In this document: positions 1 to 64,000 of the stretch, one piece after another
Layout: the number at the start of each line of letters is the position of its first letter
How positions within the stretch are numbered: the first letter of the stretch is position 1
DNA from: an uncultured Bacteroidota bacterium
Lineage (GTDB): Bacteria > Bacteroidota > Bacteroidia > Bacteroidales > P3
Length of the DNA: 64,000 nucleotides
Reading direction: 5' to 3'
Assembly: GCA_902778925.1 (NCBI GenBank)
Contig: CACYZN010000018.1
Location: 124,001 to 188,000 of the forward strand
The notes under the pieces: generated by a model
The model's input: only the letters and a program-made list of their open reading frames with translations
The model's database searches: none
What the model was told of the DNA's origin: nothing
Program-made: the position numbers and the translations under genes

Positions 1-164
1 TCGCAGTTCACATAGCGGCTGGCCAGGTTGTTGACGATGCGCGTAAGCTGCGACGGCGTGAAGACCTGCCACAGCACTATGCCCACGGCCAGCACCACCA
101 GTCCGAGCAACGAGCCGAGCGAAATCAATGCGATCTTCCAGCCTTTCTTCATACCCTTCTTCAT
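1..164 (-). CDS. AsmA-like protein, N-terminal fragment
   Basis: This gene runs off the left edge, so only about the first 54 residues are visible. They read as a short basic head (MKKGMKKGWK), one strong membrane anchor (LGSLLGLVVLAVGIVLW) and then FTPSQLTRIVNNLASRYV. That start, with a single N-terminal helix followed by a 'TPxxLTxIVNxxA' stretch, is typical of large AsmA/TamB-like envelope proteins of Bacteroidetes, which are thought to bridge the periplasm in lipid or outer-membrane traffic. The ATG overlaps the stop of the upstream small lipoprotein gene in an ATGA, so the two are probably translationally coupled. The family call rests on the N-terminus alone. Confidence 0.6.
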   Translation of the reverse strand, partial: MKKGMKKGWKIALISLGSLLGLVVLAVGIVLWQVFTPSQLTRIVNNLASRYVNC

Positions 165-544
165 TTCGTGTCGGCTTTAATCAGTGTGTACGAAAGGCCG
201 TAGTCGTCTTCCCAGCGCATGGTTGTCGACGTGATCTCCTTTATGGTGTACACCTTGGGGACGGCCTGGTTGTCCATGGCGCCGCGGAATATGTGCGTCA
301 GCACGTCCTCGTCAATGCTCCAGGTGTAGGTCAGGTTGCTTTCCTCCTCGGTGATGTCTTCGCTCGCATCCCAGGTAACGCCGGTGCGGTCTGTGTTGTA
401 GCGCCAATACTCCTGGGTGCCGCTCTTCACCCACCGCCCCACGAGCTGGCTTTCGTCCACGTGGATGTGGGTGTCTTTGTTGCAGGCTGCAAAGAGCATG
501 GCCAGCAGCGCGATGGCAGCAAATGCAAATCTCCTTGTTTTCAT
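161..544 (-). CDS. Small lipocalin-like lipoprotein
   Basis: A 127-residue protein with a lipoprotein signal peptide ending in LFAAC (Cys21). The rest fits the short lipocalin-like lipoproteins common in Bacteroidales: 'LVGRWVKSGTQEYWRYNTDRTG' near residues 35-56, then alternating polar and hydrophobic strands and a 'MRWEDDYGLSYTLIK' ending. Such proteins are predicted to sit in an envelope membrane; no ligand is known. It overlaps hpt upstream and the AsmA-like gene downstream by 4 bp (ATGA) each, so it is the fourth gene of a pyrE-led operon. The lipoprotein nature is clear; the lipocalin assignment is inference from pattern. Confidence 0.75.
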   Translation of the reverse strand: MKTRRFAFAAIALLAMLFAACNKDTHIHVDESQLVGRWVKSGTQEYWRYNTDRTGVTWDASEDITEEESNLTYTWSIDEDVLTHIFRGAMDNQAVPKVYTIKEITSTTMRWEDDYGLSYTLIKADTK

Positions 545-1071
545 CGTATATCCCTAACCATTATTTCCGGCAGGGTGCGGCCCTGCTCGTCGTAGTCCAT
601 GCCGTAGCCGACAATAAATTCGTTGCCTATCGGACGGCCTATGTAGTCGACCTTGAAGTTGCCTCGGAAGGCGTCGGGCTTGAAGAGGAGCGTGCACACC
701 CGCACGCTGGCGGGTCCGACGGCCTGCACGTCGCGCAGCATCTGCTGCATCGAGAGGCCTGTGTCGACCACGTCCTCCACAATCAGCACGTCGCGCCACC
801 GCAGCTCGTCGCCGAAGGGCATGGCACAGTCGACCGTGCCGGTGCTGGACATGCCGCTGTAGGAGGAGTAGCGCACGAAGCGCACCTCGGCGGGAACCGT
901 GAGGTGGCGCACCAGGTCGGCGGCAAAGATGAAGGCCCCGGTCAGTATGGGGCAGACCACGAGGTCGCGGCCGCGGTAGTCGCGGCTCACCTCGCCGGCC
1001 AGCCTCGCCACCGTCGCGTCGAGTTCGGCGGCCGTGATGAACGGCTTGAATTCTATATCCTTTATCTTCAT
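541..1071 (-). CDS. hpt: Hypoxanthine phosphoribosyltransferase
   Basis: A 176-residue type I phosphoribosyltransferase of normal length. It joins hypoxanthine (and usually guanine) to PRPP to give IMP or GMP in purine salvage, in the cytoplasm. The PRPP loop LIVEDVVDTGLSM lies at residues 96-108, preceded by the flexible-loop region 'RYSSYSGMSSTG' (68-79), which is the HPRT pattern rather than the APRT one. The C-terminal 'DYIGRPIGNEFIVGYGMDY' matches the base-binding end of HPRTs. It sits 16 bp after the SUMF1-fold gene and overlaps the small lipoprotein gene by 4 bp. Together with pyrE it makes this a nucleotide-salvage/synthesis operon with unrelated envelope genes attached. Confidence 0.95.
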   Translation of the reverse strand: MKIKDIEFKPFITAAELDATVARLAGEVSRDYRGRDLVVCPILTGAFIFAADLVRHLTVPAEVRFVRYSSYSGMSSTGTVDCAMPFGDELRWRDVLIVEDVVDTGLSMQQMLRDVQAVGPASVRVCTLLFKPDAFRGNFKVDYIGRPIGNEFIVGYGMDYDEQGRTLPEIMVRDIR

Positions 1072-1087
1072 CGGACTACTGTCTTGC

Positions 1088-1957
1088 CTACTGCTTTGTA
1101 CCTTTCTTCTGTTCCCACTCCTCGGCTTCGGGCTCCTCGTCGGCTTCCATCACCACCCGCAGGCCGTAGAACTCGGTCTTGCCGGAGGGCACGTACCAGC
1201 TGCGGTCGAAGACGGCGCAGGTGGGCGAGGTGCTGTAGTAGTGGCCGCCACGCACAATGCGGCTGTCGCCCTGTGCGGCGCCACGGGGGTCGGTGAGTGG
1301 CTGCGAGCTGTAGGTGTCCATCCAGTCGGAGCACCACTCGGCCACGTTGCCCGCCATGTCGAAGAGGCCTAGCTCGTTGGGCTTGCGGCGCCCCACGGGA
1401 TAGGTGCGGCCATGACTGTTGACGCAGAACCAGGCATGCTGCTCGAGCTGGCCGCGGTTGCAGCCGGCGTAGGCGGTGCCGCGCGAGTGGCGGCCGCCGC
1501 GGGCGGCATACTCCCACTCGGCCTCGGTAGGCAGGCGGAAGCGGCGCCCCGTCATCTGGCTCAGCAGGGTTACGAAGCGCTGGGCATCGTCCCACGACAC
1601 CTGCTCCACGGGCAGCGAGTCGTTGCCGCGGAACTTGGCGGGGTTCTCGCCCATGACGAAGGTCCAGAGGGCCTGTGTTACCTCATAGGTGCCTATGTAG
1701 TAGCTGTGCAGCGTCACCTGGTGCACGGGCCGCGAGGCCTCGTAGCTGTGGCTCACGTCGCCATGGCCGTCGTCGCCCATGGCGAAGGTGCCGCCCTCGA
1801 CCCACACAAGCTCGATGCGCAGGCTGTCGGTCAGGTCGACCACAGCCACCGAGTCTTGCGCCTTCAAGGTAAAAGATGAAAGGTGGAAGGCGAAGGCTAC
1901 AGCCATCACCGCCACCGGCACAATACGTCCGTTATTTCTTTTTCCAAACATGACCAT
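1088..1957 (-). CDS. Exported FGE/SUMF1-fold protein
   Basis: A 289-residue protein with an N-terminal signal sequence (to about residue 34, ending LKAQ) and one formylglycine-generating-enzyme-like domain. Hallmarks are 'MVWVEGGTFAMG'-type start (VWVEGGTFAMG, 51-61), RLPTEAEWEYAAR (141-153), GNVAEW (203-208) and RIVRGGHYY (233-241). True aerobic FGE enzymes carry two active-site cysteines near the GGS(Y) motif; here the first position is Ser242 and only Cys247 remains. It is therefore unlikely to be a sulfatase maturase and more like the GldJ/GldK-like or other structural members of this fold. It lies between pyrE and hpt in one operon. Codons 21-31 form half of a 7-bp repeat array described separately. 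Confidence 0.85.
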   Translation of the reverse strand: MVMFGKRNNGRIVPVAVMAVAFAFHLSSFTLKAQDSVAVVDLTDSLRIELVWVEGGTFAMGDDGHGDVSHSYEASRPVHQVTLHSYYIGTYEVTQALWTFVMGENPAKFRGNDSLPVEQVSWDDAQRFVTLLSQMTGRRFRLPTEAEWEYAARGGRHSRGTAYAGCNRGQLEQHAWFCVNSHGRTYPVGRRKPNELGLFDMAGNVAEWCSDWMDTYSSQPLTDPRGAAQGDSRIVRGGHYYSTSPTCAVFDRSWYVPSGKTEFYGLRVVMEADEEPEAEEWEQKKGTKQ

Positions 1958-1995
1958 ATCTCGTTTTCATCTTTCACCCTTCACCGTCCACCTCT
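1866..1995. repeat. 7-bp-period inverted repeat at 5' end of SUMF1-fold gene
   Basis: Two short arrays of a 7-bp unit related to TTTCACC face each other on opposite strands. At 1866-1896 the + strand reads AAGGTAA-AAGATGA-AAGGTGG-AAGGCGA-AGG; at 1964-1995 it reads TTTCATC-TTTCACC-CTTCACC-GTCCACC-TCTC with the same period. The first arm encodes the end of the signal peptide of the SUMF1-fold protein (FHLSSFT), the second lies in the 37-bp gap before its start codon. In the mRNA the two could pair around the start codon. The unit matches the longer 7-bp array at 57022-57171. Confidence 0.6.
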
Positions 1996-2648
1996 CATGC
2001 CATGTGGTCGTCGCTCCACTTCTCGGGGTTCAGGCGCCAGGCGGCCAGGCTTTCGAGGGCGTCGGGGCGTATGTAGTCCTTCTCCTTGGCGGTGGCCACG
2101 AGGGTGTCGTAGTCGGTCAGGGTAACCAGGTCCACGTTCTCCTTCTCGAAGTTGTCGGCAGCCACCTGCAGGCCGTAGGTGAAGATGGCGGCCATGCCTT
2201 TCACCACGCAGCCTTTCTCGCGCAGGGCCTTGACGGCGATGAGTGAGCTCTTGCCCGTCGACACGAGGTCCTCGATCACCACCACCGACTGGCCGGCGTG
2301 GATCTCGCCCTCGATCTGGTTTGTCAAGCCGTGGCTCTTCTGCTCGGAACGCACGTAGACAAAGGGCTTGCCCAGCTCCTGTGCTACCAGCGCACCCTGG
2401 GCGATGCCGCCCGTGGCCACTCCGGCTATCACATCCACGTCGCCCCACATCTCGCTGATGATTTCCGTGAAGCGCTGACGGATAAAAGTACGTATCTCCG
2501 GATACGAAAGTGTTACTCTATTGTCGCAATAAATAGGCGATTTGCGACCAGATGCCCATGTGAAAGGATGCTCGTTGTTGAGCTTTACCGCTTTCACTGT
2601 CAATAAGAATTCGGCTGTCTGTGCAGCCATGTCTTTGTTAGTAATCAT
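1995..2648 (-). CDS. pyrE: Orotate phosphoribosyltransferase
   Basis: A 217-residue enzyme that converts orotate and PRPP to OMP in de novo pyrimidine synthesis. Seen: the substrate region PFTWASGRKSPIYCDNR (28-44), VATGGIAQG (78-86), the flexible loop 'YVRSEQKSHG' (98-107) and the PRPP loop VVVIEDLVSTGKSS (122-135). An in-frame ATG further upstream (2699) would add 17 residues, but the promoter -7 box lies at 2660-2653, downstream of that codon, so the start at 2648 (MITNKD) or the ATG at 2630 (MAAQTA) is preferred. It leads the leftward operon and is divergent from atpD. Confidence 0.93.
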   Translation of the reverse strand: MITNKDMAAQTAEFLLTVKAVKLNNEHPFTWASGRKSPIYCDNRVTLSYPEIRTFIRQRFTEIISEMWGDVDVIAGVATGGIAQGALVAQELGKPFVYVRSEQKSHGLTNQIEGEIHAGQSVVVIEDLVSTGKSSLIAVKALREKGCVVKGMAAIFTYGLQVAADNFEKENVDLVTLTDYDTLVATAKEKDYIRPDALESLAAWRLNPEKWSDDHMA

Positions 2649-2652
2649 GCGG

Positions 2653-2684
2653 CAAAAATACAACTTTTTTATAATATGGCAAAA
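2653..2684 (-). promoter_or_regulatory. pyrE promoter (Bacteroidetes type)
   Basis: On the minus strand TTTTG (2684-2680) is followed after 19 bp by TATTTTTG (2660-2653), matching the TTTG / TAnnTTTG consensus. The -7 box ends only 4 bp before the ATG at 2648, so transcription would start at or inside the first codons. The mRNA would then be leaderless or translated from the ATG at 2630. Confidence 0.7.
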
Positions 2685-2751
2685 CTTTTTTTCTATCACC
2701 CCGCCTCCGCCACCCCCTCGGCACCCCTTCCCCTGGCCTTCCGGTCCGCTC

Positions 2752-2842
2752 GTTCTTATGTACTTCTTATGTATTTCTTATGTTGTATTTATGTTTAAAA
2801 CATAAGAAATACATAAGAAATACATAAGAAGTACATAAGAAC
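2752..2842. repeat. Family A 11-bp-unit palindrome, copy 1
   Basis: A 42-bp arm, 7-bp loop TTTAAAA (2794-2800) and 42-bp arm. The left arm is four 11-bp steps: GTTCTTATGTAC, TTCTTATGTAT, TTCTTATGTTG, then TATTTATG; the right arm is the complement with its innermost copy less degenerate. It lies between the divergent genes pyrE and atpD, so it is not placed as a terminator. It is flanked by CCGG-containing sequence (TTCCGGTCCGC on the left, TACCGGG on the right), as other copies are. Confidence 0.9.
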
Positions 2843-2880
2843 TACCGGGAATTGTTAAAAAAAGGGGTCGGGAAAAGATT

Positions 2881-2913
2881 TTTGCACGGTATTGAAAAAT
2901 ATTTGTATCTTTG
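2881..2913 (+). promoter_or_regulatory. atpD promoter
   Basis: TTTG at 2881-2884 and TATCTTTG at 2906-2913 with a 21-bp spacer match the Bacteroidetes housekeeping promoter. The -33 box begins 38 bp after the end of the family A palindrome. The leader to the atpD ATG is about 35 nt and A/T-rich without a Shine-Dalgarno sequence. Confidence 0.75.
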
Positions 2914-2951
2914 CAGCGCATTTTTGCACCGATAGAACAACACTAATATAA

Positions 2952-4689
<1,738 letters not shown>

Positions 4690-4690
<1 letters not shown>

Positions 4691-6312
4691 TGACGCTCAA
4701 GTCTATCAAGCCCATTAAACCACGCGGATTCTTCATAATAGGCTTGGTGGGTCTACTGGGCTTGATGGGGTTTGTGGGCTGTGCGCACCACCGCCACGCC
4801 GACAAGCAGATATTCCGCTACAACGAGAGCGCCGGTATCGCGACGCTCGACCCCGCTTTCGCCAAGAACCAAAGCATCATCTGGCCGTGCAGCCAGCTGT
4901 ACAACGGCCTGATACGCCTCGACACCGCCCTGCAGGTGCAACCCTGTATTGCCAAGAGCTGGACGGTGAGCGGCGACGGACTGGTGTACACCTTCACCCT
5001 GCGCGACGACGTACGCTTCCACGAGCCGGTGGACCGCTGTGTGACGGCGCACGACTTCGCCTACAGTTTCGGTCGCATCATCGATCCCTCGGTGGCCTCG
5101 CCCGGGGCGTGGATTTTCTCGGGGGTGGCCGGTTTCGAGGCCAAGGATGACACCACTTTCGTGATACGGCTGAAGGAGCCGTTCGCGCCATTCCTGTCGC
5201 AGCTGGGCATGGTATACTGCTCGGTGGTGCCGCGCGAGGAGGTGGAGCGCTGGGGCAAGGAGTTCCGCTCGCACCCCTGCGGCACGGGTCCCTTCCGCTT
5301 CCAATACTGGAAGGAGGGGGTGAAGCTGGTGCTGCGGCGCAACGACCGCTACTTCGAGCACGATGCCGACGGCCGGCGCCTGCCCTACCTCGACGCTGTG
5401 GCCATCACCTTTATCGTCGACCGCCAGACGGTCTTCCTGGAGTTTGTAAAGGGCAACCTGGATTTCATGAACTCGCTCGACGCGAGCTACAAGGACGAGA
5501 TACTGACCCGCGACGGCGAGCTGAAGGCCAAGTATGCCGACCGCATTGACATGGTGTCGACCCCATACCTCAACACCGAGTACCTCGGCTTCCTGATGGA
5601 CGGCGACGACAGCCCGCTGCACGACCGCCGCATCAGGCAGGCCCTGAACTACGGCTTCGACCGCCGCAAGATGATGCGCTACCTGCGCAACAACATCGGA
5701 CAGCCCGGCGTGGGCGGCTTCGTGCCCCTCGGACTGCCCGGTTTCGACACCCTGCCCACCTACGGCTACGAGTATAACCCCGACCGGGCGCGACGCCTGC
5801 TGGCCGAGGCCGGCTACCCGGGCGGCAAGGGGCTGCCACGCCTGAAGCTGGGCACCACGAGCAATTACCTCGACCTGTGCAAGTACATACAGCAGCAGCT
5901 GGGCCTGATAGGGGTCGACGTGCAGGTCGACGTGAACCCGCCGGCGGCCCTGCGCGAGCAGATTGCCAAGGGGCAAAGCGACTGGTTCCGTGGATCGTGG
6001 ATTGCCGACTATCCCGATGCCGAGAACTATCTCTCGCTCTTCTACAGCCCCAACCGTGCCCCCGAGGGTCCGAACTACACCCACTTCGCCAACCGCGAAT
6101 ACGACCGCCTCTACCGCACGGCCCGCAGCTGCACCGACCCCGAGCGCCGCATCGGCCTCTACCGCCAGATGGACAGCCTGGCCCTGCAGGAGGCGCCGGT
6201 CATGGTGCTCTACTACGACCAGATTCTGCACTTCACCCATCGCAACGTGCAGGGTATGCGCTCCGACGCCATGAACTCGCTCGACCTGCGCTATGTCACC
6301 ATAGCACGGTAG
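4690..6312 (+). CDS. Family 5 peptide-binding lipoprotein
   Basis: A 540-residue extracytoplasmic solute-binding protein of the DppA/OppA family (SBP_bac_5), which binds peptides or similar ligands for ABC uptake. The lipobox ends GFVGC (Cys31). Family features follow: 'ATLDPAFAKNQSIIWPCSQLYNGLIRLD', 'PCIAKSWTVSGDGLVYTFTLRDDVRFHE' and 'GTGPFRFQYW'. No permease or ATPase gene is nearby. The gene starts in the stop codon of atpC (TGATG), so it is cotranscribed with atpDC, an odd pairing. Codons 5-29 contain an inverted 9-bp-period repeat. A GTG three bases earlier is possible, but the ATG is preferred. Confidence 0.9.
4704..4770. repeat. 9-bp-period inverted repeat in signal peptide of SBP
   Basis: ATCAAGCCCATTAAACC at 4705-4721 is the imperfect reverse complement of the stretch ending GGGTCTACTGGGCTTGAT at about 4749-4766; ATCAAGCCCA / TGGGCTTGAT is a perfect 10-bp pair. 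The units step by 9 bp, so reading frame is kept, giving SIKPIKP on one arm and GLVGLLGLMG on the other. The arms flank a 20-30 nt loop within the signal-peptide codons of the solute-binding lipoprotein. The repeat type recurs at 61253-61320. Confidence 0.6.
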
Positions 6313-6355
6313 CCCATCCCTTTTCCACCCCCTCTTCTTCCCTTCCCCTCCTGTC

Positions 6356-6446
6356 GTTCTTATATCGTTCTTATGTATTTCTTATGTTGTATTTATGTTT
6401 AAAACATAAGAAATACATAAGAAATACATAAGAAGTACATAAGAAA
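6356..6446. repeat. Family A 11-bp-unit palindrome, copy 2
   Basis: Same design as copy 1: arms 6356-6397 and 6405-6446 around the loop TTTAAAA. The outermost left unit is altered (GTTCTTATATC). It lies between two genes of the same direction, in a 386-bp gap between the solute-binding protein and the next lipoprotein gene. The 47 bp after it (6447-6493) match those after copy 4 at 57275-57321 at 43 of 47 positions. Confidence 0.9.
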
Positions 6447-6597
6447 TACCGGAGGGGAACCGGAGAGGATGGCTGGAAGAGCTGGTTCTCAGGGCGTAAG
6501 AAAAGGGGTGGAAACAGGGGCCTACGGGGCGAAGTCGCAAAACGGGTGTCAGTGGGCAGCGAAAAAGGTGCCGCGACCGAGGGTCGCACAATAAAAG
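6447..6597. other. Repeat flank and unassigned spacer
   Basis: The first 47 bp are the conserved flank of the family A palindrome (TACCGGAGGGGAA, then CGGAGAGGATGGCTGG and GAGCTGGTT). The remainder to the promoter at 6598 is G/A-rich and shows no gene, tRNA or clear hairpin. Confidence 0.6.
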
Positions 6598-6629
6598 TTT
6601 GCGCATATCAAAAAGAATGCGTATCTTTG
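6598..6629 (+). promoter_or_regulatory. Promoter of the 6699 lipoprotein gene
   Basis: TTTG at 6598-6601 and TATCTTTG at 6622-6629, spacer 20 bp. About 70 nt of A/T-rich leader follow, including the palindrome-like TTAATATTATATTAA, before the ATG at 6699. Confidence 0.75.
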
Positions 6630-6698
6630 CAGTTGGTTAATATTATATTAATAATACGCAAACAACTGATTAATAACATAAACACAAAACAACACACC

Positions 6699-8075
6699 AT
6701 GAAAAAGAATATCTTTCTGGCGCTGCTGATAGCAGGTACGGCGACGATGACGTCGTGCGGGCTTGACGACGCGATGGATTTGCTGAAGCACCCTGTGTAC
6801 GTGCAGGGCGAGGTGGATCCGCAGTTCGGCGTGCCGCTGGCCAAGGGTGAAGTAACCATCGACGAGATGCTTGGCATGTTCAGCTCGAGCTACGACGGCA
6901 TGCTGAACATGGACTCGAACACCATAACCATCATGTTCGACGCCGGAGTCAAAGACTCGATTATAGCGCGCAGCCTCATAGGCGGCGGCGAAGAGACCGC
7001 CCCGGCGGCCCGGCCGCACAAGCGCGGCGGCGTGGCCACCAAGGACGTGCTGCTCTCGCAAGACACGGTGATCAGCTACGGCGTGGACATCACCCTCTTC
7101 GACGAGGTGGGCGACATAGACCTGAGCGACAGCAACATCCAGATAAACCATATATGGCTCACCTTCGACGCGTCGGTGGTTGGCGACTGCCCGCCATCGC
7201 TGCGCCCGAAGATAAGCCAGTATGTGTCGGCCCAGTTCGACAGCCTGGTCATCACCTACATCGACCATGACAACATACAGCATACCTTCGACGGCACCCC
7301 GCTGCTCAACCTCAACTTCGAAAACGTGCTCGCCGAGCAGAACCTGCATATCCCCAACATCGACGTGGCCCCCATCATCAACTCGATGCCGCGCCATATC
7401 GATGCCTCGTTCCGCTTCCGCTTCAACGTCGACGAATCGGTGTTCGGCGACCTGAGCGATGTGGCCCACTTCAACGAACTGCTCGACTCGATCGGTCTCA
7501 CCAAGCTTGTATACACCGCCAACGTGCACGTCGAGATGCCGTTCGACATCTCAATCAAGAAGCTGCCCTACGACTTCGAGCTCGACCTGGGCGAGGAAGG
7601 CCTCTCGAGCCTGAACCTGCAGAGCACCCTCGACAGCATAGCCGAAGGCCTCGACGTCAACCTGGACGAGGCCAAGCTCACCCTGAACTTCGACAACGGC
7701 ATCCCGTTCGACATGCGACTTATGGCCATCTTCATCGACGAATACGGCCTGCCGATGGGCGTGGAGTTCTTCAAGGATACCATACTGGCAGCCGATGTGG
7801 CGCTGGCCTCCGACGGCAGCGGTGCCTACGTGTCGGCAGCACCCAAGCACAGCAAGGTGCAGATAGCCCTCGACGCGGAACGCCTGGAACAGCTCAGCAA
7901 AGCCCGCAAGATAAACTTCCACCTCGAGCTGGCCTCGTCGGCCCGCAACGCCAATGGCGACCTGGTGCCCGTACGCATACAGCGCGACGACAAGCTGAGG
8001 ATAAAGATGTACGCCGTGGTACACCCCTCGGTGACGGCCAACATACCTGTCACACACAGCCCCATCATTAAATAA
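6699..8075 (+). CDS. Lipoprotein of unknown function paired with DUF5723 protein
   Basis: A 458-residue protein with a lipoprotein signal peptide ending TMTSC (Cys20). No enzyme motif is visible. After the lipobox come acidic, strand-rich segments with repeated 'FDNGIPFDMRL' and 'FRFRFNVDESVFGDLSDV' patterns and a C-terminal part rich in beta-type alternation (VALASDGSGAYVSAAPKHSKVQIALDAERLEQL). This looks like a large surface or periplasmic beta-domain protein. It is followed after 20 bp by a DUF5723 outer-membrane gene, and both share the promoter at 6598; the pair probably acts together in the envelope. The start is set by the signal peptide and the promoter position. Confidence 0.75.
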   Translation: MKKNIFLALLIAGTATMTSCGLDDAMDLLKHPVYVQGEVDPQFGVPLAKGEVTIDEMLGMFSSSYDGMLNMDSNTITIMFDAGVKDSIIARSLIGGGEETAPAARPHKRGGVATKDVLLSQDTVISYGVDITLFDEVGDIDLSDSNIQINHIWLTFDASVVGDCPPSLRPKISQYVSAQFDSLVITYIDHDNIQHTFDGTPLLNLNFENVLAEQNLHIPNIDVAPIINSMPRHIDASFRFRFNVDESVFGDLSDVAHFNELLDSIGLTKLVYTANVHVEMPFDISIKKLPYDFELDLGEEGLSSLNLQSTLDSIAEGLDVNLDEAKLTLNFDNGIPFDMRLMAIFIDEYGLPMGVEFFKDTILAADVALASDGSGAYVSAAPKHSKVQIALDAERLEQLSKARKINFHLELASSARNANGDLVPVRIQRDDKLRIKMYAVVHPSVTANIPVTHSPIIK

Positions 8076-8095
8076 CCAACAAGGAGGACCACAAG

Positions 8096-9550
8096 ATGAA
8101 ACAGAAACTATTTATCGTCGCCGCCCTCTGTCTGTTGGCCACAGGCATGGTGCAGGCACAGTACAACGCCACCAACAACCTTTTCTACAACTCGTTCCGC
8201 ATGCCGCAGAGCAACCAGCTCAACCCGGCATTCTTCCCCACCCGCAACAGCTTCTACCTGCAGCTGCCGTCGGCCGGCTTCAAATTCGGCAGCCCGCTGG
8301 CCCTGCAGGATGTAGTGCACGTGCAGGGCGATACCGCCACGGTGATCGACATCAACAACATGCTCGACGCCCTCACCGACAACAACCGCCTGATCACCGA
8401 CATCGACGCCAACATATTCGGCTTCGGCTTCAAGGCCAACAACCTCTTCATCACCCTCAACACCCAGCTGAAAGCCAACGTAACCTTCGGCCTGCCGGTG
8501 TCGATCATCAACACCTTGCGCAACGGTAACGTCGACGAGAACGGCAATGCCGTCAACGAAGTGTCGCTCGTGGGCGGCGACCTGCTCAGCACGCAGGCCT
8601 ACCTCGAGCTGAGCCTCGGCGGCGGCTACCACTTCGCCCCCATCGGACTCACCGTCGGTGCCCACGCCAAGCTGCTCTACGGTATAGCCAACGTCAACCT
8701 CGACAACACCAACACCGTAATACGCACCACCGACAACTTCGAGAGCATCGACATCGACGCCTACTACCAGATACAGGCCGCCACCGCCGTGCCGCTCGAC
8801 TCGGGCAGCACCATCAACGTGAGTGAGCTGCTCGACGTGTTCCATGCCAACACGGGTCTCTCGTTCGACCTCGGCGCCCGCTACGACATGGGTCCCTTCA
8901 CCTTCTCGTTCTCCATACTCGACCTCTCGGCCGGTATACACTGGACCCGCAACGTGCGCACCTACGAACCCACCGAGAGCCCGAGCCATCTCTCGTTCAG
9001 CGGTGTCGAAATCGCCAATGTCTTCAACGGCGGCTCGGTCAACACCGACTCCATCATGGCCCTGTTCAATGAATTCATCGACGGCCTGAAGCCCAAGAAC
9101 TCGACCGAAGAGGAAGGCTTCTGGTACGGCGTGCCCACCCGCATCAACCTTGGCGCCGCCTACAACTTCGCCAAGATAATGCGCGTCGGCCTCCTGTTCC
9201 ATGGCCAGTTCGACCGCGGTCTGCTCAGCAAGACCAACACCTCGGCCTTTGGCCAGAAGCTCGACATACCCAACACCTTCCGCTTCAACACCACTGTCTC
9301 CTACGGCATCAACCTGTTCAACTGGATGGAGCTGATGTTTGCCAACTCGATAGTCTACGACGGCGCGAAGATGAACTTCCTCAGTCCCGGCGTGGGCCTG
9401 GTGTTCACCCCGGCCACCGCCCTGCAGGTCTACGTCATGGCCGACTATGTCAGCAGCATGCGTGTAGTGGAAGCCAAAGCCTTCAACGTGCGCCTCGGCC
9501 TCAACCTGCTGTTCGGCAGCGGCGGCAGCAGCTGGGTCACCCTGAACTAA
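8096..9550 (+). CDS. DUF5723 outer-membrane protein
   Basis: A 484-residue protein with a cleavable signal peptide (MKQKLFIVAALCLLATGMVQAQ). It opens with 'NNLFYNSFRMPQSNQLNPAFFP', a start I associate with the DUF5723 family of Bacteroidetes. Many alternating strands follow ('LGGGYHFAPIGLTVGAHAKLLYG', 'GARYDMGPFTFSFSILDLSAG', 'RVGLLFHGQFDRGLL'), as expected for a beta-barrel related to PorP/SprF-type or FadL-like proteins. Function is unknown. The start is preceded by AAGGAGGA 9 bp upstream, a true Shine-Dalgarno sequence, which is uncommon in this phylum. Confidence 0.8.
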   Translation: MKQKLFIVAALCLLATGMVQAQYNATNNLFYNSFRMPQSNQLNPAFFPTRNSFYLQLPSAGFKFGSPLALQDVVHVQGDTATVIDINNMLDALTDNNRLITDIDANIFGFGFKANNLFITLNTQLKANVTFGLPVSIINTLRNGNVDENGNAVNEVSLVGGDLLSTQAYLELSLGGGYHFAPIGLTVGAHAKLLYGIANVNLDNTNTVIRTTDNFESIDIDAYYQIQAATAVPLDSGSTINVSELLDVFHANTGLSFDLGARYDMGPFTFSFSILDLSAGIHWTRNVRTYEPTESPSHLSFSGVEIANVFNGGSVNTDSIMALFNEFIDGLKPKNSTEEEGFWYGVPTRINLGAAYNFAKIMRVGLLFHGQFDRGLLSKTNTSAFGQKLDIPNTFRFNTTVSYGINLFNWMELMFANSIVYDGAKMNFLSPGVGLVFTPATALQVYVMADYVSSMRVVEAKAFNVRLGLNLLFGSGGSSWVTLN

Positions 9551-9559
9551 TACAACCTG

Positions 9560-10864
9560 ATGAATATAATAGCAATAGTGGGTCGACCCAACGTTGGTAA
9601 GTCGACCCTTTTCAACCGCCTCACCGAGAGTCGCGACGCCATTGTCGACAGCATCAGCGGCGTAACCCGCGACCGCCAGTATGGCCATGCCGACTGGAAC
9701 GGTAAGCACTTCTCCATCATCGATACCGGTGGCTATGTAATGGGCGGCGACGACGAGTTCGAGACCGAAATCAGAAAGCAGGTGTCCCTGGCCATAGACG
9801 AGGCCGACACCATCCTCTTCGTGGTCGACGCCCGCGAGGGACTGACCCCGATGGACGAGGATGTGGCCGAGATGCTGCGCCGCTGCCCCAAGCCAGTGGT
9901 GCTGGCCGCCAACAAGGTCGACAACTCGGCCCAGATGGACGGCTTGGCCGAATTCTACAGCCTGGGACTGGGCGACCCCTACCCCATAGCCGGCATCACC
10001 GGCAGCGGTACGGGCGACTTGCTCGATGCCTTGGTGAAAGACTTCGACGAGGGCGAGGAAGACCCCACCGACGGCCTGCCCCGCATCGCCGTGGTCGGTC
10101 GCCCCAATGTGGGCAAGAGCTCGTTCATAAACACCATCACCGGCCAGCAGCGGTCGGTGGTGACCCCCATAGCCGGCACCACCCGCGACTCGATCTACAC
10201 GCACTACAACCTCTTCGGGTTCGACTTCAACTTTGTCGATACCGCCGGCCTGCGCCGCAAGAGCAAGGTGTCGGAAGACCTGGAATTCTACTCGGTGATG
10301 CGCTCGGTGCGCGCCATCGAGGCGGCCGATGTGTGCATACTGATGCTCGACGCCAGCCAGGGACTGGAGCAGCAAGACCTGAACATCTTCTCGCTCATAC
10401 AGCGCAACCACAAGGGCGTGGTGATAGTGGTGAACAAGTGGGACCTCGTGGAGAAGACCACCAACACCCACCGCGACTTCGAGGCGCTGATCAAGGAGCG
10501 CATTGCCCCGTTCGACGACGTACCCATCATCTTCACTTCGGTGATCAACAAGCAGCGCATCTTCAAGGTGCTCGAGACCGCCCGCGCGGTGTATGAGGCC
10601 CGCAGCCGCCGCATCTCGACGGCCGACATCAACAACGTGCTCCTGCCCATCGTCAAGGAGCAGAACCCGCCCCCCTCGGTGAAAGGCAAGTGGGTGAAGA
10701 TAAAATACATCACCCAGCTGCCCACGCCCTACCCGCAGTTTGTCTTTTTCTGCAACCTGCCGCAGTATGTGCGCGACCCCTACAAGCGCTTTGTCGAGAA
10801 CCGCATGCGCGAGCTGTGGGATTTCCACGGCGTGCCCATGACCCTCTTCTTCAGGGCTAAATAA
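9560..10864 (+). CDS. der: GTPase Der, ribosome assembly factor
   Basis: A 434-residue double-GTPase that binds the maturing 50S subunit. Both G domains are complete: GRPNVGKS at residues 8-15 with DTGG and NKVD in the first, and a second GRPNVGKS near 180 with [11 protein letters not shown] and NKWD. The C-terminal KH-like domain ends with '[14 protein letters not shown]'-type sequence and [10 protein letters not shown], then [21 protein letters not shown]. It starts 9 bp after the DUF5723 stop and is followed 36 bp later by trxA. Confidence 0.98.
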
Positions 10865-10900
10865 GCAGTACATAATAACACATAAAATACAGTAGACACA

Positions 10901-11212
10901 ATGAAAGTAACAGAAGAAAACTTCAACGAGATGATTGCCGCCGGCAAGCCGGTGATGGTTGACTTTGGCGCCACCTGGTGCGGTCCCTGCAAGGCCCTGG
11001 CCCCCCGCATCGAGGAAATCGAGAAGGAATACGAAGGCCGCGCAGTGATAGGCACCGCCGACGTCGACGAGTGCTCGGACCTGGCCGCCAAGTTCCGCAT
11101 CCGCAACGTTCCCACCGTCCTTTTCTTTAAAGGCAGCGACCAGCCTGTGGACAAGAGCGTGGGCCTCGTGGCCAAAGAGACGCTGACCGAGAAGCTGAAC
11201 GCGCTCCTTTAA
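10901..11212 (+). CDS. trxA: Thioredoxin
   Basis: A 103-residue cytoplasmic thioredoxin with the active site WCGPC at residues 26-30 and the cis-proline motif 'RNVPTVLFF'. It lacks a signal peptide, so it is the reductant partner of thioredoxin reductase; trxB lies at 19085 in this window. The stop codon overlaps the start of the DUF58 gene by one base (TAATG). Confidence 0.95.
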   Translation: MKVTEENFNEMIAAGKPVMVDFGATWCGPCKALAPRIEEIEKEYEGRAVIGTADVDECSDLAAKFRIRNVPTVLFFKGSDQPVDKSVGLVAKETLTEKLNALL

Positions 11213-12141
11213 TGGACCAATCCAACATCTCGCGCTACAAGACGCTCGACTTTTATGCCCGCCATGTGGTGGAAGGCTTCATCACCGGCAGGCATAAAAG
11301 TCCTTTTCATGGCTTCTCGGCCGAATTCTCCGACTACCGGCAGTACAACACCGGCGAGAGCACGCGCAACATCGACTGGCACCTCTACGGCCGCACCGAC
11401 AGGCTGTATGTGAAGCAGTTCGAGGAGGAGACCAACCTGCGCTGCCAGCTGCTGATAGACCATAGTTCGTCGATGCTGTTCCCCATAGAACGCCATGGCG
11501 ACATCGACCACCCCAACAAGCTCACTTTCGCCGTCTATGCCGCGGCCGTGCTCATAGAGTTGCTGCACCGCGGACGCGACGCCTTCGGGCTCTCGCTGCT
11601 CTCGGACGGAATCGACCAGCAGACCCAGTGCCGCAGCAGCGCCACCCACCAGCGCTACCTGCTGCAGCTGCTCGACGGCCTGCTGCAACCCGTCGACGCC
11701 GAGCAGCGCCCACTGCTGGGCACCTCGATAGCCGAAGCGCTGCACCTCACGGCCGAGCAGCTGCATCGCCGCTCGGTGGTGGTGCTCTTTACCGACGCCT
11801 TTGTGCGCAGCTCGGAGCAGGAGCCTCTGTTCGACGCCCTGCGCCACCTGCGCCACAACAAGCACGAGGTTATCATCTTCCACACCTTCGACCGTGCCCA
11901 CGAGCTGCAGCTCGACTACGATGCGAGGCCGCATGTCTTCGTCGACCTCGAAAGCGGACGCCGCCTGCGCCTGCAGCCCACCGAGATTGCAGCCGAATAC
12001 CGCCGCCAGATGGAGCAGCAGCAGCAACTGCTGCAACAGCGCGCCATGCAGTACAACATCGACTATGTGCCTGTCGACGTGGCGCTCGGCTTCAACCAAG
12101 TGCTGTTGCCCTTCCTGCTGAAACGCAGCAAGCGCTACTAA
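11212..12141 (+). CDS. DUF58 protein
   Basis: A 309-residue DUF58 protein. The signature region is complete: GRHKSPFHGFSAEFSDYRQY (about 24-43) followed by STRNIDWHLYGRTDRLYVKQFEEETN and a von Willebrand-like 'LLIDHSSSML' segment. In Bacteroides such genes usually lie beside a MoxR ATPase and Bat (aerotolerance) genes; here neither is present and the gene is attached to trxA. No transmembrane segment is seen. The role is likely chaperone-like or regulatory, working with a MoxR ATPase encoded elsewhere, but this is inference. Confidence 0.85.
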   Translation: MDQSNISRYKTLDFYARHVVEGFITGRHKSPFHGFSAEFSDYRQYNTGESTRNIDWHLYGRTDRLYVKQFEEETNLRCQLLIDHSSSMLFPIERHGDIDHPNKLTFAVYAAAVLIELLHRGRDAFGLSLLSDGIDQQTQCRSSATHQRYLLQLLDGLLQPVDAEQRPLLGTSIAEALHLTAEQLHRRSVVVLFTDAFVRSSEQEPLFDALRHLRHNKHEVIIFHTFDRAHELQLDYDARPHVFVDLESGRRLRLQPTEIAAEYRRQMEQQQQLLQQRAMQYNIDYVPVDVALGFNQVLLPFLLKRSKRY

Positions 12142-12166
12142 ACAAACCCATTGTTTTCTTTCCCGC

Positions 12167-13096
12167 CTAGCGGTTGTTGATGCGGCGCAGGTAAAGCACG
12201 ATGCCGCCCGAGATGAGCACCAACGACCCCAGTATGACCCAGAAAGCCACCGTGTTGGGGGTGAACGGGAAGTCGACGTTCATGCCGAAGAAACCTGTCA
12301 CCAAGGTCAACGGCAGCATCACCGTGTTGAAATAGGTGAGCACGCGCATGATCTCGTTGGTGCGGTTGGTCAGCAACGAGTCGAACGTCTGCGACAAACC
12401 CTCGATCAACTCGCCGTAGTCCTCGATCGAGTCGAACATCTTCTGGTACTGGTCCAGAATATTGCCCCAGTAGTCTTCCATGTCGATCAGCTCGGGGTCG
12501 ACAAAGCCCTTGATGCCGCCGCTCTCGAACATGTGCAGCACACGCAGCTGCGGGCGGAACGTGGTGTTGAGCAGGATGACGTTGCGGCGTGTGACCGAGA
12601 TTTGCTCGATGATGCTGCGCGCACGGCGGTTGAAGATGTCGTAGTTGATCAGGTCCACTTCGGAGCCCACGCGCTGCACCAGCGTGTTGGTCTCCAGCAT
12701 CAGGCGGTTCAGAATGTGGTACAGCAGCTGGTCGCTCGTGGCCATCATCTGCTGCGTATCCTCGTCACCCTCGGCCAGGTCGTCGTTGATCTCGTCGAAA
12801 AACTTCTTCACCACCCAATGCGCCTTACCGACGGTGATGATGTAGTCGCGGCCCCAGAATATCTTCACCTCACGGATGCGGATAAACTTGTTGCCCTTGT
12901 CGAAATAGGGGAAGTGGAGAATGAGGAAATAATAATCGTCGTACTCGTCGATTTTCGGACGCTGGTTGGTGCCCCGGCAGTCCTCGATGTCGAGGGGGTG
13001 GAAATGATACTCGTCGAGAAGCATGCGATAGTCGTCCTCACTCGGGTTGGTAATGTCGAGCCATTGCAGCGACTGGTACTGGATTTTTTCAATCAT
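12167..13096 (-). CDS. corA: CorA-type magnesium/cobalt channel
   Basis: A 309-residue pentameric divalent-cation channel of the cytoplasmic membrane. It has a long cytoplasmic N-terminal domain, a stalk helix, and two C-terminal membrane helices. The first ends with the pore signature FGMN (GMN at 271-273), followed by VDFPFTPN and the last helix, then the basic tail LRRINNR. Length and layout are normal. The start at 13096 is fixed by AGGAGGT about 5 bp upstream. It is convergent with the DUF58 gene with no clear terminator in the 25-bp gap. Confidence 0.93.
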   Translation of the reverse strand: MIEKIQYQSLQWLDITNPSEDDYRMLLDEYHFHPLDIEDCRGTNQRPKIDEYDDYYFLILHFPYFDKGNKFIRIREVKIFWGRDYIITVGKAHWVVKKFFDEINDDLAEGDEDTQQMMATSDQLLYHILNRLMLETNTLVQRVGSEVDLINYDIFNRRARSIIEQISVTRRNVILLNTTFRPQLRVLHMFESGGIKGFVDPELIDMEDYWGNILDQYQKMFDSIEDYGELIEGLSQTFDSLLTNRTNEIMRVLTYFNTVMLPLTLVTGFFGMNVDFPFTPNTVAFWVILGSLVLISGGIVLYLRRINNR

Positions 13097-13306
13097 CTTA
13101 CACCTCCTCTTGCTGGTGTCAACAACTGATGGTCAACGTTCTACATTCGAGTATCTGTTAAATTTCGACTGCAAAGATACGCAAAAAAAACAAACCGCCA
13201 AATTAAAAGTGCACCCCACGCCCAAATTTCCCCGCCCCTCACCGTCCGCCATCCATAGCCCCTTCGACCCCTTCCCCACCCCATCCGCACCCCATCCCCT
13301 CCGGTC

Positions 13307-13393
13307 GTTGTACTATCGTTGTACTATTGTTGTACTATCGTTGTACTATCGTTCTTATGTTTTCAATAGTACAACGATAGTACAACAATAGTA
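13307..13393. repeat. Family B 11-bp-unit palindrome, copy 1
   Basis: Four left units at 13307-13350 (GTTGTACTATC, GTTGTACTATT, then GTTGTACTATC twice), a 14-bp centre GTTCTTATGTTTTC (13351-13364), and two full plus one partial complementary units (AATAGTACAAC, GATAGTACAAC, AATAGTA). The centre is a piece of the family A unit. It sits in the 483-bp gap between divergent corA and the secreted-protein gene at 13580; the left flank carries CCCCTCCGGTC, seen beside other copies. Confidence 0.9.
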
Positions 13394-13436
13394 GACCGAA
13401 GAAAACAACCCAGTATTTCAATGTGCATGCATTTTT

Positions 13437-13468
13437 TTTGCTTTTTCAAAACAAAACACATACCTTTG
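13437..13468 (+). promoter_or_regulatory. Promoter of the 13580 gene
   Basis: TTTG at 13437-13440 and TACCTTTG at 13461-13468 with a 20-bp spacer. The -33 box starts 43 bp after the family B palindrome. A long A/T-rich leader of about 110 nt precedes the ATG at 13580; nothing else is seen in it. Confidence 0.7.
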
Positions 13469-13579
13469 CTTTTGGAAAAGCACCACTTGGCATACATATA
13501 TCAACTCATTTACAACAAGATAAGAAACAAACCTCATCATTATTTTTACACAGAAAAACCTTATCAACAACCAAACACC

Positions 13580-14872
13580 ATGAAAACAATTCTATTATTC
13601 TTTTCAGCCGCGTGTTTATGCCTTGGCACACAAGCCCAAGTACATGAAGTCTTCCATCAACAAGTATCAAAGACAATAACACGAATGTTACCCAACGGCA
13701 CAAAGATGACATACGTGCGTCCCGGACAAGTAGGCTTCCTCATCTTCTCCAACGCCACATCGCAACGATACATCGAGATGCCGTCTTTTTTGGACATAAA
13801 TGACATGGAAGTAGCAGACGGAACTGTTTATTTCTGCGGTGAAAACTTAGGAAAAGCAGTGGTAGGAATCTTCCCTGTACCCGCTGCCACCGGCACTGCC
13901 TTTGGTCCGATGCTGTACTGCATCTGCCAGCCCGACCAGAACATCGCACCCACAGTCTTTAACCGTCTCGACGTCTATCACGGGAATAACCAATGGTACA
14001 ACATTGCTCTCGTCGGGGAATCATCAAATGGCCACATATTGGCCGACGCCGTCCTACAACTGCAACCCGATACGACATGGAGTATCAACTTCATAAACTC
14101 CGACGCATTACGGTATACCGACGTTGCATGCCTCGACGACATTGTGGCAGTCGCAATAAAAGAATCAAACAGCTTGAAAATACAAACATTCTATCAAACA
14201 CCATCATTCGTCAACACATCATCAACAATTGGCCAATACACCATTGTTGCGCCGGAAACAATACCGAGCGAGCGAATGCTGATAGAAAGAACCGACCGAA
14301 ACTGCGCTTCTGTCGCTTTCCAGTCAGCCAACAACCAAGCTACTGTTTTCCACAGGCTGAAAGTGGACCCCAACACCGGAATACCTTCACTTTACGCTCC
14401 ATCCTCCATTATCTATTCCTCGCCCAATGGCATTGCAAACTGGCGCATATACGACCTGCACAACGGTATCTTTGGCGGACGACCCTCCGGGTTTGTATAT
14501 CTCATGGAACGTACCGACCACACCGCATCCGGCTATGCAGAACCCTATATAATAAAAATGCCGATTGCAACTTCGCCGTCGACGGTAGAGGCTTTCGTCC
14601 CTTATGTCGGCCAACAAATGTCGTTCGACCTCACACCCTCCATGGGTACTTTCTATTCCACGGGCACATCATACAGCGGTTTGACTGCCATCTACGACAT
14701 CATACCGTCGGCAACCGGAACCTGCTACGATTTTGTCAAACTGCCTGTGTACACCATCAACTCCGCTATATTTGGAGAGTCTATCAACCCAAACACTGCT
14801 CATAAAACAAATCATTCGCTCGGTTACGGTCCGAACATGTCGTATACATTCCAACAAACAATCTGTTACTAA
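13580..14872 (+). CDS. Secreted protein of unknown function
   Basis: A 430-residue protein with a signal peptide (MKTILLFFSAACLCLGTQAQ). I do not recognise its family. It lacks an obvious C-terminal T9SS sorting domain and ends abruptly in QQTICY. The body is strand-rich and polar, with repeated 'HGNNQWYNIALVGES', 'NGIANWRIYDLHNGIFGG' and 'VYLMERTDH' stretches that could be blades of a propeller, but this is not certain. Base composition is clearly more A/T-rich than the neighbours. The next gene follows after 2 bp and encodes a T9SS cargo, so the pair is an operon, possibly of recent arrival. Confidence 0.65.
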   Translation: MKTILLFFSAACLCLGTQAQVHEVFHQQVSKTITRMLPNGTKMTYVRPGQVGFLIFSNATSQRYIEMPSFLDINDMEVADGTVYFCGENLGKAVVGIFPVPAATGTAFGPMLYCICQPDQNIAPTVFNRLDVYHGNNQWYNIALVGESSNGHILADAVLQLQPDTTWSINFINSDALRYTDVACLDDIVAVAIKESNSLKIQTFYQTPSFVNTSSTIGQYTIVAPETIPSERMLIERTDRNCASVAFQSANNQATVFHRLKVDPNTGIPSLYAPSSIIYSSPNGIANWRIYDLHNGIFGGRPSGFVYLMERTDHTASGYAEPYIIKMPIATSPSTVEAFVPYVGQQMSFDLTPSMGTFYSTGTSYSGLTAIYDIIPSATGTCYDFVKLPVYTINSAIFGESINPNTAHKTNHSLGYGPNMSYTFQQTICY

Positions 14873-14874
14873 AC

Positions 14875-15999
14875 ATGAAAAGAATAGCTTTCATTTTGAC
14901 GCTCTCGGCATTGTTTCATATCAATATCGTCGCCCAAAGCGTGCACCCGACAGGTGATACCATAGAACAGACCCCTCCTAACGGTTACTTCGACTGGTGG
15001 GATTGGGATGCAGCCATAGAGAACAAATCCGGCGTCGGCATTTCATATAATAGTGATTTTTCATCATTAAGAATCCTATGCATGCCCCTATATACACCGA
15101 CACCGCTGCGGGTTGTCGGCATTGGAGCTCTGTTATTTGCACGTGATCCGAACACATATTGTCAAGTGGATTCTACCCGGTATCAACAATACTTGTACCT
15201 CTTCCAAAGCGACAATTCTTGCATGACAAAAAAAGGGAAAATACCAATCAATCTCAAAGACTCACACCGATATATACACATCACAGGTCCCGGCAAAGGC
15301 ATTACTTATGACAATAGCGTATTGTTTTTCTCCAATGACTCTTCGACATGTTGTTCAAAACATCAATGGGACAGTGTGTTCTCTCTATATGAACACTATT
15401 TCGATTCGGCCATAACCGTCCATGACACTTTTTACCTAGGATTTAGCTTTTCCGGTTTTGACTGGGATAATCCCGATTCTTTGATTCATAAAGACATACT
15501 AAGAATAGGCATAGCATGGTATAGAAAATTACACTGTGAAGAAGTCGAAGTCCCAATCGATCTATGCATCCCAGAATCTGATTTAAACTATGTGCTGTAT
15601 TATTCCTACAAAAGTGCTACTTGGAGAAGTACTTTAGATGACAGTTGGGTAAGCGACGAAGAAGCGTATCTTAGTAATTGGCCTAACAACTTCCACTTGC
15701 TGATGTATGCCATTTTGGAGACTGAAACGGGCGACAGCCTTGCCATCCACACCCCGGCGTTGCTAGCAGACGGCATCTTCATCTCCCCAAACCCAGCCTC
15801 CGACAGGCTCACTATTACCTCGACACATCGCATCAACCACGTCGATATCTACAACCAGCAAGGCATACTTGTGTTCAGCGAAAACCGAACCGGCCACACT
15901 GTCAATATAGACACAGGCACTTATCCGACTGGCCACTATATTGTGATAGTATCCACATACGACGGTTCTTTCTCAAAGAATGTTTCCTTAATAAAGTAA
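14875..15999 (+). CDS. T9SS type A sorting domain protein
   Basis: A 374-residue secreted protein with a signal peptide (MKRIAFILTLSALFHINIVAQ) and a C-terminal type IX secretion signal of about 75 residues. That end starts at 'GIFISPNPASDRLTIT', runs through 'VDIYNQQGILVFSEN' and finishes FSKNVSLIK, the classic type A pattern. The passenger (about 22-290) is not recognised; it has several cysteines and aromatic-rich stretches (GYFDWWDWDAA). After export through the T9SS the sorting domain would be removed and the passenger anchored or released. Composition is A/T-rich relative to the window. Confidence 0.85.
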   Translation: MKRIAFILTLSALFHINIVAQSVHPTGDTIEQTPPNGYFDWWDWDAAIENKSGVGISYNSDFSSLRILCMPLYTPTPLRVVGIGALLFARDPNTYCQVDSTRYQQYLYLFQSDNSCMTKKGKIPINLKDSHRYIHITGPGKGITYDNSVLFFSNDSSTCCSKHQWDSVFSLYEHYFDSAITVHDTFYLGFSFSGFDWDNPDSLIHKDILRIGIAWYRKLHCEEVEVPIDLCIPESDLNYVLYYSYKSATWRSTLDDSWVSDEEAYLSNWPNNFHLLMYAILETETGDSLAIHTPALLADGIFISPNPASDRLTITSTHRINHVDIYNQQGILVFSENRTGHTVNIDTGTYPTGHYIVIVSTYDGSFSKNVSLIK

Positions 16000-16094
16000 C
16001 CCCAACACTCTACTGCCAATCATATACTGCAGTGAGTATCAACATACCGAAGTAAAGGGGTAAAGGGCCATACGGGTTGGCTGGTGAAAATAAT

Positions 16095-16125
16095 TTTGCC
16101 ATGTCGGAAAAAAGGTGTACTTTTG
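16095..16125 (+). promoter_or_regulatory. Promoter of the DUF3127 operon
   Basis: TTTG at 16095-16098 and TACTTTTG at 16118-16125, spacer 19 bp, 66 bp ahead of the ATG at 16192. It probably drives the long run of tightly spaced genes up to the porin at 22111. Confidence 0.7.
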
Positions 16126-16191
16126 TACGATTTATCACCCCGACAAGGTGAGCAATAAGACATTGATAACTAATAAAAACAACAGAATAGA

Positions 16192-16629
16192 ATGGAAATT
16201 ACAGGCAAGCTAATTCAATTGTTGCCCAACGTAGAGGGCGAGTCGGCACGCGGCCATTGGGTGCGCGGCGGTTTTGTAATCGAGACTGGCGACGACTATC
16301 CCCGCAAGGTGGCCTTCACCGCGTTTGGTGAAGAACGTATCGCCATGGTGCAGAATGTGCCGATGGGCTCGATGGTGCAGGTAACCTTCACCCCCGAGAG
16401 CCGCGAATTCAACGAGCGCTGGTACACCGACCTGCGCGCCTCGCGCGTGCAGCCCTTCGTGCCCGGCCAGATGCCTCCCGCCAGCACGGGCTACGCCTGG
16501 GCCGGCAACGCCCCCGCCGCAGCCCCTGCAGCCCAGCCTGCCGCCCCGGCCGCTCCCGCTGCCCCAGCCCAGGGCTTCGCAACGGCTCCCCAGATGCAAT
16601 CCAATGGCGACGACGACCTGCCGTTCTAA
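16192..16629 (+). CDS. DUF3127 protein with SSB-like C-terminal tip
   Basis: A 145-residue protein. Residues 1-95 fit DUF3127: MEITGKLIQLLPNVEGES, 'GGFVIETGDDYPRKVAFTAFG' and 'FNERWYTDLRASRVQPF', an OB-fold-like arrangement. An Ala/Pro-rich linker (about 100-130) leads to the end NGDDDLPF. That layout copies bacterial SSB, whose acidic tip ending in PF binds DNA repair and replication proteins. A role in DNA metabolism is plausible but not shown. The stop overlaps the start of the next gene (TAATG). Confidence 0.85.
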   Translation: MEITGKLIQLLPNVEGESARGHWVRGGFVIETGDDYPRKVAFTAFGEERIAMVQNVPMGSMVQVTFTPESREFNERWYTDLRASRVQPFVPGQMPPASTGYAWAGNAPAAAPAAQPAAPAAPAAPAQGFATAPQMQSNGDDDLPF

Positions 16630-17183
16630 TGACCAAAAGCGAGATAAGGCAGATGATGCGCGAGCGTAAGCGAGCGCTCGACAGCGGCGAGAAACTGCGC
16701 CGCAGCGAGGCCGTGGTGCGCCGCCTCGAAGCCCTCGACCACTACAAGTCGGCACGCGTCGTGCTGCTCTACTGGTCGATGACCGACGAGGTGCAGACCC
16801 ACGACTTCGTGAACCGCATCTATCGCGACCGCACGGTGCTGCTGCCCTGCGTCGACGGCGACGACCTGCGGCTACGCCCCTACACCGGGCCCGACTGTCT
16901 GGTCGCCGGCGAACAATTCGGCATCGGCGAACCCACCGGGCCGGAATGGACCGACCTCGCAGCCATCGACCTCGTGGCCGTCCCCGGCGTGGCCTTCGAC
17001 CGCAAGCGCAACCGCATGGGGCGCGGTCGCGGCTTCTACGACCGCCTGCTCAAGTCCACCCCCAACGCCGTCAAAGTCGGCCTGGCCTACGACTTCCAGG
17101 TCCTCGACGCGATCCCCGTAGAGCCACACGACGTGCCGATGGACTGCGTGGTAAGTGAGACATCAACCATAGGAGACCTCTAG
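16629..17183 (+). CDS. 5-formyltetrahydrofolate cyclo-ligase
   Basis: A 184-residue enzyme that converts 5-formyl-THF to 5,10-methenyl-THF using ATP, returning a storage form of folate to the one-carbon pool. Seen: N-terminal KSEIRQMMRERKRAL, 'LLYWSMTDEVQT', 'FGIGEPTG', and the ATP-binding RMGRGRGFYDRLL (about 130-142), then 'VPMDCVVSE' near the end. Length is normal. It overlaps the DUF3127 gene by one base and is followed by a small membrane-protein gene after 2 bp. Confidence 0.93.
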   Translation: MTKSEIRQMMRERKRALDSGEKLRRSEAVVRRLEALDHYKSARVVLLYWSMTDEVQTHDFVNRIYRDRTVLLPCVDGDDLRLRPYTGPDCLVAGEQFGIGEPTGPEWTDLAAIDLVAVPGVAFDRKRNRMGRGRGFYDRLLKSTPNAVKVGLAYDFQVLDAIPVEPHDVPMDCVVSETSTIGDL

Positions 17184-17185
17184 CC

Positions 17186-17704
17186 ATGCCCATGTTCTAC
17201 ACCCCCAAGCCGCGCCAGTTCCACTACCAGCCCCGCTTCTACGACCCCGAGAAAGAGCGCTGGGAAGCACTGAAGCAAAAATACGCCGACGAGCGCATGC
17301 TGCGCGAACTGCAACAAGCCGACCTGCCCGACCCGTCAGACAAGTCCGACGTGTCCGACCTGTCAGACCCGTCCGACAGCGACCTTGCCTACTTCCAGCG
17401 TCGCGTGCGGCAGCTGGACAACGAGCAACGGCGCAAGCAACGCGGCCTCACCTGGCGCGACCTCTTCCGCAAACGCGAGATGCCCCGCTTCAACTACAAG
17501 CCCCGCTTCGCCACCGACGCCCAAGCCGACGACAGCCAAGGCCAAGGCACGGGCGAGCACATCATGGACTTCAAGCAGCGTACCACCAAGATAAAGCGGC
17601 GGTTCGACGTAACGGACCCCGACTACCTGAAACCCATTCCCGCCACACGCATCATGCTCTACACGATGCTCGTGTGCCTATTGCTCTACTGGATATTGTT
17701 CTAA
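17186..17704 (+). CDS. Small C-terminally anchored membrane protein
   Basis: A 172-residue protein of unknown function. It contains two similar basic, aromatic segments: PRQFHYQPRFYDPEKERW (about 9-26) and PRFNYKPRFATD (about 101-112). A charged coil and a single C-terminal membrane helix (IMLYTMLVCLLLYWILF) complete it, so it should be a tail-anchored inner-membrane protein facing the cytoplasm. Residues about 50-65 are an Asp/Ser repeat made by five 9-bp units (see the repeat entry). Such genes occur near panD in Bacteroidetes, but I know no function. Confidence 0.75.
   Translation: MPMFYTPKPRQFHYQPRFYDPEKERWEALKQKYADERMLRELQQADLPDPSDKSDVSDLSDPSDSDLAYFQRRVRQLDNEQRRKQRGLTWRDLFRKREMPRFNYKPRFATDAQADDSQGQGTGEHIMDFKQRTTKIKRRFDVTDPDYLKPIPATRIMLYTMLVCLLLYWILF
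17335..17379 (+). repeat. Five 9-bp GTCNGAC repeats inside a coding region
   Basis: Five consecutive units GTCAGACAA, GTCCGACGT, GTCCGACCT, GTCAGACCC, GTCCGACAG. Each heptamer GTCNGAC is itself palindromic. The 9-bp step keeps the reading frame and encodes SDKSDVSDLSDPSDS. It looks like an insertion of a microsatellite-like array in the linker of the 17186 protein. Confidence 0.75.
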
Positions 17705-17710
17705 CAAGCA

Positions 17711-18052
17711 ATGCAAATCGAAGTACTCAAATCGAAAATACACCGTGTAACGGTGACCGAAGCCGACCTCGACTACATAGGCAGCATCACTATCGACGAA
17801 GCCCTCATGGAAGCCGCCGGCATCATAGAGAACCAAAAGGTCGAGATATACAACATCAGCAACGGCGAGCGCTTTGCCACCTACGCCATACGCGGCGAGC
17901 GCAACAGCGGCGTCATCGGCATCAACGGAGCCGCCGCCCACAAAGCCCCCGTCGGCAGCCTGATCATCATAGCGGCCTACGCCTACATGACGCCCGACGA
18001 GGCGGCCTCATGGCACCCCACCGTGATATTCCCCAACAACAACCGCCTGTGA
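17711..18052 (+). CDS. panD: Aspartate 1-decarboxylase
   Basis: A 113-residue pyruvoyl enzyme that makes beta-alanine for pantothenate and CoA. The self-cleavage site is Gly24-Ser25 within DYIGSITID, and the characteristic 'GERFATYAIRGERNSGVIGINGAAAH' (about 52-77) follows. The C-terminus is slightly shorter than in E. coli. The stop overlaps the GTG start of the next gene (GTGA). Confidence 0.96.
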   Translation: MQIEVLKSKIHRVTVTEADLDYIGSITIDEALMEAAGIIENQKVEIYNISNGERFATYAIRGERNSGVIGINGAAAHKAPVGSLIIIAAYAYMTPDEAASWHPTVIFPNNNRL

Positions 18053-19077
18053 GCCCCGACACCGCCACACCCAAACGCAACCGTCTGGGCGACCTGCTGC
18101 GCATGGTCGTCTTCCTCGGCATAGGAATCTTCTTCATATACTGGTTCCTCCTCAAGCTCGACGCCGGGCAGAAACAAGCCATCTGGCAGTCCTTCCTCGA
18201 GGCCGACTACGGGTGGGTGGCCGTGGCCGTGGCCGTGAGCCTGCTGAGCCACTTCGTGCGGGCCATGCGCTGGCGCCTGCTCTACGAGTCGATAGGCTAC
18301 CGCCCCTCGCCGAGCCACATCTTCGGCTCGGTCATAGTGGGCTATATGGCCAACCTGGCCTTCCCGCGGGCCGGCGAGGTAGTGCGCTGCGCCACACTCC
18401 GCACCAGCGAGAACATACCCCTCGAGAAGTCCATCGGCACCGTTGTCACCGAACGCCTCATCGATATGCTCGTGTTCGTACTCATAGTGCTCGTCGGCAT
18501 GCTCGCCATGTTCGGCCAAGCCAAGGACTGGCTATACAACACCCTCTCCGAGCGCTTCGACCACCTGCCCAATATGGCTATGATAGCCGGCGCCGTGGTG
18601 GCTGTGGTGGTGCTGGCCGTGCTCTTCTACAAACTGCTGTGGAAACGCCTGCTGCACATCAAACTGTTCAAGAAGGTCGACGACCTGGTGCACGGCATGG
18701 TCGACGGTGTGAAGAGCATACTACACCTCGGACCGCGACGCACCCTGATGTTCATCGGATACAGTGTCGTAATCTACCTGCTCTACATCCTGGGCGGATA
18801 CATCATCTTCCAGGCCTTCACCCAGACCGCCAGCCTCGACTTCGGTGCAGCCTTCGTGGTGTACCTCTTCGGCACTGTGGGCATGACCTTCTCGCAGGGC
18901 GGCATCGGTGTGTACCCCGTGCTGGTGCAGCTGGCGCTCGACATCTACGGCATCGGCATGGAAGTGGGCACCGCCTGCGGATGGCTGCTGTGGGGTTCGC
19001 AACAGGCTGCCATCATAGTGGTGGGCGCTGCCTATCTGGTTTACTTCAGCCTCATGAAACGGAAACAAAAAGCATAG
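18049..19077 (+). CDS. LPG-synthase-TM/flippase-like membrane protein
   Basis: A 342-residue inner-membrane protein of the UPF0104 / lysylphosphatidylglycerol-synthase transmembrane family. About eight hydrophobic helices are visible. Family motifs include SHFVRAMRWRLLYES (about 66-80), YMANLAFPRAGEVVR (about 99-113) and the late FSQGGIGVYPVLVQ. Members are proposed lipid or glycolipid flippases or stand-alone LPG-synthase membrane halves; no aminoacyl-transferase domain is attached here. The start is a GTG overlapping the panD stop, chosen because no ATG lies before the first helix. Confidence 0.8.
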   Translation: MSPDTATPKRNRLGDLLRMVVFLGIGIFFIYWFLLKLDAGQKQAIWQSFLEADYGWVAVAVAVSLLSHFVRAMRWRLLYESIGYRPSPSHIFGSVIVGYMANLAFPRAGEVVRCATLRTSENIPLEKSIGTVVTERLIDMLVFVLIVLVGMLAMFGQAKDWLYNTLSERFDHLPNMAMIAGAVVAVVVLAVLFYKLLWKRLLHIKLFKKVDDLVHGMVDGVKSILHLGPRRTLMFIGYSVVIYLLYILGGYIIFQAFTQTASLDFGAAFVVYLFGTVGMTFSQGGIGVYPVLVQLALDIYGIGMEVGTACGWLLWGSQQAAIIVVGAAYLVYFSLMKRKQKA

Positions 19078-19084
19078 AATAGAA

Positions 19085-20014
19085 ATGGAAAAGACACGCT
19101 GTTTAATCATTGGTTCAGGCCCGGCGGGCTACACTGCCGGCATATACACTGGTCGTGCCGACCTCAAACCCATCCTCTACGAAGGCGAGCAGCCCGGCGG
19201 CCAGCTCACCATCACCACCGAGATTGAGAATTTCCCTGGCTACCCCGAAGGTGTGGCCGGTACCGCCATGATGGACGACCTGCGCCGCCAGGCACAGCGC
19301 TTCGGATGCGACGTGCGCACGGGCTACATCGTCGAGGCACGGCTCGACAGCCGTCCCTTCCACCTGAAGGACGACCACGGTGTCGAGATAGAGGCCGACA
19401 CGGTGGTGATAGCCACCGGTGCCAGCGCCAAGTGGATAGGCATCGACAGCGAGCGCGAGTTCTACGGCTCGGGCGTGTCGGCCTGCGCCACCTGCGACGG
19501 CCCGTTCTACAAGAACCAGGTGGTGGCCGTGGTGGGCGGCGGCGACACTGCCTGCGAAGAGGCCAACTACCTGAGCACACTCTGCTCGAAGGTGTACCTG
19601 GTGCACCGGCGCGACGAGCTGCGTGCCTCGAAGGCCATGCAGCACCGCGTGCTGAACAACCCCAAGATCGAGATGCTCTGGAACAGCCGCATCAGCCGCA
19701 TCCTGGGCACCACCCTCGACGGTGTGACCGGCATCGAGCTGGAAGACACCAAGACCGGCGCCCACAGCGAGCGCGAGGTGACGGGCGTCTTCGTAGCCAT
19801 AGGCCACAAGCCCAACACTGACTTCCTGGCCGGCCAGGTGGAGCTCGACGAACAGGGCTACATCAAGATACACCATCCCTCGACGGCCACCAACATACCC
19901 GGCGTCTTTGCTGCGGGCGACGTGTGCGACCCCAACTACCGACAGGCCATCGTGGCCGCCGGCCGCGGATGCATAGCCGCCATGGATGTGGAACGTTTCC
20001 TGCAAGAGAACTAG
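19085..20014 (+). CDS. trxB: Thioredoxin-disulfide reductase
   Basis: A 309-residue FAD- and NADPH-dependent reductase of thioredoxin. FAD-binding GSGPAGYTAG is at 10-19, the redox pair CATC at 134-137, NADPH-binding GGGDTACEEA at 151-160, and the C-terminal FAD motif 'GVFAAGDVCDPNYRQ' near 275. Length is normal for the low-molecular-weight type. Its likely substrate TrxA is encoded at 10901. It follows the flippase-like gene after 7 bp. Confidence 0.97.
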   Translation: MEKTRCLIIGSGPAGYTAGIYTGRADLKPILYEGEQPGGQLTITTEIENFPGYPEGVAGTAMMDDLRRQAQRFGCDVRTGYIVEARLDSRPFHLKDDHGVEIEADTVVIATGASAKWIGIDSEREFYGSGVSACATCDGPFYKNQVVAVVGGGDTACEEANYLSTLCSKVYLVHRRDELRASKAMQHRVLNNPKIEMLWNSRISRILGTTLDGVTGIELEDTKTGAHSEREVTGVFVAIGHKPNTDFLAGQVELDEQGYIKIHHPSTATNIPGVFAAGDVCDPNYRQAIVAAGRGCIAAMDVERFLQEN

Positions 20015-20017
20015 CCG

Positions 20018-22111
20018 ATGACCATCGCGGCAGCACCATCGACATCACAGCTGAGCCACCGGTTGGCGCTGGCTTTGATGGTGCTGCTGTTGCTCCTGCC
20101 CGCCTGGGCGGGGGCCCAGGTGCGACGCACCGACGGCAACGGCCCGGGCACCACCCTCTCGAGGGGTCGCATACCCAGCATGGGGTCCAACACGACCGGC
20201 CAAGGCGGCCTGCAGATGGCCGACACCACGCTCAGCTCGGGCGACAGCGCAGCCACCACCGGCCTGCAATACCACAAGGAGACGCCCGACTCGATACTGC
20301 GCGAGCGCGTCTTCCTTTTCTACTACCGCCCCACCTACGTCAAGATTGACCAGCTGTGGAACCCCACACTGGCCCCGACGGGTATACAGTACAACGACCC
20401 GATAGACGCGCTGAACGGCAACTACTACCTGGGCAAAGGCCTTATAGGCCACCCCCACGTGAGCATCTACCCCACCCTGGCCGACGGCCTCGACATGCAG
20501 CTGCAGCCCGACCCCAACATCGTCTACGCCAAGCGTCCCACCAACATACGCCTCTACCAGACCATGACGCCCTACACGGTGCTCTCCTACAACTCGTCGC
20601 TCAACAAAGACTATCTGGTTCGCGTGGCCCACACCCAGAACATCAAGCCCGGCTGGAACGTGGCCATGGACTACCGCCTCATAGCGCCCGAGGGCATCTA
20701 CACCGCCAGCTCGGCGTCGAACCACTACCTCGATGCCTCGACCAACTACTTCTCGCGCGACGCCCGACTGCAGGCCACCGCCGGCGTGGTGTGGAACAAG
20801 ATGCGCATCGACGAGAACGGCGGCATCAGCGACGACACCTACTTCACCCAGCAGCGCCAGAGCAACCGCGCCGGAGTGCCCGTCAGGTACACCAACAAAG
20901 GCACGCTGCACAACGAGCTGGCCGCCTTCGGCCACCTGACCTACAACCTGGTGCGCCAGTTCGAGACCGAACGCCACCGCGACAGCATAGCGCTGCGCAC
21001 CGAGGGCGACAGCATTGTGGCCGACACCCTAGACGTCGTCGACACCCTGCGCATCCACGCCCCGCGCGTGCTGAACGGCGGCATACTGGGCGTCGAGCTC
21101 AACTACGACCGCCGCAAGCGCGTCTTCGACGACTCGACGTGGTGGCAGCAGAGCAGCGCCACCATCTTCTGGACCAACGACGCCTACCCCGACCACCGCT
21201 GGCGCAACCCCCTGAAGCTGACCCTCGGCATCACGCCGCGCCTGCTCACCTCGGCCGTGGGACGCGACAGCCTCCACTACCGCTCGTGGCTCGACCCCTT
21301 TGCGCGCGCCGAGCTGGCCGTGGGCGCAGGTACCCTTGTGGCCGAGGCCGACCTGCGCGGGTCGCTCAACGACCAAGGGGTGCCCGACTCGCGATGGGCA
21401 GCCCATTTCGACATGCCGCTCGACTCTGCCCGCCACTCCACCGTGGGCTTCGGCGCCGTGCGTCAGACCAAGATGCCCGACGTGCGCATGGTGAAAGAGG
21501 CGCTGGTGAACCAGAACATCGCCCTGCAGTCCATCGTCTCCGACCGCTACGACTTCCACTTCAACCTGCGCGATGTCGTGGAGCTCGACCTGCACGCCAA
21601 CCACCTGAGCCATAACACGTGGTACGACTCGCTGCTGTTCGTCCGCGAGGGCACGCGCCCCCTGTGGCTCTACCAGGCCTCGCTCACCATGCACCTTGCC
21701 CTGGGCTGGCTGCACCTCGACATGCAGCACCTGCTGCAGCACTCGACCGACAGCGTGCAGATGCCTGTACCCCTGTGGGCTACGAAGAACTCTCTCTATG
21801 CCGACGTCAACCTCTTCGGCCGCACCATACGTGCCCAGATAGGCATCGACATACGCTACCACACCCCCTTCCTTGCCCCGGGCTACGACCCCGCCAGCGG
21901 CCTCTTCTACCACCAAGACCGCACCGCCGTGGGCAACTACCTGTGGGGCGACGTCTTCGTCAACCTCAACATCAAGCGCGCCAGCTTCTATGCCAAGGCC
22001 GGCCACCTGAACGCCCTGTGGGAGACCCAACCCAACTACTTCATCCTGCCCCACTACCCGGGCCAGAAGTTCGGCTTCTTCTGGGGCATCACCTGGCATT
22101 TCTTCGACTAG
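20018..22111 (+). CDS. Putative porin (Porin_10 family)
   Basis: A 697-residue outer-membrane protein. After a signal peptide ending AWAGAQ comes a Thr/Ser/Gly-rich stretch, then the family start 'RVFLFYYRPTYVKIDQLWNPTLAPTGIQYNDPID' and 'VVWNKMRIDENGGISDDTYF'. Many beta strands follow, ending with the barrel-type 'KFGFFWGITWHFFD' with a terminal aromatic pair. This is the 'putative porin' family common in Bacteroidetes; substrate unknown. It is the last gene of the run that begins at 16192. Confidence 0.88.
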   Translation: MTIAAAPSTSQLSHRLALALMVLLLLLPAWAGAQVRRTDGNGPGTTLSRGRIPSMGSNTTGQGGLQMADTTLSSGDSAATTGLQYHKETPDSILRERVFLFYYRPTYVKIDQLWNPTLAPTGIQYNDPIDALNGNYYLGKGLIGHPHVSIYPTLADGLDMQLQPDPNIVYAKRPTNIRLYQTMTPYTVLSYNSSLNKDYLVRVAHTQNIKPGWNVAMDYRLIAPEGIYTASSASNHYLDASTNYFSRDARLQATAGVVWNKMRIDENGGISDDTYFTQQRQSNRAGVPVRYTNKGTLHNELAAFGHLTYNLVRQFETERHRDSIALRTEGDSIVADTLDVVDTLRIHAPRVLNGGILGVELNYDRRKRVFDDSTWWQQSSATIFWTNDAYPDHRWRNPLKLTLGITPRLLTSAVGRDSLHYRSWLDPFARAELAVGAGTLVAEADLRGSLNDQGVPDSRWAAHFDMPLDSARHSTVGFGAVRQTKMPDVRMVKEALVNQNIALQSIVSDRYDFHFNLRDVVELDLHANHLSHNTWYDSLLFVREGTRPLWLYQASLTMHLALGWLHLDMQHLLQHSTDSVQMPVPLWATKNSLYADVNLFGRTIRAQIGIDIRYHTPFLAPGYDPASGLFYHQDRTAVGNYLWGDVFVNLNIKRASFYAKAGHLNALWETQPNYFILPHYPGQKFGFFWGITWHFFD

Positions 22112-22165
22112 TCATCCCCCTCATCACCCCTTCCGGAAGCCATCCGCCGGCCTTCCGGTCCGGTC

Positions 22166-22256
22166 GTTGTTCTATCGTTGTACTATTGTTGTACTATCGT
22201 TGTACTATTGAAAACATAAGAACGATAGTACAACAATAGTACAACGATAGTACAAC
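22166..22256. repeat. Family B 11-bp-unit palindrome, copy 2
   Basis: Four left units at 22166-22209 (first GTTGTTCTATC, then GTTGTACTATT, GTTGTACTATC, GTTGTACTATT), centre GAAAACATAAGAAC (22210-22223), three right units to 22256. The centre is the exact reverse complement of that in copy 1, so the element is inverted here. It lies between the codirectional porin and rdgB genes. A 'CCACCGGAACCGGA' flank repeated twice follows. I see no clear promoter between it and rdgB. Confidence 0.9.
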
Positions 22257-22390
22257 GAGGCCACCGGAACCGGAGGGCCACCGGAACCGGAGCGGATGGG
22301 GCGAGGAAGGGGTCGCGGTGAGAATAAAACTGCGAGGGCACACAATAATAATAAGCACACTACGTTAAAAGAAAAAGTAAAGCGTAAGGT

Positions 22391-22993
22391 ATGAAACGAC
22401 TGATATTTGCAACCAACAACAAGCACAAGCTGGGCGAGGTGCGAGCAGCCCTGAAGGGGCGTGTCGAGGTGGTGAGCCTGGCCGAGGCCGGCCTGGCAGG
22501 CGAGATACCCGAGACGGCCGATACCCTGGACGGCAACGCGCTGCAGAAAGCCGAGTGGGTGTCCGCCCGCCTGCCGCAAGCCGCCGGCGGCCCCTACGAC
22601 GGGGTCTTCGCCGACGACACCGGCCTCGAGGTCGAGGCCCTGGGCGGCGCCCCCGGCGTCTACTCGGCCCGCTATGCCGGCGAGCACTGCTCGTTCGACG
22701 ACAATATAGACAAGCTGCTGCGCGCTCTGGACGGCATCGACAACCGCCGCGCCTGCTTCCGCACGGTGATATGCCTGCTGATGAACCACCAGGCCGACGG
22801 GCCGCTGTACTTTGAAGGCCGCGTCGACGGACAGATACTGCGCGAGCGGCACTCGAACGGCGAAGGTTTCGGCTACGACCCCGTGTTCATGCCCGACCGC
22901 TTTGCAGTGAGCTTCGCCGAAATGCCCCTCGAGGTGAAAAACAAAATCAGCCACCGTGGCCTGGCAGTGAAGAAACTGGCCGAATACCTATGA
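22391..22993 (+). CDS. rdgB: XTP/dITP diphosphatase
   Basis: A 200-residue house-cleaning pyrophosphatase that removes dITP and XTP from the nucleotide pool. It begins with LIFATNNKHKLGEV (4-17), has the metal-binding 'ADDTGLEVEALGGAPGVYSARYAG' and the late SHRGLAVKKL. Length is typical of RdgB/HAM1. It overlaps the downstream nuclease gene by 4 bp (ATGA). Confidence 0.96.
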   Translation: MKRLIFATNNKHKLGEVRAALKGRVEVVSLAEAGLAGEIPETADTLDGNALQKAEWVSARLPQAAGGPYDGVFADDTGLEVEALGGAPGVYSARYAGEHCSFDDNIDKLLRALDGIDNRRACFRTVICLLMNHQADGPLYFEGRVDGQILRERHSNGEGFGYDPVFMPDRFAVSFAEMPLEVKNKISHRGLAVKKLAEYL

Positions 22994-23553
22994 AGCGCGT
23001 CTACCCCATCACCATACAGAGCGGCCTCTCGCAGAGCGGCAGTTACCTGCTGATGCTGTGCGAGCCCGAGAGCAAGATGCAGATACCTATCATTATCGGT
23101 CCCCACGAGGCCCAGGCCATACTGCTGGCCAAGGACAACGTGAAGGCCCGCCGGCCGATGACGCACGACCTGATGCTGTCGATACTGGACAGCTACGGAC
23201 TGCTGCTGCGCGAGGTGACCATCGACCGCGTGGAGGACGGCATCTTCTATGCCACCCTGCACGTGAGCGACGGCTTCAGCATGGGCGTGGGCGGCTCGGC
23301 GGCGGAGCACACCTTCGACAGCCGCACCACCGACGCCATCACCCTGGCGCTGCTCGCCGGCGCACCCATCATGGTGGAAGAAAGCGTGCTGGAAGAGACC
23401 GCCGTGCACCTCGACGTCGACCTGCAGGCAGCCCCCGTGGCCCAAAGTATAGAGCAACTGGAAGCCGAGCTACGCCGCTGCGAGGACAACGAGGACTACG
23501 AGCGCGCCGCCGAGATAATGGCTCAGATAGAGCAGATGAAAAAGGATCTATAA
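22990..23553 (+). CDS. Bifunctional nuclease family protein (DUF151)
   Basis: A 187-residue protein. The N-terminal DUF151 domain is clear: IPIIIGPHEAQAI (32-44), RPMTHDLM and 'DSRTTDAITLALLAGAPI'. The C-terminal 40 residues hold a UvrB/UvrC-type motif (IEQLEAELRRCEDNEDYERAAEI), the usual architecture in Bacteroidetes. Plant and bacterial relatives have been reported as DNase/RNase enzymes. The gene is coupled to rdgB by a 4-bp overlap. Confidence 0.88.
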   Translation: MKRVYPITIQSGLSQSGSYLLMLCEPESKMQIPIIIGPHEAQAILLAKDNVKARRPMTHDLMLSILDSYGLLLREVTIDRVEDGIFYATLHVSDGFSMGVGGSAAEHTFDSRTTDAITLALLAGAPIMVEESVLEETAVHLDVDLQAAPVAQSIEQLEAELRRCEDNEDYERAAEIMAQIEQMKKDL

Positions 23554-23567
23554 AGCCAGAATACCTA

Positions 23568-23600
23568 TCACTTAGAATCAAATCACTTAGAACCTAGAAT
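23568..23600 (+). repeat. Short intergenic ATCACTTAGAA repeat
   Basis: ATCACTTAGAA occurs at 23568-23578 and 23582-23592, 14 bp apart, followed by CCTAGAATCAG. The spacing equals two 7-bp steps, so it may be a further short-period array. It fills most of the 52-bp gap between the DUF151 gene and the transporter gene. Confidence 0.45.
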
Positions 23601-23605
23601 CAGCT

Positions 23606-24508
23606 TTGCAACGCCTCAGACCATACGTACTGCCCATAGCCATAGTGCTCGGGCTGCTGTTCCACCGCTGGTGTGCACTATTTTCGTCGGTGGTGCCGGT
23701 GCTGATATTCAGCATCCTGCTGCTCACCTTCACCGCCGTCGACCTGAAGCGGCTCCGCATGTCGATGCTCGACGTGTGGCTCATGCTTTTCCAGGTGGTG
23801 GTGAGCTCGGTGTGCTACATAGGCATCACCCTGCTGGGCGGCAGCCATCTGGTGGCCGAAGGGGTGCTGATAGGGGTGCTGTGCCCGGTCGCCTCGTCGG
23901 TGGCCGTGGTGGCCTGCATGCTGGGCGCCAACCGCGAGACGGTGACCACCTACACCATCGTGGGCAACCTGATGGTGGCCGTGGTGGCGCCGGTGGCCTT
24001 CACCCTGATCGGCGACCGGCCCGAGCTGAGCCTCACCGAGGGACTGATGCTCATGGTGGGCAAGATAGGCTCGACGCTGGCGTTGCCATTCTTCATAGCC
24101 GTCATACTGCAGTTCCTGCTGCCGCGGGTCAACGGCTTCTTTGCCAGCCACAACGGCGTGGCCTTCTACCTGTGGGCCCTGGCGCTCACCTTCACCCTGG
24201 GGCAGACCATCGACTACATCTTCCTGCACGGCGAGGGCAACTGGGGCGCCATAGCGTGGCTGGGCGGCCTGTCGCTGCTGTTCTGCATCGTGCAGTTCGC
24301 CTTCGGACGGTGGCTGGGGCGCCGATACGGCGACGTAGTGGGTGGCGGCCAGCTGCTGGGGCAGAAGAACACAGCCATGGGCATCTGGATGGCCAACACC
24401 TTCCTCTCGCCGCTCTCGTCGGTGTTCATGGCATTCTACAGCGTCTACCAAAACCTCTTCAACGCCTACCAGATAAGCAAAACGAAAAGTGGGAAAACCA
24501 AACAATGA
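23606..24508 (+). CDS. BASS-family (bile acid:sodium symporter-like) transporter
   Basis: A 300-residue membrane protein with about nine or ten helices. The stretch 'GVLCPVASSVAVVACMLGANRETVTTYTIVGNLMVAV' (about 91-127) and the later 'GQKNTAMGIWMANTFLSPLSSVF' match the two discontinuous-helix regions of the BASS superfamily. The substrate is unknown; bacterial members move organic anions with sodium. No ATG fits upstream of the first helix, so a TTG start at 23606 is used, which is the least certain part. The stop overlaps the next gene by 4 bp. Confidence 0.75.
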   Translation: MQRLRPYVLPIAIVLGLLFHRWCALFSSVVPVLIFSILLLTFTAVDLKRLRMSMLDVWLMLFQVVVSSVCYIGITLLGGSHLVAEGVLIGVLCPVASSVAVVACMLGANRETVTTYTIVGNLMVAVVAPVAFTLIGDRPELSLTEGLMLMVGKIGSTLALPFFIAVILQFLLPRVNGFFASHNGVAFYLWALALTFTLGQTIDYIFLHGEGNWGAIAWLGGLSLLFCIVQFAFGRWLGRRYGDVVGGGQLLGQKNTAMGIWMANTFLSPLSSVFMAFYSVYQNLFNAYQISKTKSGKTKQ

Positions 24509-25290
24509 CAGACAAAAGCAATAAGATAAAGGCAGCCTTCTTCGACATCGACGGCACCCTGCTCAGCTTCCGCACCCATCGTGTGTCGCAGGGCACCATA
24601 CGCGCCTTCGACCGGCTGCACCGTGCCGGCATACGCACCTTCATCTCGACCGGCCGCCCCATGGTGCTCATACCCCCGATGCCCGTCGACTTCGACGGCC
24701 ACATCACCATGAACGGCGGCCTGGTGTTCACCCCCGACACCACCCTGCTCAGCAATCCGCTGCCAATGCAGGACAGCCAGGCTTGGCTCGACCACGCCAA
24801 GCGGCACAACTTGTGCACCATGTACTTCACCGCCGACAGCATGATGGCCTCGCAGCTGAGCCCCGAAGGCCTGCAGTTGCGCGAGCAGCTCGAGTTTCAG
24901 CTGCCGCCCGTGGTGCCCATCGACGACCTGCGCCCCATCGAGGCTTACCAGATTATAGCCGTCATGCCACCGAGCATGGACGAGGCCGTGGCCGCCGCCA
25001 TGCCACACTGCCGTCTGCCCCGCTGGCATCCCGCCTTCACCGACATCGTCGCTGCCGACAACAGCAAGGCCGTAGGCATGGATGCCATCTGCCGCCACTT
25101 CGGCATCGAGCAGGCAGAGACCATCGCTTTCGGCGACGGCGCCAACGACATCGAGATGCTGCAATGGTCCGGCATCGGCATCGCCATGGGCAATGCCGCC
25201 GACACAGTGAAAGACGCCGCCGACATGGTCACCACCGACGTCGACAACGAAGGCATAGAACACGCCGTAAACGAAATACTTGCCCTATGA
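24505..25290 (+). CDS. Cof-type HAD-IIB phosphatase
   Basis: A 261-residue haloacid dehalogenase-like hydrolase. Motif I is FFDIDGTLL (about 12-20), motif II STGRP, and motif IV 'AFGDGANDIEML' near 211-222. A C2B-type cap of about 100 residues lies between motifs II and III. Such enzymes dephosphorylate sugar phosphates, flavin phosphates or similar small molecules; the substrate cannot be read from sequence. It overlaps both neighbours by 4 bp (ATGA). Confidence 0.92.
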   Translation: MTDKSNKIKAAFFDIDGTLLSFRTHRVSQGTIRAFDRLHRAGIRTFISTGRPMVLIPPMPVDFDGHITMNGGLVFTPDTTLLSNPLPMQDSQAWLDHAKRHNLCTMYFTADSMMASQLSPEGLQLREQLEFQLPPVVPIDDLRPIEAYQIIAVMPPSMDEAVAAAMPHCRLPRWHPAFTDIVAADNSKAVGMDAICRHFGIEQAETIAFGDGANDIEMLQWSGIGIAMGNAADTVKDAADMVTTDVDNEGIEHAVNEILAL

Positions 25291-25487
25291 CACCGGAAGA
25301 AGAACTGGAAGAAACCAAGCGTCTGCTGCGCTGCTACGAGGAGCTCGCCGTCGACCAACAGGAGGACGACAGTTTCATTGCACGCGGCAACGGTTTCTGC
25401 GACCGTAAGTACAGCGACGACTTCATCGAGATGCGCATTGCACAACTCACAGCACGAGCCGCCCAATTGGAAAGCAAACTACAATAA
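25287..25487 (+). CDS. Small acidic protein, 66 residues
   Basis: A short soluble protein, MTPEEELEETKRLLRC..., with two cysteines (16 and 38) and mostly helical character. The start overlaps the HAD gene stop by 4 bp (ATGA) and the stop is 10 bp before cls, so it is read in the same operon. I do not recognise a family. The reading frame is supported by its position and coupling rather than by known relatives. Confidence 0.6.
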   Translation: MTPEEELEETKRLLRCYEELAVDQQEDDSFIARGNGFCDRKYSDDFIEMRIAQLTARAAQLESKLQ

Positions 25488-25497
25488 CCCTCAAAAC

Positions 25498-26907
25498 ATG
25501 CTATTCGAGATACTGTTCATACTGATTGTGGTAAGCTCCATCATACTCGTCATCATGGAGAACCGCAAACCCAATGTGGCCATCTTCTGGGTGATGGTGC
25601 TCACACTGCTGCCTATCGTCGGACTGTTCTTCTACCTTCTCTTCGGCAAAGACCATCGCAGCCGCCGTGTGATCAAGCCCGACGAGATGAAACTACTGTC
25701 CGAGATACGCGACAGCACCAACTACGACAGCCAAGTGGCCGAACCTGACGAGAAGCGATTCTCGAAACTCGCCTCCATGATGCGCGGCATGGGCGACACT
25801 CCGCTTTTCGCAGGCAACGATGTGCGCATCTTCACCGACTTCACCCCCATGTTCCAGTCGATGCTCGACGACATAGCCACCGCCGAGAATTATGTGCATA
25901 TACAGTTCTACAAAATAGAAGACGACGAGGTGGGGCGCCAGCTGGCCGACCTGCTCGTAGCCAAGGCGAAACAGGGCGTCGACGTAAGACTGATGTTCGA
26001 CAGCTTTGCCAACCTCTTCGTGCGAGGCGACTACTACGACCGCATGCGTCGCGGGGGCGTCCGGGTCCAGTCGTTCCTCAAGTTCATTCCGTCGATGTTC
26101 ACTCGCGACATCAACTGCCGCACCCACCGAAAGATTGTCGTCGTCGACGGTCGCGTGGGCTATACCGGAGGCATGAACATCGCCCGCCGCTACCGCGACG
26201 GCATCAACCACGGCGTATGGCGCGACACACACATACGCATAGCCGGGCCGGCAGTAAGCCAGCTCGAGGTGGCACTGCTCGCCGACTGGCGCTTCTGCAC
26301 CAAAGAGATGCCCACCGACCACCGCTTCTTCCCTGCCGTCCAAGCCCATCCTTCAAACCGCAAAGTGCAAATCGTCACCTCGGGGCCTATGGATGAATGG
26401 AATACCGTGATGCAGGGCATGGTGCAAGCCATAGCACAGAGCCGCACAAAGCTATGGCTACAGACCCCCTACTTCATCCCTACCGAACCAATACTGCTTG
26501 CCCTACGCAACGCCGCCATAGCCGGTGTCGATGTGCGCATCATGATGCCCGACACCGCCGACCGTGGCGCCGTGATGCTCTATGCCTCGCAGTCGTACTT
26601 CCGCGAGATAATGAAGGCCGGCGTCCACGTATACCTCTACCACGACGGCTACCTCCATGCCAAGACCATGGTCGTCGACGACGACTTTGTAACCATCGGC
26701 TCCACCAACATCGACAGTCGGAGCATGGAACAGAACTTCGAGGTAAACGCATTCATATACGACCAACAGACAGTCCTGCGGCAACAGAGCATCTTCCTCG
26801 ACGACATCGAGCACTGCCACCTCGTCGACCCGGCCGAATGGGAACATCGATCCATCTACCACCGCATCCTTGAGTCACTTTCCAGGCTATTAACCCCATT
26901 ATTATAA
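25498..26907 (+). CDS. cls: Cardiolipin synthase
   Basis: A 469-residue phospholipase D-superfamily enzyme of the cytoplasmic membrane that joins two phosphatidylglycerol molecules to cardiolipin. Two N-terminal helices (LFEILFILIVVSSIILVIME and VAIFWVMVLTLLPIVGLFFYLLFG) are followed by two HKD motifs: HRKIVVVDGRVGYTGGMN (about 217-234) and HAKTMVVDDDFVTIGSTN (about 387-404). The layout is that of ClsA-type enzymes. The start is placed before the first helix. Confidence 0.95.
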   Translation: MLFEILFILIVVSSIILVIMENRKPNVAIFWVMVLTLLPIVGLFFYLLFGKDHRSRRVIKPDEMKLLSEIRDSTNYDSQVAEPDEKRFSKLASMMRGMGDTPLFAGNDVRIFTDFTPMFQSMLDDIATAENYVHIQFYKIEDDEVGRQLADLLVAKAKQGVDVRLMFDSFANLFVRGDYYDRMRRGGVRVQSFLKFIPSMFTRDINCRTHRKIVVVDGRVGYTGGMNIARRYRDGINHGVWRDTHIRIAGPAVSQLEVALLADWRFCTKEMPTDHRFFPAVQAHPSNRKVQIVTSGPMDEWNTVMQGMVQAIAQSRTKLWLQTPYFIPTEPILLALRNAAIAGVDVRIMMPDTADRGAVMLYASQSYFREIMKAGVHVYLYHDGYLHAKTMVVDDDFVTIGSTNIDSRSMEQNFEVNAFIYDQQTVLRQQSIFLDDIEHCHLVDPAEWEHRSIYHRILESLSRLLTPLL

Positions 26908-26922
26908 AGCACACATCCGATT

Positions 26923-28269
26923 ATGCAGAAACAGAAACGCGAGAACTTCAGCTCCAAGCTTGGCATCATCCTTGCCACAGCCGGCTCTGCCCTTGGCCTT
27001 GGCAACATCTACCGCTTCCCGTGCGAAGCAGGCGCCAACGGTGGCGGAGCATTCCTGATTGTGTACCTCATCATAGCGCTTGTCATAGGCACCTCGCTGA
27101 TGACTACCGAGTTTATCATCGGGCGCCGGGCCAAGGCCAATCCCATAGGCGCCTTCCGCAAACTGCGCAGCGGCCCCTTCTGGCCATTTGTGGGCATCCT
27201 TGGGGTATTGTGCGCTTTCCTCATTCTGGCATTCTACACCACAGTGGCCGGCTGGACCCTTGGCTACCTCGGCAAGTCGGTGGCCGGGCATTTCTCCGGG
27301 CAAGACCTGCCTCAGATACAGCAACAGTTTACCAGCTTCACCAACCACCCATGGCTGCCGCTCGTCTGCCAACTGGTTTTCCTGGCCCTCACCGCTCTCG
27401 TTGTGGCTCGTGGCGTAAAAAACGGCATCGAGCGCTACTCAAAGATACTCATGCCTCTGTTGTTGGTGATAATGGTTATACTGTGCGTCAAGTCCCTCAC
27501 CCTGTCCGGTGCACACGACGGCTTGAAGTTCTTCTTCAACCCCGACTTCTCTAAGCTTAACGCCAGCGTGCTCATCAACGCCCTAGGGCAAAGCTTCTTC
27601 TCGCTGTCCATAGGCATGGGCTGCCTCATCACCTACGGTTCATACATCAGCAAAGAGGACAACCTGCTCAGCAGCGCCACCAGCGTTACCTTGGCCGACA
27701 CCCTTGTGGCCATCCTTGCCGGCATCATTATCTTTCCCGCTGCCTTCACCTTCGGCATCCAACCCGAAGCCGGAGCCTCACTGGCCTTCACCACCCTCCC
27801 CATGGTCTTCCAACAGATGACTGGCGGCTACTTCTTCTGCCTCATCTTCTTCCTTCTCTTGGTGATTGCCACCCTCACCTCGACCATCTCGCTCCTCGAA
27901 GTAATAGTGGCCGCGCTGACCGAAGAGCTCCACCTTTCCCGCCCTGCCGCCGCCATCTACAGCTCTATCGCCACCGCCTTGATAGGCATCCCCGCCACCC
28001 TCAGTTTCCGCAATGGCAGCATTCTGAACCTTGGCGGACACTCGCTCTTCGACCTCCTCGACCACATCACAGCCAGCTACTTCATGCCCATCGGCGGACT
28101 CTTGATAGTACTCTTTGCGGGCTGGTGGATGAAGAAGCCCGACACGATGGACGAGCTGACCAACGGCGGCACACTTTCGCTCCCAATACGCCGTGCTGTA
28201 TACTTCATCATACGCTATATCGCACCCGTTGCCATCATAGTGATATTCGTAAGCCAAATGCTTAAATAA
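26923..28269 (+). CDS. Neurotransmitter:sodium symporter family transporter
   Basis: A 448-residue membrane protein of the NSS (SNF) family. The first helix carries the family signature ATAGSALGLGNIYRFPCEAGANGGGAFLIVY (about 18-48), which forms the sodium and substrate sites. Eleven helices are visible, in line with bacterial members such as MhsT. It most likely takes up amino acids with sodium; specificity is not readable. The gene ends the rightward run and is convergent with the DPP5 gene, with a strong bidirectional terminator between them. Confidence 0.93.
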   Translation: MQKQKRENFSSKLGIILATAGSALGLGNIYRFPCEAGANGGGAFLIVYLIIALVIGTSLMTTEFIIGRRAKANPIGAFRKLRSGPFWPFVGILGVLCAFLILAFYTTVAGWTLGYLGKSVAGHFSGQDLPQIQQQFTSFTNHPWLPLVCQLVFLALTALVVARGVKNGIERYSKILMPLLLVIMVILCVKSLTLSGAHDGLKFFFNPDFSKLNASVLINALGQSFFSLSIGMGCLITYGSYISKEDNLLSSATSVTLADTLVAILAGIIIFPAAFTFGIQPEAGASLAFTTLPMVFQQMTGGYFFCLIFFLLLVIATLTSTISLLEVIVAALTEELHLSRPAAAIYSSIATALIGIPATLSFRNGSILNLGGHSLFDLLDHITASYFMPIGGLLIVLFAGWWMKKPDTMDELTNGGTLSLPIRRAVYFIIRYIAPVAIIVIFVSQMLK

Positions 28270-28291
28270 TCATTCCTGTAATGATAAAAGA

Positions 28292-28334
28292 GCAGGCGGG
28301 GCAACACAATGTGTTGCCCCGCCTGCTTATTTGT
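28292..28334. terminator. Bidirectional intrinsic terminator
   Basis: A perfect 16-bp stem, GCAGGCGGGGCAACAC (28292-28307) with its complement (28311-28326), around a 3-nt loop. TTATTTG follows on the + strand and TCTTTTAT on the - strand. It lies between the convergent transporter and peptidase genes and should stop transcription from both sides. Confidence 0.92.
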
Positions 28335-28351
28335 GTCTATGTCTGGTTATA

Positions 28352-30460
28352 CTATTTCTTCAGCCACTGGTCGAACCAATCGATGAAGTTGCGGTGCCAG
28401 AGGAGGCTATTCTGGGGCTTGAGCACCCAGTGGGTCTCGTCGGGGAAGTAGAGGTAGCGACTGGGGATGCGACGTATCTGGGCAGCGTTGTAGGCGGCCA
28501 TGCCCTGCGAAGCCACAATACGGAAGTCAAACTCCGAGTGAATAACACAGATGGGGCTGTTCCACTTGTCGACGAATCGGTGCGGCGAGTTGGAGAAGCT
28601 CTTCTTTATCTGCGGATTGTTCCAATCCCAATAGGGGCCACCAAGGTCCCAATTCTCGAACCACATCTCTTCGGTCTCGAGGTACTGTTGCTCGAAGTTG
28701 AACATACCGTTGTGGGCCAGAAAGGCTTTGAAGCGGCGGCCTTCGTTGTAGCCTTTCACGTCGTGGTTGTGACCAGCAAGCCAGTAGATGCTGTAGCCGC
28801 CGAACGAAGCTCCGCAGGCACCGATGCGCTCACGGTCGATCTGCTTGAAGTTATTGGCAAAGTAGTCGGTGGCACTCATGTAGTCTTGCATGCAGAGTCC
28901 ACCATAGTCGCCACTGATTTCCTCGAGCCACTCCATGCCGAAGCCGGGGACACCGCGACGGTTGGGGGCTATGACGAAGTAACCGGCTCCGCTCATTACC
29001 TCGAAGTTCCAGCGGGTACTCCAGAACTGGCTTACGATACTCTGAGGACCACCTTCGCAGAAGAGCAGTGCAGGATAGGTCTTGGTGCTGTCGTAGTCAT
29101 AGGGATAAATGAGCCATGTGAGCATTTCCTTACCGTCGACGGTCTTGATCCAGTATGGCTCTGTCTTGCCCATGCGCACCTGCGAGAGGACGTCGTCGTT
29201 GAAGGTGCTGATCTTTTTACCCTCCGACTTATCGTCGCCGAGGTTGTAGGCATATAGGGTGGCAGGGTATTGCATGCTGACCTGCGAGGCGATGATATTG
29301 TCACCATTCATCTGGAAGCTATTGACGTCGTGCATACCGGCAGAAACCTGACGGATAGCCTTGGTCTCGCGGTTGAAGGCGAAGATTTCGAGAGTGCCAC
29401 GGTACATCACCACGGCTGCCAGTTCTTTGTCGTCATTGCTCCAGCTGATACCACTCACGCCATAGTCGAAGCTCTCGGTGAGGTCGGTCCTGATGCCGCT
29501 AGCGATGTCCATCACCATCAGGCGCAGCTTGTCGGCCTCGTAGCCCTCGCGCGCCATGCTCTCCCAGGCAATCATGGTGCCGTCGTGGCTGAACACTGGG
29601 TTCTGGTCGTAGCCCATGATACCCTCGCTCAGATTGCGGGTCTCGCCAGTCTCGATGTTATAGAGGTAGATGTCGCTGTTGGTCGAGTGGGCATAGTCGT
29701 AGCCGGTCTTCTTGCGGCAGGTGTAGGCTATTGTCTTGCTGTCGGGACTGTAGTTGTATTGCTCGGTACCGCCCCACGGACGCATCGGGCTTTCGAAGGT
29801 GCTGTCGATGATATTGACTACCTTGTCCATCTGGGCCTTGCCGTTTTCCATAGGTACGTAGAATATTTGGGGAATTTCATCCACCCAGTTGTCCCAATGG
29901 CGGTACATCAGGTCCTCGTTGATGCGGCCGGTAGTCTTGTCCAATCCGGCATAGAGCTTGTCAAGGTGCTCGGGGCGCTCGACGGGGATGGTCGAGATGT
30001 AGACCAGCGACTTGCCGTCGGGGGCCACCTTGAAGCCCTCGAAACCACGCTCGCACTCGGCCACGACGGTCTCACTGTTGGAGGTGAGGTTCATCGAGAG
30101 TATCTGGTTGCCACGGCAGAACATGATGGTGTTGTCGTCGTACCACACTGGGCTGAACTCACTCTGGGCGGTAGTGGTGAGACGCTTGGCCTCGCCGCCC
30201 CCGTAGGGCATCACATACAGCTCGGCATTGTTCTTGTTCTGCTCCATGTCGGTGTAGCGCAGGGTGTAGAGCACCTGACTGCCATCGGGGCTGATGGCAT
30301 ACTCGCTCATCACGCCGAGGCTCCACATCACCTCGGGGGTAAAGCGGCCGTTCTCGACGGCCACCTGCGGTTTCTCCACAGGCTTCTCTGCCGGTTCTTT
30401 CGGCTGGCAACCTGCGAGGCACAGCGCCGCAGATGCCATAACAAATAGTGTTTTCTTCAT
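28352..30460 (-). CDS. DPP5-like S9 dipeptidyl peptidase, lipoprotein
   Basis: A 702-residue prolyl-oligopeptidase-family enzyme with a lipobox (LAGC, Cys18). A seven-bladed propeller (about 40-430, with repeated 'ISPDGSQVLYT' and 'FSHDGTMIAWES' motifs) precedes the alpha/beta-hydrolase domain. The catalytic triad is Ser552 (GASFGGYS), Asp645 (EFDFR) and His677 (DETHWVLKP). The 'GGPQSIVSQFWSTRWNFEVM' stretch and the ending resemble Porphyromonas gingivalis DPP5. It should release dipeptides from peptides in the periplasm for uptake, a feature of amino-acid-fermenting Bacteroidales. The upstream lipoprotein gene is 31 bp away. Confidence 0.9.
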   Translation of the reverse strand: MKKTLFVMASAALCLAGCQPKEPAEKPVEKPQVAVENGRFTPEVMWSLGVMSEYAISPDGSQVLYTLRYTDMEQNKNNAELYVMPYGGGEAKRLTTTAQSEFSPVWYDDNTIMFCRGNQILSMNLTSNSETVVAECERGFEGFKVAPDGKSLVYISTIPVERPEHLDKLYAGLDKTTGRINEDLMYRHWDNWVDEIPQIFYVPMENGKAQMDKVVNIIDSTFESPMRPWGGTEQYNYSPDSKTIAYTCRKKTGYDYAHSTNSDIYLYNIETGETRNLSEGIMGYDQNPVFSHDGTMIAWESMAREGYEADKLRLMVMDIASGIRTDLTESFDYGVSGISWSNDDKELAAVVMYRGTLEIFAFNRETKAIRQVSAGMHDVNSFQMNGDNIIASQVSMQYPATLYAYNLGDDKSEGKKISTFNDDVLSQVRMGKTEPYWIKTVDGKEMLTWLIYPYDYDSTKTYPALLFCEGGPQSIVSQFWSTRWNFEVMSGAGYFVIAPNRRGVPGFGMEWLEEISGDYGGLCMQDYMSATDYFANNFKQIDRERIGACGASFGGYSIYWLAGHNHDVKGYNEGRRFKAFLAHNGMFNFEQQYLETEEMWFENWDLGGPYWDWNNPQIKKSFSNSPHRFVDKWNSPICVIHSEFDFRIVASQGMAAYNAAQIRRIPSRYLYFPDETHWVLKPQNSLLWHRNFIDWFDQWLKK

Positions 30461-30491
30461 AGTCTTGTTGTTATCTCTTGTTCTTGATTAG

Positions 30492-31361
30492 CTACTTCTT
30501 TGCGCCTTTCTGACTGTCGTAATAGGGGTCGGGCTTGCGGGTATCCACATTGTAGAAGTTGAAACCCGAGTGGCCCGGCTCGATGATGTTGATAAACTCG
30601 ACCTCGGCGGGCAGGGGCTCGAAGGTGATGGAATAGACCAACACGTCGTAGCCGCCGATATTGTGGGCAAACTGCGACCGCTCGGGATACATGGTGATGC
30701 CGTCGGCCTCGACCATCTTGAAGCGCTGGCCGGTGTAGCAGTCTTCGATATACACGTCGGGCAGCAGGTACAGTCCGGCCTCGTTTATGGGCTGGTGCTT
30801 GGGGGTGCGTGCCTTGTACATGAAATACACCTTCGCCTTCAGCTGGTCGAGCTCAATTTTCTCGATGCTCACCGTCTGGGCATAGGGCGAACGGCTTTCG
30901 ACATACGGGAAGTCGACCGTGCGCGGCAGGCGGGGTTTCACCCATTTGGGACGGTTGGGGTCGACCGGCCCCTGATAGCCCTTGGCGGGACGGGGTTGCT
31001 TGGTGCGCTCGAGCTGGAAGTCGCTCTCCACGGCGTAGCAACGCATGTTGGCGCCGAGCGAGAAGGTGATGGCACCGTCGGGGGCGCCGGTCTCCTTGGT
31101 GACGCGGTTGCGCACGTTGTGCTGGCTGTAGAGGCTTCCGGCGGCGCTACCGGTAAGCGACACCACCTTGTACACCAGCTTGGTGCCCTCCATGCCGTCG
31201 CGCTGCGTGGCATCGGGGCGGCCGAAGTCGGCCACTATCTCGTAGTAGCTCTTGCCCGTATAGATCTGTTCAAGCGTAGGGTCGGCCGACATGTAGCGCC
31301 CGCCCCAGCAACCGGTCAGCATCACTGCTGCCAGTAATACGATTGGGGTGTAAGGTTTCAT
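30492..31361 (-). CDS. Lipoprotein of unknown function
   Basis: A 289-residue lipoprotein (MLTGC, Cys18). Residues about 28-65 (TLEQIYTGKSYYEIVADFGRPDATQRDGMEGTKLVYK, read in parts) resemble the first part of a BamE/SmpA-like fold, where 'G-K-S-Y-x-E-I-x-x-x-F-G-x-P' is typical. The rest is strand-rich with no known motif. It sits 2 bp downstream of the MORN-repeat gene and 31 bp upstream of the DPP5 gene. A structural envelope role is possible; no firm function. Confidence 0.7.
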   Translation of the reverse strand: MKPYTPIVLLAAVMLTGCWGGRYMSADPTLEQIYTGKSYYEIVADFGRPDATQRDGMEGTKLVYKVVSLTGSAAGSLYSQHNVRNRVTKETGAPDGAITFSLGANMRCYAVESDFQLERTKQPRPAKGYQGPVDPNRPKWVKPRLPRTVDFPYVESRSPYAQTVSIEKIELDQLKAKVYFMYKARTPKHQPINEAGLYLLPDVYIEDCYTGQRFKMVEADGITMYPERSQFAHNIGGYDVLVYSITFEPLPAEVEFINIIEPGHSGFNFYNVDTRKPDPYYDSQKGAKK

Positions 31362-31363
31362 TG

Positions 31364-32062
31364 CTATTCTTCAATTTTACCGTTTACAAAGTTGCCCGAG
31401 AGCACGGTACCGTCGGGGCTGGTGTAGGTGCCATGGCCGTTGAAGAGGTCGTTGCGCCACGAACCCTCGTAGTATCCGCCGTCGGAGAAGCGGCATTTGC
31501 CCTGACCCTCGCGGTGGTCGTTCACCCAGTTGCCGGTGTAGGTGGTGCCGTCCTTGAACGTGATGGTGCCTTGACCCGACATGTGGCCCATGTGGAAATT
31601 GCCCTCATAGCGGTCGCCGTTGGCCCAGACCTTGACGCCCTGGCCGTGGGGAGCGCCCGAGATAAAGGCGCCGTCGAAGCGGCTGCCGTCGGCATAGCGC
31701 AGGTAGCCAGTGCCGTTGCCCATGCCGTTCCAGTCGCCCTCGAGCACGTTGCCGTTGGGGAAACGGAAGGTGCCGTGACCCTTGATGGTGTTCTTCTCCC
31801 ACTGACCGTTGTATTCGATGCCGTTGGCCCAGGTGTAGGTGCCGGTGCCATGCTGCATGCCTTTCTTCCACTGGCCGTCGTAGCGGTCGCCGTTGGGCCA
31901 GGTCATCAGGCCGTTGCCCTCGATCTTGCCACGCCCGTTGCGCTGGCCTGTATAGACACGTCCGTCGTCGTAGGTGGTGGTCTCCACAACCTGTGCAGCA
32001 ACGCCGTTTGAGAGAAGGAACAGGGCGCCAGCGAGCAGCATCAGTCTAGTAGTCTTTTTCAT
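31364..32062 (-). CDS. Exported MORN-repeat protein
   Basis: A 232-residue protein with a signal peptide ending GVAAQ. Almost the whole mature part is a run of about eight MORN repeats of roughly 23 residues, each with a 'Y-x-G-x-W-x-x-G-x-x-x-G-x-G-T' core: for example YDGQWKKGMQHGTGTYT and YNGQWEKNTIKGHGTFR. MORN repeats form an extended beta sheet used in lipid or protein contacts. Such exported forms are common in Bacteroidales with unknown roles. It lies 58 bp after the glycosyltransferase gene. Confidence 0.9.
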   Translation of the reverse strand: MKKTTRLMLLAGALFLLSNGVAAQVVETTTYDDGRVYTGQRNGRGKIEGNGLMTWPNGDRYDGQWKKGMQHGTGTYTWANGIEYNGQWEKNTIKGHGTFRFPNGNVLEGDWNGMGNGTGYLRYADGSRFDGAFISGAPHGQGVKVWANGDRYEGNFHMGHMSGQGTITFKDGTTYTGNWVNDHREGQGKCRFSDGGYYEGSWRNDLFNGHGTYTSPDGTVLSGNFVNGKIEE

Positions 32063-32120
32063 GGTGTATCTTTTTTTGTTGTTTATATTGTTGTCTTAAT
32101 TTCATTTTCCAACGGCCACC

Positions 32121-33020
32121 TCAACCTTTGCGCAGGCACCCGATGAGGAGTCCCAGTTTGTAGAAGTTGAACTGCGCCACGGTGATGGCGTTGCCCGCCA
32201 CAAAGTGCGAGCGGAGCGGCCTTTTCAGCACGGCAAACAGTGCTGCCACCAGCCACACGGCACGGTAGCGGCGCAGTCGCTCGTAGGTCTTGAGCAGCCT
32301 TACCGACTGGCAGAAGCCGTGGTCGGTGCCCAGACGGCGATAGAGCAGTGCTAGGTTGGCCACCGCCTCGGCCGTCTTGTCCAGGAACTCGGCGTTCAGC
32401 TCCACCTGGCCGTTCTCTGCCGGATTGTCGATGTGCACTATCGGCACACCCTCCTGCTGCAGGCGGTAGCCGAACAGCGTATCTTCATGCCCGTAGCCAT
32501 GCAGGCTCTCGTCGAAGCGTATCTGCTCGAGCACCGACCGCTCTATCATGAAGTTGCCCGTCATGAAGGCGCGGTAGGGGTTGCGGTTGCGCTCGGAGGC
32601 CGAGCGGCTTTCGACCGTGGTGCCATAGAGGTAGCGCAGCCTGTGTGCGTCGTCGTTGTAGCAGCGGTTGTAGGCCACGCCGCCCACCACCACCTTCGGC
32701 CCGTCGGCCAGGGTGTCGGCATAGCGCTGCAGGAAGCCGTCGCCCACCTTCATGTCGTTGTCGAGAAACAGCAGGTACTGCCCCGCGGTGTGCTGCAGGA
32801 AGAGGTTGCGAATGGCGGCACGCCCTATGTTGGCCTCGAGCAGCACGCGGCGCGCCATGCCGTCGATGGCGGCATTGGCCTGGCGCCACTGGTCGGTCGA
32901 GCGGTCGTCGATGCACACCAGCTCCACCTCGCCCGGCGCCATTTGCCGGCACTGCCGGTGCAGCGCCTCGACCAGGGGCACTGCATTGTAGTTGTAGAGT
33001 GGTATGCAGACCGAAATCAT
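32121..33020 (-). CDS. Family 2 glycosyltransferase
   Basis: A 299-residue GT-A enzyme. It starts MISVCIPLYNYN, has the nucleotide-binding ELVCIDDRSTD (33-43), the metal-binding DND (87-89) and 'MTGNFMIERSVLEQIRFDESLHGYGHED', which is the acceptor region of GT2 enzymes. There is no clear membrane helix, though a hydrophobic segment near 255-266 may touch the membrane. The sugar and acceptor are unknown. The start overlaps the stop of the MBL hydrolase gene by 4 bp. Confidence 0.9.
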   Translation of the reverse strand: MISVCIPLYNYNAVPLVEALHRQCRQMAPGEVELVCIDDRSTDQWRQANAAIDGMARRVLLEANIGRAAIRNLFLQHTAGQYLLFLDNDMKVGDGFLQRYADTLADGPKVVVGGVAYNRCYNDDAHRLRYLYGTTVESRSASERNRNPYRAFMTGNFMIERSVLEQIRFDESLHGYGHEDTLFGYRLQQEGVPIVHIDNPAENGQVELNAEFLDKTAEAVANLALLYRRLGTDHGFCQSVRLLKTYERLRRYRAVWLVAALFAVLKRPLRSHFVAGNAITVAQFNFYKLGLLIGCLRKG

Positions 33021-33844
33021 ATATCTATTGTCAGGTTGTCGTAGGCCAGATGTACGCCGTCGGGCAACGAGGCCTCGACCTCGTCGTGCAGTCCCATCTC
33101 GTGGCTTATGTGGGTGATATAGGCCTCGCGCGGAGCCACGGCGGCCACCACCTCGAGCGCCTCGGGCAGCGAATAGTGCGAGTAGTGGTGATCGCGACGC
33201 AGGGCGTTGACCACGAGCACCTCGACCCCGCGCAACTTCTCCAGCTCGGCGTCGGCTATGTGGTTGGCATCGGTGATGTAGGCCACGGGGCCGATGCGGT
33301 AGCCCAGCACAGGCAGGTCCTTGTGCATCACCCTTACGGGCACCACCTCGACGGGTACGGGCGTGTGCTGCAGGGCGAAGGGGTTGCCGTCGACGGTGTG
33401 CAGTTCGGCTTCGGGCAGGCCCGGATACTGGTGCGGGGCGAATATGTAGTGGTAGTCGCGCTCGATGGCCGTGCGGGCCTCGGCGTTGAGGTAGATGTCC
33501 ATCTTGCGGCGCTGCACGTAGTTGAACGACCGTATGTCGTCCAGCCCCGCCACGTGGTCGCGGTGGGCGTGGGTGATGAGTATGGCGTCCAGGTGGTCGA
33601 CCCGCTGGCGCAGCATCTGCTGGCGAAAGTCGGGCCCGATGTCGAACAGTATGTTTAGCGGCTGGAAATCAGCTCCCGACTGGATACCGAGGCCGAGCCG
33701 TCCGGCATCGGCGGCGGCAATGGTAAGCAACGCCGACGTCCGCAACCGGCTATCGCAGGGGTTGGCCGAGTTGCAGACGTCGCAGTGGCATGCTATGACC
33801 GGCACGCCTTGCGATGTGCCTGTACCGAGAAATGCCAGTCTCAC
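33017..33844 (-). CDS. PhnP-like metallo-beta-lactamase-fold hydrolase
   Basis: A 275-residue enzyme. It opens with LAFLGTGTSQGVPVIACHCDVC, the N-terminus of the PhnP-like group with a structural zinc-type CxxC. The metal motif THAHRDH is at 91-97, and distal ligands appear in 'VAYITDANHI' and 'ITHISHEM'. Relatives are cyclic or phosphodiester hydrolases. Start is GTG, overlapping the rprY stop as GTGA; it also overlaps the glycosyltransferase gene, so three genes from rprY are coupled. Confidence 0.88.
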   Translation of the reverse strand: MRLAFLGTGTSQGVPVIACHCDVCNSANPCDSRLRTSALLTIAAADAGRLGLGIQSGADFQPLNILFDIGPDFRQQMLRQRVDHLDAILITHAHRDHVAGLDDIRSFNYVQRRKMDIYLNAEARTAIERDYHYIFAPHQYPGLPEAELHTVDGNPFALQHTPVPVEVVPVRVMHKDLPVLGYRIGPVAYITDANHIADAELEKLRGVEVLVVNALRRDHHYSHYSLPEALEVVAAVAPREAYITHISHEMGLHDEVEASLPDGVHLAYDNLTIDI

Positions 33845-34533
33845 TCCTTGTGGGTCAGTTTGAAGCCCACACCGTGCACGTTGACTATCTCGACAGAGGG
33901 GTCGGGCTTGAGGTATTTACGCAGCTTGGTGATATACACATCCATGGAGCGGGCGGCGAAGTAGCTGTCGTCCTTCCATATTTTCTGCAGGGTGGTGTTG
34001 CGGTCGACCAGCTGGCCGAAGTTGATGGCAAACATACGCAGCAGGTCGCATTCCTTGGCCGTCAGCCGCTGTATGTCGTCGCCGAGCATGAGCGTCTGGT
34101 GCACATAGTCGAATGTGAAATTGCCTATACGGAACACATTCTTGTCTGGCCGGTCCTCGTTGAACGAGCGGCGCATGGTGGCGTTCAGGCGCGCCAGCAG
34201 CTCCTCCATCGAGAAGGGCTTGGTGATGTAGTCGTCGGCCCCCACCTCGAAGCCCTTCAGCTTGTCGGCCTCCAGGTTCTTGGCCGTAAGGAATATGATA
34301 GGCACCTTCTTGTCTATCTTCCTTATGTCCTTCGCCACAGCGAAGCCATCCTTGAGCGGCATCATCACATCGAGGATACAAGCGTCGACATCCTCTTCGT
34401 CGAAGCTCGACATGGCCTCCTCGCCGTCCTTGGCCCACACCACGGTGTAGCCTTTCTGCGTGAGATAAGCTTTCAGGATTGTTCCAAGGTTGGGATCATC
34501 CTCTGCTACCAAAAGTTTAATTCCGAGGTTCAT
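33841..34533 (-). CDS. rprY: OmpR-family response regulator (RprY-like)
   Basis: A 230-residue DNA-binding response regulator. The receiver domain has the acidic pair at 11-13 (EDD), phospho-acceptor Asp55 (CILDVMMP) and Lys105 (ITKPF). A winged-helix domain follows from about 135 to the end (RLTAKECDLLRMFA ... VHGVGFKLT). The sequence resembles RprY of Bacteroides and Porphyromonas. No sensor kinase gene is adjacent, so the partner must lie elsewhere. It heads an operon with the MBL hydrolase and glycosyltransferase and is divergent from hppA. I see no convincing promoter box in its A/T-rich upstream region. Confidence 0.9.
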   Translation of the reverse strand: MNLGIKLLVAEDDPNLGTILKAYLTQKGYTVVWAKDGEEAMSSFDEEDVDACILDVMMPLKDGFAVAKDIRKIDKKVPIIFLTAKNLEADKLKGFEVGADDYITKPFSMEELLARLNATMRRSFNEDRPDKNVFRIGNFTFDYVHQTLMLGDDIQRLTAKECDLLRMFAINFGQLVDRNTTLQKIWKDDSYFAARSMDVYITKLRKYLKPDPSVEIVNVHGVGFKLTHKE

Positions 34534-34741
34534 ATTCGTATCTATTGTGGTTATATTGTCTACGTTGTTTTGTACCCCACTAACACGGAAAATTGCAATT
34601 TATTGCGTAAAATGTTAATTTTTTTTTGTTAATTCAGCCATCCCCCTGATTATCAACACCACCTCCCCCAGCGCAGCCACCGTCCCCACCACGCCACCGC
34701 CACCCCATCCGCCAGCCATCCCCTCCCCTTCCCCTCCGGTC

Positions 34742-34839
34742 GTTGTACTATCGTTGTACTATTGTTGTACTATCGTTGTACTATTGAAAACATAAGAACG
34801 ATAGTACAACAATAGTACAACAATAGTACAACGATAGTA
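34742..34839. repeat. Family B 11-bp-unit palindrome, copy 3
   Basis: Left units at 34742-34785 (GTTGTACTATC and GTTGTACTATT alternating), centre GAAAACATAAGAAC (34786-34799), right units from 34800 to 34839. Same orientation as copy 2. It lies between divergent rprY and hppA. The left flank, read on the minus strand (about 34741 down to 34703), is GACCGGAGGGGAAGGGG followed by AGGGGATGGCTGGCGGAT, matching the family A flank at 6447 and 57275. Confidence 0.92.
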
Positions 34840-34888
34840 GCGAAGGGGGCCAGGGAGGCGAAAAATGGGGGTCGGGAGGCAGATTTTT

Positions 34889-34919
34889 TTTGGTAAATTT
34901 AAAAAAAGACATATATTTG
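34889..34919 (+). promoter_or_regulatory. hppA promoter
   Basis: TTTG at 34889-34892 and TATATTTG at 34912-34919, spacer 19 bp, beginning 49 bp after the family B palindrome. A 42-nt A-rich leader follows before the hppA ATG. Confidence 0.75.
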
Positions 34920-34961
34920 TTGGTCGAAAAAAAACGGACGAAATCCAAAAACATACACTAT

Positions 34962-37361
34962 ATGAAGAAAATAGCAACTACATTGTTTGCGCTGGCAGCC
35001 CCGATTTTGGCGTTTGCCAGCGAGGCAGACCTTAAAATGCCACAAGGATTTGCCTCAAGTAGCGACGCTTCGATCCTCTACTGGGGCTTTGCCGTGGTGC
35101 TGCTCGGATTACTGTTCGGCTTTTGGCAGTTTAGCAAAGTGCGCAAGCTCAAGGCCCACAAATCGATGCTCGAGATAGGCAACGTCATCTTCAAAACCTG
35201 CTCGACCTACCTGAAACAGCAGGGCAAGTTCCTGTTGCTGCTGTTCGTATTCATAGGCGCCGCCATAGCCCTCTACTTCGGCGTGCTGAGCGACATGCCC
35301 GCCAAGGGCGTGCTGATGGTGCTGGGCTGGACGGTGGTCGGCATACTGGGCAGCTACGGCGTGGCCTGGTTCGGCGTCCGCATGAACACCTACGCCAACG
35401 CACGCATGGCCTTCGCCTCGCTGCGCCGCCGCCCGCTCGACCTGCTCAACATACCGCTGCGCGCCGGCATGAGCATCGGCATCGTGCTCATCTGCGTCGA
35501 GCTGGTTCTCATGCTCACCATACTCCTCTTTGTCGACCCCGACTTTGCAGGCTCGTGCTTCATAGGCTTCGCCATCGGCGAGAGCCTCGGCGCCTCGGCA
35601 CTGCGCATCGCCGGCGGCATCTTCACCAAGATTGCCGACATCGGAAGCGACCTGATGAAGGTGGTCTTCAAGATTGGTGAGGACGACCCCCGCAACCCGG
35701 GCGTCATAGCCGACTGCACCGGCGACAACGCCGGCGACAGCATCGGACCCACCGCCGACGGCTTCGAGACCTACGGCGTCACCGGCGTGGCCCTCGTGAG
35801 CTTCATCCTCCTCGCCGTGCCCGACCCCTCGATGCAGGTCAAGCTGCTCGTCTGGATATTCGTCATGCGCATCCTCGGCATCGTAGCCTCCGTGCTCGCC
35901 TACTATATAAATAACATGATAGCGCGCGCGCGTTACAGCAAGGCCGACGACATCAACTTCGAACAGCCCCTCACCTCGCTGGTGTGGATCACCTCCATCC
36001 TCAGCATCTGCGGCACCTTCCTCGCCAGCTGGCTCATCCTCGGCGGCCTCGGCAACAACTGGTGGCTCGCCCTGAGCATCATCATCAGCTGCGGCACCCT
36101 CGGCGCTGCCCTCATCCCCGAGTTCACCAAGCTCTTCACCTCGCCCACGTCGAAGCACGTGAAAGAGGTCGTCAAAGCCTCGGAGCAAGGCGGTGCCTCG
36201 CTCAACATCCTCAGCGGCCTGGTGGCCGGCAACTTCGGCGGCTTCTGGACCGGCGTGGTATTCTTCGTGCTCATGCTCATCGCCTACTTCGCATCGTCGT
36301 TCTTCGGCCTGGGCGACATCTTCGGCACCTACTACAGCATCTTCGCCTTCGGCCTCGTGGCCTTCGGCATGCTGGGCATGGGTCCCGTCACCATCGCCGT
36401 CGACAGCTACGGCCCCGTCACCGACAACGCACAGAGCGTCTACGAGCTCTCGCTCATCGAGGACGACATCGAGAAGACCTCAAAGGAAGTGGAGAGCGAG
36501 TTCGGCTTCAAGCCAGACTTCGAGAAGGCCAAATACTACCTCGAAGCCAACGACGGCGCAGGCAACACCTTCAAGGCCACGGCCAAGCCCGTGCTCATCG
36601 GCACCGCCGTGGTGGGCGCCACAACTATGATATTCTCGCTCATCCTGATGATACAGAAGACCCTCGGCATCGAGCCCGAGACCATTCTCAACCTCCTCAA
36701 CCCCTACAGCATCCTCGGCTTCATCCTCGGCGGATGCGTCATCTACTGGTTCACCGGCGCCTCGATGCAGGCCGTCACCACCGGCGCCAACCGCGCTGTC
36801 GAGTACATCAAACAGAACATCAAGCTCGACCCCAACGCCCCCAAGAAGGCCGACATCGCCAAGAGCCAGGAAGTGGTCAAGATATGCACCAACTACGCCC
36901 AGCGTGGCATGATCAACATATTCATCGCCATCTTCTGCTTCGCACTGGCCTTCGCCTGCCTCTCCAGCCCTGAAAGCATCGGCGGCCAGAACGCCGTGTG
37001 CCTCTTCATCAGCTACCTCATCTCCATCGCCGTCTTCGGCCTCTTCCAGGCCGTCTTCATGGCCAACGCCGGCGGCGCTTGGGACAACGCCAAGAAGGTG
37101 GTCGAGGTCGACATGCAGGCCAAGGGCACCCAGCTGCACGACGCCAGCGTCGTGGGCGACACCGTGGGCGACCCCTTCAAGGACACTTCGTCGGTGGCCC
37201 TCAACCCCATCATCAAGTTCACCACCCTCTTCGGTGTGCTCGCCATGGAGATCGCCATCAGCGTGGGCTTCCGCAGCATGGCACCCTGGTTCGGCATCGT
37301 GTTCCTGCTCATAGCACTCGTGTTTGTATACCGCTCCTTCTACAAGATGCGTATCAAATAA
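34962..37361 (+). CDS. hppA: Ion-pumping membrane pyrophosphatase
   Basis: A 799-residue integral membrane enzyme that hydrolyses PPi and pumps H+ or Na+. It has an N-terminal signal-like helix and about 16 membrane helices. The substrate region reads IADIGSDLMKVVFKIGEDDPRNPGVIADCTGDNAGDS when joined, with the conserved EDDPRNP and DNAGD; a second DTVGDPFKDTS is near the end. At the site that sets potassium dependence the sequence is GNTFKA with Lys538; family knowledge says Lys here goes with K+-independent enzymes. It can save the energy of PPi made in biosynthesis and complements the F1F0 ATPase at 2955. Confidence 0.96.
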   Translation: MKKIATTLFALAAPILAFASEADLKMPQGFASSSDASILYWGFAVVLLGLLFGFWQFSKVRKLKAHKSMLEIGNVIFKTCSTYLKQQGKFLLLLFVFIGAAIALYFGVLSDMPAKGVLMVLGWTVVGILGSYGVAWFGVRMNTYANARMAFASLRRRPLDLLNIPLRAGMSIGIVLICVELVLMLTILLFVDPDFAGSCFIGFAIGESLGASALRIAGGIFTKIADIGSDLMKVVFKIGEDDPRNPGVIADCTGDNAGDSIGPTADGFETYGVTGVALVSFILLAVPDPSMQVKLLVWIFVMRILGIVASVLAYYINNMIARARYSKADDINFEQPLTSLVWITSILSICGTFLASWLILGGLGNNWWLALSIIISCGTLGAALIPEFTKLFTSPTSKHVKEVVKASEQGGASLNILSGLVAGNFGGFWTGVVFFVLMLIAYFASSFFGLGDIFGTYYSIFAFGLVAFGMLGMGPVTIAVDSYGPVTDNAQSVYELSLIEDDIEKTSKEVESEFGFKPDFEKAKYYLEANDGAGNTFKATAKPVLIGTAVVGATTMIFSLILMIQKTLGIEPETILNLLNPYSILGFILGGCVIYWFTGASMQAVTTGANRAVEYIKQNIKLDPNAPKKADIAKSQEVVKICTNYAQRGMINIFIAIFCFALAFACLSSPESIGGQNAVCLFISYLISIAVFGLFQAVFMANAGGAWDNAKKVVEVDMQAKGTQLHDASVVGDTVGDPFKDTSSVALNPIIKFTTLFGVLAMEIAISVGFRSMAPWFGIVFLLIALVFVYRSFYKMRIK

Positions 37362-37383
37362 ACCAACAGGAAATAGCAAACTT

Positions 37384-37420
37384 CGACGGTCCGGCACAAT
37401 AAAATGTCCGGACCGTCGTT
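37384..37420 (+). terminator. Terminator after hppA
   Basis: CGACGGTCCGG (37384-37394) pairs with CCGGACCGTCG (37408-37418) around a 13-nt loop, followed by TT only. The T-run is poor, but the position right after hppA fits a terminator or 3' stabilising hairpin. Confidence 0.65.
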
Positions 37421-37443
37421 ACAATAGCACCAAATGACCCACT

Positions 37444-38427
37444 ATGGAAACACTGAAACAATGCATGCAGGAAGTGGAGCGCATCTTCGCCGAAGAGCAA
37501 TTCCTGGCCGAACCCCACGAACTGTATGAGCCTATAGACTACACCCTCCGCCTGGGCGGCAAGCGCATACGCCCCTCCATGCTCATAGCGGCCAACGCAC
37601 TCTTCGGCGGCGACACAGCCACCGTGCGCGGCGCCGCCCTAGGCATCGAGACGTTCCACAACTTCACACTTCTGCACGACGACCTCATGGACCGCTCGCC
37701 ACTGCGCCGCGGCCAACCCACGGTGTACACCAAATGGGACGAGAACACCGCCATACTGAGCGGCGACACCATGTACGCCCTCGCGTGGCGCTACTTCCTG
37801 CGCCAGCCGTCGCCACGCCTGCACGAGATACTGCAATGCTTCAACGAGACCGCCATCGAGGTGTGCGAAGGGCAGCAGTGGGACATGAACTTCGAACACA
37901 TGACACTCGACGAGGTGAGCCTCGACCAATACACCGCCATGATACGCCAAAAGACAGCCGTGCTGCTGGCCGGCGCACTCAAGATCGGTGCCCTCTACGC
38001 CGGCGCCCCGCAGGCCGAGATAGACAAACTCTACCAGTTCGGCATCCACCTGGGCATCGCTTTCCAGCTGCAGGACGACCTGCTCGACGGCTATGGCGAC
38101 ACCGCCGTCTTCGGCAAAAAGACAGGCCAGGACATACGCGACAACAAAAAGAGCTACCTGCCGCTACTGGCCCTCGGCAAGGCCGACCCCACGCAGGCCG
38201 ACACCCTGCGCACACTGTTTGCCGCCAAGGACAACATGGACGAGGAAGAAAAAGTGCGCCGTGTGATGGACATCTACGAGCAGCTGAAGCTCAAAGACGA
38301 TGTGGAGCACAGCATCGACACCGAATTCCATGCCGCGCAGATCCATCTCGATAGCATTGCCGCAGCCGACACCCGCAAACAGCCACTCCGCGACCTTATG
38401 GAGACCCTCGCCGGAAGAAAAAAATGA
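37444..38427 (+). CDS. Polyprenyl (geranylgeranyl/farnesyl) diphosphate synthase
   Basis: A 327-residue all-helical trans-prenyltransferase that condenses isopentenyl diphosphate with allylic diphosphates. The first Asp-rich motif is DDLMD (79-83) in FTLLHDDLMDRSPLRRG, the second DDLLD (211-215) in FQLQDDLLDGYGD, and GGKRIRP is at 38-44. Product length cannot be read with certainty. PPi released here could feed the adjacent pyrophosphatase; this link is only inference. It ends 6 bp before the exbB promoter. Confidence 0.92.
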   Translation: METLKQCMQEVERIFAEEQFLAEPHELYEPIDYTLRLGGKRIRPSMLIAANALFGGDTATVRGAALGIETFHNFTLLHDDLMDRSPLRRGQPTVYTKWDENTAILSGDTMYALAWRYFLRQPSPRLHEILQCFNETAIEVCEGQQWDMNFEHMTLDEVSLDQYTAMIRQKTAVLLAGALKIGALYAGAPQAEIDKLYQFGIHLGIAFQLQDDLLDGYGDTAVFGKKTGQDIRDNKKSYLPLLALGKADPTQADTLRTLFAAKDNMDEEEKVRRVMDIYEQLKLKDDVEHSIDTEFHAAQIHLDSIAAADTRKQPLRDLMETLAGRKK

Positions 38428-38432
38428 TATTT

Positions 38433-38464
38433 TTTGGCCAGGTAAAGAAAAAAGTGTATATTTG
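38433..38464 (+). promoter_or_regulatory. Promoter of the exbB-exbD operon
   Basis: TTTG at 38433-38436 and TATATTTG at 38457-38464, spacer 20 bp, only 6 bp after the stop of the prenyl synthase gene and 63 bp before exbB. Confidence 0.78.
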
Positions 38465-38527
38465 CACAACAAAACAATATAGTGGAAATACAAACAATAA
38501 ATTAATAATCAACACACTAACAACATC

Positions 38528-39352
38528 ATGAAAAAAGTAATCGCCTTGATGTCAATAGTAGGACTGTTGACATTTGCCAACTTCAACCACGTGATGGCAC
38601 AAGATGCCGCCGCCGCTGAAGCCACTGAACAAGTAGCCGCCACCGACGAAAACGCCGTTGTGGAGAGTGTCGAAGCAGAAGAGGCTCCCGCCGAGGAGAC
38701 CGCCACTGCCGACGACGACACCAAGTCGTTCCACCAGGTTCTCAAAGAGAAATACATACAAGGTGGTGCAGGCTGGATGACCCCCGTGCTCCTCTGCCTC
38801 ATCTTCGGTATGGCTCTCATCATCGAGCGTATCCTCTACCTGAACATGGCTACCACCAACGTGCAGAAACTCCTCGAGGGCATCGAAGAGAACGCCAAGA
38901 AGGGTGACTGGAAAGGCGCCCGCGAACTCTGCGCCAACACCCGCGGCCCCGTGGCCAGCATCTTCGTGCAGGGTCTCGACCGCATCGACCAAGGTCTCGA
39001 CAACGTCGAGAAAGCCGTCACCAGCTACGGTGGCGTCCAGATGGCCCGCCTCGAGAACAACATGACCTGGATTGGCCTGTTCATCGCCCTCGCCCCTTCG
39101 TTCGGTTTCCTCGGCACTGTGGTCGGTATGGTCCAGGCCTTCGACGACATCGAGACTGCCGGTGATATCAGCCCGACCGTTGTCGCTGGTGGTATGAAAG
39201 TCGCTCTGTTGACGACCATCTTCGGTCTCATCACCGCTATCATTCTCCAGATTTTCTACAACTACATCCTCACCAAGATTGAGAGCCTCGTCGACCAGAT
39301 GGAAGACGGCAGCATCAGCTTCATGGACATCCTCGTGAAGTACCACAAATAA
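38528..39352 (+). CDS. exbB: MotA/TolQ/ExbB proton channel protein
   Basis: A 274-residue inner-membrane protein that, with ExbD, uses the proton gradient to energise TonB- or Tol-type systems. It has a signal-like N-terminus (to about HVMAQ), an Ala/Glu-rich spacer (25-65), a helix at 'GWMTPVLLCLIFGMALIIERILYL', a cytoplasmic loop, and two more helices with the core 'LENNMTWIGLFIALAPSFGFLGTVVGMVQAF'. The pore-type Thr and Ala/Gly positions of TolQ/ExbB are present. The signal-like extension is usual in Bacteroidetes. Three small genes follow in the operon. Confidence 0.93.
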   Translation: MKKVIALMSIVGLLTFANFNHVMAQDAAAAEATEQVAATDENAVVESVEAEEAPAEETATADDDTKSFHQVLKEKYIQGGAGWMTPVLLCLIFGMALIIERILYLNMATTNVQKLLEGIEENAKKGDWKGARELCANTRGPVASIFVQGLDRIDQGLDNVEKAVTSYGGVQMARLENNMTWIGLFIALAPSFGFLGTVVGMVQAFDDIETAGDISPTVVAGGMKVALLTTIFGLITAIILQIFYNYILTKIESLVDQMEDGSISFMDILVKYHK

Positions 39353-39408
39353 TGGTTGCCTCTTTTGAACGGTGAAACTAAATCAATAACCTAAAAAAGA
39401 CAACCTTT

Positions 39409-39879
39409 ATGAAAGAAAAAACCGATAAACTCGTCACTTGGGTTGGCCTTGGCATAGCACTGCTCTGCACCGTGCTGAGCATCGTGTTCGCCATGAACAA
39501 CGGTGACGTCAAAGACCTTGCGGCCGTAAAGGCAAACGGCCTGTTCGACGCGACATTCTATATCCTGCTTTGCCTTATCATTGTCTCGATTATAGCCATT
39601 GTCGCATTCCTTTGCGTCAAACTCGCAGCCCGCTTCAAAGAAGATCAGGGCTATTGGAAGAAGTTCCTCGGCTTGGTGGCCGCCGTCGTGGTGGTCTGCC
39701 TCCTGGCCTTCCTCCTTTCGTCGGGCAACGACGTAAGCCAGGCACTGATGGAGAAACACGAAGTCTCCGAAGGCACATCGAAACTTATAGGCGCAGCCTG
39801 CATAGTGGTCTACATCCTTGTGATTGCCGCTGCCGTCGCTATCGTCTATACCGAGATTGCCAAATCCCTTAAAAAGTAA
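39409..39879 (+). CDS. Small membrane protein between exbB and exbD
   Basis: A 156-residue protein with four hydrophobic segments at about 9-28, 46-70, 83-102 and 125-149. I do not recognise the family. Its place between exbB and the two exbD genes, with 56- and 6-bp gaps, implies a role with the channel complex, for example as an accessory subunit. It has no conserved acidic residue inside a helix that would suggest a proton path. Confidence 0.75.
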   Translation: MKEKTDKLVTWVGLGIALLCTVLSIVFAMNNGDVKDLAAVKANGLFDATFYILLCLIIVSIIAIVAFLCVKLAARFKEDQGYWKKFLGLVAAVVVVCLLAFLLSSGNDVSQALMEKHEVSEGTSKLIGAACIVVYILVIAAAVAIVYTEIAKSLKK

Positions 39880-39885
39880 AGAACT

Positions 39886-40455
39886 ATGGCAAGAAAGACT
39901 CCCGGACTCAACACAGGTGCAATGTCCGATATCTCGTTCCTGTTGCTGGCCTTCTTCCTGATGGTCTCCAACATCAACACCGATATGGGTATTGCACGTA
40001 AACTTCCCCCTCCCCTGCCGGAGGACGCGGAAGCACCCGATGTTCGTGAGCGCAATATCTTTGTCGTGCTGGTCAATAAAGACGACCGGTTGCTGTACAA
40101 CAACGAGTACGGCCGGATTGAGGACCTGAAGGACCGTGCCAAGGAGTTCCTTGGAAACCCCAACAACCTCCCCAACCTGCCCGAGAAAGTGGCCACCGAT
40201 ATACCTCTGCTGGGTACAGTAGATGTATCAAAGGGCGTCATCTCGCTGCGCAACGACCGTGGTACCTCGTACGACATGTACCTGCAGGTGCAGAACGAAT
40301 TGACAGCTGCTATCAAAGAAATGCGCGACGACTTATCTACCGCACGTTTCGGCAAGAAGTTTGCCGACCTTACCGAACAACAACGCGAAGCTGTCGAGCA
40401 AGCCATTCCCGTGGCTATCTCGGAAGCCGAACCCACAAAGATAGGAGGTAAATAA
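39886..40455 (+). CDS. exbD: Biopolymer transport protein ExbD (first copy)
   Basis: A 189-residue ExbD/TolR protein: short cytoplasmic head, one helix with the essential acid in MSDISFLLLAFFLMVSNI (about 13-30, Asp in SDIS), then a periplasmic domain. It is longer than the second copy and contains 'NIFVVLVNKDDRLLYNNEYGRIEDLKDRAKEF'. It overlaps the next exbD by one base. Confidence 0.93.
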   Translation: MARKTPGLNTGAMSDISFLLLAFFLMVSNINTDMGIARKLPPPLPEDAEAPDVRERNIFVVLVNKDDRLLYNNEYGRIEDLKDRAKEFLGNPNNLPNLPEKVATDIPLLGTVDVSKGVISLRNDRGTSYDMYLQVQNELTAAIKEMRDDLSTARFGKKFADLTEQQREAVEQAIPVAISEAEPTKIGGK

Positions 40456-40925
40456 TGGCACGTTTTACTGGAAAGAAAGCTAAATCGACGCCCGAATTGA
40501 ACATGGGCTCCATGAGTGACATTATCTTCATGCTCCTGTTCTTCTTCATGGTTATCACCACCATGCGTGAGAGCTCGCTCTATGTGAAGATTATCCCACC
40601 GCAGGGTAGCGAGGTAACCAAACTCGAGAAGAAAAGCCTTGTGAGTTACATCAACGTTGGTGTACCCCTGCCCGACCAGCAGAAGAAGTACGGTACCGAA
40701 CCCCGTATCCAGCTCAACGACCAGATTGCCGAAGTGTCGGACATCATACAGTTCTGCGAGCTCGAGCGCTCGGCCCGCCCCGAAGCTGACCGTCCCTTCA
40801 TCACCACTGCCATCAAAGCCGACAAGCAGGTGCGCATGGGTATGGTTTCGGACATCAAGCAGGAGTTGCGTCAAGCTGGCGCACTGAAAATCTTCTACAA
40901 CGCCAGCAAAGGCGGCAAGAAGTAA
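40455..40925 (+). CDS. exbD: Biopolymer transport protein ExbD (second copy)
   Basis: A 156-residue ExbD/TolR protein with head PELNMGSMSDIIFMLLFFFMVI (about 14-35) carrying the conserved membrane Asp, and a periplasmic domain ending 'VRMGMVSDIKQELRQAGALKIFYNASK'. Its start overlaps the first exbD stop (TAATGG). Two different ExbDs beside one ExbB are frequent in Bacteroidetes and may form a hetero-oligomer. An intrinsic terminator follows. Confidence 0.93.
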   Translation: MARFTGKKAKSTPELNMGSMSDIIFMLLFFFMVITTMRESSLYVKIIPPQGSEVTKLEKKSLVSYINVGVPLPDQQKKYGTEPRIQLNDQIAEVSDIIQFCELERSARPEADRPFITTAIKADKQVRMGMVSDIKQELRQAGALKIFYNASKGGKK

Positions 40926-40946
40926 CTATCTACCAACCTGAATACA

Positions 40947-40985
40947 GAGGGTATCATCTTGAGATGGTACCCTCTTTCTTTTTTC
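40947..40985 (+). terminator. Intrinsic terminator after the exb operon
   Basis: GAGGGTATCATCT (40947-40959) pairs with AGATGGTACCCTC (40962-40974), one mismatch, followed by TTTCTTTTTTC. A standard Rho-independent signal 22 bp after the second exbD. Confidence 0.9.
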
Positions 40986-41090
40986 GATTATGCAGTCCCC
41001 TTTCTGGACTTCTTCTCCGTCTCAGTTATGACAACATGCAATGTTGAAGTGGCGTGGTGGTGATTATGAACAGGTGTTGATAAATTGTTC

Positions 41091-41121
41091 TTGCCCAGTC
41101 GTGGAAATGTGTGTAATTTTG
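41091..41121 (+). promoter_or_regulatory. Promoter of riboswitch-nrdDG transcript
   Basis: CTTG ending at 41093 and TAATTTTG at 41114-41121 with a 20-bp spacer. The -33 box is weaker than in other promoters of this window. Transcription would begin just before the riboswitch. Confidence 0.6.
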
Positions 41122-41128
41122 CATCGTC

Positions 41129-41300
41129 AAAAAGGTTGATGGTCTGCCGTGTGCGGACAATAGGGAATCGCGTGCAAATCGCGAGCTGTCGCGCAACTGT
41201 AAGTTCCCGCCAAGAGTGGTGCCTTATGCCATTGGAAGCATGATTTCCGAGAAGGCGCGCCACAGAAGGGAGAAGCCAGGAGACCTGCCATCGACCGGGG
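41129..41300 (+). ncRNA. Cobalamin (adenosylcobalamin) riboswitch
   Basis: The conserved core is clear: TAGGGAATCGCGTGCAAATC, then GCGAGCTGTCGCGCAACTGTA at 41161 onwards, and the B12 box AGCCAGGAGACCTGCC at 41274-41289. The order and spacing fit the cobalamin aptamer. Downstream, AAAAGCCAC (41319-41327) can pair with GTGGCTTTT (41368-41376) to form a large hairpin without a T-run, a candidate expression platform. The controlled genes are nrdD and nrdG, starting at 41432. Binding of adenosylcobalamin should lower their expression. Confidence 0.92.
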
Positions 41301-41431
41301 ACAATGCTTTTCGCGTCAAAAAGCCACTGTCAATCATACCATATTGGTGCCTTGGTGCACATGAATGGTGGCTTTTGGATGACGAAAGCCCAGAGTGAAA
41401 ATGTATGTGTAAACAATAAAGATATAGCGCA

Positions 41432-43528
41432 ATGGATACCAACTCTTTCTCCATCACCAAACGCGACGGAACACAGGAACGGTTCTCGCTCGACAAGATT
41501 ATGAATGCCATCATCAAGGCTTTCAACGCCCAAGGTGAACCTATCGACCTGGGACGACTGTCGAAGATATTGGCACGCCTAGACATCCACAACGGTATTA
41601 CCGTCGAAGAGATACAGAACCAGGTGGAGGAGGCCTTGATGCAGGAGGGCTATTACCGCATTGCCAAGAGTTTTATCCTCTACCGCCAGCAGCATACAGA
41701 GGACCGCGAGACAATGGAGAAGTTGCGCTTCCTGGCCGACTATGTCGATGCGGCCAACGCCGCCACAGGCAGCAAGTACGACGCAAACGCCAACGTGGAG
41801 AACAAGAACATTGCGACCCTGATTGGCGAATTGCCGAAGAGCGGTTTCATCCGCCTCAACCGCCGTCTGCTGACTGACCGCATCAAGCAGATGTATGGCA
41901 AAGAACTGGCCGACCGCTACCTCGACTTGCTGACACACCACTTCATATATAAGAACGACGAGACATCGCTCGCCAACTACTGTGCCTCGATAACCATGTA
42001 TCCGTGGCTGCTGGGCGGAACGGCGTCGATAGGCGGTAACTCGACGGCACCGACCAACCTCAAGTCGTTCTGCGGTGGTTTCATAAACATGGTCTTTATG
42101 GTGTCGTCGATGCTTAGCGGCGCTTGCGCCACGCCAGAGTTCCTGATGTACCTCAACTACTTCATCGCACTCGACTATGGCAAAGACTACTGGAAAGAGC
42201 CCGACCGCGTGGTAGACCTCAGTATCAAACAACGCACCATCGACAAGGTGATTACCGACTGCTTCGAGCAGATAGTATACAGCCTCAACCAGCCAACGGG
42301 CGCCCGCAACTACCAGTCGGTGTTCTGGAACATTGCCTATTACGATGAGCCCTACTTCCGCTCGCTCTTCGGAGAGTTCCGCTTCCCCGACGGATCGGAG
42401 CCCGACTGGAACGGTCTGAAATGGCTGCAGAAACGCTTCATGAAGTGGTTCAACCAGGAACGCACCAAAGCGGTGCTCACTTTCCCCGTCGAGACCATGG
42501 CCCTGCTCTACGACAAGGATGGCCGATTTGTAGACCAGGAAATGGCCGACTTCACCGCCGAGATGTATGCCGAAGGACACTCCTTCTTCACCTATATCAG
42601 CGACAACGCTGACTCGCTCAGCAGTTGCTGCCGCCTGCGCAACGAGATTACCGACAACGGCTTCTCCTACACCCTTGGAGCCGGAGGCGTGTCGACAGGC
42701 TCGAAAAGCGTGCTCACCATCAACCTCAACCGCTGCATACAGTACGCCGTCAACAACGGCAAGGACTACCGAGAGTTCCTCACCGACATCATCGACCTCT
42801 GCCACAAGGTGCAGTTGGCCTACAATGAGAACCTCAAAGACCTGCAGGCTCATGGTATGCTACCCTTGTTCGACGCCGGCTACATCAACATTGCCCGCCA
42901 ATACCTCACTATCGGCGTCAACGGACTGGTCGAGGCCGCCGAGTTCATGGGTATACCCATCAACGACAACCCGCAGTACCGCGAGTTCGTACAGACGGTG
43001 CTCGGTCTGGTCGAAAAGAAGAACAAAGAGTACCGCACCAAAGATGTTATGTTCAACTGCGAGATGATACCCGCCGAGAACGTAGGTGTGAAACACGCCA
43101 AATGGGACCGCGAAGACGGCTATTTTGTGCCTCGCGACTGCTACAACTCCTACTTCTACATCGTCGAGGACACCTCACTCTCGGTACTCGACAAGTTCCG
43201 CTTGCATGGAGCACCCTACATCGAACACCTCACCGGTGGCTCGGCCCTGCACTGCAACCTTGAAGAGCACCTCAGCCAGCAGCAGTACATGCAGTTGCTA
43301 GAGGTAGCTGCCCACGAAGGCTGCAACTACTTCACCTTCAACATACCCAATACTATCTGCAACGACTGCGGCCACATCGACAAGCGCTACCTGAAGGAGT
43401 GTCCCAACTGCCACTCGCAAAACATCGATTACCTGACCCGCGTAATCGGCTACCTGCGCCGCGTGTCCAACTTCAGCAAGCCGCGCCAACAAGAAGCCGC
43501 CCGCCGATACTATGCTCAAGTACATTGA
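41432..43528 (+). CDS. nrdD: Anaerobic (class III) ribonucleoside-triphosphate reductase
   Basis: A 698-residue glycyl-radical enzyme that reduces NTPs to dNTPs without oxygen. An ATP-cone starts at residue 5 (SITKRDGTQERFSLDKI). The catalytic barrel carries 'LSSCCRLRNE' region cysteines. The C-terminal zinc site is Cys643, Cys646, Cys657 and Cys660, and the radical Gly673 lies in RVIGYLRR. The enzyme itself does not need B12, yet a cobalamin riboswitch precedes it. It overlaps nrdG by 17 bp. Confidence 0.97.
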   Translation: MDTNSFSITKRDGTQERFSLDKIMNAIIKAFNAQGEPIDLGRLSKILARLDIHNGITVEEIQNQVEEALMQEGYYRIAKSFILYRQQHTEDRETMEKLRFLADYVDAANAATGSKYDANANVENKNIATLIGELPKSGFIRLNRRLLTDRIKQMYGKELADRYLDLLTHHFIYKNDETSLANYCASITMYPWLLGGTASIGGNSTAPTNLKSFCGGFINMVFMVSSMLSGACATPEFLMYLNYFIALDYGKDYWKEPDRVVDLSIKQRTIDKVITDCFEQIVYSLNQPTGARNYQSVFWNIAYYDEPYFRSLFGEFRFPDGSEPDWNGLKWLQKRFMKWFNQERTKAVLTFPVETMALLYDKDGRFVDQEMADFTAEMYAEGHSFFTYISDNADSLSSCCRLRNEITDNGFSYTLGAGGVSTGSKSVLTINLNRCIQYAVNNGKDYREFLTDIIDLCHKVQLAYNENLKDLQAHGMLPLFDAGYINIARQYLTIGVNGLVEAAEFMGIPINDNPQYREFVQTVLGLVEKKNKEYRTKDVMFNCEMIPAENVGVKHAKWDREDGYFVPRDCYNSYFYIVEDTSLSVLDKFRLHGAPYIEHLTGGSALHCNLEEHLSQQQYMQLLEVAAHEGCNYFTFNIPNTICNDCGHIDKRYLKECPNCHSQNIDYLTRVIGYLRRVSNFSKPRQQEAARRYYAQVH

Positions 43529-44048
43529 TACTGCCGTAGTCTTTCAGGAACTGCCCGACGAGGTGACGCTTGCCGTAAACCTCTCGGGCTGTCCCTGCCG
43601 CTGCCCCGGGTGCCATTCCAAACACCTGTGGGGCGATGGCGGCCAACCTCTTGACGACGAGGCAATCGAGCACCTGCTCGACGCCTGCCACCAGCATATC
43701 AGCTGCATCTCGCTCATGGGAGGTGACTCGGCGCCCGCCGAGGTCGACCGTCTGGTGGCCGGCATTCGCCAGCGCCACCCACGCCTCAAGACGGCCTGGT
43801 GGAGCGGACGCTCACTGCTCTCTCCCTTGGTCAACATAAACAACTTCGACTATGTGAAACTCGGCCCCTACCTTGCCCATCTGGGACCGCTCAACAGTCC
43901 GTCGACAAACCAGCGCCTCTACCGCGTAGAGCGTGGCACCTTGGTCGACATCACACAGCGGCTACGCAAAAAGGGCCCTAAAGGCCTCCTCAATCAGGCC
44001 GACTGCCACAATGTCGATGCCAAAACGACTGCGGTCGACCGACTGTAG
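43512..44048 (+). CDS. nrdG: Anaerobic ribonucleotide reductase activating protein
   Basis: A 178-residue radical SAM activase that makes the glycyl radical on NrdD. The 4Fe-4S motif CxxxCxxC uses Cys27, Cys31 and Cys34 in SGCPCRCPGC. 'CISLMGGDSAP' is the SAM-binding GGD-type region. The normal NrdG end lies near 'LVDITQRLRKK'; the last 25 or so residues run over the 3' end of radA on the other strand (87-bp tail-to-tail overlap). The extra tail may be a lost stop codon rather than a functional part. Confidence 0.93.
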   Translation: MLKYIDTAVVFQELPDEVTLAVNLSGCPCRCPGCHSKHLWGDGGQPLDDEAIEHLLDACHQHISCISLMGGDSAPAEVDRLVAGIRQRHPRLKTAWWSGRSLLSPLVNINNFDYVKLGPYLAHLGPLNSPSTNQRLYRVERGTLVDITQRLRKKGPKGLLNQADCHNVDAKTTAVDRL

Positions 44049-45323
44049 ATTATATTTCGAAATAAAGATACGCTCAAAGCCCAGCCTGTCGGCCTCGGAA
44101 ATGCGTTGTTCCACTCTGGACACCGGCCGCACCTCGCCCCCCAATCCGAGCTCGGCGGCAAAGCAGTAGCGCGGCGAAACGGGGATATCCACATTGGAGC
44201 TCAGTATGGAGCAGGCCACTGCCAGATCTATGGCGGGGTCGCTCACGCGCAATCCTCCTGCAATGTTCAAGAACACGTCCTTGGCGCCGAGCTTGAAGCC
44301 ACACCGCTTCTCGAGCACAGCCAGCAGCATGTTCAGGCGACGCATGTCGAAACCGTTGGCGTTGCGCTGTGGAGTGCCATACACCGCCGACGACACCAGG
44401 CTCTGCACCTCGACGAACATTGGCCTTGCCCCCTCGAGGGTGGCACCCACGGCGGCGCCGCTCAGCGTCTCGTCGCGCTGACTGAGCAGGAACTCGCTAG
44501 GGTTGGAGACCTCGCGAAGCCCGTTGCCAGCCATCTCGAAGATGCCTATCTCGGCCGTCGAGCCGAAACGGTTCTTCAGCGCACGCAATATGCGGAAACC
44601 GTAGTTGCGGTCGCCCTCGAACTGCAGCACCGCGTCGACTATGTGCTCCATCAACTTGGGGCCGGCCAGACTACCGTCCTTGGTGATATGGCCTATGAGA
44701 AGCACCGGTACTCCTGTTGACTTGGCAAAGTGCTGAAACTCCGACGTACACTGCCTTATCTGGCTCACACTCCCTGCCGGCGAATCCACCTCCTCGGTAG
44801 TGATAGTCTGTATCGAGTCGACCACCAGCAGGTCGGGCCGCACGGCATCGACATGCTCGAAAATGCGCTGAGTGACCGTCTCCGACACCACAAAGCACTC
44901 GGCTCGGGCCTCGCCTATACGGTCTGCGCGCATCTTTATCTGCTCTTCGCTCTCCTCACCGCTCACATACAGCAGGCGCTGGTCGGTGATGGCCAATGCG
45001 GTCTGCAGCAACAAGGTGCTCTTGCCTATGCCAGGCTCGCCGCCTAGCAGCACCAGGCTGCCGGGCACCAGTCCCCCGCCCAGCACGCGGTCGAACTCGG
45101 CGCAGTGGGTCGAGATACGTCGCTTCTCGCTGTAGGTCACCTCCTGTATCAGCTTCGGCACCGACTGCAACTTGGAGCCCTGTTGCTTGCCCTTCGCCGG
45201 TTCGGCCTTTACCACCTCCTCGACGAACGTACCGAATTTGCCACACTCCGGACAGCGGCCCAGCCACGATGCCGACTGGTAGCCGCACTCCTGGCAAAAA
45301 TAATATGTCTTTGCTTTAGCCAT
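43962..45323 (-). CDS. radA: DNA repair protein RadA
   Basis: A 453-residue RecA-related branch-migration ATPase for recombination intermediates. An N-terminal zinc finger uses Cys10, Cys13, Cys24 and Cys27. Walker A GEPGIGKST is at 95-103, the RadA signature KNRFGST lies near 253, and a Lon-protease-like domain forms the C-terminus, ending EEAFRALFA. Length is normal. Its 3' end overlaps nrdG by 87 bp; the next gene upstream is a U32 peptidase 10 bp away. Confidence 0.97.
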   Translation of the reverse strand: MAKAKTYYFCQECGYQSASWLGRCPECGKFGTFVEEVVKAEPAKGKQQGSKLQSVPKLIQEVTYSEKRRISTHCAEFDRVLGGGLVPGSLVLLGGEPGIGKSTLLLQTALAITDQRLLYVSGEESEEQIKMRADRIGEARAECFVVSETVTQRIFEHVDAVRPDLLVVDSIQTITTEEVDSPAGSVSQIRQCTSEFQHFAKSTGVPVLLIGHITKDGSLAGPKLMEHIVDAVLQFEGDRNYGFRILRALKNRFGSTAEIGIFEMAGNGLREVSNPSEFLLSQRDETLSGAAVGATLEGARPMFVEVQSLVSSAVYGTPQRNANGFDMRRLNMLLAVLEKRCGFKLGAKDVFLNIAGGLRVSDPAIDLAVACSILSSNVDIPVSPRYCFAAELGLGGEVRPVSRVEQRISEADRLGFERIFISKYNLQSVDRSRFGIDIVAVGLIEEAFRALFA

Positions 45324-45333
45324 TGGTTCTTCG

Positions 45334-46581
45334 TTAGAACTCTTCGTTCACTTTATCAATACGATACACCTTGTCGCCCCGACGCAGCATCTTGGTGGTG
45401 GCGAAGCTGAAGCGGTCGCCTTGATGCACTTCGGGCACGGGGTCGCGGTCGGTCCGCAACTCTTCTATCGTGGCACGGTAGACACCGGTGGTCTCGCCTA
45501 TCACCATCACCTCGTCGCCCACATGCAGGCTTTCGGCGGTCTGCATCTGCACCTCGGCCACGCCGATGCGGCCGAAGTAGTTGCGCACCAGGCCTAGGAA
45601 CACCTTCTGCTCGGTAGCCTGACTGCCGTAGCGGTCGCTCCACTCGCCAAGCCGTCGGCCAAGGTAGTAGCCGTCCCAGAAACCACGGTTGAACACCGTA
45701 GCCAATCGGTTGGTCCACTGCTCGATGCGCTCGGGGGTATAGGTGCCTTGGGCAATGGCTTCGACGGCCTCGCGGTAACACTCGACGGTGGTGCGCACAT
45801 AGTCGGCACTGCGCCCGCGACCCTCTATCTTCAGCAACCGCACCCCGGCACGCACTATCTTATCTAGGAAGCCAATGGTGCACAAGTCCTTGGGCGACAT
45901 AATATACTCGTTGTCAATCTCCAACTCGAGGTCGCTCTCTTTGTCCTTCACAATGTATCCACGGCGGCAGAGCTGCAGGCAGGCGCCACGGTTGGCCGAG
46001 TAGTTGTAGTTGTCGAGCGAGAGATAGCACTTGCCGCTCACCGACATGCAGAGCGCGCCGTGGGCAAACACCTCGACCTGCACCAGCTCGCCCTTCGGGC
46101 CACGTATGTCGTTGGCTTCGATATAGCGGGTGATTTCCGCCACCTGTGCCAGCGGCAGCTCACGGGCCAGCACCATCACGTCGGCGAAGCGTGCATAGAA
46201 GCGCACAGCCTCGACATTGCTCACATTGCACTGGGTCGATATATGCACCTCCACACCTAAAGCATTGCAATAGGTAATCACCGCCATATCACTGGCTATC
46301 ACCGCCGTAATACCTGCAGCCTTAGCGGCGTTCACCAGAGTGTGCATTGCCTCGATTTCGGCGTTGTAGATAATAGTGTTTACGGTGAGGTAGGTGCGCA
46401 CACCGGCAGCCTGAGCGGTAGCCACAATGCACGGCAGGTCGTCGACGGTGAAGTTGGCGGCGCTGCGCGAGCGCATGTTCAGCTTGCCCACACCGAAGTA
46501 TATGGCGTCGGCGCCGCCCTGCAGGGCGGCGCTGAGGCTCTCCCACGACCCCACAGGGGCCATAATCTCTATCTTATTCAT
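45334..46581 (-). CDS. Peptidase U32 family protein (TrhP-like)
   Basis: A 415-residue protein. The N-terminal U32 domain has 'IEIMAPVGSWESLSAALQGGADAIYFG' and the family signature 'EVFAHGALCMSVSGKCYLS' (about 168-186), followed by cysteines in GACLQLCRRGY that fit the iron-sulfur-like cluster of this family. A C-terminal beta-barrel extension is present (residues about 330-415). Members such as TrhP/YegQ take part in tRNA uridine hydroxylation; others are called collagenases. The tRNA role is the better guess. It overlaps the hydrolase gene by 4 bp. Confidence 0.85.
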   Translation of the reverse strand: MNKIEIMAPVGSWESLSAALQGGADAIYFGVGKLNMRSRSAANFTVDDLPCIVATAQAAGVRTYLTVNTIIYNAEIEAMHTLVNAAKAAGITAVIASDMAVITYCNALGVEVHISTQCNVSNVEAVRFYARFADVMVLARELPLAQVAEITRYIEANDIRGPKGELVQVEVFAHGALCMSVSGKCYLSLDNYNYSANRGACLQLCRRGYIVKDKESDLELEIDNEYIMSPKDLCTIGFLDKIVRAGVRLLKIEGRGRSADYVRTTVECYREAVEAIAQGTYTPERIEQWTNRLATVFNRGFWDGYYLGRRLGEWSDRYGSQATEQKVFLGLVRNYFGRIGVAEVQMQTAESLHVGDEVMVIGETTGVYRATIEELRTDRDPVPEVHQGDRFSFATTKMLRRGDKVYRIDKVNEEF

Positions 46582-47501
46582 TTAGCGTACAGGTCTATAA
46601 CCGTCATGGTGGTCCACTCGGTGGGCAACAGTTTCTCGTCGCGGAAGGTGGCGTCGACCGTGGTGCGACGACCCGAGAAGACCTGTTCGACGAAGCCGCA
46701 GAAGAGGTCGACCGAGTTGGGGAGGAAGCTGGCCACCTCGTGCCCCACACCCTCGCAGCGCACTATCCAACAGGGGTAACCACCCTTGACGAAGGCGTCG
46801 AACACCTTGTCGGCACCATAAAGCGCATGTTTAAGTAACCGCGGGAACTTCTTGTACGACACAATCTTGTCTTTAGTGCCATGCATCAGCATAGTGGGGG
46901 CCGGAGCGCTCTGGTACGAGGGTTTGCCCTTGCACATCACGGCGCCGGCGTAGGGCACCACGGCGGCGGGCATCCAGCCTTGCGGCAGCTCGGCGGCAGC
47001 GGCCAATCCGTTGGCACGACAATAGTCGAGCTGGAGCACGGCGATGGCGCCGGCCGAGCAACCGGTGAGCACTATGCGTTCGGGGTTGATATTCAGCATC
47101 CCGGCATGTTGCACCACATAGGCCACGGCAGCGGCGCAGTCCTCGGCCGCCATGTCGATGGTGTGATGGAACATGTTGGTTATGCCGGAAATACCCTTGT
47201 ACTGCTTGTTGTGGACTGTGTCGAGCAGACCGAGGCGGTAGTCGGGGCTTACCACCGTGTAGCCGCGGGCCGTAAGCTGCCGTGCTATAGACTGTTGCAG
47301 CTGGTCGTCGCGCCGGCCGCTCACAAATCCGCCGCCGAATACGGCCACCACGCAGGCGCGGTCGCCACGCGGCACTTCGGGGCTCCACACGTCGAGCCTC
47401 AGCGCGCTGTCGCGTTCGACAAAGGTGTAGGTACGCTTCTCTTGCGCCGAGGAAACCAGCGGTAGCAATACCGCTATTATCAATAGTATACGTCTCATCA
47501 C
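46578..47501 (-). CDS. Exported alpha/beta hydrolase (esterase-like)
   Basis: A 307-residue protein with a signal peptide ending LVSSAQ. The oxyanion region is FGGGFVSG (55-62), the nucleophile Ser149 lies in TGCSAGA, and later 'MHGTKDKIV' and 'GVGHEV' supply the probable Asp and His. This layout is that of the hormone-sensitive-lipase/carboxylesterase type that often acts on acetylated sugars or small esters in the periplasm. Substrate unknown. It is coupled to the U32 gene downstream and follows a surface lipoprotein gene after 6 bp. Confidence 0.85.
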   Translation of the reverse strand: MMRRILLIIAVLLPLVSSAQEKRTYTFVERDSALRLDVWSPEVPRGDRACVVAVFGGGFVSGRRDDQLQQSIARQLTARGYTVVSPDYRLGLLDTVHNKQYKGISGITNMFHHTIDMAAEDCAAAVAYVVQHAGMLNINPERIVLTGCSAGAIAVLQLDYCRANGLAAAAELPQGWMPAAVVPYAGAVMCKGKPSYQSAPAPTMLMHGTKDKIVSYKKFPRLLKHALYGADKVFDAFVKGGYPCWIVRCEGVGHEVASFLPNSVDLFCGFVEQVFSGRRTTVDATFRDEKLLPTEWTTMTVIDLYAK

Positions 47502-47507
47502 TTAAAG

Positions 47508-48215
47508 TTAAAAACTAAATCCCAGACCGGCACTCAAAGTAAAGTAGTCGTGGTTGAGGTTCTGGGTCTCATCGTCCAACTTGTCCAAGAAAGTGTAGCC
47601 CAGCCGAAGTGTAAACATCAAGTCCCGGCCGCCGACACGGATTTGCAGCTGAGGCTCGAGCAGCAGGTTGGTGTTCGAATAGTGCTCCTCGGCGGTCACC
47701 TCGGGCGGTTCGGCGTTGTTGAAGCGATAGTAGTCGATCTTGGGCATGAAGGCGCCCGCCTTGATGCCGAAGCCGAGCTCGAAGGGGCCCAGCCGGCGCC
47801 AGCCGGCGTTGACCTGGGCGAAAGGCAGCAGGTAGTGGCCTGTGTACCTGTGCCTGCTGTCGTTGGTTTTTCCCTTGGTATGGTCGATGCCGCCATAGCC
47901 GGCACCGAAGTAGCCTTCCAGCACAAAGCGCTTTCCTATAGGCTTGTACACTCCCGGCGCAGCCTGCACATAGTAGTTGTCGCCGCCATAGTTGGCGTGC
48001 AGCTGCCCTGCCAGCCAGTCGGTGGCGGCATAGGTGAACGTGGTGTTAAGGTTTACCGCATCGGGCAGTATGATCACGGTCGAGGCACTGACAGCCACGT
48101 CGGCGCGCAGCTCGCCCTGGTGGTCGACCAACGGTATGTCGACCGACTGTGGGTGATAGACCGAGCACGACGCGGCCAACACGGCCATTGCAACAAGTAG
48201 AAATCTAGTTTTCAT
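47508..48215 (-). CDS. Outer-membrane beta-barrel-like lipoprotein
   Basis: A 235-residue protein with lipobox LAASC (Cys17). The mature part consists of repeated amphipathic strands with many Tyr and Gly residues (GYFGAGYGGID, LGFGIKAGAFMPKIDYYRF, LMFTLRLGYTF) and a terminal GLGFSF, as in outer-membrane barrels. No family is named with confidence. An ATG 27 codons earlier exists but lacks a signal peptide, so the start at 48215 is used. Confidence 0.75.
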   Translation of the reverse strand: MKTRFLLVAMAVLAASCSVYHPQSVDIPLVDHQGELRADVAVSASTVIILPDAVNLNTTFTYAATDWLAGQLHANYGGDNYYVQAAPGVYKPIGKRFVLEGYFGAGYGGIDHTKGKTNDSRHRYTGHYLLPFAQVNAGWRRLGPFELGFGIKAGAFMPKIDYYRFNNAEPPEVTAEEHYSNTNLLLEPQLQIRVGGRDLMFTLRLGYTFLDKLDDETQNLNHDYFTLSAGLGFSF

Positions 48216-48323
48216 AGGCAACTTGTTTTGTTTCTCTCGTAACGACGACGCGAGAAAAATATTGTGTCGCCATGCGGCAAAAAATGGCGTTTTCAAGCCT
48301 TCCCCTAGCCTTCCCCTCCGGTA

Positions 48324-48414
48324 GTTCTTATGTACTTCTTATGTATTTCTTATGTATTTCTTATGTTTTAAACATAAATACAACATAAGAAATACATAAG
48401 AACGATATAGAAGG
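48324..48414. repeat. Family A 11-bp-unit palindrome, copy 3
   Basis: Arms 48324-48365 and 48373-48414 around the loop TTTTAAA. This copy is inverted relative to copies 1, 2 and 4: the degenerate inner unit is on the right (CATAAATACAA) and the outer altered unit (GAACGATATAG) matches copy 2 read on the other strand. It lies in a 419-bp gap between divergent genes. The left flank has CCCCTCCGGTA. Confidence 0.9.
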
Positions 48415-48488
48415 GGTGGAGAGCATGGTGAGGAGCGTGGGGAACGGCGAGGGGAATGCGAGGGCTGGAGAGTGATATGCAAAAAAAA

Positions 48489-48520
48489 TTTGGCCACATA
48501 TAAGAAAAGTGGTATATTTG
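48489..48520 (+). promoter_or_regulatory. Promoter of the DUF349 operon
   Basis: TTTG at 48489-48492 and TATATTTG at 48513-48520, spacer 20 bp, 75 bp after the family A palindrome. A roughly 110-nt leader follows; it contains a small hairpin, GCTTCGCCGAGCGGAGC at 48527-48543, of unknown meaning. Confidence 0.75.
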
Positions 48521-48634
48521 CACAATGCTTCGCCGAGCGGAGCAGTGGTTAAACAACCTGATGCACAACGGATTTGCCGCACCGACGGCCATCACGGGGC
48601 ATCAGTAGTACTAAACAATAAAAACATCAAACCG

Positions 48635-50620
48635 ATGGAAGAGACCGACACCATGCAGACCCCTCAGCCCGAGGAGATGCAACCCACCACCACCCCCGCC
48701 GAGGTAGCCGCCGAAGCCACCGCTGCGGAAGAGACCACAAACACCGAGGCCGCCGCCGAGACGGCCGAGACCGCCAGCTGCGAAGCTGCTGCCGAGCCTG
48801 TGGCTGAGACCCCCGAGGTGCAGCCCGAGGCCGCCGAACCCCAACAACCCGCCGCCGAAGCCGAGGCCGAACCCGAGGCCGACTACACGACCATGGGTCG
48901 CGAAGAGCTGGTGGCCGCACTCGCCGACCTCATGGGCGACGAGGTGCAGAAGATACGCAACCGCGTAGGTGCCATACGCAACCGCTTCAACGAGCTGGAA
49001 CGCGAGGCACAGCGCGCCGCTTTCGAAGCCTATCTGGCCGACGGTGGCGACAAAGAACAGTACGAAGAGAAGAGCGACGCTGTGGCCGAACGGTTCCACG
49101 AGCTGTACGACCAGTTCCGCACCCGTCGCCAACAATACATCGACAACCTGGAGGCCCAGAAGAAGAAGAACCTGGAGACCAAGCAGGCCCTGATCGAGGA
49201 GCTGCGCACGCTGGTAGACTCGGACGAGGAACAGGTACGCACGGCCCTCGACAAATTCAACGACATACAGGAACGCTGGAAGAACGTGGGCGAGGTGCCG
49301 CGCGAGCACATGAACGACCTGTGGCAGAGCTACCACTTCCAGATCGAGCAGTTCTTCAACAAACTGAAGATAAACCGCGAGCTGCGCGCACTGGACCAGA
49401 AGCGCAACCTGGAGCAGAAGATACAGCTGTGCGAGCAGGCCGAGGAGCTGATACTGGAGCCGTCGGTGACCAAGGCATTCAAGGGTCTGCAAGACCTGCG
49501 CGTGCGCTGGAAAGAGACAGGCCCCGTGCCCGCCGAGCAGAACGAGGAGATATGGCAGCGCTTCCAAGCCGCCGCCCAGCAGATAGACGAGCGCCGCAAG
49601 GAATACTACGACCAGCGCAAGGAAGAGCTGGACAACAACCTGCTGGCCAAGCAGGCACTGGTCGACAAGGCCACCGAGCTGACCGAGAAGGAGCCGCAGA
49701 GCGTGAAGGAATGGAACGACACGACGGCGGCCCTCGACGAGCTGCTCAAGATGTGGAAGACCATCGGCGCCGTGCCCCGCGACGTGAACGAGGAGATCTG
49801 GTCCAAGTTCAAAGGCATGATCGACCGCCACTACGAGCAGAAGAAGGAATACTTCAGCACCATACGCGACGAGCAGAATGTGAACTACCAGAAGAAGGTG
49901 GAGCTGTGCCTGAAGGCCGAAGCCATTGCCAAACGCGAGGACTGGAAGAAAGCCACGGAGGAGCTGCTGGCCCTGCAGCAGGAGTGGAAAGCCATAGGCG
50001 CCACCAACCGCAAGGTGAGCGAGAAGGTGTGGCAGCGCTTCCGTGCCGCCTGCGACGAGTTTTTCGCCAAGAAGGGAGAGTTCTTCAAAGAGCGCCGCTC
50101 GTCGGAGCACGAGAACCTGGCAGCCAAAGAGGCCATCATCGCCGAGCTCAAGGCACACCAGTTTGGCGACAACCGCGAGGAGAACCTGGCCGCCATCAAG
50201 GAGTTCCAGCGCCGCTGGGCCGAGGTGGGCTATGTGCCCATGGCCGAGAAGGACCGCCTGCAGAAGGAGTTCCGCGGCGAGATAGACCGCATCTTCGAGC
50301 AGCTGAAGATCAGCGCCCGCGAGGCCGAAGAGACCGCCTATCGCGAGCGTATACGCAACGTGGCCGGCGACGCCAAGCGCTTCGTGAGCAACGAGAAACA
50401 GGAGCTGCACGACAAGATAGAGAAGCTGCGCGCCGACCTGAACCTGTGGGAGAACAACCTGGGCTTCCTGGCCTCGAGCAAGCAGGCCGACCTGCTGAAG
50501 GCCGAGTTCGAGAAGAAGATGCAAGGTGCCCGCCAGCAGATAGCCCTGCTGCAGGCCAAGCTCCGCATCCTGAACGAGACCGAGAAAGAGGCCCAGAAGG
50601 AAGAAAAGAAGGACGAATAA
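48635..50620 (+). CDS. DUF349 coiled-coil protein
   Basis: A 661-residue soluble protein. The first 90 residues are a low-complexity Ala/Glu/Thr/Pro segment. From about 95 on, several DUF349 repeats of roughly 70-75 residues follow, each with a 'RWKxxGxVPRE..E.LWxRF..A.D.FF' core: for example ERWKNVGEVPREHMNDLW and RWAEVGYVPMAEKDRLQ. The C-terminus is a coiled coil. DUF349 proteins are widespread; I know no settled function. The stop overlaps gldB by one base, so the two are coupled. Confidence 0.88.
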   Translation: MEETDTMQTPQPEEMQPTTTPAEVAAEATAAEETTNTEAAAETAETASCEAAAEPVAETPEVQPEAAEPQQPAAEAEAEPEADYTTMGREELVAALADLMGDEVQKIRNRVGAIRNRFNELEREAQRAAFEAYLADGGDKEQYEEKSDAVAERFHELYDQFRTRRQQYIDNLEAQKKKNLETKQALIEELRTLVDSDEEQVRTALDKFNDIQERWKNVGEVPREHMNDLWQSYHFQIEQFFNKLKINRELRALDQKRNLEQKIQLCEQAEELILEPSVTKAFKGLQDLRVRWKETGPVPAEQNEEIWQRFQAAAQQIDERRKEYYDQRKEELDNNLLAKQALVDKATELTEKEPQSVKEWNDTTAALDELLKMWKTIGAVPRDVNEEIWSKFKGMIDRHYEQKKEYFSTIRDEQNVNYQKKVELCLKAEAIAKREDWKKATEELLALQQEWKAIGATNRKVSEKVWQRFRAACDEFFAKKGEFFKERRSSEHENLAAKEAIIAELKAHQFGDNREENLAAIKEFQRRWAEVGYVPMAEKDRLQKEFRGEIDRIFEQLKISAREAEETAYRERIRNVAGDAKRFVSNEKQELHDKIEKLRADLNLWENNLGFLASSKQADLLKAEFEKKMQGARQQIALLQAKLRILNETEKEAQKEEKKDE

Positions 50621-51570
50621 TGGCCAAGCCGAACACATGGGCCAAAGGCATCGCTATGGTGCTTTTGGCCTTTACACTTGCCGCCTGCGAGCGGTCGCAA
50701 CCGGTGCACCTGGCCCGGTTGGAGCGTGTGGTGTTCGACACTCCCACGGCCGAGCTGCGAGAGGAACTGTCGCGCCGACGGGCCGAGTTCGACACGCCGC
50801 TGCTGAACATCGACCCCGACGACGGTCAGTACATGCAGATGCTGGCCGACTTTGCCGCCGACCCCGGCATGCGCTACGTGTACGGCAAGGTGGACAGTCT
50901 GTACGGCGACCTGCAATGGCTCGAGAAAGAGCTGGGGCAGGCGCTGGCGCGTACCGATGCCGTGCACTACGACGGCTTCTACACGCTGGTGTCGGGCGAC
51001 TTCGAGGACTACAGCCACCGCGTGTTTTGCTCGGACCACGAGCTGGCCATAAGCCTGGACCACTACGCCGTCGGCGAGCTGCATGCCGGCGTGCCGGCCT
51101 ACATAGTGCGGCTCTGCCAGCGACAGTATATCGCGGCCGACTGCATGGCCGCCATCGCCCGGGCCCACATCGCCGCTCCCGAAGGCGAACCGACACTGCT
51201 CGACTATGCGGTGGCCGAGGGCAAGGTGCTCTACTTCCTCGAGCAGACCCTCCCTTTGACCCACGACACCATACTGCTGCGCTACAGCGGCGACCAGCTG
51301 CGCTGGATGCAGAAGAACGTGGAGCAGGTGTGGGGCTGGCTGATAGAGAACCGCATGCTCTACTCGCACGACTACGGCCAATACCACAATCTGGTCGACG
51401 AGGCTCCGAAGACCAACGCCTTCGGCGAAGGGTCGGCTCCACGCACTCCGGCCTACATAGGCTGGCAGATCGTGAAGCAATACATGAAGAAAAGCAATAT
51501 TAGCACAGAAGAACTGTTTGCCCAGACCGACAGCCGCAAGATACTGACCCAGTCGGGCTGGCGTCCCTAA
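50620..51570 (+). CDS. gldB: GldB-like gliding motility lipoprotein
   Basis: A 316-residue lipoprotein with lipobox TLAAC (Cys21). The order of segments matches GldB: an N-terminal 'RLERVVFDTP' start, 'YGDLQWLEKELGQAL', 'YTLVSGDFEDY', the 'VYFLDHYLG'-like region here read as AISLDHYAVGE, and the end 'RTPAYIGWQIVKQYMKKS'. GldB accompanies the T9SS/gliding machinery in Bacteroidetes, often in species that do not glide. The T9SS cargo at 14875 shows the system is likely present. Exact biochemical role unknown. Confidence 0.8.
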   Translation: MAKPNTWAKGIAMVLLAFTLAACERSQPVHLARLERVVFDTPTAELREELSRRRAEFDTPLLNIDPDDGQYMQMLADFAADPGMRYVYGKVDSLYGDLQWLEKELGQALARTDAVHYDGFYTLVSGDFEDYSHRVFCSDHELAISLDHYAVGELHAGVPAYIVRLCQRQYIAADCMAAIARAHIAAPEGEPTLLDYAVAEGKVLYFLEQTLPLTHDTILLRYSGDQLRWMQKNVEQVWGWLIENRMLYSHDYGQYHNLVDEAPKTNAFGEGSAPRTPAYIGWQIVKQYMKKSNISTEELFAQTDSRKILTQSGWRP

Positions 51571-51585
51571 AGAAAGACTTACCGC

Positions 51586-53499
51586 ATGAAGAACAAAGGG
51601 TTTGAAATACCGGCATACATACTACTGAAACTGCTACTGGCCCTGTGCACCCTGTGGCTCACCCAGGTGCTTTTCCATTTGGCCAATCTGCGCCTCTTCC
51701 ACCTCGACGGCTTCGGCGAGTGGATGGGTGTGGCGTGGGGCAACGTGGTATTCGGTATCGCCACGGTGGGCGCATTCCTGCTGCCGTGGATGCTGCTGAT
51801 GCTACTGCCCGTAGGTGCCCGCCGCAAGCGGTGGTACCGCATATTGTGCGAGGTGCTGTACATTATACCGGTGCTGCTCATGGTGATACCGCGCGGCGCC
51901 AACGCAGCCTACTACCAGTACACCTACCGACTGCTGTCGGAAGAGATATTCTCTTACCTCGGCATCGGCGGACAGATGGGGACCCTCGTGCCGCTCTTCG
52001 CCGTCGACTACTGGTATGCATGGGTATTCCCGCTGGCCATCATCGTGGCGTTCTTTATGGTGAACAGCCGCATACGCCTCAACCTGCGCTCACGCGTCAA
52101 TGTGAAGCCCGTCGCCCGTGTGGCCGGGATGGCAGTAGGACTGCTGCTGGCCTGGTTCATGGTGTGGGGCGGCTTCGGCCACATGCTCAGGCTGAGCGAT
52201 GCCGGCCACTACTGCCAGCCAAAGAATGCCGCCCTCGTGAGCAACGACAGCTACAACATACTGCGCACCTTGCTCAACCCCAATCTGGACGAGGTGGAAT
52301 ACATGTCGGACGACGAACTTGTGAAGATCTACGAGCCACTCTATTCCCCTCGACAGGCCTCCCCCACCCTGTCCGCCGACAGCGCCGGCAACGTCGCCAC
52401 ACAGCGCAACGTGGTACTCATCATCGTCGAGAGTCTGGGGCAGGAGTTCATGGGCTGCTACAACACCCAACCCGACGCCGAAACCCGCACACCCTTCCTC
52501 GACTCGCTGGCGCAGCACTGCACCCTCTACGACGGCCGCTCCAACGGCAAGAAGAGCATCGAGGGCATCACCGCCATCACCACAGGCATCCCCAATCTCA
52601 TGAGCCGCCCGTTCATCAACTCCTGCTACTATGCCGACGACTTCGAGGGCATACCCACCGTGCTGGGCCGTCATGGCTACTATAGCGGCTTCTTCCACGG
52701 CAGCTACAACGGCGAGATGGGCTTCGACAGCCTCTGCCGCCGACTTGGCTTCGACGAGTATCTGGGCAAGGACGAGTTCGAGGCCGACCCGCAAAGCAAA
52801 CCCACCGACTACGACGGCGCCTGGGGCATCTTCGACGAGCCCTTCCTGCAGTACATGGTGCGCCACCTCGCAGGCTTCCGCCAGCCCTTCTTTGCCGAGG
52901 TCTTCACCGTCACTTCCCACCACCCCTTCCCTATCCCCGAGGAGCACAAGGGCCGGTTTGCCGAAGGACGCCACCCCATACTGAAATGCGTGGAGTACAC
53001 CGACTACTCCCTACGTCGCTTCTTCGAGGAGGCGCAGAAGCAACCCTGGTACAACAACACGCTGTTCATCATCACCGGCGACCACAGCGGACACGGCCTC
53101 ACACGCGAGTACAACGACTACGATGGCTGGTACCGCATACCGCTGATGATCTTCGACCCGCAACGCACCGAGGGTCATCGCAGCAACCGCATAGTGCAGC
53201 ACACCGACCTCATGCCTTCGCTGGTCGACTGGCTCGGCATCCAGGACGAGCACTTTGTCGCCTTCGGACAAAGCGTGGTGCAGCACCCCGAGCGCGGCTG
53301 GGTGGTCTACTACGGCAACGGCTACTACGTGCTCGAAAACAACAGCGCCAGCGACGGCGACCTCCACGAGACCAGCGTCCTCATGGGCGACGTGGCCACC
53401 GGCGAAGAGAAAAACCTGCGTTTCCTGAAGGCTATTGTTCAACAATACAACCACCGAGTAATCAACAACCAACTAAAAGCACAACACTATGAAGACTAA
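51586..53499 (+). CDS. LtaS-like sulfatase-fold phosphoglycerol/phosphoethanolamine transferase
   Basis: A 637-residue membrane protein with five N-terminal helices (to about residue 205) and an extracytoplasmic sulfatase-like domain. The metal-site start is VVLIIVESLGQEF, the nucleophile is probably Ser324 in NGKKSIEGI where LtaS has Thr, and metal ligands Asp499-His500 lie in TGDHSGHG. Gram-negative relatives move phosphoglycerol or phosphoethanolamine from a phospholipid to glycans or lipids. The next gene, a diacylglycerol-kinase-like protein, could recycle the diacylglycerol released. It overlaps that gene by 11 bp. Confidence 0.88.
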   Translation: MKNKGFEIPAYILLKLLLALCTLWLTQVLFHLANLRLFHLDGFGEWMGVAWGNVVFGIATVGAFLLPWMLLMLLPVGARRKRWYRILCEVLYIIPVLLMVIPRGANAAYYQYTYRLLSEEIFSYLGIGGQMGTLVPLFAVDYWYAWVFPLAIIVAFFMVNSRIRLNLRSRVNVKPVARVAGMAVGLLLAWFMVWGGFGHMLRLSDAGHYCQPKNAALVSNDSYNILRTLLNPNLDEVEYMSDDELVKIYEPLYSPRQASPTLSADSAGNVATQRNVVLIIVESLGQEFMGCYNTQPDAETRTPFLDSLAQHCTLYDGRSNGKKSIEGITAITTGIPNLMSRPFINSCYYADDFEGIPTVLGRHGYYSGFFHGSYNGEMGFDSLCRRLGFDEYLGKDEFEADPQSKPTDYDGAWGIFDEPFLQYMVRHLAGFRQPFFAEVFTVTSHHPFPIPEEHKGRFAEGRHPILKCVEYTDYSLRRFFEEAQKQPWYNNTLFIITGDHSGHGLTREYNDYDGWYRIPLMIFDPQRTEGHRSNRIVQHTDLMPSLVDWLGIQDEHFVAFGQSVVQHPERGWVVYYGNGYYVLENNSASDGDLHETSVLMGDVATGEEKNLRFLKAIVQQYNHRVINNQLKAQHYED

Positions 53500-54433
53500 G
53501 ACCCTCATCGTCGTCAACCCCATTTCTGGCATCGGCCGCCAGAAGAAGATAGAGCAGCTGCTGAAGAAGAACCTCAATGCCGACCTCTTCGACTACGAGG
53601 TACGCTATACCGAATACCGCCACCACGGTACCGAGATTGCCCGCGATGCCGCCGACCGCGGCTACGACTGCGTGGTTGCCGTGGGCGGCGACGGTTCGGT
53701 GAACGATGTGGTGCAGGGCATCAAAGACAGCGACACCCGACTCGGCATCATACCCTGCGGCAGCGGCAACGGCCTGGCCCGCTCGCTCAAGCTGCCCCTG
53801 CAGCCCTGGATGGCCATCCGCGTCCTAAACCAGCAGTACAAGCAGACCATCGACAGCATAGTGGTCAACGACAAATGGGTCGTGGTCAACGCCGCCGGCT
53901 GCGGCTTCGACGCCTACATAGCCCGACTCATGCATGCCGCCAAGACCCGCGGCCTCGCCGCCTACACCAACCTGGTGCTGCGCGAATACACCCGCTACAA
54001 GAACTCCGACTACCACCTCGTCGTCAATGGCCAGGACTACTACCGCAATGCCTGGTTCATCGCTGTGGCCAACAGCCAGCAGTTCGGCTACAACCTGGCC
54101 GTAGCCCCCAAGGCCAAGCTCGACGACGGACTGCTCGACATCAGCATCATCGACAAGGTGCCCCTCGACCACGTGCCCATCACCGCCCCCCTTGCCTTCA
54201 CCAACCACCTCGACCTCTCCCAGCACGTAGAGATGTTTAAAGCCAAAGACGTGCTTATCGAAGGCAACGCCGACCGCTGGGTGAACCTGGACGGCGAGGG
54301 CGAGAACATAGGCACCAGCGTCCACTTCGTGGTCCATCCCCAGTCGGTCAAGATATTCGCACGCGACATGAAATACCCCCTGCGCGAGATCTCACCTGCG
54401 CTGGGCGACATCATCATAGACCCACGCCGATGA
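53489..54433 (+). CDS. Diacylglycerol-kinase-family lipid kinase
   Basis: A 314-residue cytoplasmic or membrane-associated kinase of the DagK/YegS family. 'VVNPISGIGRQKKIEQLL' opens it, the ATP-binding GGDGSVNDVVQGI is at 66-78, and 'GIIPCGSGNGLARSL' follows. The C-terminal beta-sandwich is complete. It probably phosphorylates diacylglycerol (or a sphingoid base) to return it to phospholipid synthesis. Placement after the LtaS-like gene supports diacylglycerol. The stop overlaps the SUI1 gene start by 4 bp. Confidence 0.92.
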   Translation: MKTKTLIVVNPISGIGRQKKIEQLLKKNLNADLFDYEVRYTEYRHHGTEIARDAADRGYDCVVAVGGDGSVNDVVQGIKDSDTRLGIIPCGSGNGLARSLKLPLQPWMAIRVLNQQYKQTIDSIVVNDKWVVVNAAGCGFDAYIARLMHAAKTRGLAAYTNLVLREYTRYKNSDYHLVVNGQDYYRNAWFIAVANSQQFGYNLAVAPKAKLDDGLLDISIIDKVPLDHVPITAPLAFTNHLDLSQHVEMFKAKDVLIEGNADRWVNLDGEGENIGTSVHFVVHPQSVKIFARDMKYPLREISPALGDIIIDPRR

Positions 54434-54756
54434 GCAAGAAGCAACCCATAGGGGTAGTCTACTCGACCAACCCCGACTTCCAGTACCAGTACGACGACCA
54501 GCCTGAGGCCGTCACCCTCGAGCCCGGCCGGCAGCGCCTGCGCGTCAGCCTCGACCGCCACCATCGCGGAGGCAAGACCGTCACCCTCGTCGACGGCTTC
54601 GTCGGCACCGACGCCGACCTCCAGTCGCTAGGCAAGACCCTCAAGGCACGCTGCGGCGTGGGCGGTTCGGCCAAAGACGGACAAATCATCATCCAAGGCG
54701 ACTTCGTCGACCGCGTAAAGTCCTTGCTTAAAGAAATGGGAATGGGCGTCAAGTAG
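54430..54756 (+). CDS. SUI1/YciH family translation factor
   Basis: A 108-residue protein with an eIF1-like domain: QRLRVSLDRHHRGGKTVTLVDGF (about 36-58) and 'LGKTLKARCGVGGSAKDGQIIIQGDF'. It is of the bacterial YciH type, which can act in start-codon fidelity and stress translation. It overlaps the lipid kinase gene by 4 bp and is convergent with the NlpC/P60 gene with a 21-bp gap lacking a clear terminator. Confidence 0.93.
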   Translation: MSKKQPIGVVYSTNPDFQYQYDDQPEAVTLEPGRQRLRVSLDRHHRGGKTVTLVDGFVGTDADLQSLGKTLKARCGVGGSAKDGQIIIQGDFVDRVKSLLKEMGMGVK

Positions 54757-54777
54757 CCACGCCCCTGGACGGTCCCG

Positions 54778-55383
54778 CTACCTGACCCGGCCGCCCTTGT
54801 AGAAGTGCTTGCTCCAGTAGCCGTCGGACACACTGCTGACGCACACGCCCGCGCTGGTCGACGAATGGGCGAACAAACCCTCTTTCAGGTAGATGCCCAC
54901 GTGCGACACCTTGCCCTTGCTGTTGGTGAAAAACAGTATGTCGCCTTCGGCCAGCTGGCCTTTGCCTATCAGCTCCACGTCGCGCAGCATGTCGTTGGCC
55001 GTGCGGCTCAGGTTTTTGCCATACACCTCGCGGTAGACGATACCGACAAAGGCCGAGCAGTCGACCCCCTTGCGGTCCGTGCCGCCGTACTTGTAGGGCA
55101 CCCCCAGCCACGAGTTCACCGTGGAGTAGAGCAGCGTGTTGTCGTCGCCCGTGCAAGTCAGACCCAGCGCGTTGAAGCACTCGCTACCGTCGGCAGCCAC
55201 CTGCTTCTTGGCCTTCACCGGCGTCGCTATGACCGGCACCTCGTCCACCCGCTCGTCCACATACAGCTGCCCTATCACGAAATCCTCGTCTTCCAGATCG
55301 CGCGACATGAAAGTCTTCAGGCTCTCGCAACCCGTCAGTAGCAGGCATCCCGCCACAGCTGTTATGATTACTCTTTGCTTCAC
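54778..55383 (-). CDS. NlpC/P60 peptidoglycan endopeptidase, lipoprotein
   Basis: A 201-residue lipoprotein (LLTGC, Cys19) with a C40 papain-like domain. Catalytic Cys109 is in GVDCSAF, His161 in SHVGIYL, and the third residue is probably His173. It should cleave peptide stems of peptidoglycan. The start is GTG, 2 bp after the divIC/ftsB stop; no ATG fits before the signal peptide. It is the last gene of an operon with an MltD-like transglycosylase and a division protein, all acting on the cell wall. Confidence 0.9.
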   Translation of the reverse strand: MKQRVIITAVAGCLLLTGCESLKTFMSRDLEDEDFVIGQLYVDERVDEVPVIATPVKAKKQVAADGSECFNALGLTCTGDDNTLLYSTVNSWLGVPYKYGGTDRKGVDCSAFVGIVYREVYGKNLSRTANDMLRDVELIGKGQLAEGDILFFTNSKGKVSHVGIYLKEGLFAHSSTSAGVCVSSVSDGYWSKHFYKGGRVR

Positions 55384-55385
55384 AC

Positions 55386-55670
55386 CTAGTCTTTCACTAC
55401 AAATATATCTTCGTCGGCACGCTTCATGTAGTAATTCTCGCGGCCGTAGTGTTCCTTCACATCCAGACTGCTGCGCAGCTCGGCGGCGGCGGCGCTGTCG
55501 GCCACTATCGCCTCCCGCAGTGTCTGTTCCTCGCGGTGCAGCTTGTCGACCTGGCGGTGCAGCCGCGAGCTGACCCGCAGGCTGTAGTCGTCGATAAACA
55601 CTATCACCGCCACAAACACCAGCGTGGCTATCACATACTTGTTGGTCAATATCTTCACCCACCGTTTCAT
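55386..55670 (-). CDS. FtsB/DivIC septum formation initiator
   Basis: A 94-residue bitopic membrane protein: short head, one helix (YVIATLVFVAVIVFI, about 12-26), then a periplasmic leucine-zipper-like coil with 'VDKLHREEQTLREAIVADSAAAAEL', and the typical 'KEHYGRENYYMKRADEDIFVV' end. This is the standard FtsB/DivIC form that assembles with FtsL and FtsQ at the septum. It overlaps the transglycosylase gene by 4 bp. Confidence 0.9.
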   Translation of the reverse strand: MKRWVKILTNKYVIATLVFVAVIVFIDDYSLRVSSRLHRQVDKLHREEQTLREAIVADSAAAAELRSSLDVKEHYGRENYYMKRADEDIFVVKD

Positions 55671-56926
55671 CTCACCTTCAGTTTCTGTCCCACACGTATA
55701 TTGTCACTCTTCATGCCGTTGCGCTTCTTGAGCGTTGCCACACTGATGCCGTGCTTCGAGGCTATCTTGTACAGTGTGTCGCCCTTGCGGACGGTGTAGT
55801 ATTTGCCGCCGCCGCTCGAGCTGCTGCCGGCCTTGCTGCCTTTCGACCGGGGCTCGACCCTGATAGGACGGCGCTCCAGGCTGTCGGCCGTGCGACGGTA
55901 GATGGAGTCCTGGTTGGTGATGAAGGCCTCGAGCTTCGACGTGGGCAGGCACAGCGGATACATCTGTGTCGACGCCGGTATGTAGCCCACGCGGTACTGC
56001 GGGTTCAGCGTCTGCAGCTCGTCCATCTCCATGCCCGTGGCTTCGGCCACATAGCACAACAGCACGTCGCGCACCAGCATCACCGTGTCGGCGCGCACCG
56101 GCAGGTTCAGCTTGGTGGGGTGCAGGCCGTGCAGCTCGTAGTAGTTCATCACATATACCACCGCCGTGAAGGCCGGCACGTAGCCGCGCGTCTCGCGTGG
56201 CAGGTTCGGATAGATGCTCCAGTAGTTGCGAGCGCCGCCGCTGCGCGCGATGGCCTTGTTCACATTGCCCGAGCCGCAGTTGTAGGCCGCAATGGCGAGC
56301 TCCCAGTCGCCGAAGATGCGGTACAGGTCGCTCAGGTGCCGCGCCGCCGCCACCGTGCTCTTGTAGGGGTCGCGCCGCTCGTCGACCACCGAATTGACTT
56401 CCAGGTCGTACAGCTTGCCGGTCGAGTACATGAACTGCCACAAGCCGGCGGCGCCCACGCGCGAGGTGGCCTGCGTGTTCATGGCGCTCTCCACGATGGA
56501 GAGGTACTTCAGCTCTTCGGGAACCCCGTAGCGGTGCAGGGCGTCCTCGAAGATGGGGTGGTAGTACTCGCACAGGGTCATCATCACATCGAGCCGCGTA
56601 GCCATGTGGCGCAGGTAGAAGCCGATATAGTTGCGCACCACGCTGTTGTAGGTCAGGGGCACCACCGTGTGCAGTGCCTGTAGGCGATGCTCGAGCACAC
56701 TGTCGGGCAGCGCGTCGAACTCCTCCATCGAGAAGCGATGGCTGCTGTGCATACGATGGTGGTTGTGCTTGCGCAGGTAGTAGCTGTTCAGCAGGCTGTC
56801 GTAGGCCTCGGTATAGCGTTTGGTCATCACCTCGGCCCCGTCGGCCTCCTGTGCCACCACGCGCACGGGCACCACGCCCATAGCCACTGCCAGCAGCAGA
56901 TACAATATGTTGCGGCTCAATTTCAT
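55667..56926 (-). CDS. MltD-like lytic transglycosylase with LysM
   Basis: A 419-residue exported cell-wall lytic enzyme. The signal peptide ends VRVVAQ. The SLT domain has catalytic Glu146 in YLSIVESAMN, then GAAGLWQFM (158-166) and 'AIAAYNCGSGNVNKAI'. A Gly/Ser linker leads to one C-terminal LysM (KYYTVRKGDTLYKIASKHGISVATLKKRNG). It cleaves peptidoglycan glycan strands. An upstream in-frame ATG exists at 57010 but precedes a non-signal stretch, so 56926 is used. It heads the operon with divIC/ftsB and the NlpC/P60 gene. Confidence 0.92.
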   Translation of the reverse strand: MKLSRNILYLLLAVAMGVVPVRVVAQEADGAEVMTKRYTEAYDSLLNSYYLRKHNHHRMHSSHRFSMEEFDALPDSVLEHRLQALHTVVPLTYNSVVRNYIGFYLRHMATRLDVMMTLCEYYHPIFEDALHRYGVPEELKYLSIVESAMNTQATSRVGAAGLWQFMYSTGKLYDLEVNSVVDERRDPYKSTVAAARHLSDLYRIFGDWELAIAAYNCGSGNVNKAIARSGGARNYWSIYPNLPRETRGYVPAFTAVVYVMNYYELHGLHPTKLNLPVRADTVMLVRDVLLCYVAEATGMEMDELQTLNPQYRVGYIPASTQMYPLCLPTSKLEAFITNQDSIYRRTADSLERRPIRVEPRSKGSKAGSSSSGGGKYYTVRKGDTLYKIASKHGISVATLKKRNGMKSDNIRVGQKLKVR

Positions 56927-57021
56927 CGTCACTTGTAACGCAACATCTCGACTATTATTATACACCCCGACGATTTTTTTTCCATCTCCTTTCCAATTTC
57001 TATCTTTCAATCATCAATTCC

Positions 57022-57171
57022 CACCTATCACCTTTCACCTATCACCTTTCACCTCACTCCTCTCACCTTACGATGAATATCGAATTTCGAACTTCGAATT
57101 TCGAATTTAGACTCTCCCCTTCCACCTCTCACCTATCACCTCCCACCTATCACCTATCACCTTTCACCTCT
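57022..57171 (+). repeat. 7-bp-period array next to family A palindrome
   Basis: Seven 7-bp units at 57022-57070 (CACCTAT, CACCTTT, CACCTAT, CACCTTT, CACCTCA, CTCCTCT, CACCTTA), then four CGAATTT-like units at 57081-57108, then seven more CACCTNN units at 57123-57171. The array ends 12 bp before the family A palindrome copy 4. The unit matches that at 1866-1995. Confidence 0.8.
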
Positions 57172-57183
57172 CCCCCTCCGCCC

Positions 57184-57274
57184 GTTCTTATGTCGTTCTT
57201 ATGTACTTCTTATGTACTATTTATGTTTAAAACATAAGAAATACATAAGAAATACATAAGAAGTACATAAGAAG
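57184..57274. repeat. Family A 11-bp-unit palindrome, copy 4
   Basis: Arms 57184-57225 and 57233-57274 around TTTAAAA. The left outer unit is GTTCTTATGTC, so the arm differs slightly from copies 1-3, but the 42/7/42 layout is kept. It lies between divergent genes (transglycosylase and DegP-like protease). Confidence 0.9.
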
Positions 57275-57530
57275 TACCGGAGGGGAAGCGGAGAGGATGG
57301 CTGGCGGAGCTGGTTGTCAGGCGGTTACGAATGGGTCAAAAACCAGCCGAAATCTTAAATCCTTTAAGGTTTAAGTTAAATAGGGTTAAAACGGCCGCCT
57401 TGTAGGCTGCCGGCACCGGCGATGGATGGTGGCGGACGGGGGGCCGGATTAACATATTTTATCACTCGTCAGGGCAATAAAGGAGGTGATATTTTGTTAC
57501 AACGGTAGTATACAAAACACAAAGCCTACT
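57275..57530. other. Conserved repeat flank and degP-like leader
   Basis: 57275-57321 is the conserved flank shared with 6447-6493. The next 150 bp hold A/T-rich stretches with TTTAAGGTTTAAG and a CCGGCACCGGCG run, with no gene found. AAAGGAGGTGAT at 57479-57490 is a full match to the 16S rRNA 3' end, but lies about 40 bp before the ATG of the protease gene, too far to be its ribosome site. No good TTTG/TAnnTTTG promoter is visible. Confidence 0.5.
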
Positions 57531-58661
57531 ATGAGAAAGTACATATTTGCCAGCGTGGCGTGCATAGCAATGATGATGCAGGCATGCGCCCAGAATCCGA
57601 ACGAGGTGGCCACCCAGGCCGTGCCGCAGGCGACACAGGCTGCGCCGGCCCGCCTCACCCTGACCGACTTCACCGACGTGGCCCAGGCCACCATCGACGG
57701 CGTGGTGCACATCAAGACCGAGATGACGCAGATGACGCCCCTCTACCAGTCGTTTTTCGGCTTCATCATACCCCAGGGGGTGCAGAAGCAGGTCTACAAC
57801 GCCTACGGTTCGGGGGTCATCATCACCAGCGACGGCTACATACTGACCAACAACCACGTGGTGCAGGATGCCGAGCGCATCAGCGTGACCTTCAACGACC
57901 GGCGCGAGCTGCCGGCCCGTCTGGTGGGCAACGACCCCGCCACCGACCTGGCGGTGATCAAGGTCGAGGCCGAGGGGCTCACCTACATACCCTTCGGCAA
58001 CAGCGACCAGGTGCGCGTCGGCGAGCCCGTGCTGGCCATCGGCAACCCCTTCAACCTCACCTCGACGGTGACCAGCGGCATCATCAGCGCCAAGGCCCGC
58101 AACATGCACATCATCGACAACCCGCGCACCAACGAGACTCCGCTCGAGTCGTTCCTGCAGACCGATGCCGCCGTCAACAGCGGCAACAGCGGCGGGGCGC
58201 TGGTCAACTCGCAGGCCCAGCTCATCGGCATAGTGACCGCCATTGCCTCGGGCAACGGCAACTACATAGGCTACTCCTTCGCCATACCGGCCAACCTGGC
58301 CGTCAAGGTGGCCGGCGACCTGCAGCGCTACGGCTACGTGCAGCGCGCCTACCTGGGCGTGCAGGTGGCCGAGGTCGACGCCAACGTGGCCCGCAAGACC
58401 GGCGCCCGCTCCACCCGCGGCCTGCTGGTGGCCGTCGTCACCCCCGACTGCGCTGCCGCACGCGCCGGCCTGCGTCAGGGCGACATCATACTGCATGTGG
58501 CAGGCAAAGAGGTCAACACCTTTGCCGAGATGACCGAAGAGCTGGGCCTCTTCAGCCCCGGCGACGTGGTGGAGGTGGACTACGAGCGCGACGGCCGCAC
58601 CCAGACCGTCAAGGCCACCCTGCTCAACTCGAAAGGCAACACCGACATAATACGCCGCTAA
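57531..58661 (+). CDS. DegP/HtrA-like periplasmic serine protease
   Basis: A 376-residue trypsin-like protease with one C-terminal PDZ domain, the DegS layout. The lipobox-like end of the signal peptide is MMMQAC (Cys19), so it may be a lipoprotein. The triad is His109 (LTNNHVV), Asp139 (PATDLAVIKV) and Ser220 (VNSGNSGGAL). The PDZ (about 280-370) includes YLGVQVAEVD and 'AARAGLRQGDIILHVAGKEV'. It serves envelope protein quality control. A GTG at 57486 could extend the N-terminus by 15 residues, but this would break the signal peptide. Downstream gene is 28 bp away. Confidence 0.92.
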   Translation: MRKYIFASVACIAMMMQACAQNPNEVATQAVPQATQAAPARLTLTDFTDVAQATIDGVVHIKTEMTQMTPLYQSFFGFIIPQGVQKQVYNAYGSGVIITSDGYILTNNHVVQDAERISVTFNDRRELPARLVGNDPATDLAVIKVEAEGLTYIPFGNSDQVRVGEPVLAIGNPFNLTSTVTSGIISAKARNMHIIDNPRTNETPLESFLQTDAAVNSGNSGGALVNSQAQLIGIVTAIASGNGNYIGYSFAIPANLAVKVAGDLQRYGYVQRAYLGVQVAEVDANVARKTGARSTRGLLVAVVTPDCAAARAGLRQGDIILHVAGKEVNTFAEMTEELGLFSPGDVVEVDYERDGRTQTVKATLLNSKGNTDIIRR

Positions 58662-58689
58662 ACCAACCCCCACAGCACCCACACACCGA

Positions 58690-60051
58690 GTGAACCTCGA
58701 CGAGCGATATGCCGAAATGACACAGCAGCCGGTCAAGCTGCTGGTGTGCCGCATGGCCGTGCCCACCATCATAGCCATGGTGACCACCGCCCTCTACAAC
58801 GTGGTCGACGCCGCCTTCATAGGGCGCCTCTCGACCGGCGGCACCGCCGGCATAGGCATCTCGTTTGCCTACATGACCATCGTCCAGGCGCTGGGCTTCT
58901 TCTTCGGCCACGGCTCGGGCAACTACATCTCGCGGGCCCTCGGCGCCAAGGACGTGGGCTCGGCCACCAAGGTGGCCACCGTGGGCTTCGGCACCCCCAT
59001 GCTGCTGGGACTGCTGGCGGCCGCACTGTGCCTGCCCAACCTCAGCGCCCTCAGCACACTGCTCGGCGCCCCGCCCGAGGTGGTGCCCTACGCCAACGAC
59101 TACCTGCGCTACATCGTGGCCGCCACCCCCTTCATGATGTCGGCGCTCACCCTCAACAACCAGCTGCGCCTGCAGGGCAACGCACGCTTCGCCATGGTGG
59201 GCATAGTGAGCGGCGCGGTGCTCAACATCGTGCTCGACCCCCTCTTCATCTTCACCCTCGACATGGGTGTGAGCGGAGCCTCGCTGGCCACCGCCATCAG
59301 CCAGCTCTTCGCCTGGGGGCTGCTACTCTACGGCACCACACGTCCGCAATGCATACACCTCAGCCTGCGCGACTTCCGGCCCTCGTGGCACATCTACTAC
59401 GAGATATTCCGCGGCGGGCTGCCCTCGCTCTTCCGCCAACTGTTCAACTCGGCCGCCGCCGTGGCCCTCAACTACAGCGCCGCCCTCTACGCCCTGCCCG
59501 GGCAGGAGGCCTCGGCCGTGGCCGCCTTCGCCGTGGTGACGCGCATCATGATGTTCGCCTTCAGCACGGTGCTGGGCTTCTGCCAGGGGTTCCAGCCAGT
59601 GTGCGGCTTCAACTACGGCGCCCGCCTCTACGGCCGCGTGCGACAGTCGTTCCTCTTCACCCTCAGCGTCTCCTCGCTCTTCCTGCTCGTCATCTCGACG
59701 GCAGGCTTCATCTTCGCGCCCCAGGTGGTGGCCCTCTTCCGCTCGGAAGACCCCGTGCTGCTCGACATCGGCACCACCACCCTGCGCTGGCAATGCGCCG
59801 CCTTCCCGCTCATAGCACTCTCCACCACCACCAACATGCTCTTCCAGAACATACGCATGACCCTGCCCGCCACCCTGCTCAGCATAGGCCGCAACGGCAT
59901 CTTCTTCCTGCCGGCCATCATACTGCTGCCCATGGCCTTCGGACTGCTGGGCGTGCAGATGGCTCAGGCGGTGGCCGACCTGTGCACCTTCCTCCTCTCG
60001 CTGCCCTACGCCGTGTGGATCAGCCGCAAGCTGGCTGCCGGCATGGCCTGA
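58690..60051 (+). CDS. MATE family efflux transporter
   Basis: A 453-residue, 12-helix transporter of the MATE family, which exports drugs or metabolites in exchange for Na+ or H+. The start 'LDERYAEMTQQPVKLLVCRMAVPTIIAMVTTALYNVVDAAFIG' and the internal GAKD, 'TPFMMSALTLNNQLRLQGNARFAMVGIVSGAVLNIVLDPLFIF' are family signatures. Start is GTG; the N-terminus matches related proteins beginning MNLDERY. It follows the protease gene after 28 bp. Confidence 0.93.
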   Translation: MNLDERYAEMTQQPVKLLVCRMAVPTIIAMVTTALYNVVDAAFIGRLSTGGTAGIGISFAYMTIVQALGFFFGHGSGNYISRALGAKDVGSATKVATVGFGTPMLLGLLAAALCLPNLSALSTLLGAPPEVVPYANDYLRYIVAATPFMMSALTLNNQLRLQGNARFAMVGIVSGAVLNIVLDPLFIFTLDMGVSGASLATAISQLFAWGLLLYGTTRPQCIHLSLRDFRPSWHIYYEIFRGGLPSLFRQLFNSAAAVALNYSAALYALPGQEASAVAAFAVVTRIMMFAFSTVLGFCQGFQPVCGFNYGARLYGRVRQSFLFTLSVSSLFLLVISTAGFIFAPQVVALFRSEDPVLLDIGTTTLRWQCAAFPLIALSTTTNMLFQNIRMTLPATLLSIGRNGIFFLPAIILLPMAFGLLGVQMAQAVADLCTFLLSLPYAVWISRKLAAGMA

Positions 60052-60107
60052 GGTGCCGTCGACGGAAATTATTTTTCGTTTACTGCCCGCAATCTAAGAA
60101 ATTTGTG

Positions 60108-60115
60108 TAAATTTG
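60108..60115 (+). promoter_or_regulatory. Probable promoter -7 box for the 60140 gene
   Basis: TAAATTTG at 60108-60115, preceded by GTG as in several promoters here (GTGTAnnTTTGC). The matching -33 region (TTTACTG near 60079-60085) is a poor TTTG. The ATG is 24 bp downstream. Confidence 0.5.
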
Positions 60116-60139
60116 CAGCCCGAAACAAACGTTGCAACA

Positions 60140-61243
60140 ATGAAAAAAATAGCACAAACCCTTTGTATTGCCGCAGTTGCGATAGCCATGGCCGCCTGCG
60201 GCGGGAACAAACAATACACCATTACAGGCAGCGTGGCCGACGACCAGTTCGACGGCGCCATGGTCTACCTGTACAATAACGGCGAGGTCGTCGACAGCGC
60301 CAATATCAGCAACGGCCACTTCACGCTGCGCGGCACCGTCGAGCAGCCCTGGGTGGGCATGGTCTATACCCACAGCGAGAGCGCCCGGGCCATGCTCGAC
60401 TTCATCGTCGAGCCCGGCCAGATAGAGCTCGACCTGCTGGACGACCACGTCGGCGGCACCCCGCTCAACGACAGCCTGCAGCTGTTCCTCACGGCCAACG
60501 ACAACTCAGACCTCGACGCACAGCTCAAGGGCTACCTGCAGCTCTACTACACCGCCCCGTCGGCCGAGGTGCGTGCCCAGGCCGAACACCTCTACGACTC
60601 GGTCGAGGCCATCGGCACAGACCGCACCTTCGCGCTCGCCAACAAGATGTACGACGGCAACCGCGACAACGTGCTCGGCGCCTATGCCCTCGGTGTGCTT
60701 TGCGGCACCGACCGCCTCACCTATGCCATGCTCGAAGAGAAGCTTGCCGACGCCGCCCAGGTGGTGAAAGACTACAAGCCCGTGGCCGACAAGCTGGCAC
60801 AGCTGCGCGCCATAGAACAGACCTCGGTCGGCAAGCACTACACCGACATCGAGGGCGTCGACGGCCGGCTGAGCGACATCGTCGAAGGACATGTGGCCCT
60901 GGTCGACTTCTACGCCAGCTGGTGCGGCCCATGCCGCGCCGAGATACGCGACAACATAGTGCCACTGTGGGCCAAATACAAAGACAAAGGTCTTGTGGTC
61001 GTGGGCCTCAACGTGTGGGAGCGCGGCGATGCCGCCGCCCGCAAGGCCGCCCACGAAAAGGTGATGGCCGACCTCGGCATCACCTATCCCCAGCTGGTCG
61101 ACAGCACCCGCACCGCCACCGACACCTACGGCGTGCAGGGTATCCCGCAGATAATGCTCATCGGCGCCGACGGCACCATACTGGCCCGCGACCTGCGCGG
61201 CGCCGCCATCGAGGAGGCCATAGTCAACGCGCTGGGCAAATGA
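60140..61243 (+). CDS. TlpA-like thiol-disulfide lipoprotein with DUF4369 domain
   Basis: A 367-residue lipoprotein (AMAAC, Cys18). The N-terminal domain (about 24-120) is of the DUF4369 type found in Bacteroidetes redox lipoproteins; a helical middle follows. The C-terminal thioredoxin fold has WCGPC at 261-265 and the cis-proline region 'VQGIPQIMLIGADG'. It should reduce or isomerise disulfides in the periplasm. The stop overlaps the next gene by 4 bp (ATGA). Confidence 0.9.
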   Translation: MKKIAQTLCIAAVAIAMAACGGNKQYTITGSVADDQFDGAMVYLYNNGEVVDSANISNGHFTLRGTVEQPWVGMVYTHSESARAMLDFIVEPGQIELDLLDDHVGGTPLNDSLQLFLTANDNSDLDAQLKGYLQLYYTAPSAEVRAQAEHLYDSVEAIGTDRTFALANKMYDGNRDNVLGAYALGVLCGTDRLTYAMLEEKLADAAQVVKDYKPVADKLAQLRAIEQTSVGKHYTDIEGVDGRLSDIVEGHVALVDFYASWCGPCRAEIRDNIVPLWAKYKDKGLVVVGLNVWERGDAAARKAAHEKVMADLGITYPQLVDSTRTATDTYGVQGIPQIMLIGADGTILARDLRGAAIEEAIVNALGK

Positions 61244-62436
61244 GGAAGCTGTTAGGTTTTATGGGCTTGATGGGTTTGATGGGTTTACTGCCCGTCGAAC
61301 CCCTTATGCCCATAAAACCCAGTCAGCACGTCCTCGCCCAGGATACCAACCGGCTGTCCCTCCACATCGACGGAAGCACCTTCTTCATAGACAACGAATA
61401 CTTCGGCGACCGTATCAGCGGCTACACTCTGCCTGGCTTCGTCCTGCAGCCAAAGGTGGAATGGTGGCTGGGCGGAGGCCTGACCCTGCAGGGTGGCGTA
61501 CACTGGTTGTACTACTGGGGTGCACGCGACTACCCGGCCACGACGGCCTACGGAGCCTATCCGGTGTACGACAGCGTCGCACGGCCAGTGCATCTGCTAC
61601 CGTGGCTGCAGGCCGAATATAGATTCACGCCGCAGCTGAAGCTCGTGCTGGGTTGCCTCAACGCCTACCACCACCATCTGCCCATGCCGATGTACAACCC
61701 TGAGCTGGGCATAGTGGGTGACCCCGAGACCGGCTTCGAACTCAACTACAGCTCGCGTTTGCTGGATATGGACATCTGGACCGACTGGCGCGAATACATC
61801 TGGGACCGTAGTCCGGTACCGGAGAGGTTCACTGCCGGTGCCAGCGGCGAACTGCGCTTCGACATCGCCAATGGCTGGGGTGCCGTGTATGTGCCGCTCC
61901 ACTTTGTGGTACAACACGAAGGGGGGCAGAACATGTCGGTGGACCACAACATCAACAACAACTTCAACGGCGCCACAGGACTGGGTATGCGCATACAGTG
62001 GAGAAGTAACATATACACCGAATTCAGCTGCCGCGCCTTCTGGTATCACCAGCATGGCAACGCCGCCGTGCCCTTCTCCAACGGCTGGGGCCTCTATCCC
62101 GAAATCATCTTCCACCCCAACAGCCATTGGTCGCTGGCCGCCAGCTACTGGCAGGGGAAGGACTTTGTGCCGCTGCTGGGCAGTTGGCACTTCAGCAGCC
62201 TCTCCGCCAACACTCCCGGGCTGACCTTCGACCGTACCCGTGTCGTTATGCTTTATGCCAACTGGGGAGATCCTGTAGCCCTCAAGAGCCACTACCTGCG
62301 ACTGTATTGCACCCTCTATCATTACCTGCCCTCCACAGGCACCTTCGCCGATGGAGCCACGCGGGAGTACGGCCACCGCAACCAGCTGGCCTTCGGTGCC
62401 GTGCTGTCGTTTTTCCCCAATATCAAACTGCACTAA
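61240..62436 (+). CDS. Exported beta-strand-rich protein, unknown
   Basis: A 398-residue protein. The signal peptide is unusual: MRKLLGFMGLMGLMGLLPVEP, then LMPIKPSQHVLAQ, built from the 9-bp repeat described separately. The mature part shows Tyr/Trp-rich amphipathic strands (YWGARDYPATTAYGAYPVYDS, GLGMRIQWRSNIYTEFSCRAFWYH) and a terminal 'AFGAVLSFFPNIKLH', which suggests an outer-membrane barrel. No family recognised. It is coupled to the TlpA-like gene upstream and directly abuts ribF. Confidence 0.7.
   Translation: MRKLLGFMGLMGLMGLLPVEPLMPIKPSQHVLAQDTNRLSLHIDGSTFFIDNEYFGDRISGYTLPGFVLQPKVEWWLGGGLTLQGGVHWLYYWGARDYPATTAYGAYPVYDSVARPVHLLPWLQAEYRFTPQLKLVLGCLNAYHHHLPMPMYNPELGIVGDPETGFELNYSSRLLDMDIWTDWREYIWDRSPVPERFTAGASGELRFDIANGWGAVYVPLHFVVQHEGGQNMSVDHNINNNFNGATGLGMRIQWRSNIYTEFSCRAFWYHQHGNAAVPFSNGWGLYPEIIFHPNSHWSLAASYWQGKDFVPLLGSWHFSSLSANTPGLTFDRTRVVMLYANWGDPVALKSHYLRLYCTLYHYLPSTGTFADGATREYGHRNQLAFGAVLSFFPNIKLH
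61253..61320. repeat. 9-bp-period inverted repeat in signal peptide codons
   Basis: Three 9-bp units ATGGGCTTG, ATGGGTTTG, ATGGGTTTA at 61261-61287. GGTTTTATGGGC (61255-61266) is the exact reverse complement of GCCCATAAAACC (61308-61319). The reading frame is kept and encodes GFMGLMGLMGL and MPIKP. The design is that of the repeat at 4704-4770. Confidence 0.7.
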
Positions 62437-63327
62437 ATGTTCTCCCTCTACAATATCCACGGTCCCATCGCCTCCATTCCCGAACCCACCACAGCCACCG
62501 TCGGTGTCTTCGACGGCGTGCACCGTGGCCACCAAGAGCTGCTTTCGCAGATGAAAGGCGCGAGGCTTGTAGTGACTCTGACCAGCCACCCTTCCTTCGT
62601 CCTAGGCCGTCGCGACAGCGAGTACTGGCTCGACGACCCCGACGAGCACCTGCGCCTGCTCTTCGAGGCGGGGGCACGGTATGTCGCAGTACTGCCTTTC
62701 ACACGCGATGTAGCCCAGATGTCGGCCTGCGAGATGGCGCGCCTGCTGCACGACAAGCTGCAGATGCGTGCCCTTCAGCTGGGCTACGACAGCCGCTTCG
62801 GTAGCAAACAGAACGACGACTTCGGTAGCCTGCCACAACTGGCCGCCGAGTTGGGTTTCACCCTGCATCGCGGGGAACCCTTCCTCGTCGACGGCAGTCC
62901 GATAAGTTCCAGCCGCATCCGCGAGAGCCTCGCCAGTGGTGCCGTCGAGGAAACCTCTTCGCTGCTAGGACGTTCCTACAGCATCACCGGCGCCGTACAG
63001 CACGGTCGCGGCGTTGGCCACACCCTGGGCTTCCCCACAGCCAACATCGGCCTGGGCCACACGCGAAAGATGCTGCCCGCCGACGGCGTGTACATAGTCC
63101 GCATGGCCGGCCATATAGGTATGGCCAACCTCGGCACCGCCCCTACCTTCGCCATCGACAAGACCACCCTCGAGGTGCACCTGCTCGACTACCAGGGCGA
63201 CCTATACGGCCAGACCGCAGATGTGCAGTTCCTGCATCGGTTACGCCATACCAAACACTTCGACTCCATTGATGCCCTGCAGCAGCAGCTGCAGCAAGAC
63301 CTTGAACAAGTACGCCGATGGTCATAA
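62437..63327 (+). CDS. ribF: Riboflavin kinase / FAD synthetase
   Basis: A 296-residue bifunctional enzyme: FAD synthetase domain with GVFDGVHRGH at 23-32 and 'SSSRIRESLASG' at about 152-163, then a riboflavin kinase domain with 'GRGVGHTLGFPTANIGLG' near 179-196 and 'HLLDYQGDLYG'. It makes FMN and FAD from riboflavin. It starts right at the stop of the previous gene and overlaps the nitrilase gene by 10 bp. Confidence 0.95.
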   Translation: MFSLYNIHGPIASIPEPTTATVGVFDGVHRGHQELLSQMKGARLVVTLTSHPSFVLGRRDSEYWLDDPDEHLRLLFEAGARYVAVLPFTRDVAQMSACEMARLLHDKLQMRALQLGYDSRFGSKQNDDFGSLPQLAAELGFTLHRGEPFLVDGSPISSSRIRESLASGAVEETSSLLGRSYSITGAVQHGRGVGHTLGFPTANIGLGHTRKMLPADGVYIVRMAGHIGMANLGTAPTFAIDKTTLEVHLLDYQGDLYGQTADVQFLHRLRHTKHFDSIDALQQQLQQDLEQVRRWS

Positions 63328-64000
63328 CTCTCTTTCAGCAAGACATTGTATGGGCCGACGCCGAGGCCAACCGCCACAAGGTGGAGCAAGCCCTGTGCGA
63401 TGCTCCACGGACCGACATCTTCGTCGTTCCCGAAACCTTCACCACCGGCTTCGGCGACCACATGGCCGCCCTCGCCGAAGAGCCCGACGGTCCGACCCTA
63501 TGCTGGGCGCAAAGAATGGCCGCAGAACACAACTGCCTATTTGTAGGCACTTGGATTGTACGCGAGGACGAGAGCGACCGCTGCTACAACCGGCTGCACT
63601 GGGTCTACCCCGACGGTACTTTCGGCACCTACGACAAAGCCCACACCTTCCGCGTAAGCGGCGAGTACGACATCATTGCCCGCGGCACCCGTCGCGAGAT
63701 ATTCGAATACAAAGGCTGGAAGATTAAACCCGCCGTCTGCTACGACCTGCGCTTCCCAAAATGGCTGCGCAACGACGACCTCGACTACGACCTGCTGCTC
63801 GTATGCGCCAACTGGCCGGGCTCGCGCCACGAGGCCTGGACCACCCTTCTCAAGGCACGCGCCATCGAGAACCTCTGCTACGTGCTGGGCTGCAACCGCT
63901 GTGGCACCGATGGCGTGGATGGGAAATACAGCGGCAACAGCGCCATCGTCGACTACAAAGGCTTCGCCGTCGCCGAAGCCGAACCCGGCGTCGACGGGTT
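63318..64000 (+). CDS. Nitrilase-family amidohydrolase (YafV-like), C-terminally cut
   Basis: The gene runs off the right edge with 227 residues visible and no stop. The nitrilase triad is Glu39 (VPETFTTGF), Lys107 (TYDKAHTF) and Cys141 (CYDLRFP). The DKAHTF and LRFPKWLRN pattern fits the omega-amidase/YafV group, which hydrolyses alpha-ketoglutaramate or similar amides left by transamination. Full-length relatives have about 255-260 residues, so roughly 30 are missing. The ATG at 63318 overlaps ribF by 10 bp. Confidence 0.85.
   Translation, partial: MVITLFQQDIVWADAEANRHKVEQALCDAPRTDIFVVPETFTTGFGDHMAALAEEPDGPTLCWAQRMAAEHNCLFVGTWIVREDESDRCYNRLHWVYPDGTFGTYDKAHTFRVSGEYDIIARGTRREIFEYKGWKIKPAVCYDLRFPKWLRNDDLDYDLLLVCANWPGSRHEAWTTLLKARAIENLCYVLGCNRCGTDGVDGKYSGNSAIVDYKGFAVAEAEPGVDG

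Follow-up and report, generated by a model that had tools for sequence, protein, structure and literature searches.

The window, meaning the whole 64,000-nt stretch that was analysed, lies on contig C18 of the genome of an uncultured gut bacterium of the Bacteroidales (G000; 2.23 Mb in 54 contigs, 93% complete), and the gaps between many of its genes carry 91-bp palindromes (Table 1). The sequence-only reading of this DNA had described four such copies, which we call family A, as sharing exactly the same layout, with a 42-bp arm, a 7-bp loop of T and A, and a second 42-bp arm, each arm being a tandem array of an 11-bp unit. All four are found at the positions given for them, each with the 42-7-42 layout and a loop that reads TTTAAAA or TTTTAAA. 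Their left arms are indeed 11-bp arrays, matching themselves at lag 11 in 25, 24, 29, and 27 of 31 positions. While the layout is thus identical, the arms are not perfect, with 38, 34, 31, and 35 of the 42 positions pairing. The one copy that had been called inverted (the third) has its core on the forward strand, and the other three family A copies have it on the reverse strand. The set of four stands as a family, but the layout is not confined to it. Seven places in the window show it with at least 30 pairs, and the additional three (family B) have the core in common with family A and a different unit. Nor is 91 bp the limit of the element, since C-rich flanks beyond the arms keep the 11-bp step. 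The palindromes are part of something larger than four 91-bp copies.

Table 1. Palindromes, flanks, and a promoter-like box in the window; the strand of each copy is the strand that carries its core.
Feature	Position	Strand	Setting
Family A copy 1	2752..2842	-	Divergent gap, phosphoribosyltransferase-domain gene / ATP synthase alpha/beta family gene
Promoter-like -7 box TATCTTTG	2906..2913	+	Precedes ATP synthase gene, outside copy 1
Family A copy 2	6356..6446	-	Codirectional gap following SBP_bac_5 gene
Family B copy, unit GTTGTACTATC	13307..13397	+	Divergent gap adjoining CorA gene
Family B copy	22166..22256	-	Codirectional gap, Porin_10 gene / Ham1-like gene
Family B copy	34742..34832	-	Divergent gap, response regulator gene / H_PPase gene
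C-rich flank of copy 3	48299..48323	+	Same 11-bp step as the arm
Family A copy 3	48324..48414	+	Divergent gap preceding DUF349 gene; inverted copy
Family A copy 4	57184..57274	-	Divergent gap, SLT/LysM gene / trypsin-like/PDZ protease gene
C-rich flank of copy 4	57275..57300	-	C-rich on the - strand; inverted repeat to the copy 3 flank

When folded as single-stranded DNA, the seven window copies gave z scores from -8.2 to -13.2 with no shuffle as good; for the four family A copies, z was -13.2, -8.2, -8.2, and -9.8, each against 200 dinucleotide shuffles. At the element, no named Rfam family scores as high as its curated cut-off, which agrees with the earlier statement that no described element of this design was known. 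Copy 1 gave 34 weak matches, mostly to microRNA hairpins and all under the cut-off, and the one match above it over the window was to a cobalamin riboswitch elsewhere (41123-41306, 102.8 bits). A 7-bp minisatellite (CACCTAT/CACCTTT, 56984-57175) directly adjoins copy 4.

The 11-bp step, about one turn of the DNA helix, had been singled out as the key property, and this is what lasts, since it recurs within the genus while the unit changes. When oriented by the core, family A has several TTCTTATGTAY units running into the centre, which then return inverted. The facing half-units are separated by a dyad spacing of 5 bp in 31 of 32 family A cores and of 16 bp (5+11) in 26/26 counts for family B. 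In two other genomes, G095 and G116, the spacing is either 5 or 16 bp, bar 2 of 55 counts in G116; among ten loci of other species, five fit, two have 15 or 4 bp, and three show no pattern match. The step extends into the flanks. Over 58 bp beyond the family A arm (49 copies), the match at lag 11 is 0.469, compared to 0.26-0.37 at other lags, and the G116 flanks (n = 29) give 0.466 at lag 11 and 0.41 at lag 22, compared to 0.25-0.34 at other lags. A GTAG ahead of the family A arm is in step with the array units as well.

How abundant are these elements in the source genome? The core pattern CTTATGTTTTMAAYA has 146 exact matches in G000 (74 + 72), with 0 for the reversed control, and the tandem pattern has 385. 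In the window, a 19-mer tandem unit searched with up to two mismatches has 19 matches, with 0.00 expected. Decayed copies seem rare in the 438 kb of G000 over which profile searches were run, because these gained at most one weak place beyond the exact cores. Element density is 100/Mb in these stretches, which are contigs picked for known cores with element-rich ones included, compared to 66/Mb over the whole genome. The near-identity of 146 cores in one species means that some copying process is required, and small, dispersed, near-identical copies outside genes (67 placed copies lie in intergenic gaps) are what characterizes a MITE. Some elements hold two cores close together (C5:46282/46307, within 46282-46321, and C8:82748/82804, within 82748-82818), which suggests slippage or recombination inside copies. 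In G095, contigs C1, C2, C6, C8, C9, C10, C11, C15, C16, and C17 start 4-84 bases from an array unit; the repeats therefore probably break assemblies, and copy numbers are perhaps underestimated.

The elements show a marked preference for the gaps between divergent genes. Using gene calls from our own script, which gave 340 neighbouring pairs in the 438 kb of G000, we found an element in 28/34 divergent, 2/33 convergent, and 14/273 codirectional pairs. When restricted to gaps of at least 100 bp, the counts are 28/32, 2/8, and 14/57, respectively (p 3e-9), but the unfiltered pairs are the safer count because the element lengthens its own gap. On the window's contig, 13/15 divergent, 5/29 codirectional, and 1/5 convergent gaps have an element, and in the window itself all five divergent gaps do. 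With 23 extra loci added, 67 copies could be placed, 43 of them in divergent, 22 in codirectional, and 2 in convergent gaps; in codirectional gaps, 18 of 22 cores are oriented against the genes (p 0.004). The elements of G116 are distributed similarly, with 12 divergent, 4 codirectional, none convergent, and 1 at an end (12/16 placed are divergent), as are those of G095, with 11, 4, none, and 1 (11/15), where the loci added for these two genomes are the first among the places listed for TTCTTnnGT arrays and L163, which repeats C1:32725, is not counted for G095. The divergent-gap preference is seen in three species. For 11-bp arrays of any sequence, G004 has them in 2/22 divergent vs 9/55 codirectional gaps, and G016 in 1/12 divergent, 2/52 codirectional, and 2/11 convergent gaps.

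Two separate elements were never found in one divergent region (0/32, with cores <300 bp apart merged), although 7.0 such cases are expected under a Poisson distribution with the observed mean. The elements lie upstream of promoter-like boxes. TAnnTTTG is the Bacteroides -7 consensus, and 73 of 108 sides have such a box facing the gene, with 78 gene-facing boxes vs 12 facing away. These boxes sit outside the elements, beyond the arms, 52 of the 78 gene-facing ones being 75-200 bp from the element centre. Among 100 cores listed, spacing has a CV of 0.63 vs 0.88, and gaps <3 kb number 0 vs 14.4 expected. Regular core spacing was nevertheless dropped as an independent signal, since a null that places sites in divergent gaps gives the same CV (0.449 vs 0.463), this null being saturated, since 44 sites share 26 such gaps.

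The search in other genomes that the sequence-only reading had proposed did uncover elements of the same design within the genus, with differing units. A relaxed array pattern, TTCTTnnGT, has matches in 17 of 99 genus genomes, G000 included, and in about six of these the number is clearly high. Counts were 228 in G000, 147 in G116, 87 in G095, 77 in G023, 57 in G100, 19 in G001, and 14 in G087, and 1-7 in ten further genomes, of which those with 1-4 are not above the reversed control (up to 5 matches per genome). Among the places listed for this pattern, array units are species-specific, and further unit types exist. The exact core has no match in 36 congeners and one match each in three of the 24 genomes searched from other families, while the tandem pattern with one mismatch allowed is found in 3/120 genus genomes, G000 included. 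No viral contig bearing the exact unit pair was found. G004 has a further dispersed palindrome, made up of TGTTAATAGATGTTAAAC and its inverse, which recurs at L073 7131 and 15535 and at L074 14749.

When arrays of any sequence were counted, leaving out runs of N, which give false arrays, lag-11 array places numbered 77 in G000, 11 in G116, 10 in G095, 4 in G016, 11 in G004, 5 in G001, 2 in G002, 0 in G021, and 10 in 20 other congeners. None was found in 253 kb from 20 genomes of other families, samples that are small (up to 20 kb each) and lower in G+C (0.40 vs 0.47-0.59). Control lags 13, 17, and 19 gave no array in any sample, and three samples had two arrays apiece at lag 10. Several genus samples also show raised counts at lags 7 and 14; in G004, G001, G002, G021, and the 20 congeners, lag 7 equals or exceeds lag 11. 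Between genes, lag 11 is the top lag other than 3 in 5/5 genomes, with lag 22 second in 4/5, whereas coding sequence in the five measured genomes peaks at multiples of 3 only. The lag-11 peak is absent from the convergent gaps of G116, G004, and G000 and from the divergent gaps of G016, in which lag 11 is outside the six highest lags. In G020 and G111 (L144 and L152), an 11-bp array lies in what by eye looks like the coding sequence of a putative regulator and may be unrelated to the palindromes.

Corresponding promoters in different genomes were also compared. An 11-bp array precedes the DUF349 gene in 16 of 74 loci at a threshold of 18/24, with units that mostly differ (similar ones occur in L233/L234 and L244/L291); the controls reach 6 loci at lag 7, 4 at lag 14, and 0-2 at any of the remaining lags between 8 and 19. 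The 74 loci, some of them from outside the genus, are drawn from 80, with L267, L279, L301-L303, and L230 (<200 bp upstream) omitted, and most records come from uncultured Bacteroidales, many of their titles naming a rumen or gut sample. Identity in the DUF349 protein is 79% for the best relative, and we found no close genome in which an empty site could be aligned. At three promoters chosen beside G116 elements, 4, 7, and 6 of 11 genomes reach 18/24, some weakly and with the G116 source counted, and control lags do so in 3/33 upstream regions; in this comparison, the region upstream of the first gene is 179 bp in G023 and that of the second gene 78 bp in G095. The strong arrays have differing units and are mostly found 170-300 bp from the start codon; the second of these promoters bears no array in G000 itself.

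Dispersed palindromes in bacteria are usually explained as transposase leftovers or as RNA hairpins. Tandem 11-bp iterons in two arrays are also a feature of the parC/ParR centromere of plasmid R1, which is a single plasmid segregation site, in contrast to the many promoter sites here. In open-licence literature, no published description of elements like ours was found in titles and the starts of abstracts. Within the order, the nearest counterpart in published accounts is BrickBuilt, a MITE of Porphyromonas gingivalis with a leader, a 23-nt direct tandem unit, and a tail, which has 19 copies and 4-bp target duplications at two sites (PMC4596501). Like the palindromes, it is species-limited, always intergenic, and a tandem repeat within a MITE-like unit, but it is not a palindrome of 11-bp arrays, and when we tallied the strands given in its Table 1, just 2 of 19 copies lay between divergent genes (PMC4596501). 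The GTAG/CGTC REPs that are paired with RAYTs are likewise high-copy, often species-specific, and mostly intergenic palindromes, but the excerpts describe short stems of 5-13 bp with a four-base tag, which the 42-bp arms do not resemble, and a preference for unidirectional and convergent gaps (PMC3733652) that is the opposite of what we see; moreover, G000 has no Y1 transposase match. CarH offers a precedent, since its operators are tandem 11-bp direct repeats at promoters and are bound on one DNA face, but they consist of a few repeats at carotenoid promoters rather than a dispersed palindrome (PMC9304148). The presence of CarH-like MerR proteins does not discriminate, since nine of ten genomes have matches whether or not they carry the element, and G016 has none.

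The explanation that we tentatively favour, at somewhat short of even chances, is that the element is a function-bearing site at which a putative protein assembles on the DNA, one unit per turn outward from the dyad. The element would act as DNA and not as RNA. Half-sites of ~9 bp face each other across the 5-bp dyad and recur outward every 11 bp, a one-turn step that would place all units on one face of the helix, the C-rich outer units following in the same step. A sequence-specific protein would nucleate on the dyad and bind cooperatively outward, and the resulting assembly might separate or regulate two divergent operons. The repeat would spread by copying, each lineage homogenising its own unit. 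Such an assembly would account for the step and the spacer, for the phasing of the flanks, and for the sequence being free to vary. Several findings speak against it, however: the unit changes quickly within the genus, two unit families coexist in G000, G004 and G016 lack the divergent preference, and lag 7 rivals lag 11 in several samples.

The main rival, a real possibility in its own right if a somewhat doubtful one, is that the element is a selfish non-autonomous repeat (MITE/REP-like) with no host function, which would have proliferated in the species and persisted at places where it breaks up no transcript and no promoter, surviving mainly between divergent promoters. Near-identical dispersed copies are expected from such an element too, and several observations fit it: 146 exact cores in G000 and none in 36 congeners, a high copy number in some species only, the few codirectional and convergent pairs that are occupied (14/273 and 2/33), and the close core pairs at C8:82748/82804 and C5:46282/46307. 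On the other hand, a selfish hairpin has no need for the 11-bp and 5-bp geometry, and both the missing double occupancy of divergent regions (0/32 vs 7.0 expected) and the orientation bias in codirectional gaps (18/22) speak against it. The evidence on transposases, for which only the Y1 family was searched, is divided. PF01797 (Y1, RAYT-type transposase) matches in the carriers G116 (1), G023 (1), G100 (1), G001 (7), and G012 (3), but has no match in G000, even though this genome is 93% complete, nor in G095 and G016. Of the 16 genus genomes searched, 11 have it, these five high- or low-copy carriers included, and its absence from G000 led us to reject a Y1/RAYT protein only as a general requirement.

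If the palindrome alone mattered, the element could form a cruciform absorbing negative supercoils between divergent promoters. Strong self-complementarity and the placement between divergent genes are consistent with this, but a cruciform needs neither the 11-bp tandem step nor phased flanks beyond the arms. It also fares poorly in the test for compensatory arm changes that the sequence-only reading had called for. In 49 family A and 20 family B copies, no compensation was detected, since cells changed on both sides number 45 in family A, compared to a mean of 51.3 with shuffled partners, and 9 in family B, compared to 25.7, and broken cells are no fewer than in the shuffles. This test used the best-scoring register, which is one unit off that of the first reading and pairs up to 61 positions with flanks counted. 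Against the refuting condition set in that reading, which coupled uncompensated arms with copies confined to this genome, the outcome is mixed, as elements of this design do occur in other genomes. With power limited by low variation, the uncompensated arm variation speaks against base pairing, in RNA or in a cruciform, as what selection acts on, and we consider a cruciform improbable. A device acting in RNA, whether a hairpin terminator, an mRNA stabiliser, or a C-rich Rho loading site against antisense transcription, is more improbable still: although the four stretches tried give stable RNA folds, the C-rich flank is on one strand, and the 18/22 bias would fit a Rho site whose reading direction is away from the gene downstream, the copies are probably untranscribed because 43/67 lie between divergent genes with promoter-like boxes beyond the arms, and neither compensatory changes nor an Rfam match above cut-off was found, which leaves the long RNA hairpin of the earlier reading disfavoured.

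Returning to protein assembly on DNA, function and mobility are not mutually exclusive. An extended form of this explanation, which we regard as possible but rather unlikely, is that the elements are genus-wide promoter-insulating nucleoprotein sites, in which selection would keep the geometry of 11-bp helical step, 5-bp dyad, and inverted arrays, while every species would exchange its unit sequence wholesale alongside a DNA-binding protein that co-evolves with it. In the present species, almost all divergent promoter regions would then be marked with a code of its own. If the element is selfish instead, its choice of target, or its survival, would be strikingly limited to divergent promoters. 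The recurring property is the helical-turn spacing, kept while the letters change, and since the same geometry occurs with different letters in some relatives, this may be an undescribed promoter-side DNA element. If a protein reads that geometry, the genus would offer a series of natural experiments in which the DNA code has been changed under a fixed architecture.
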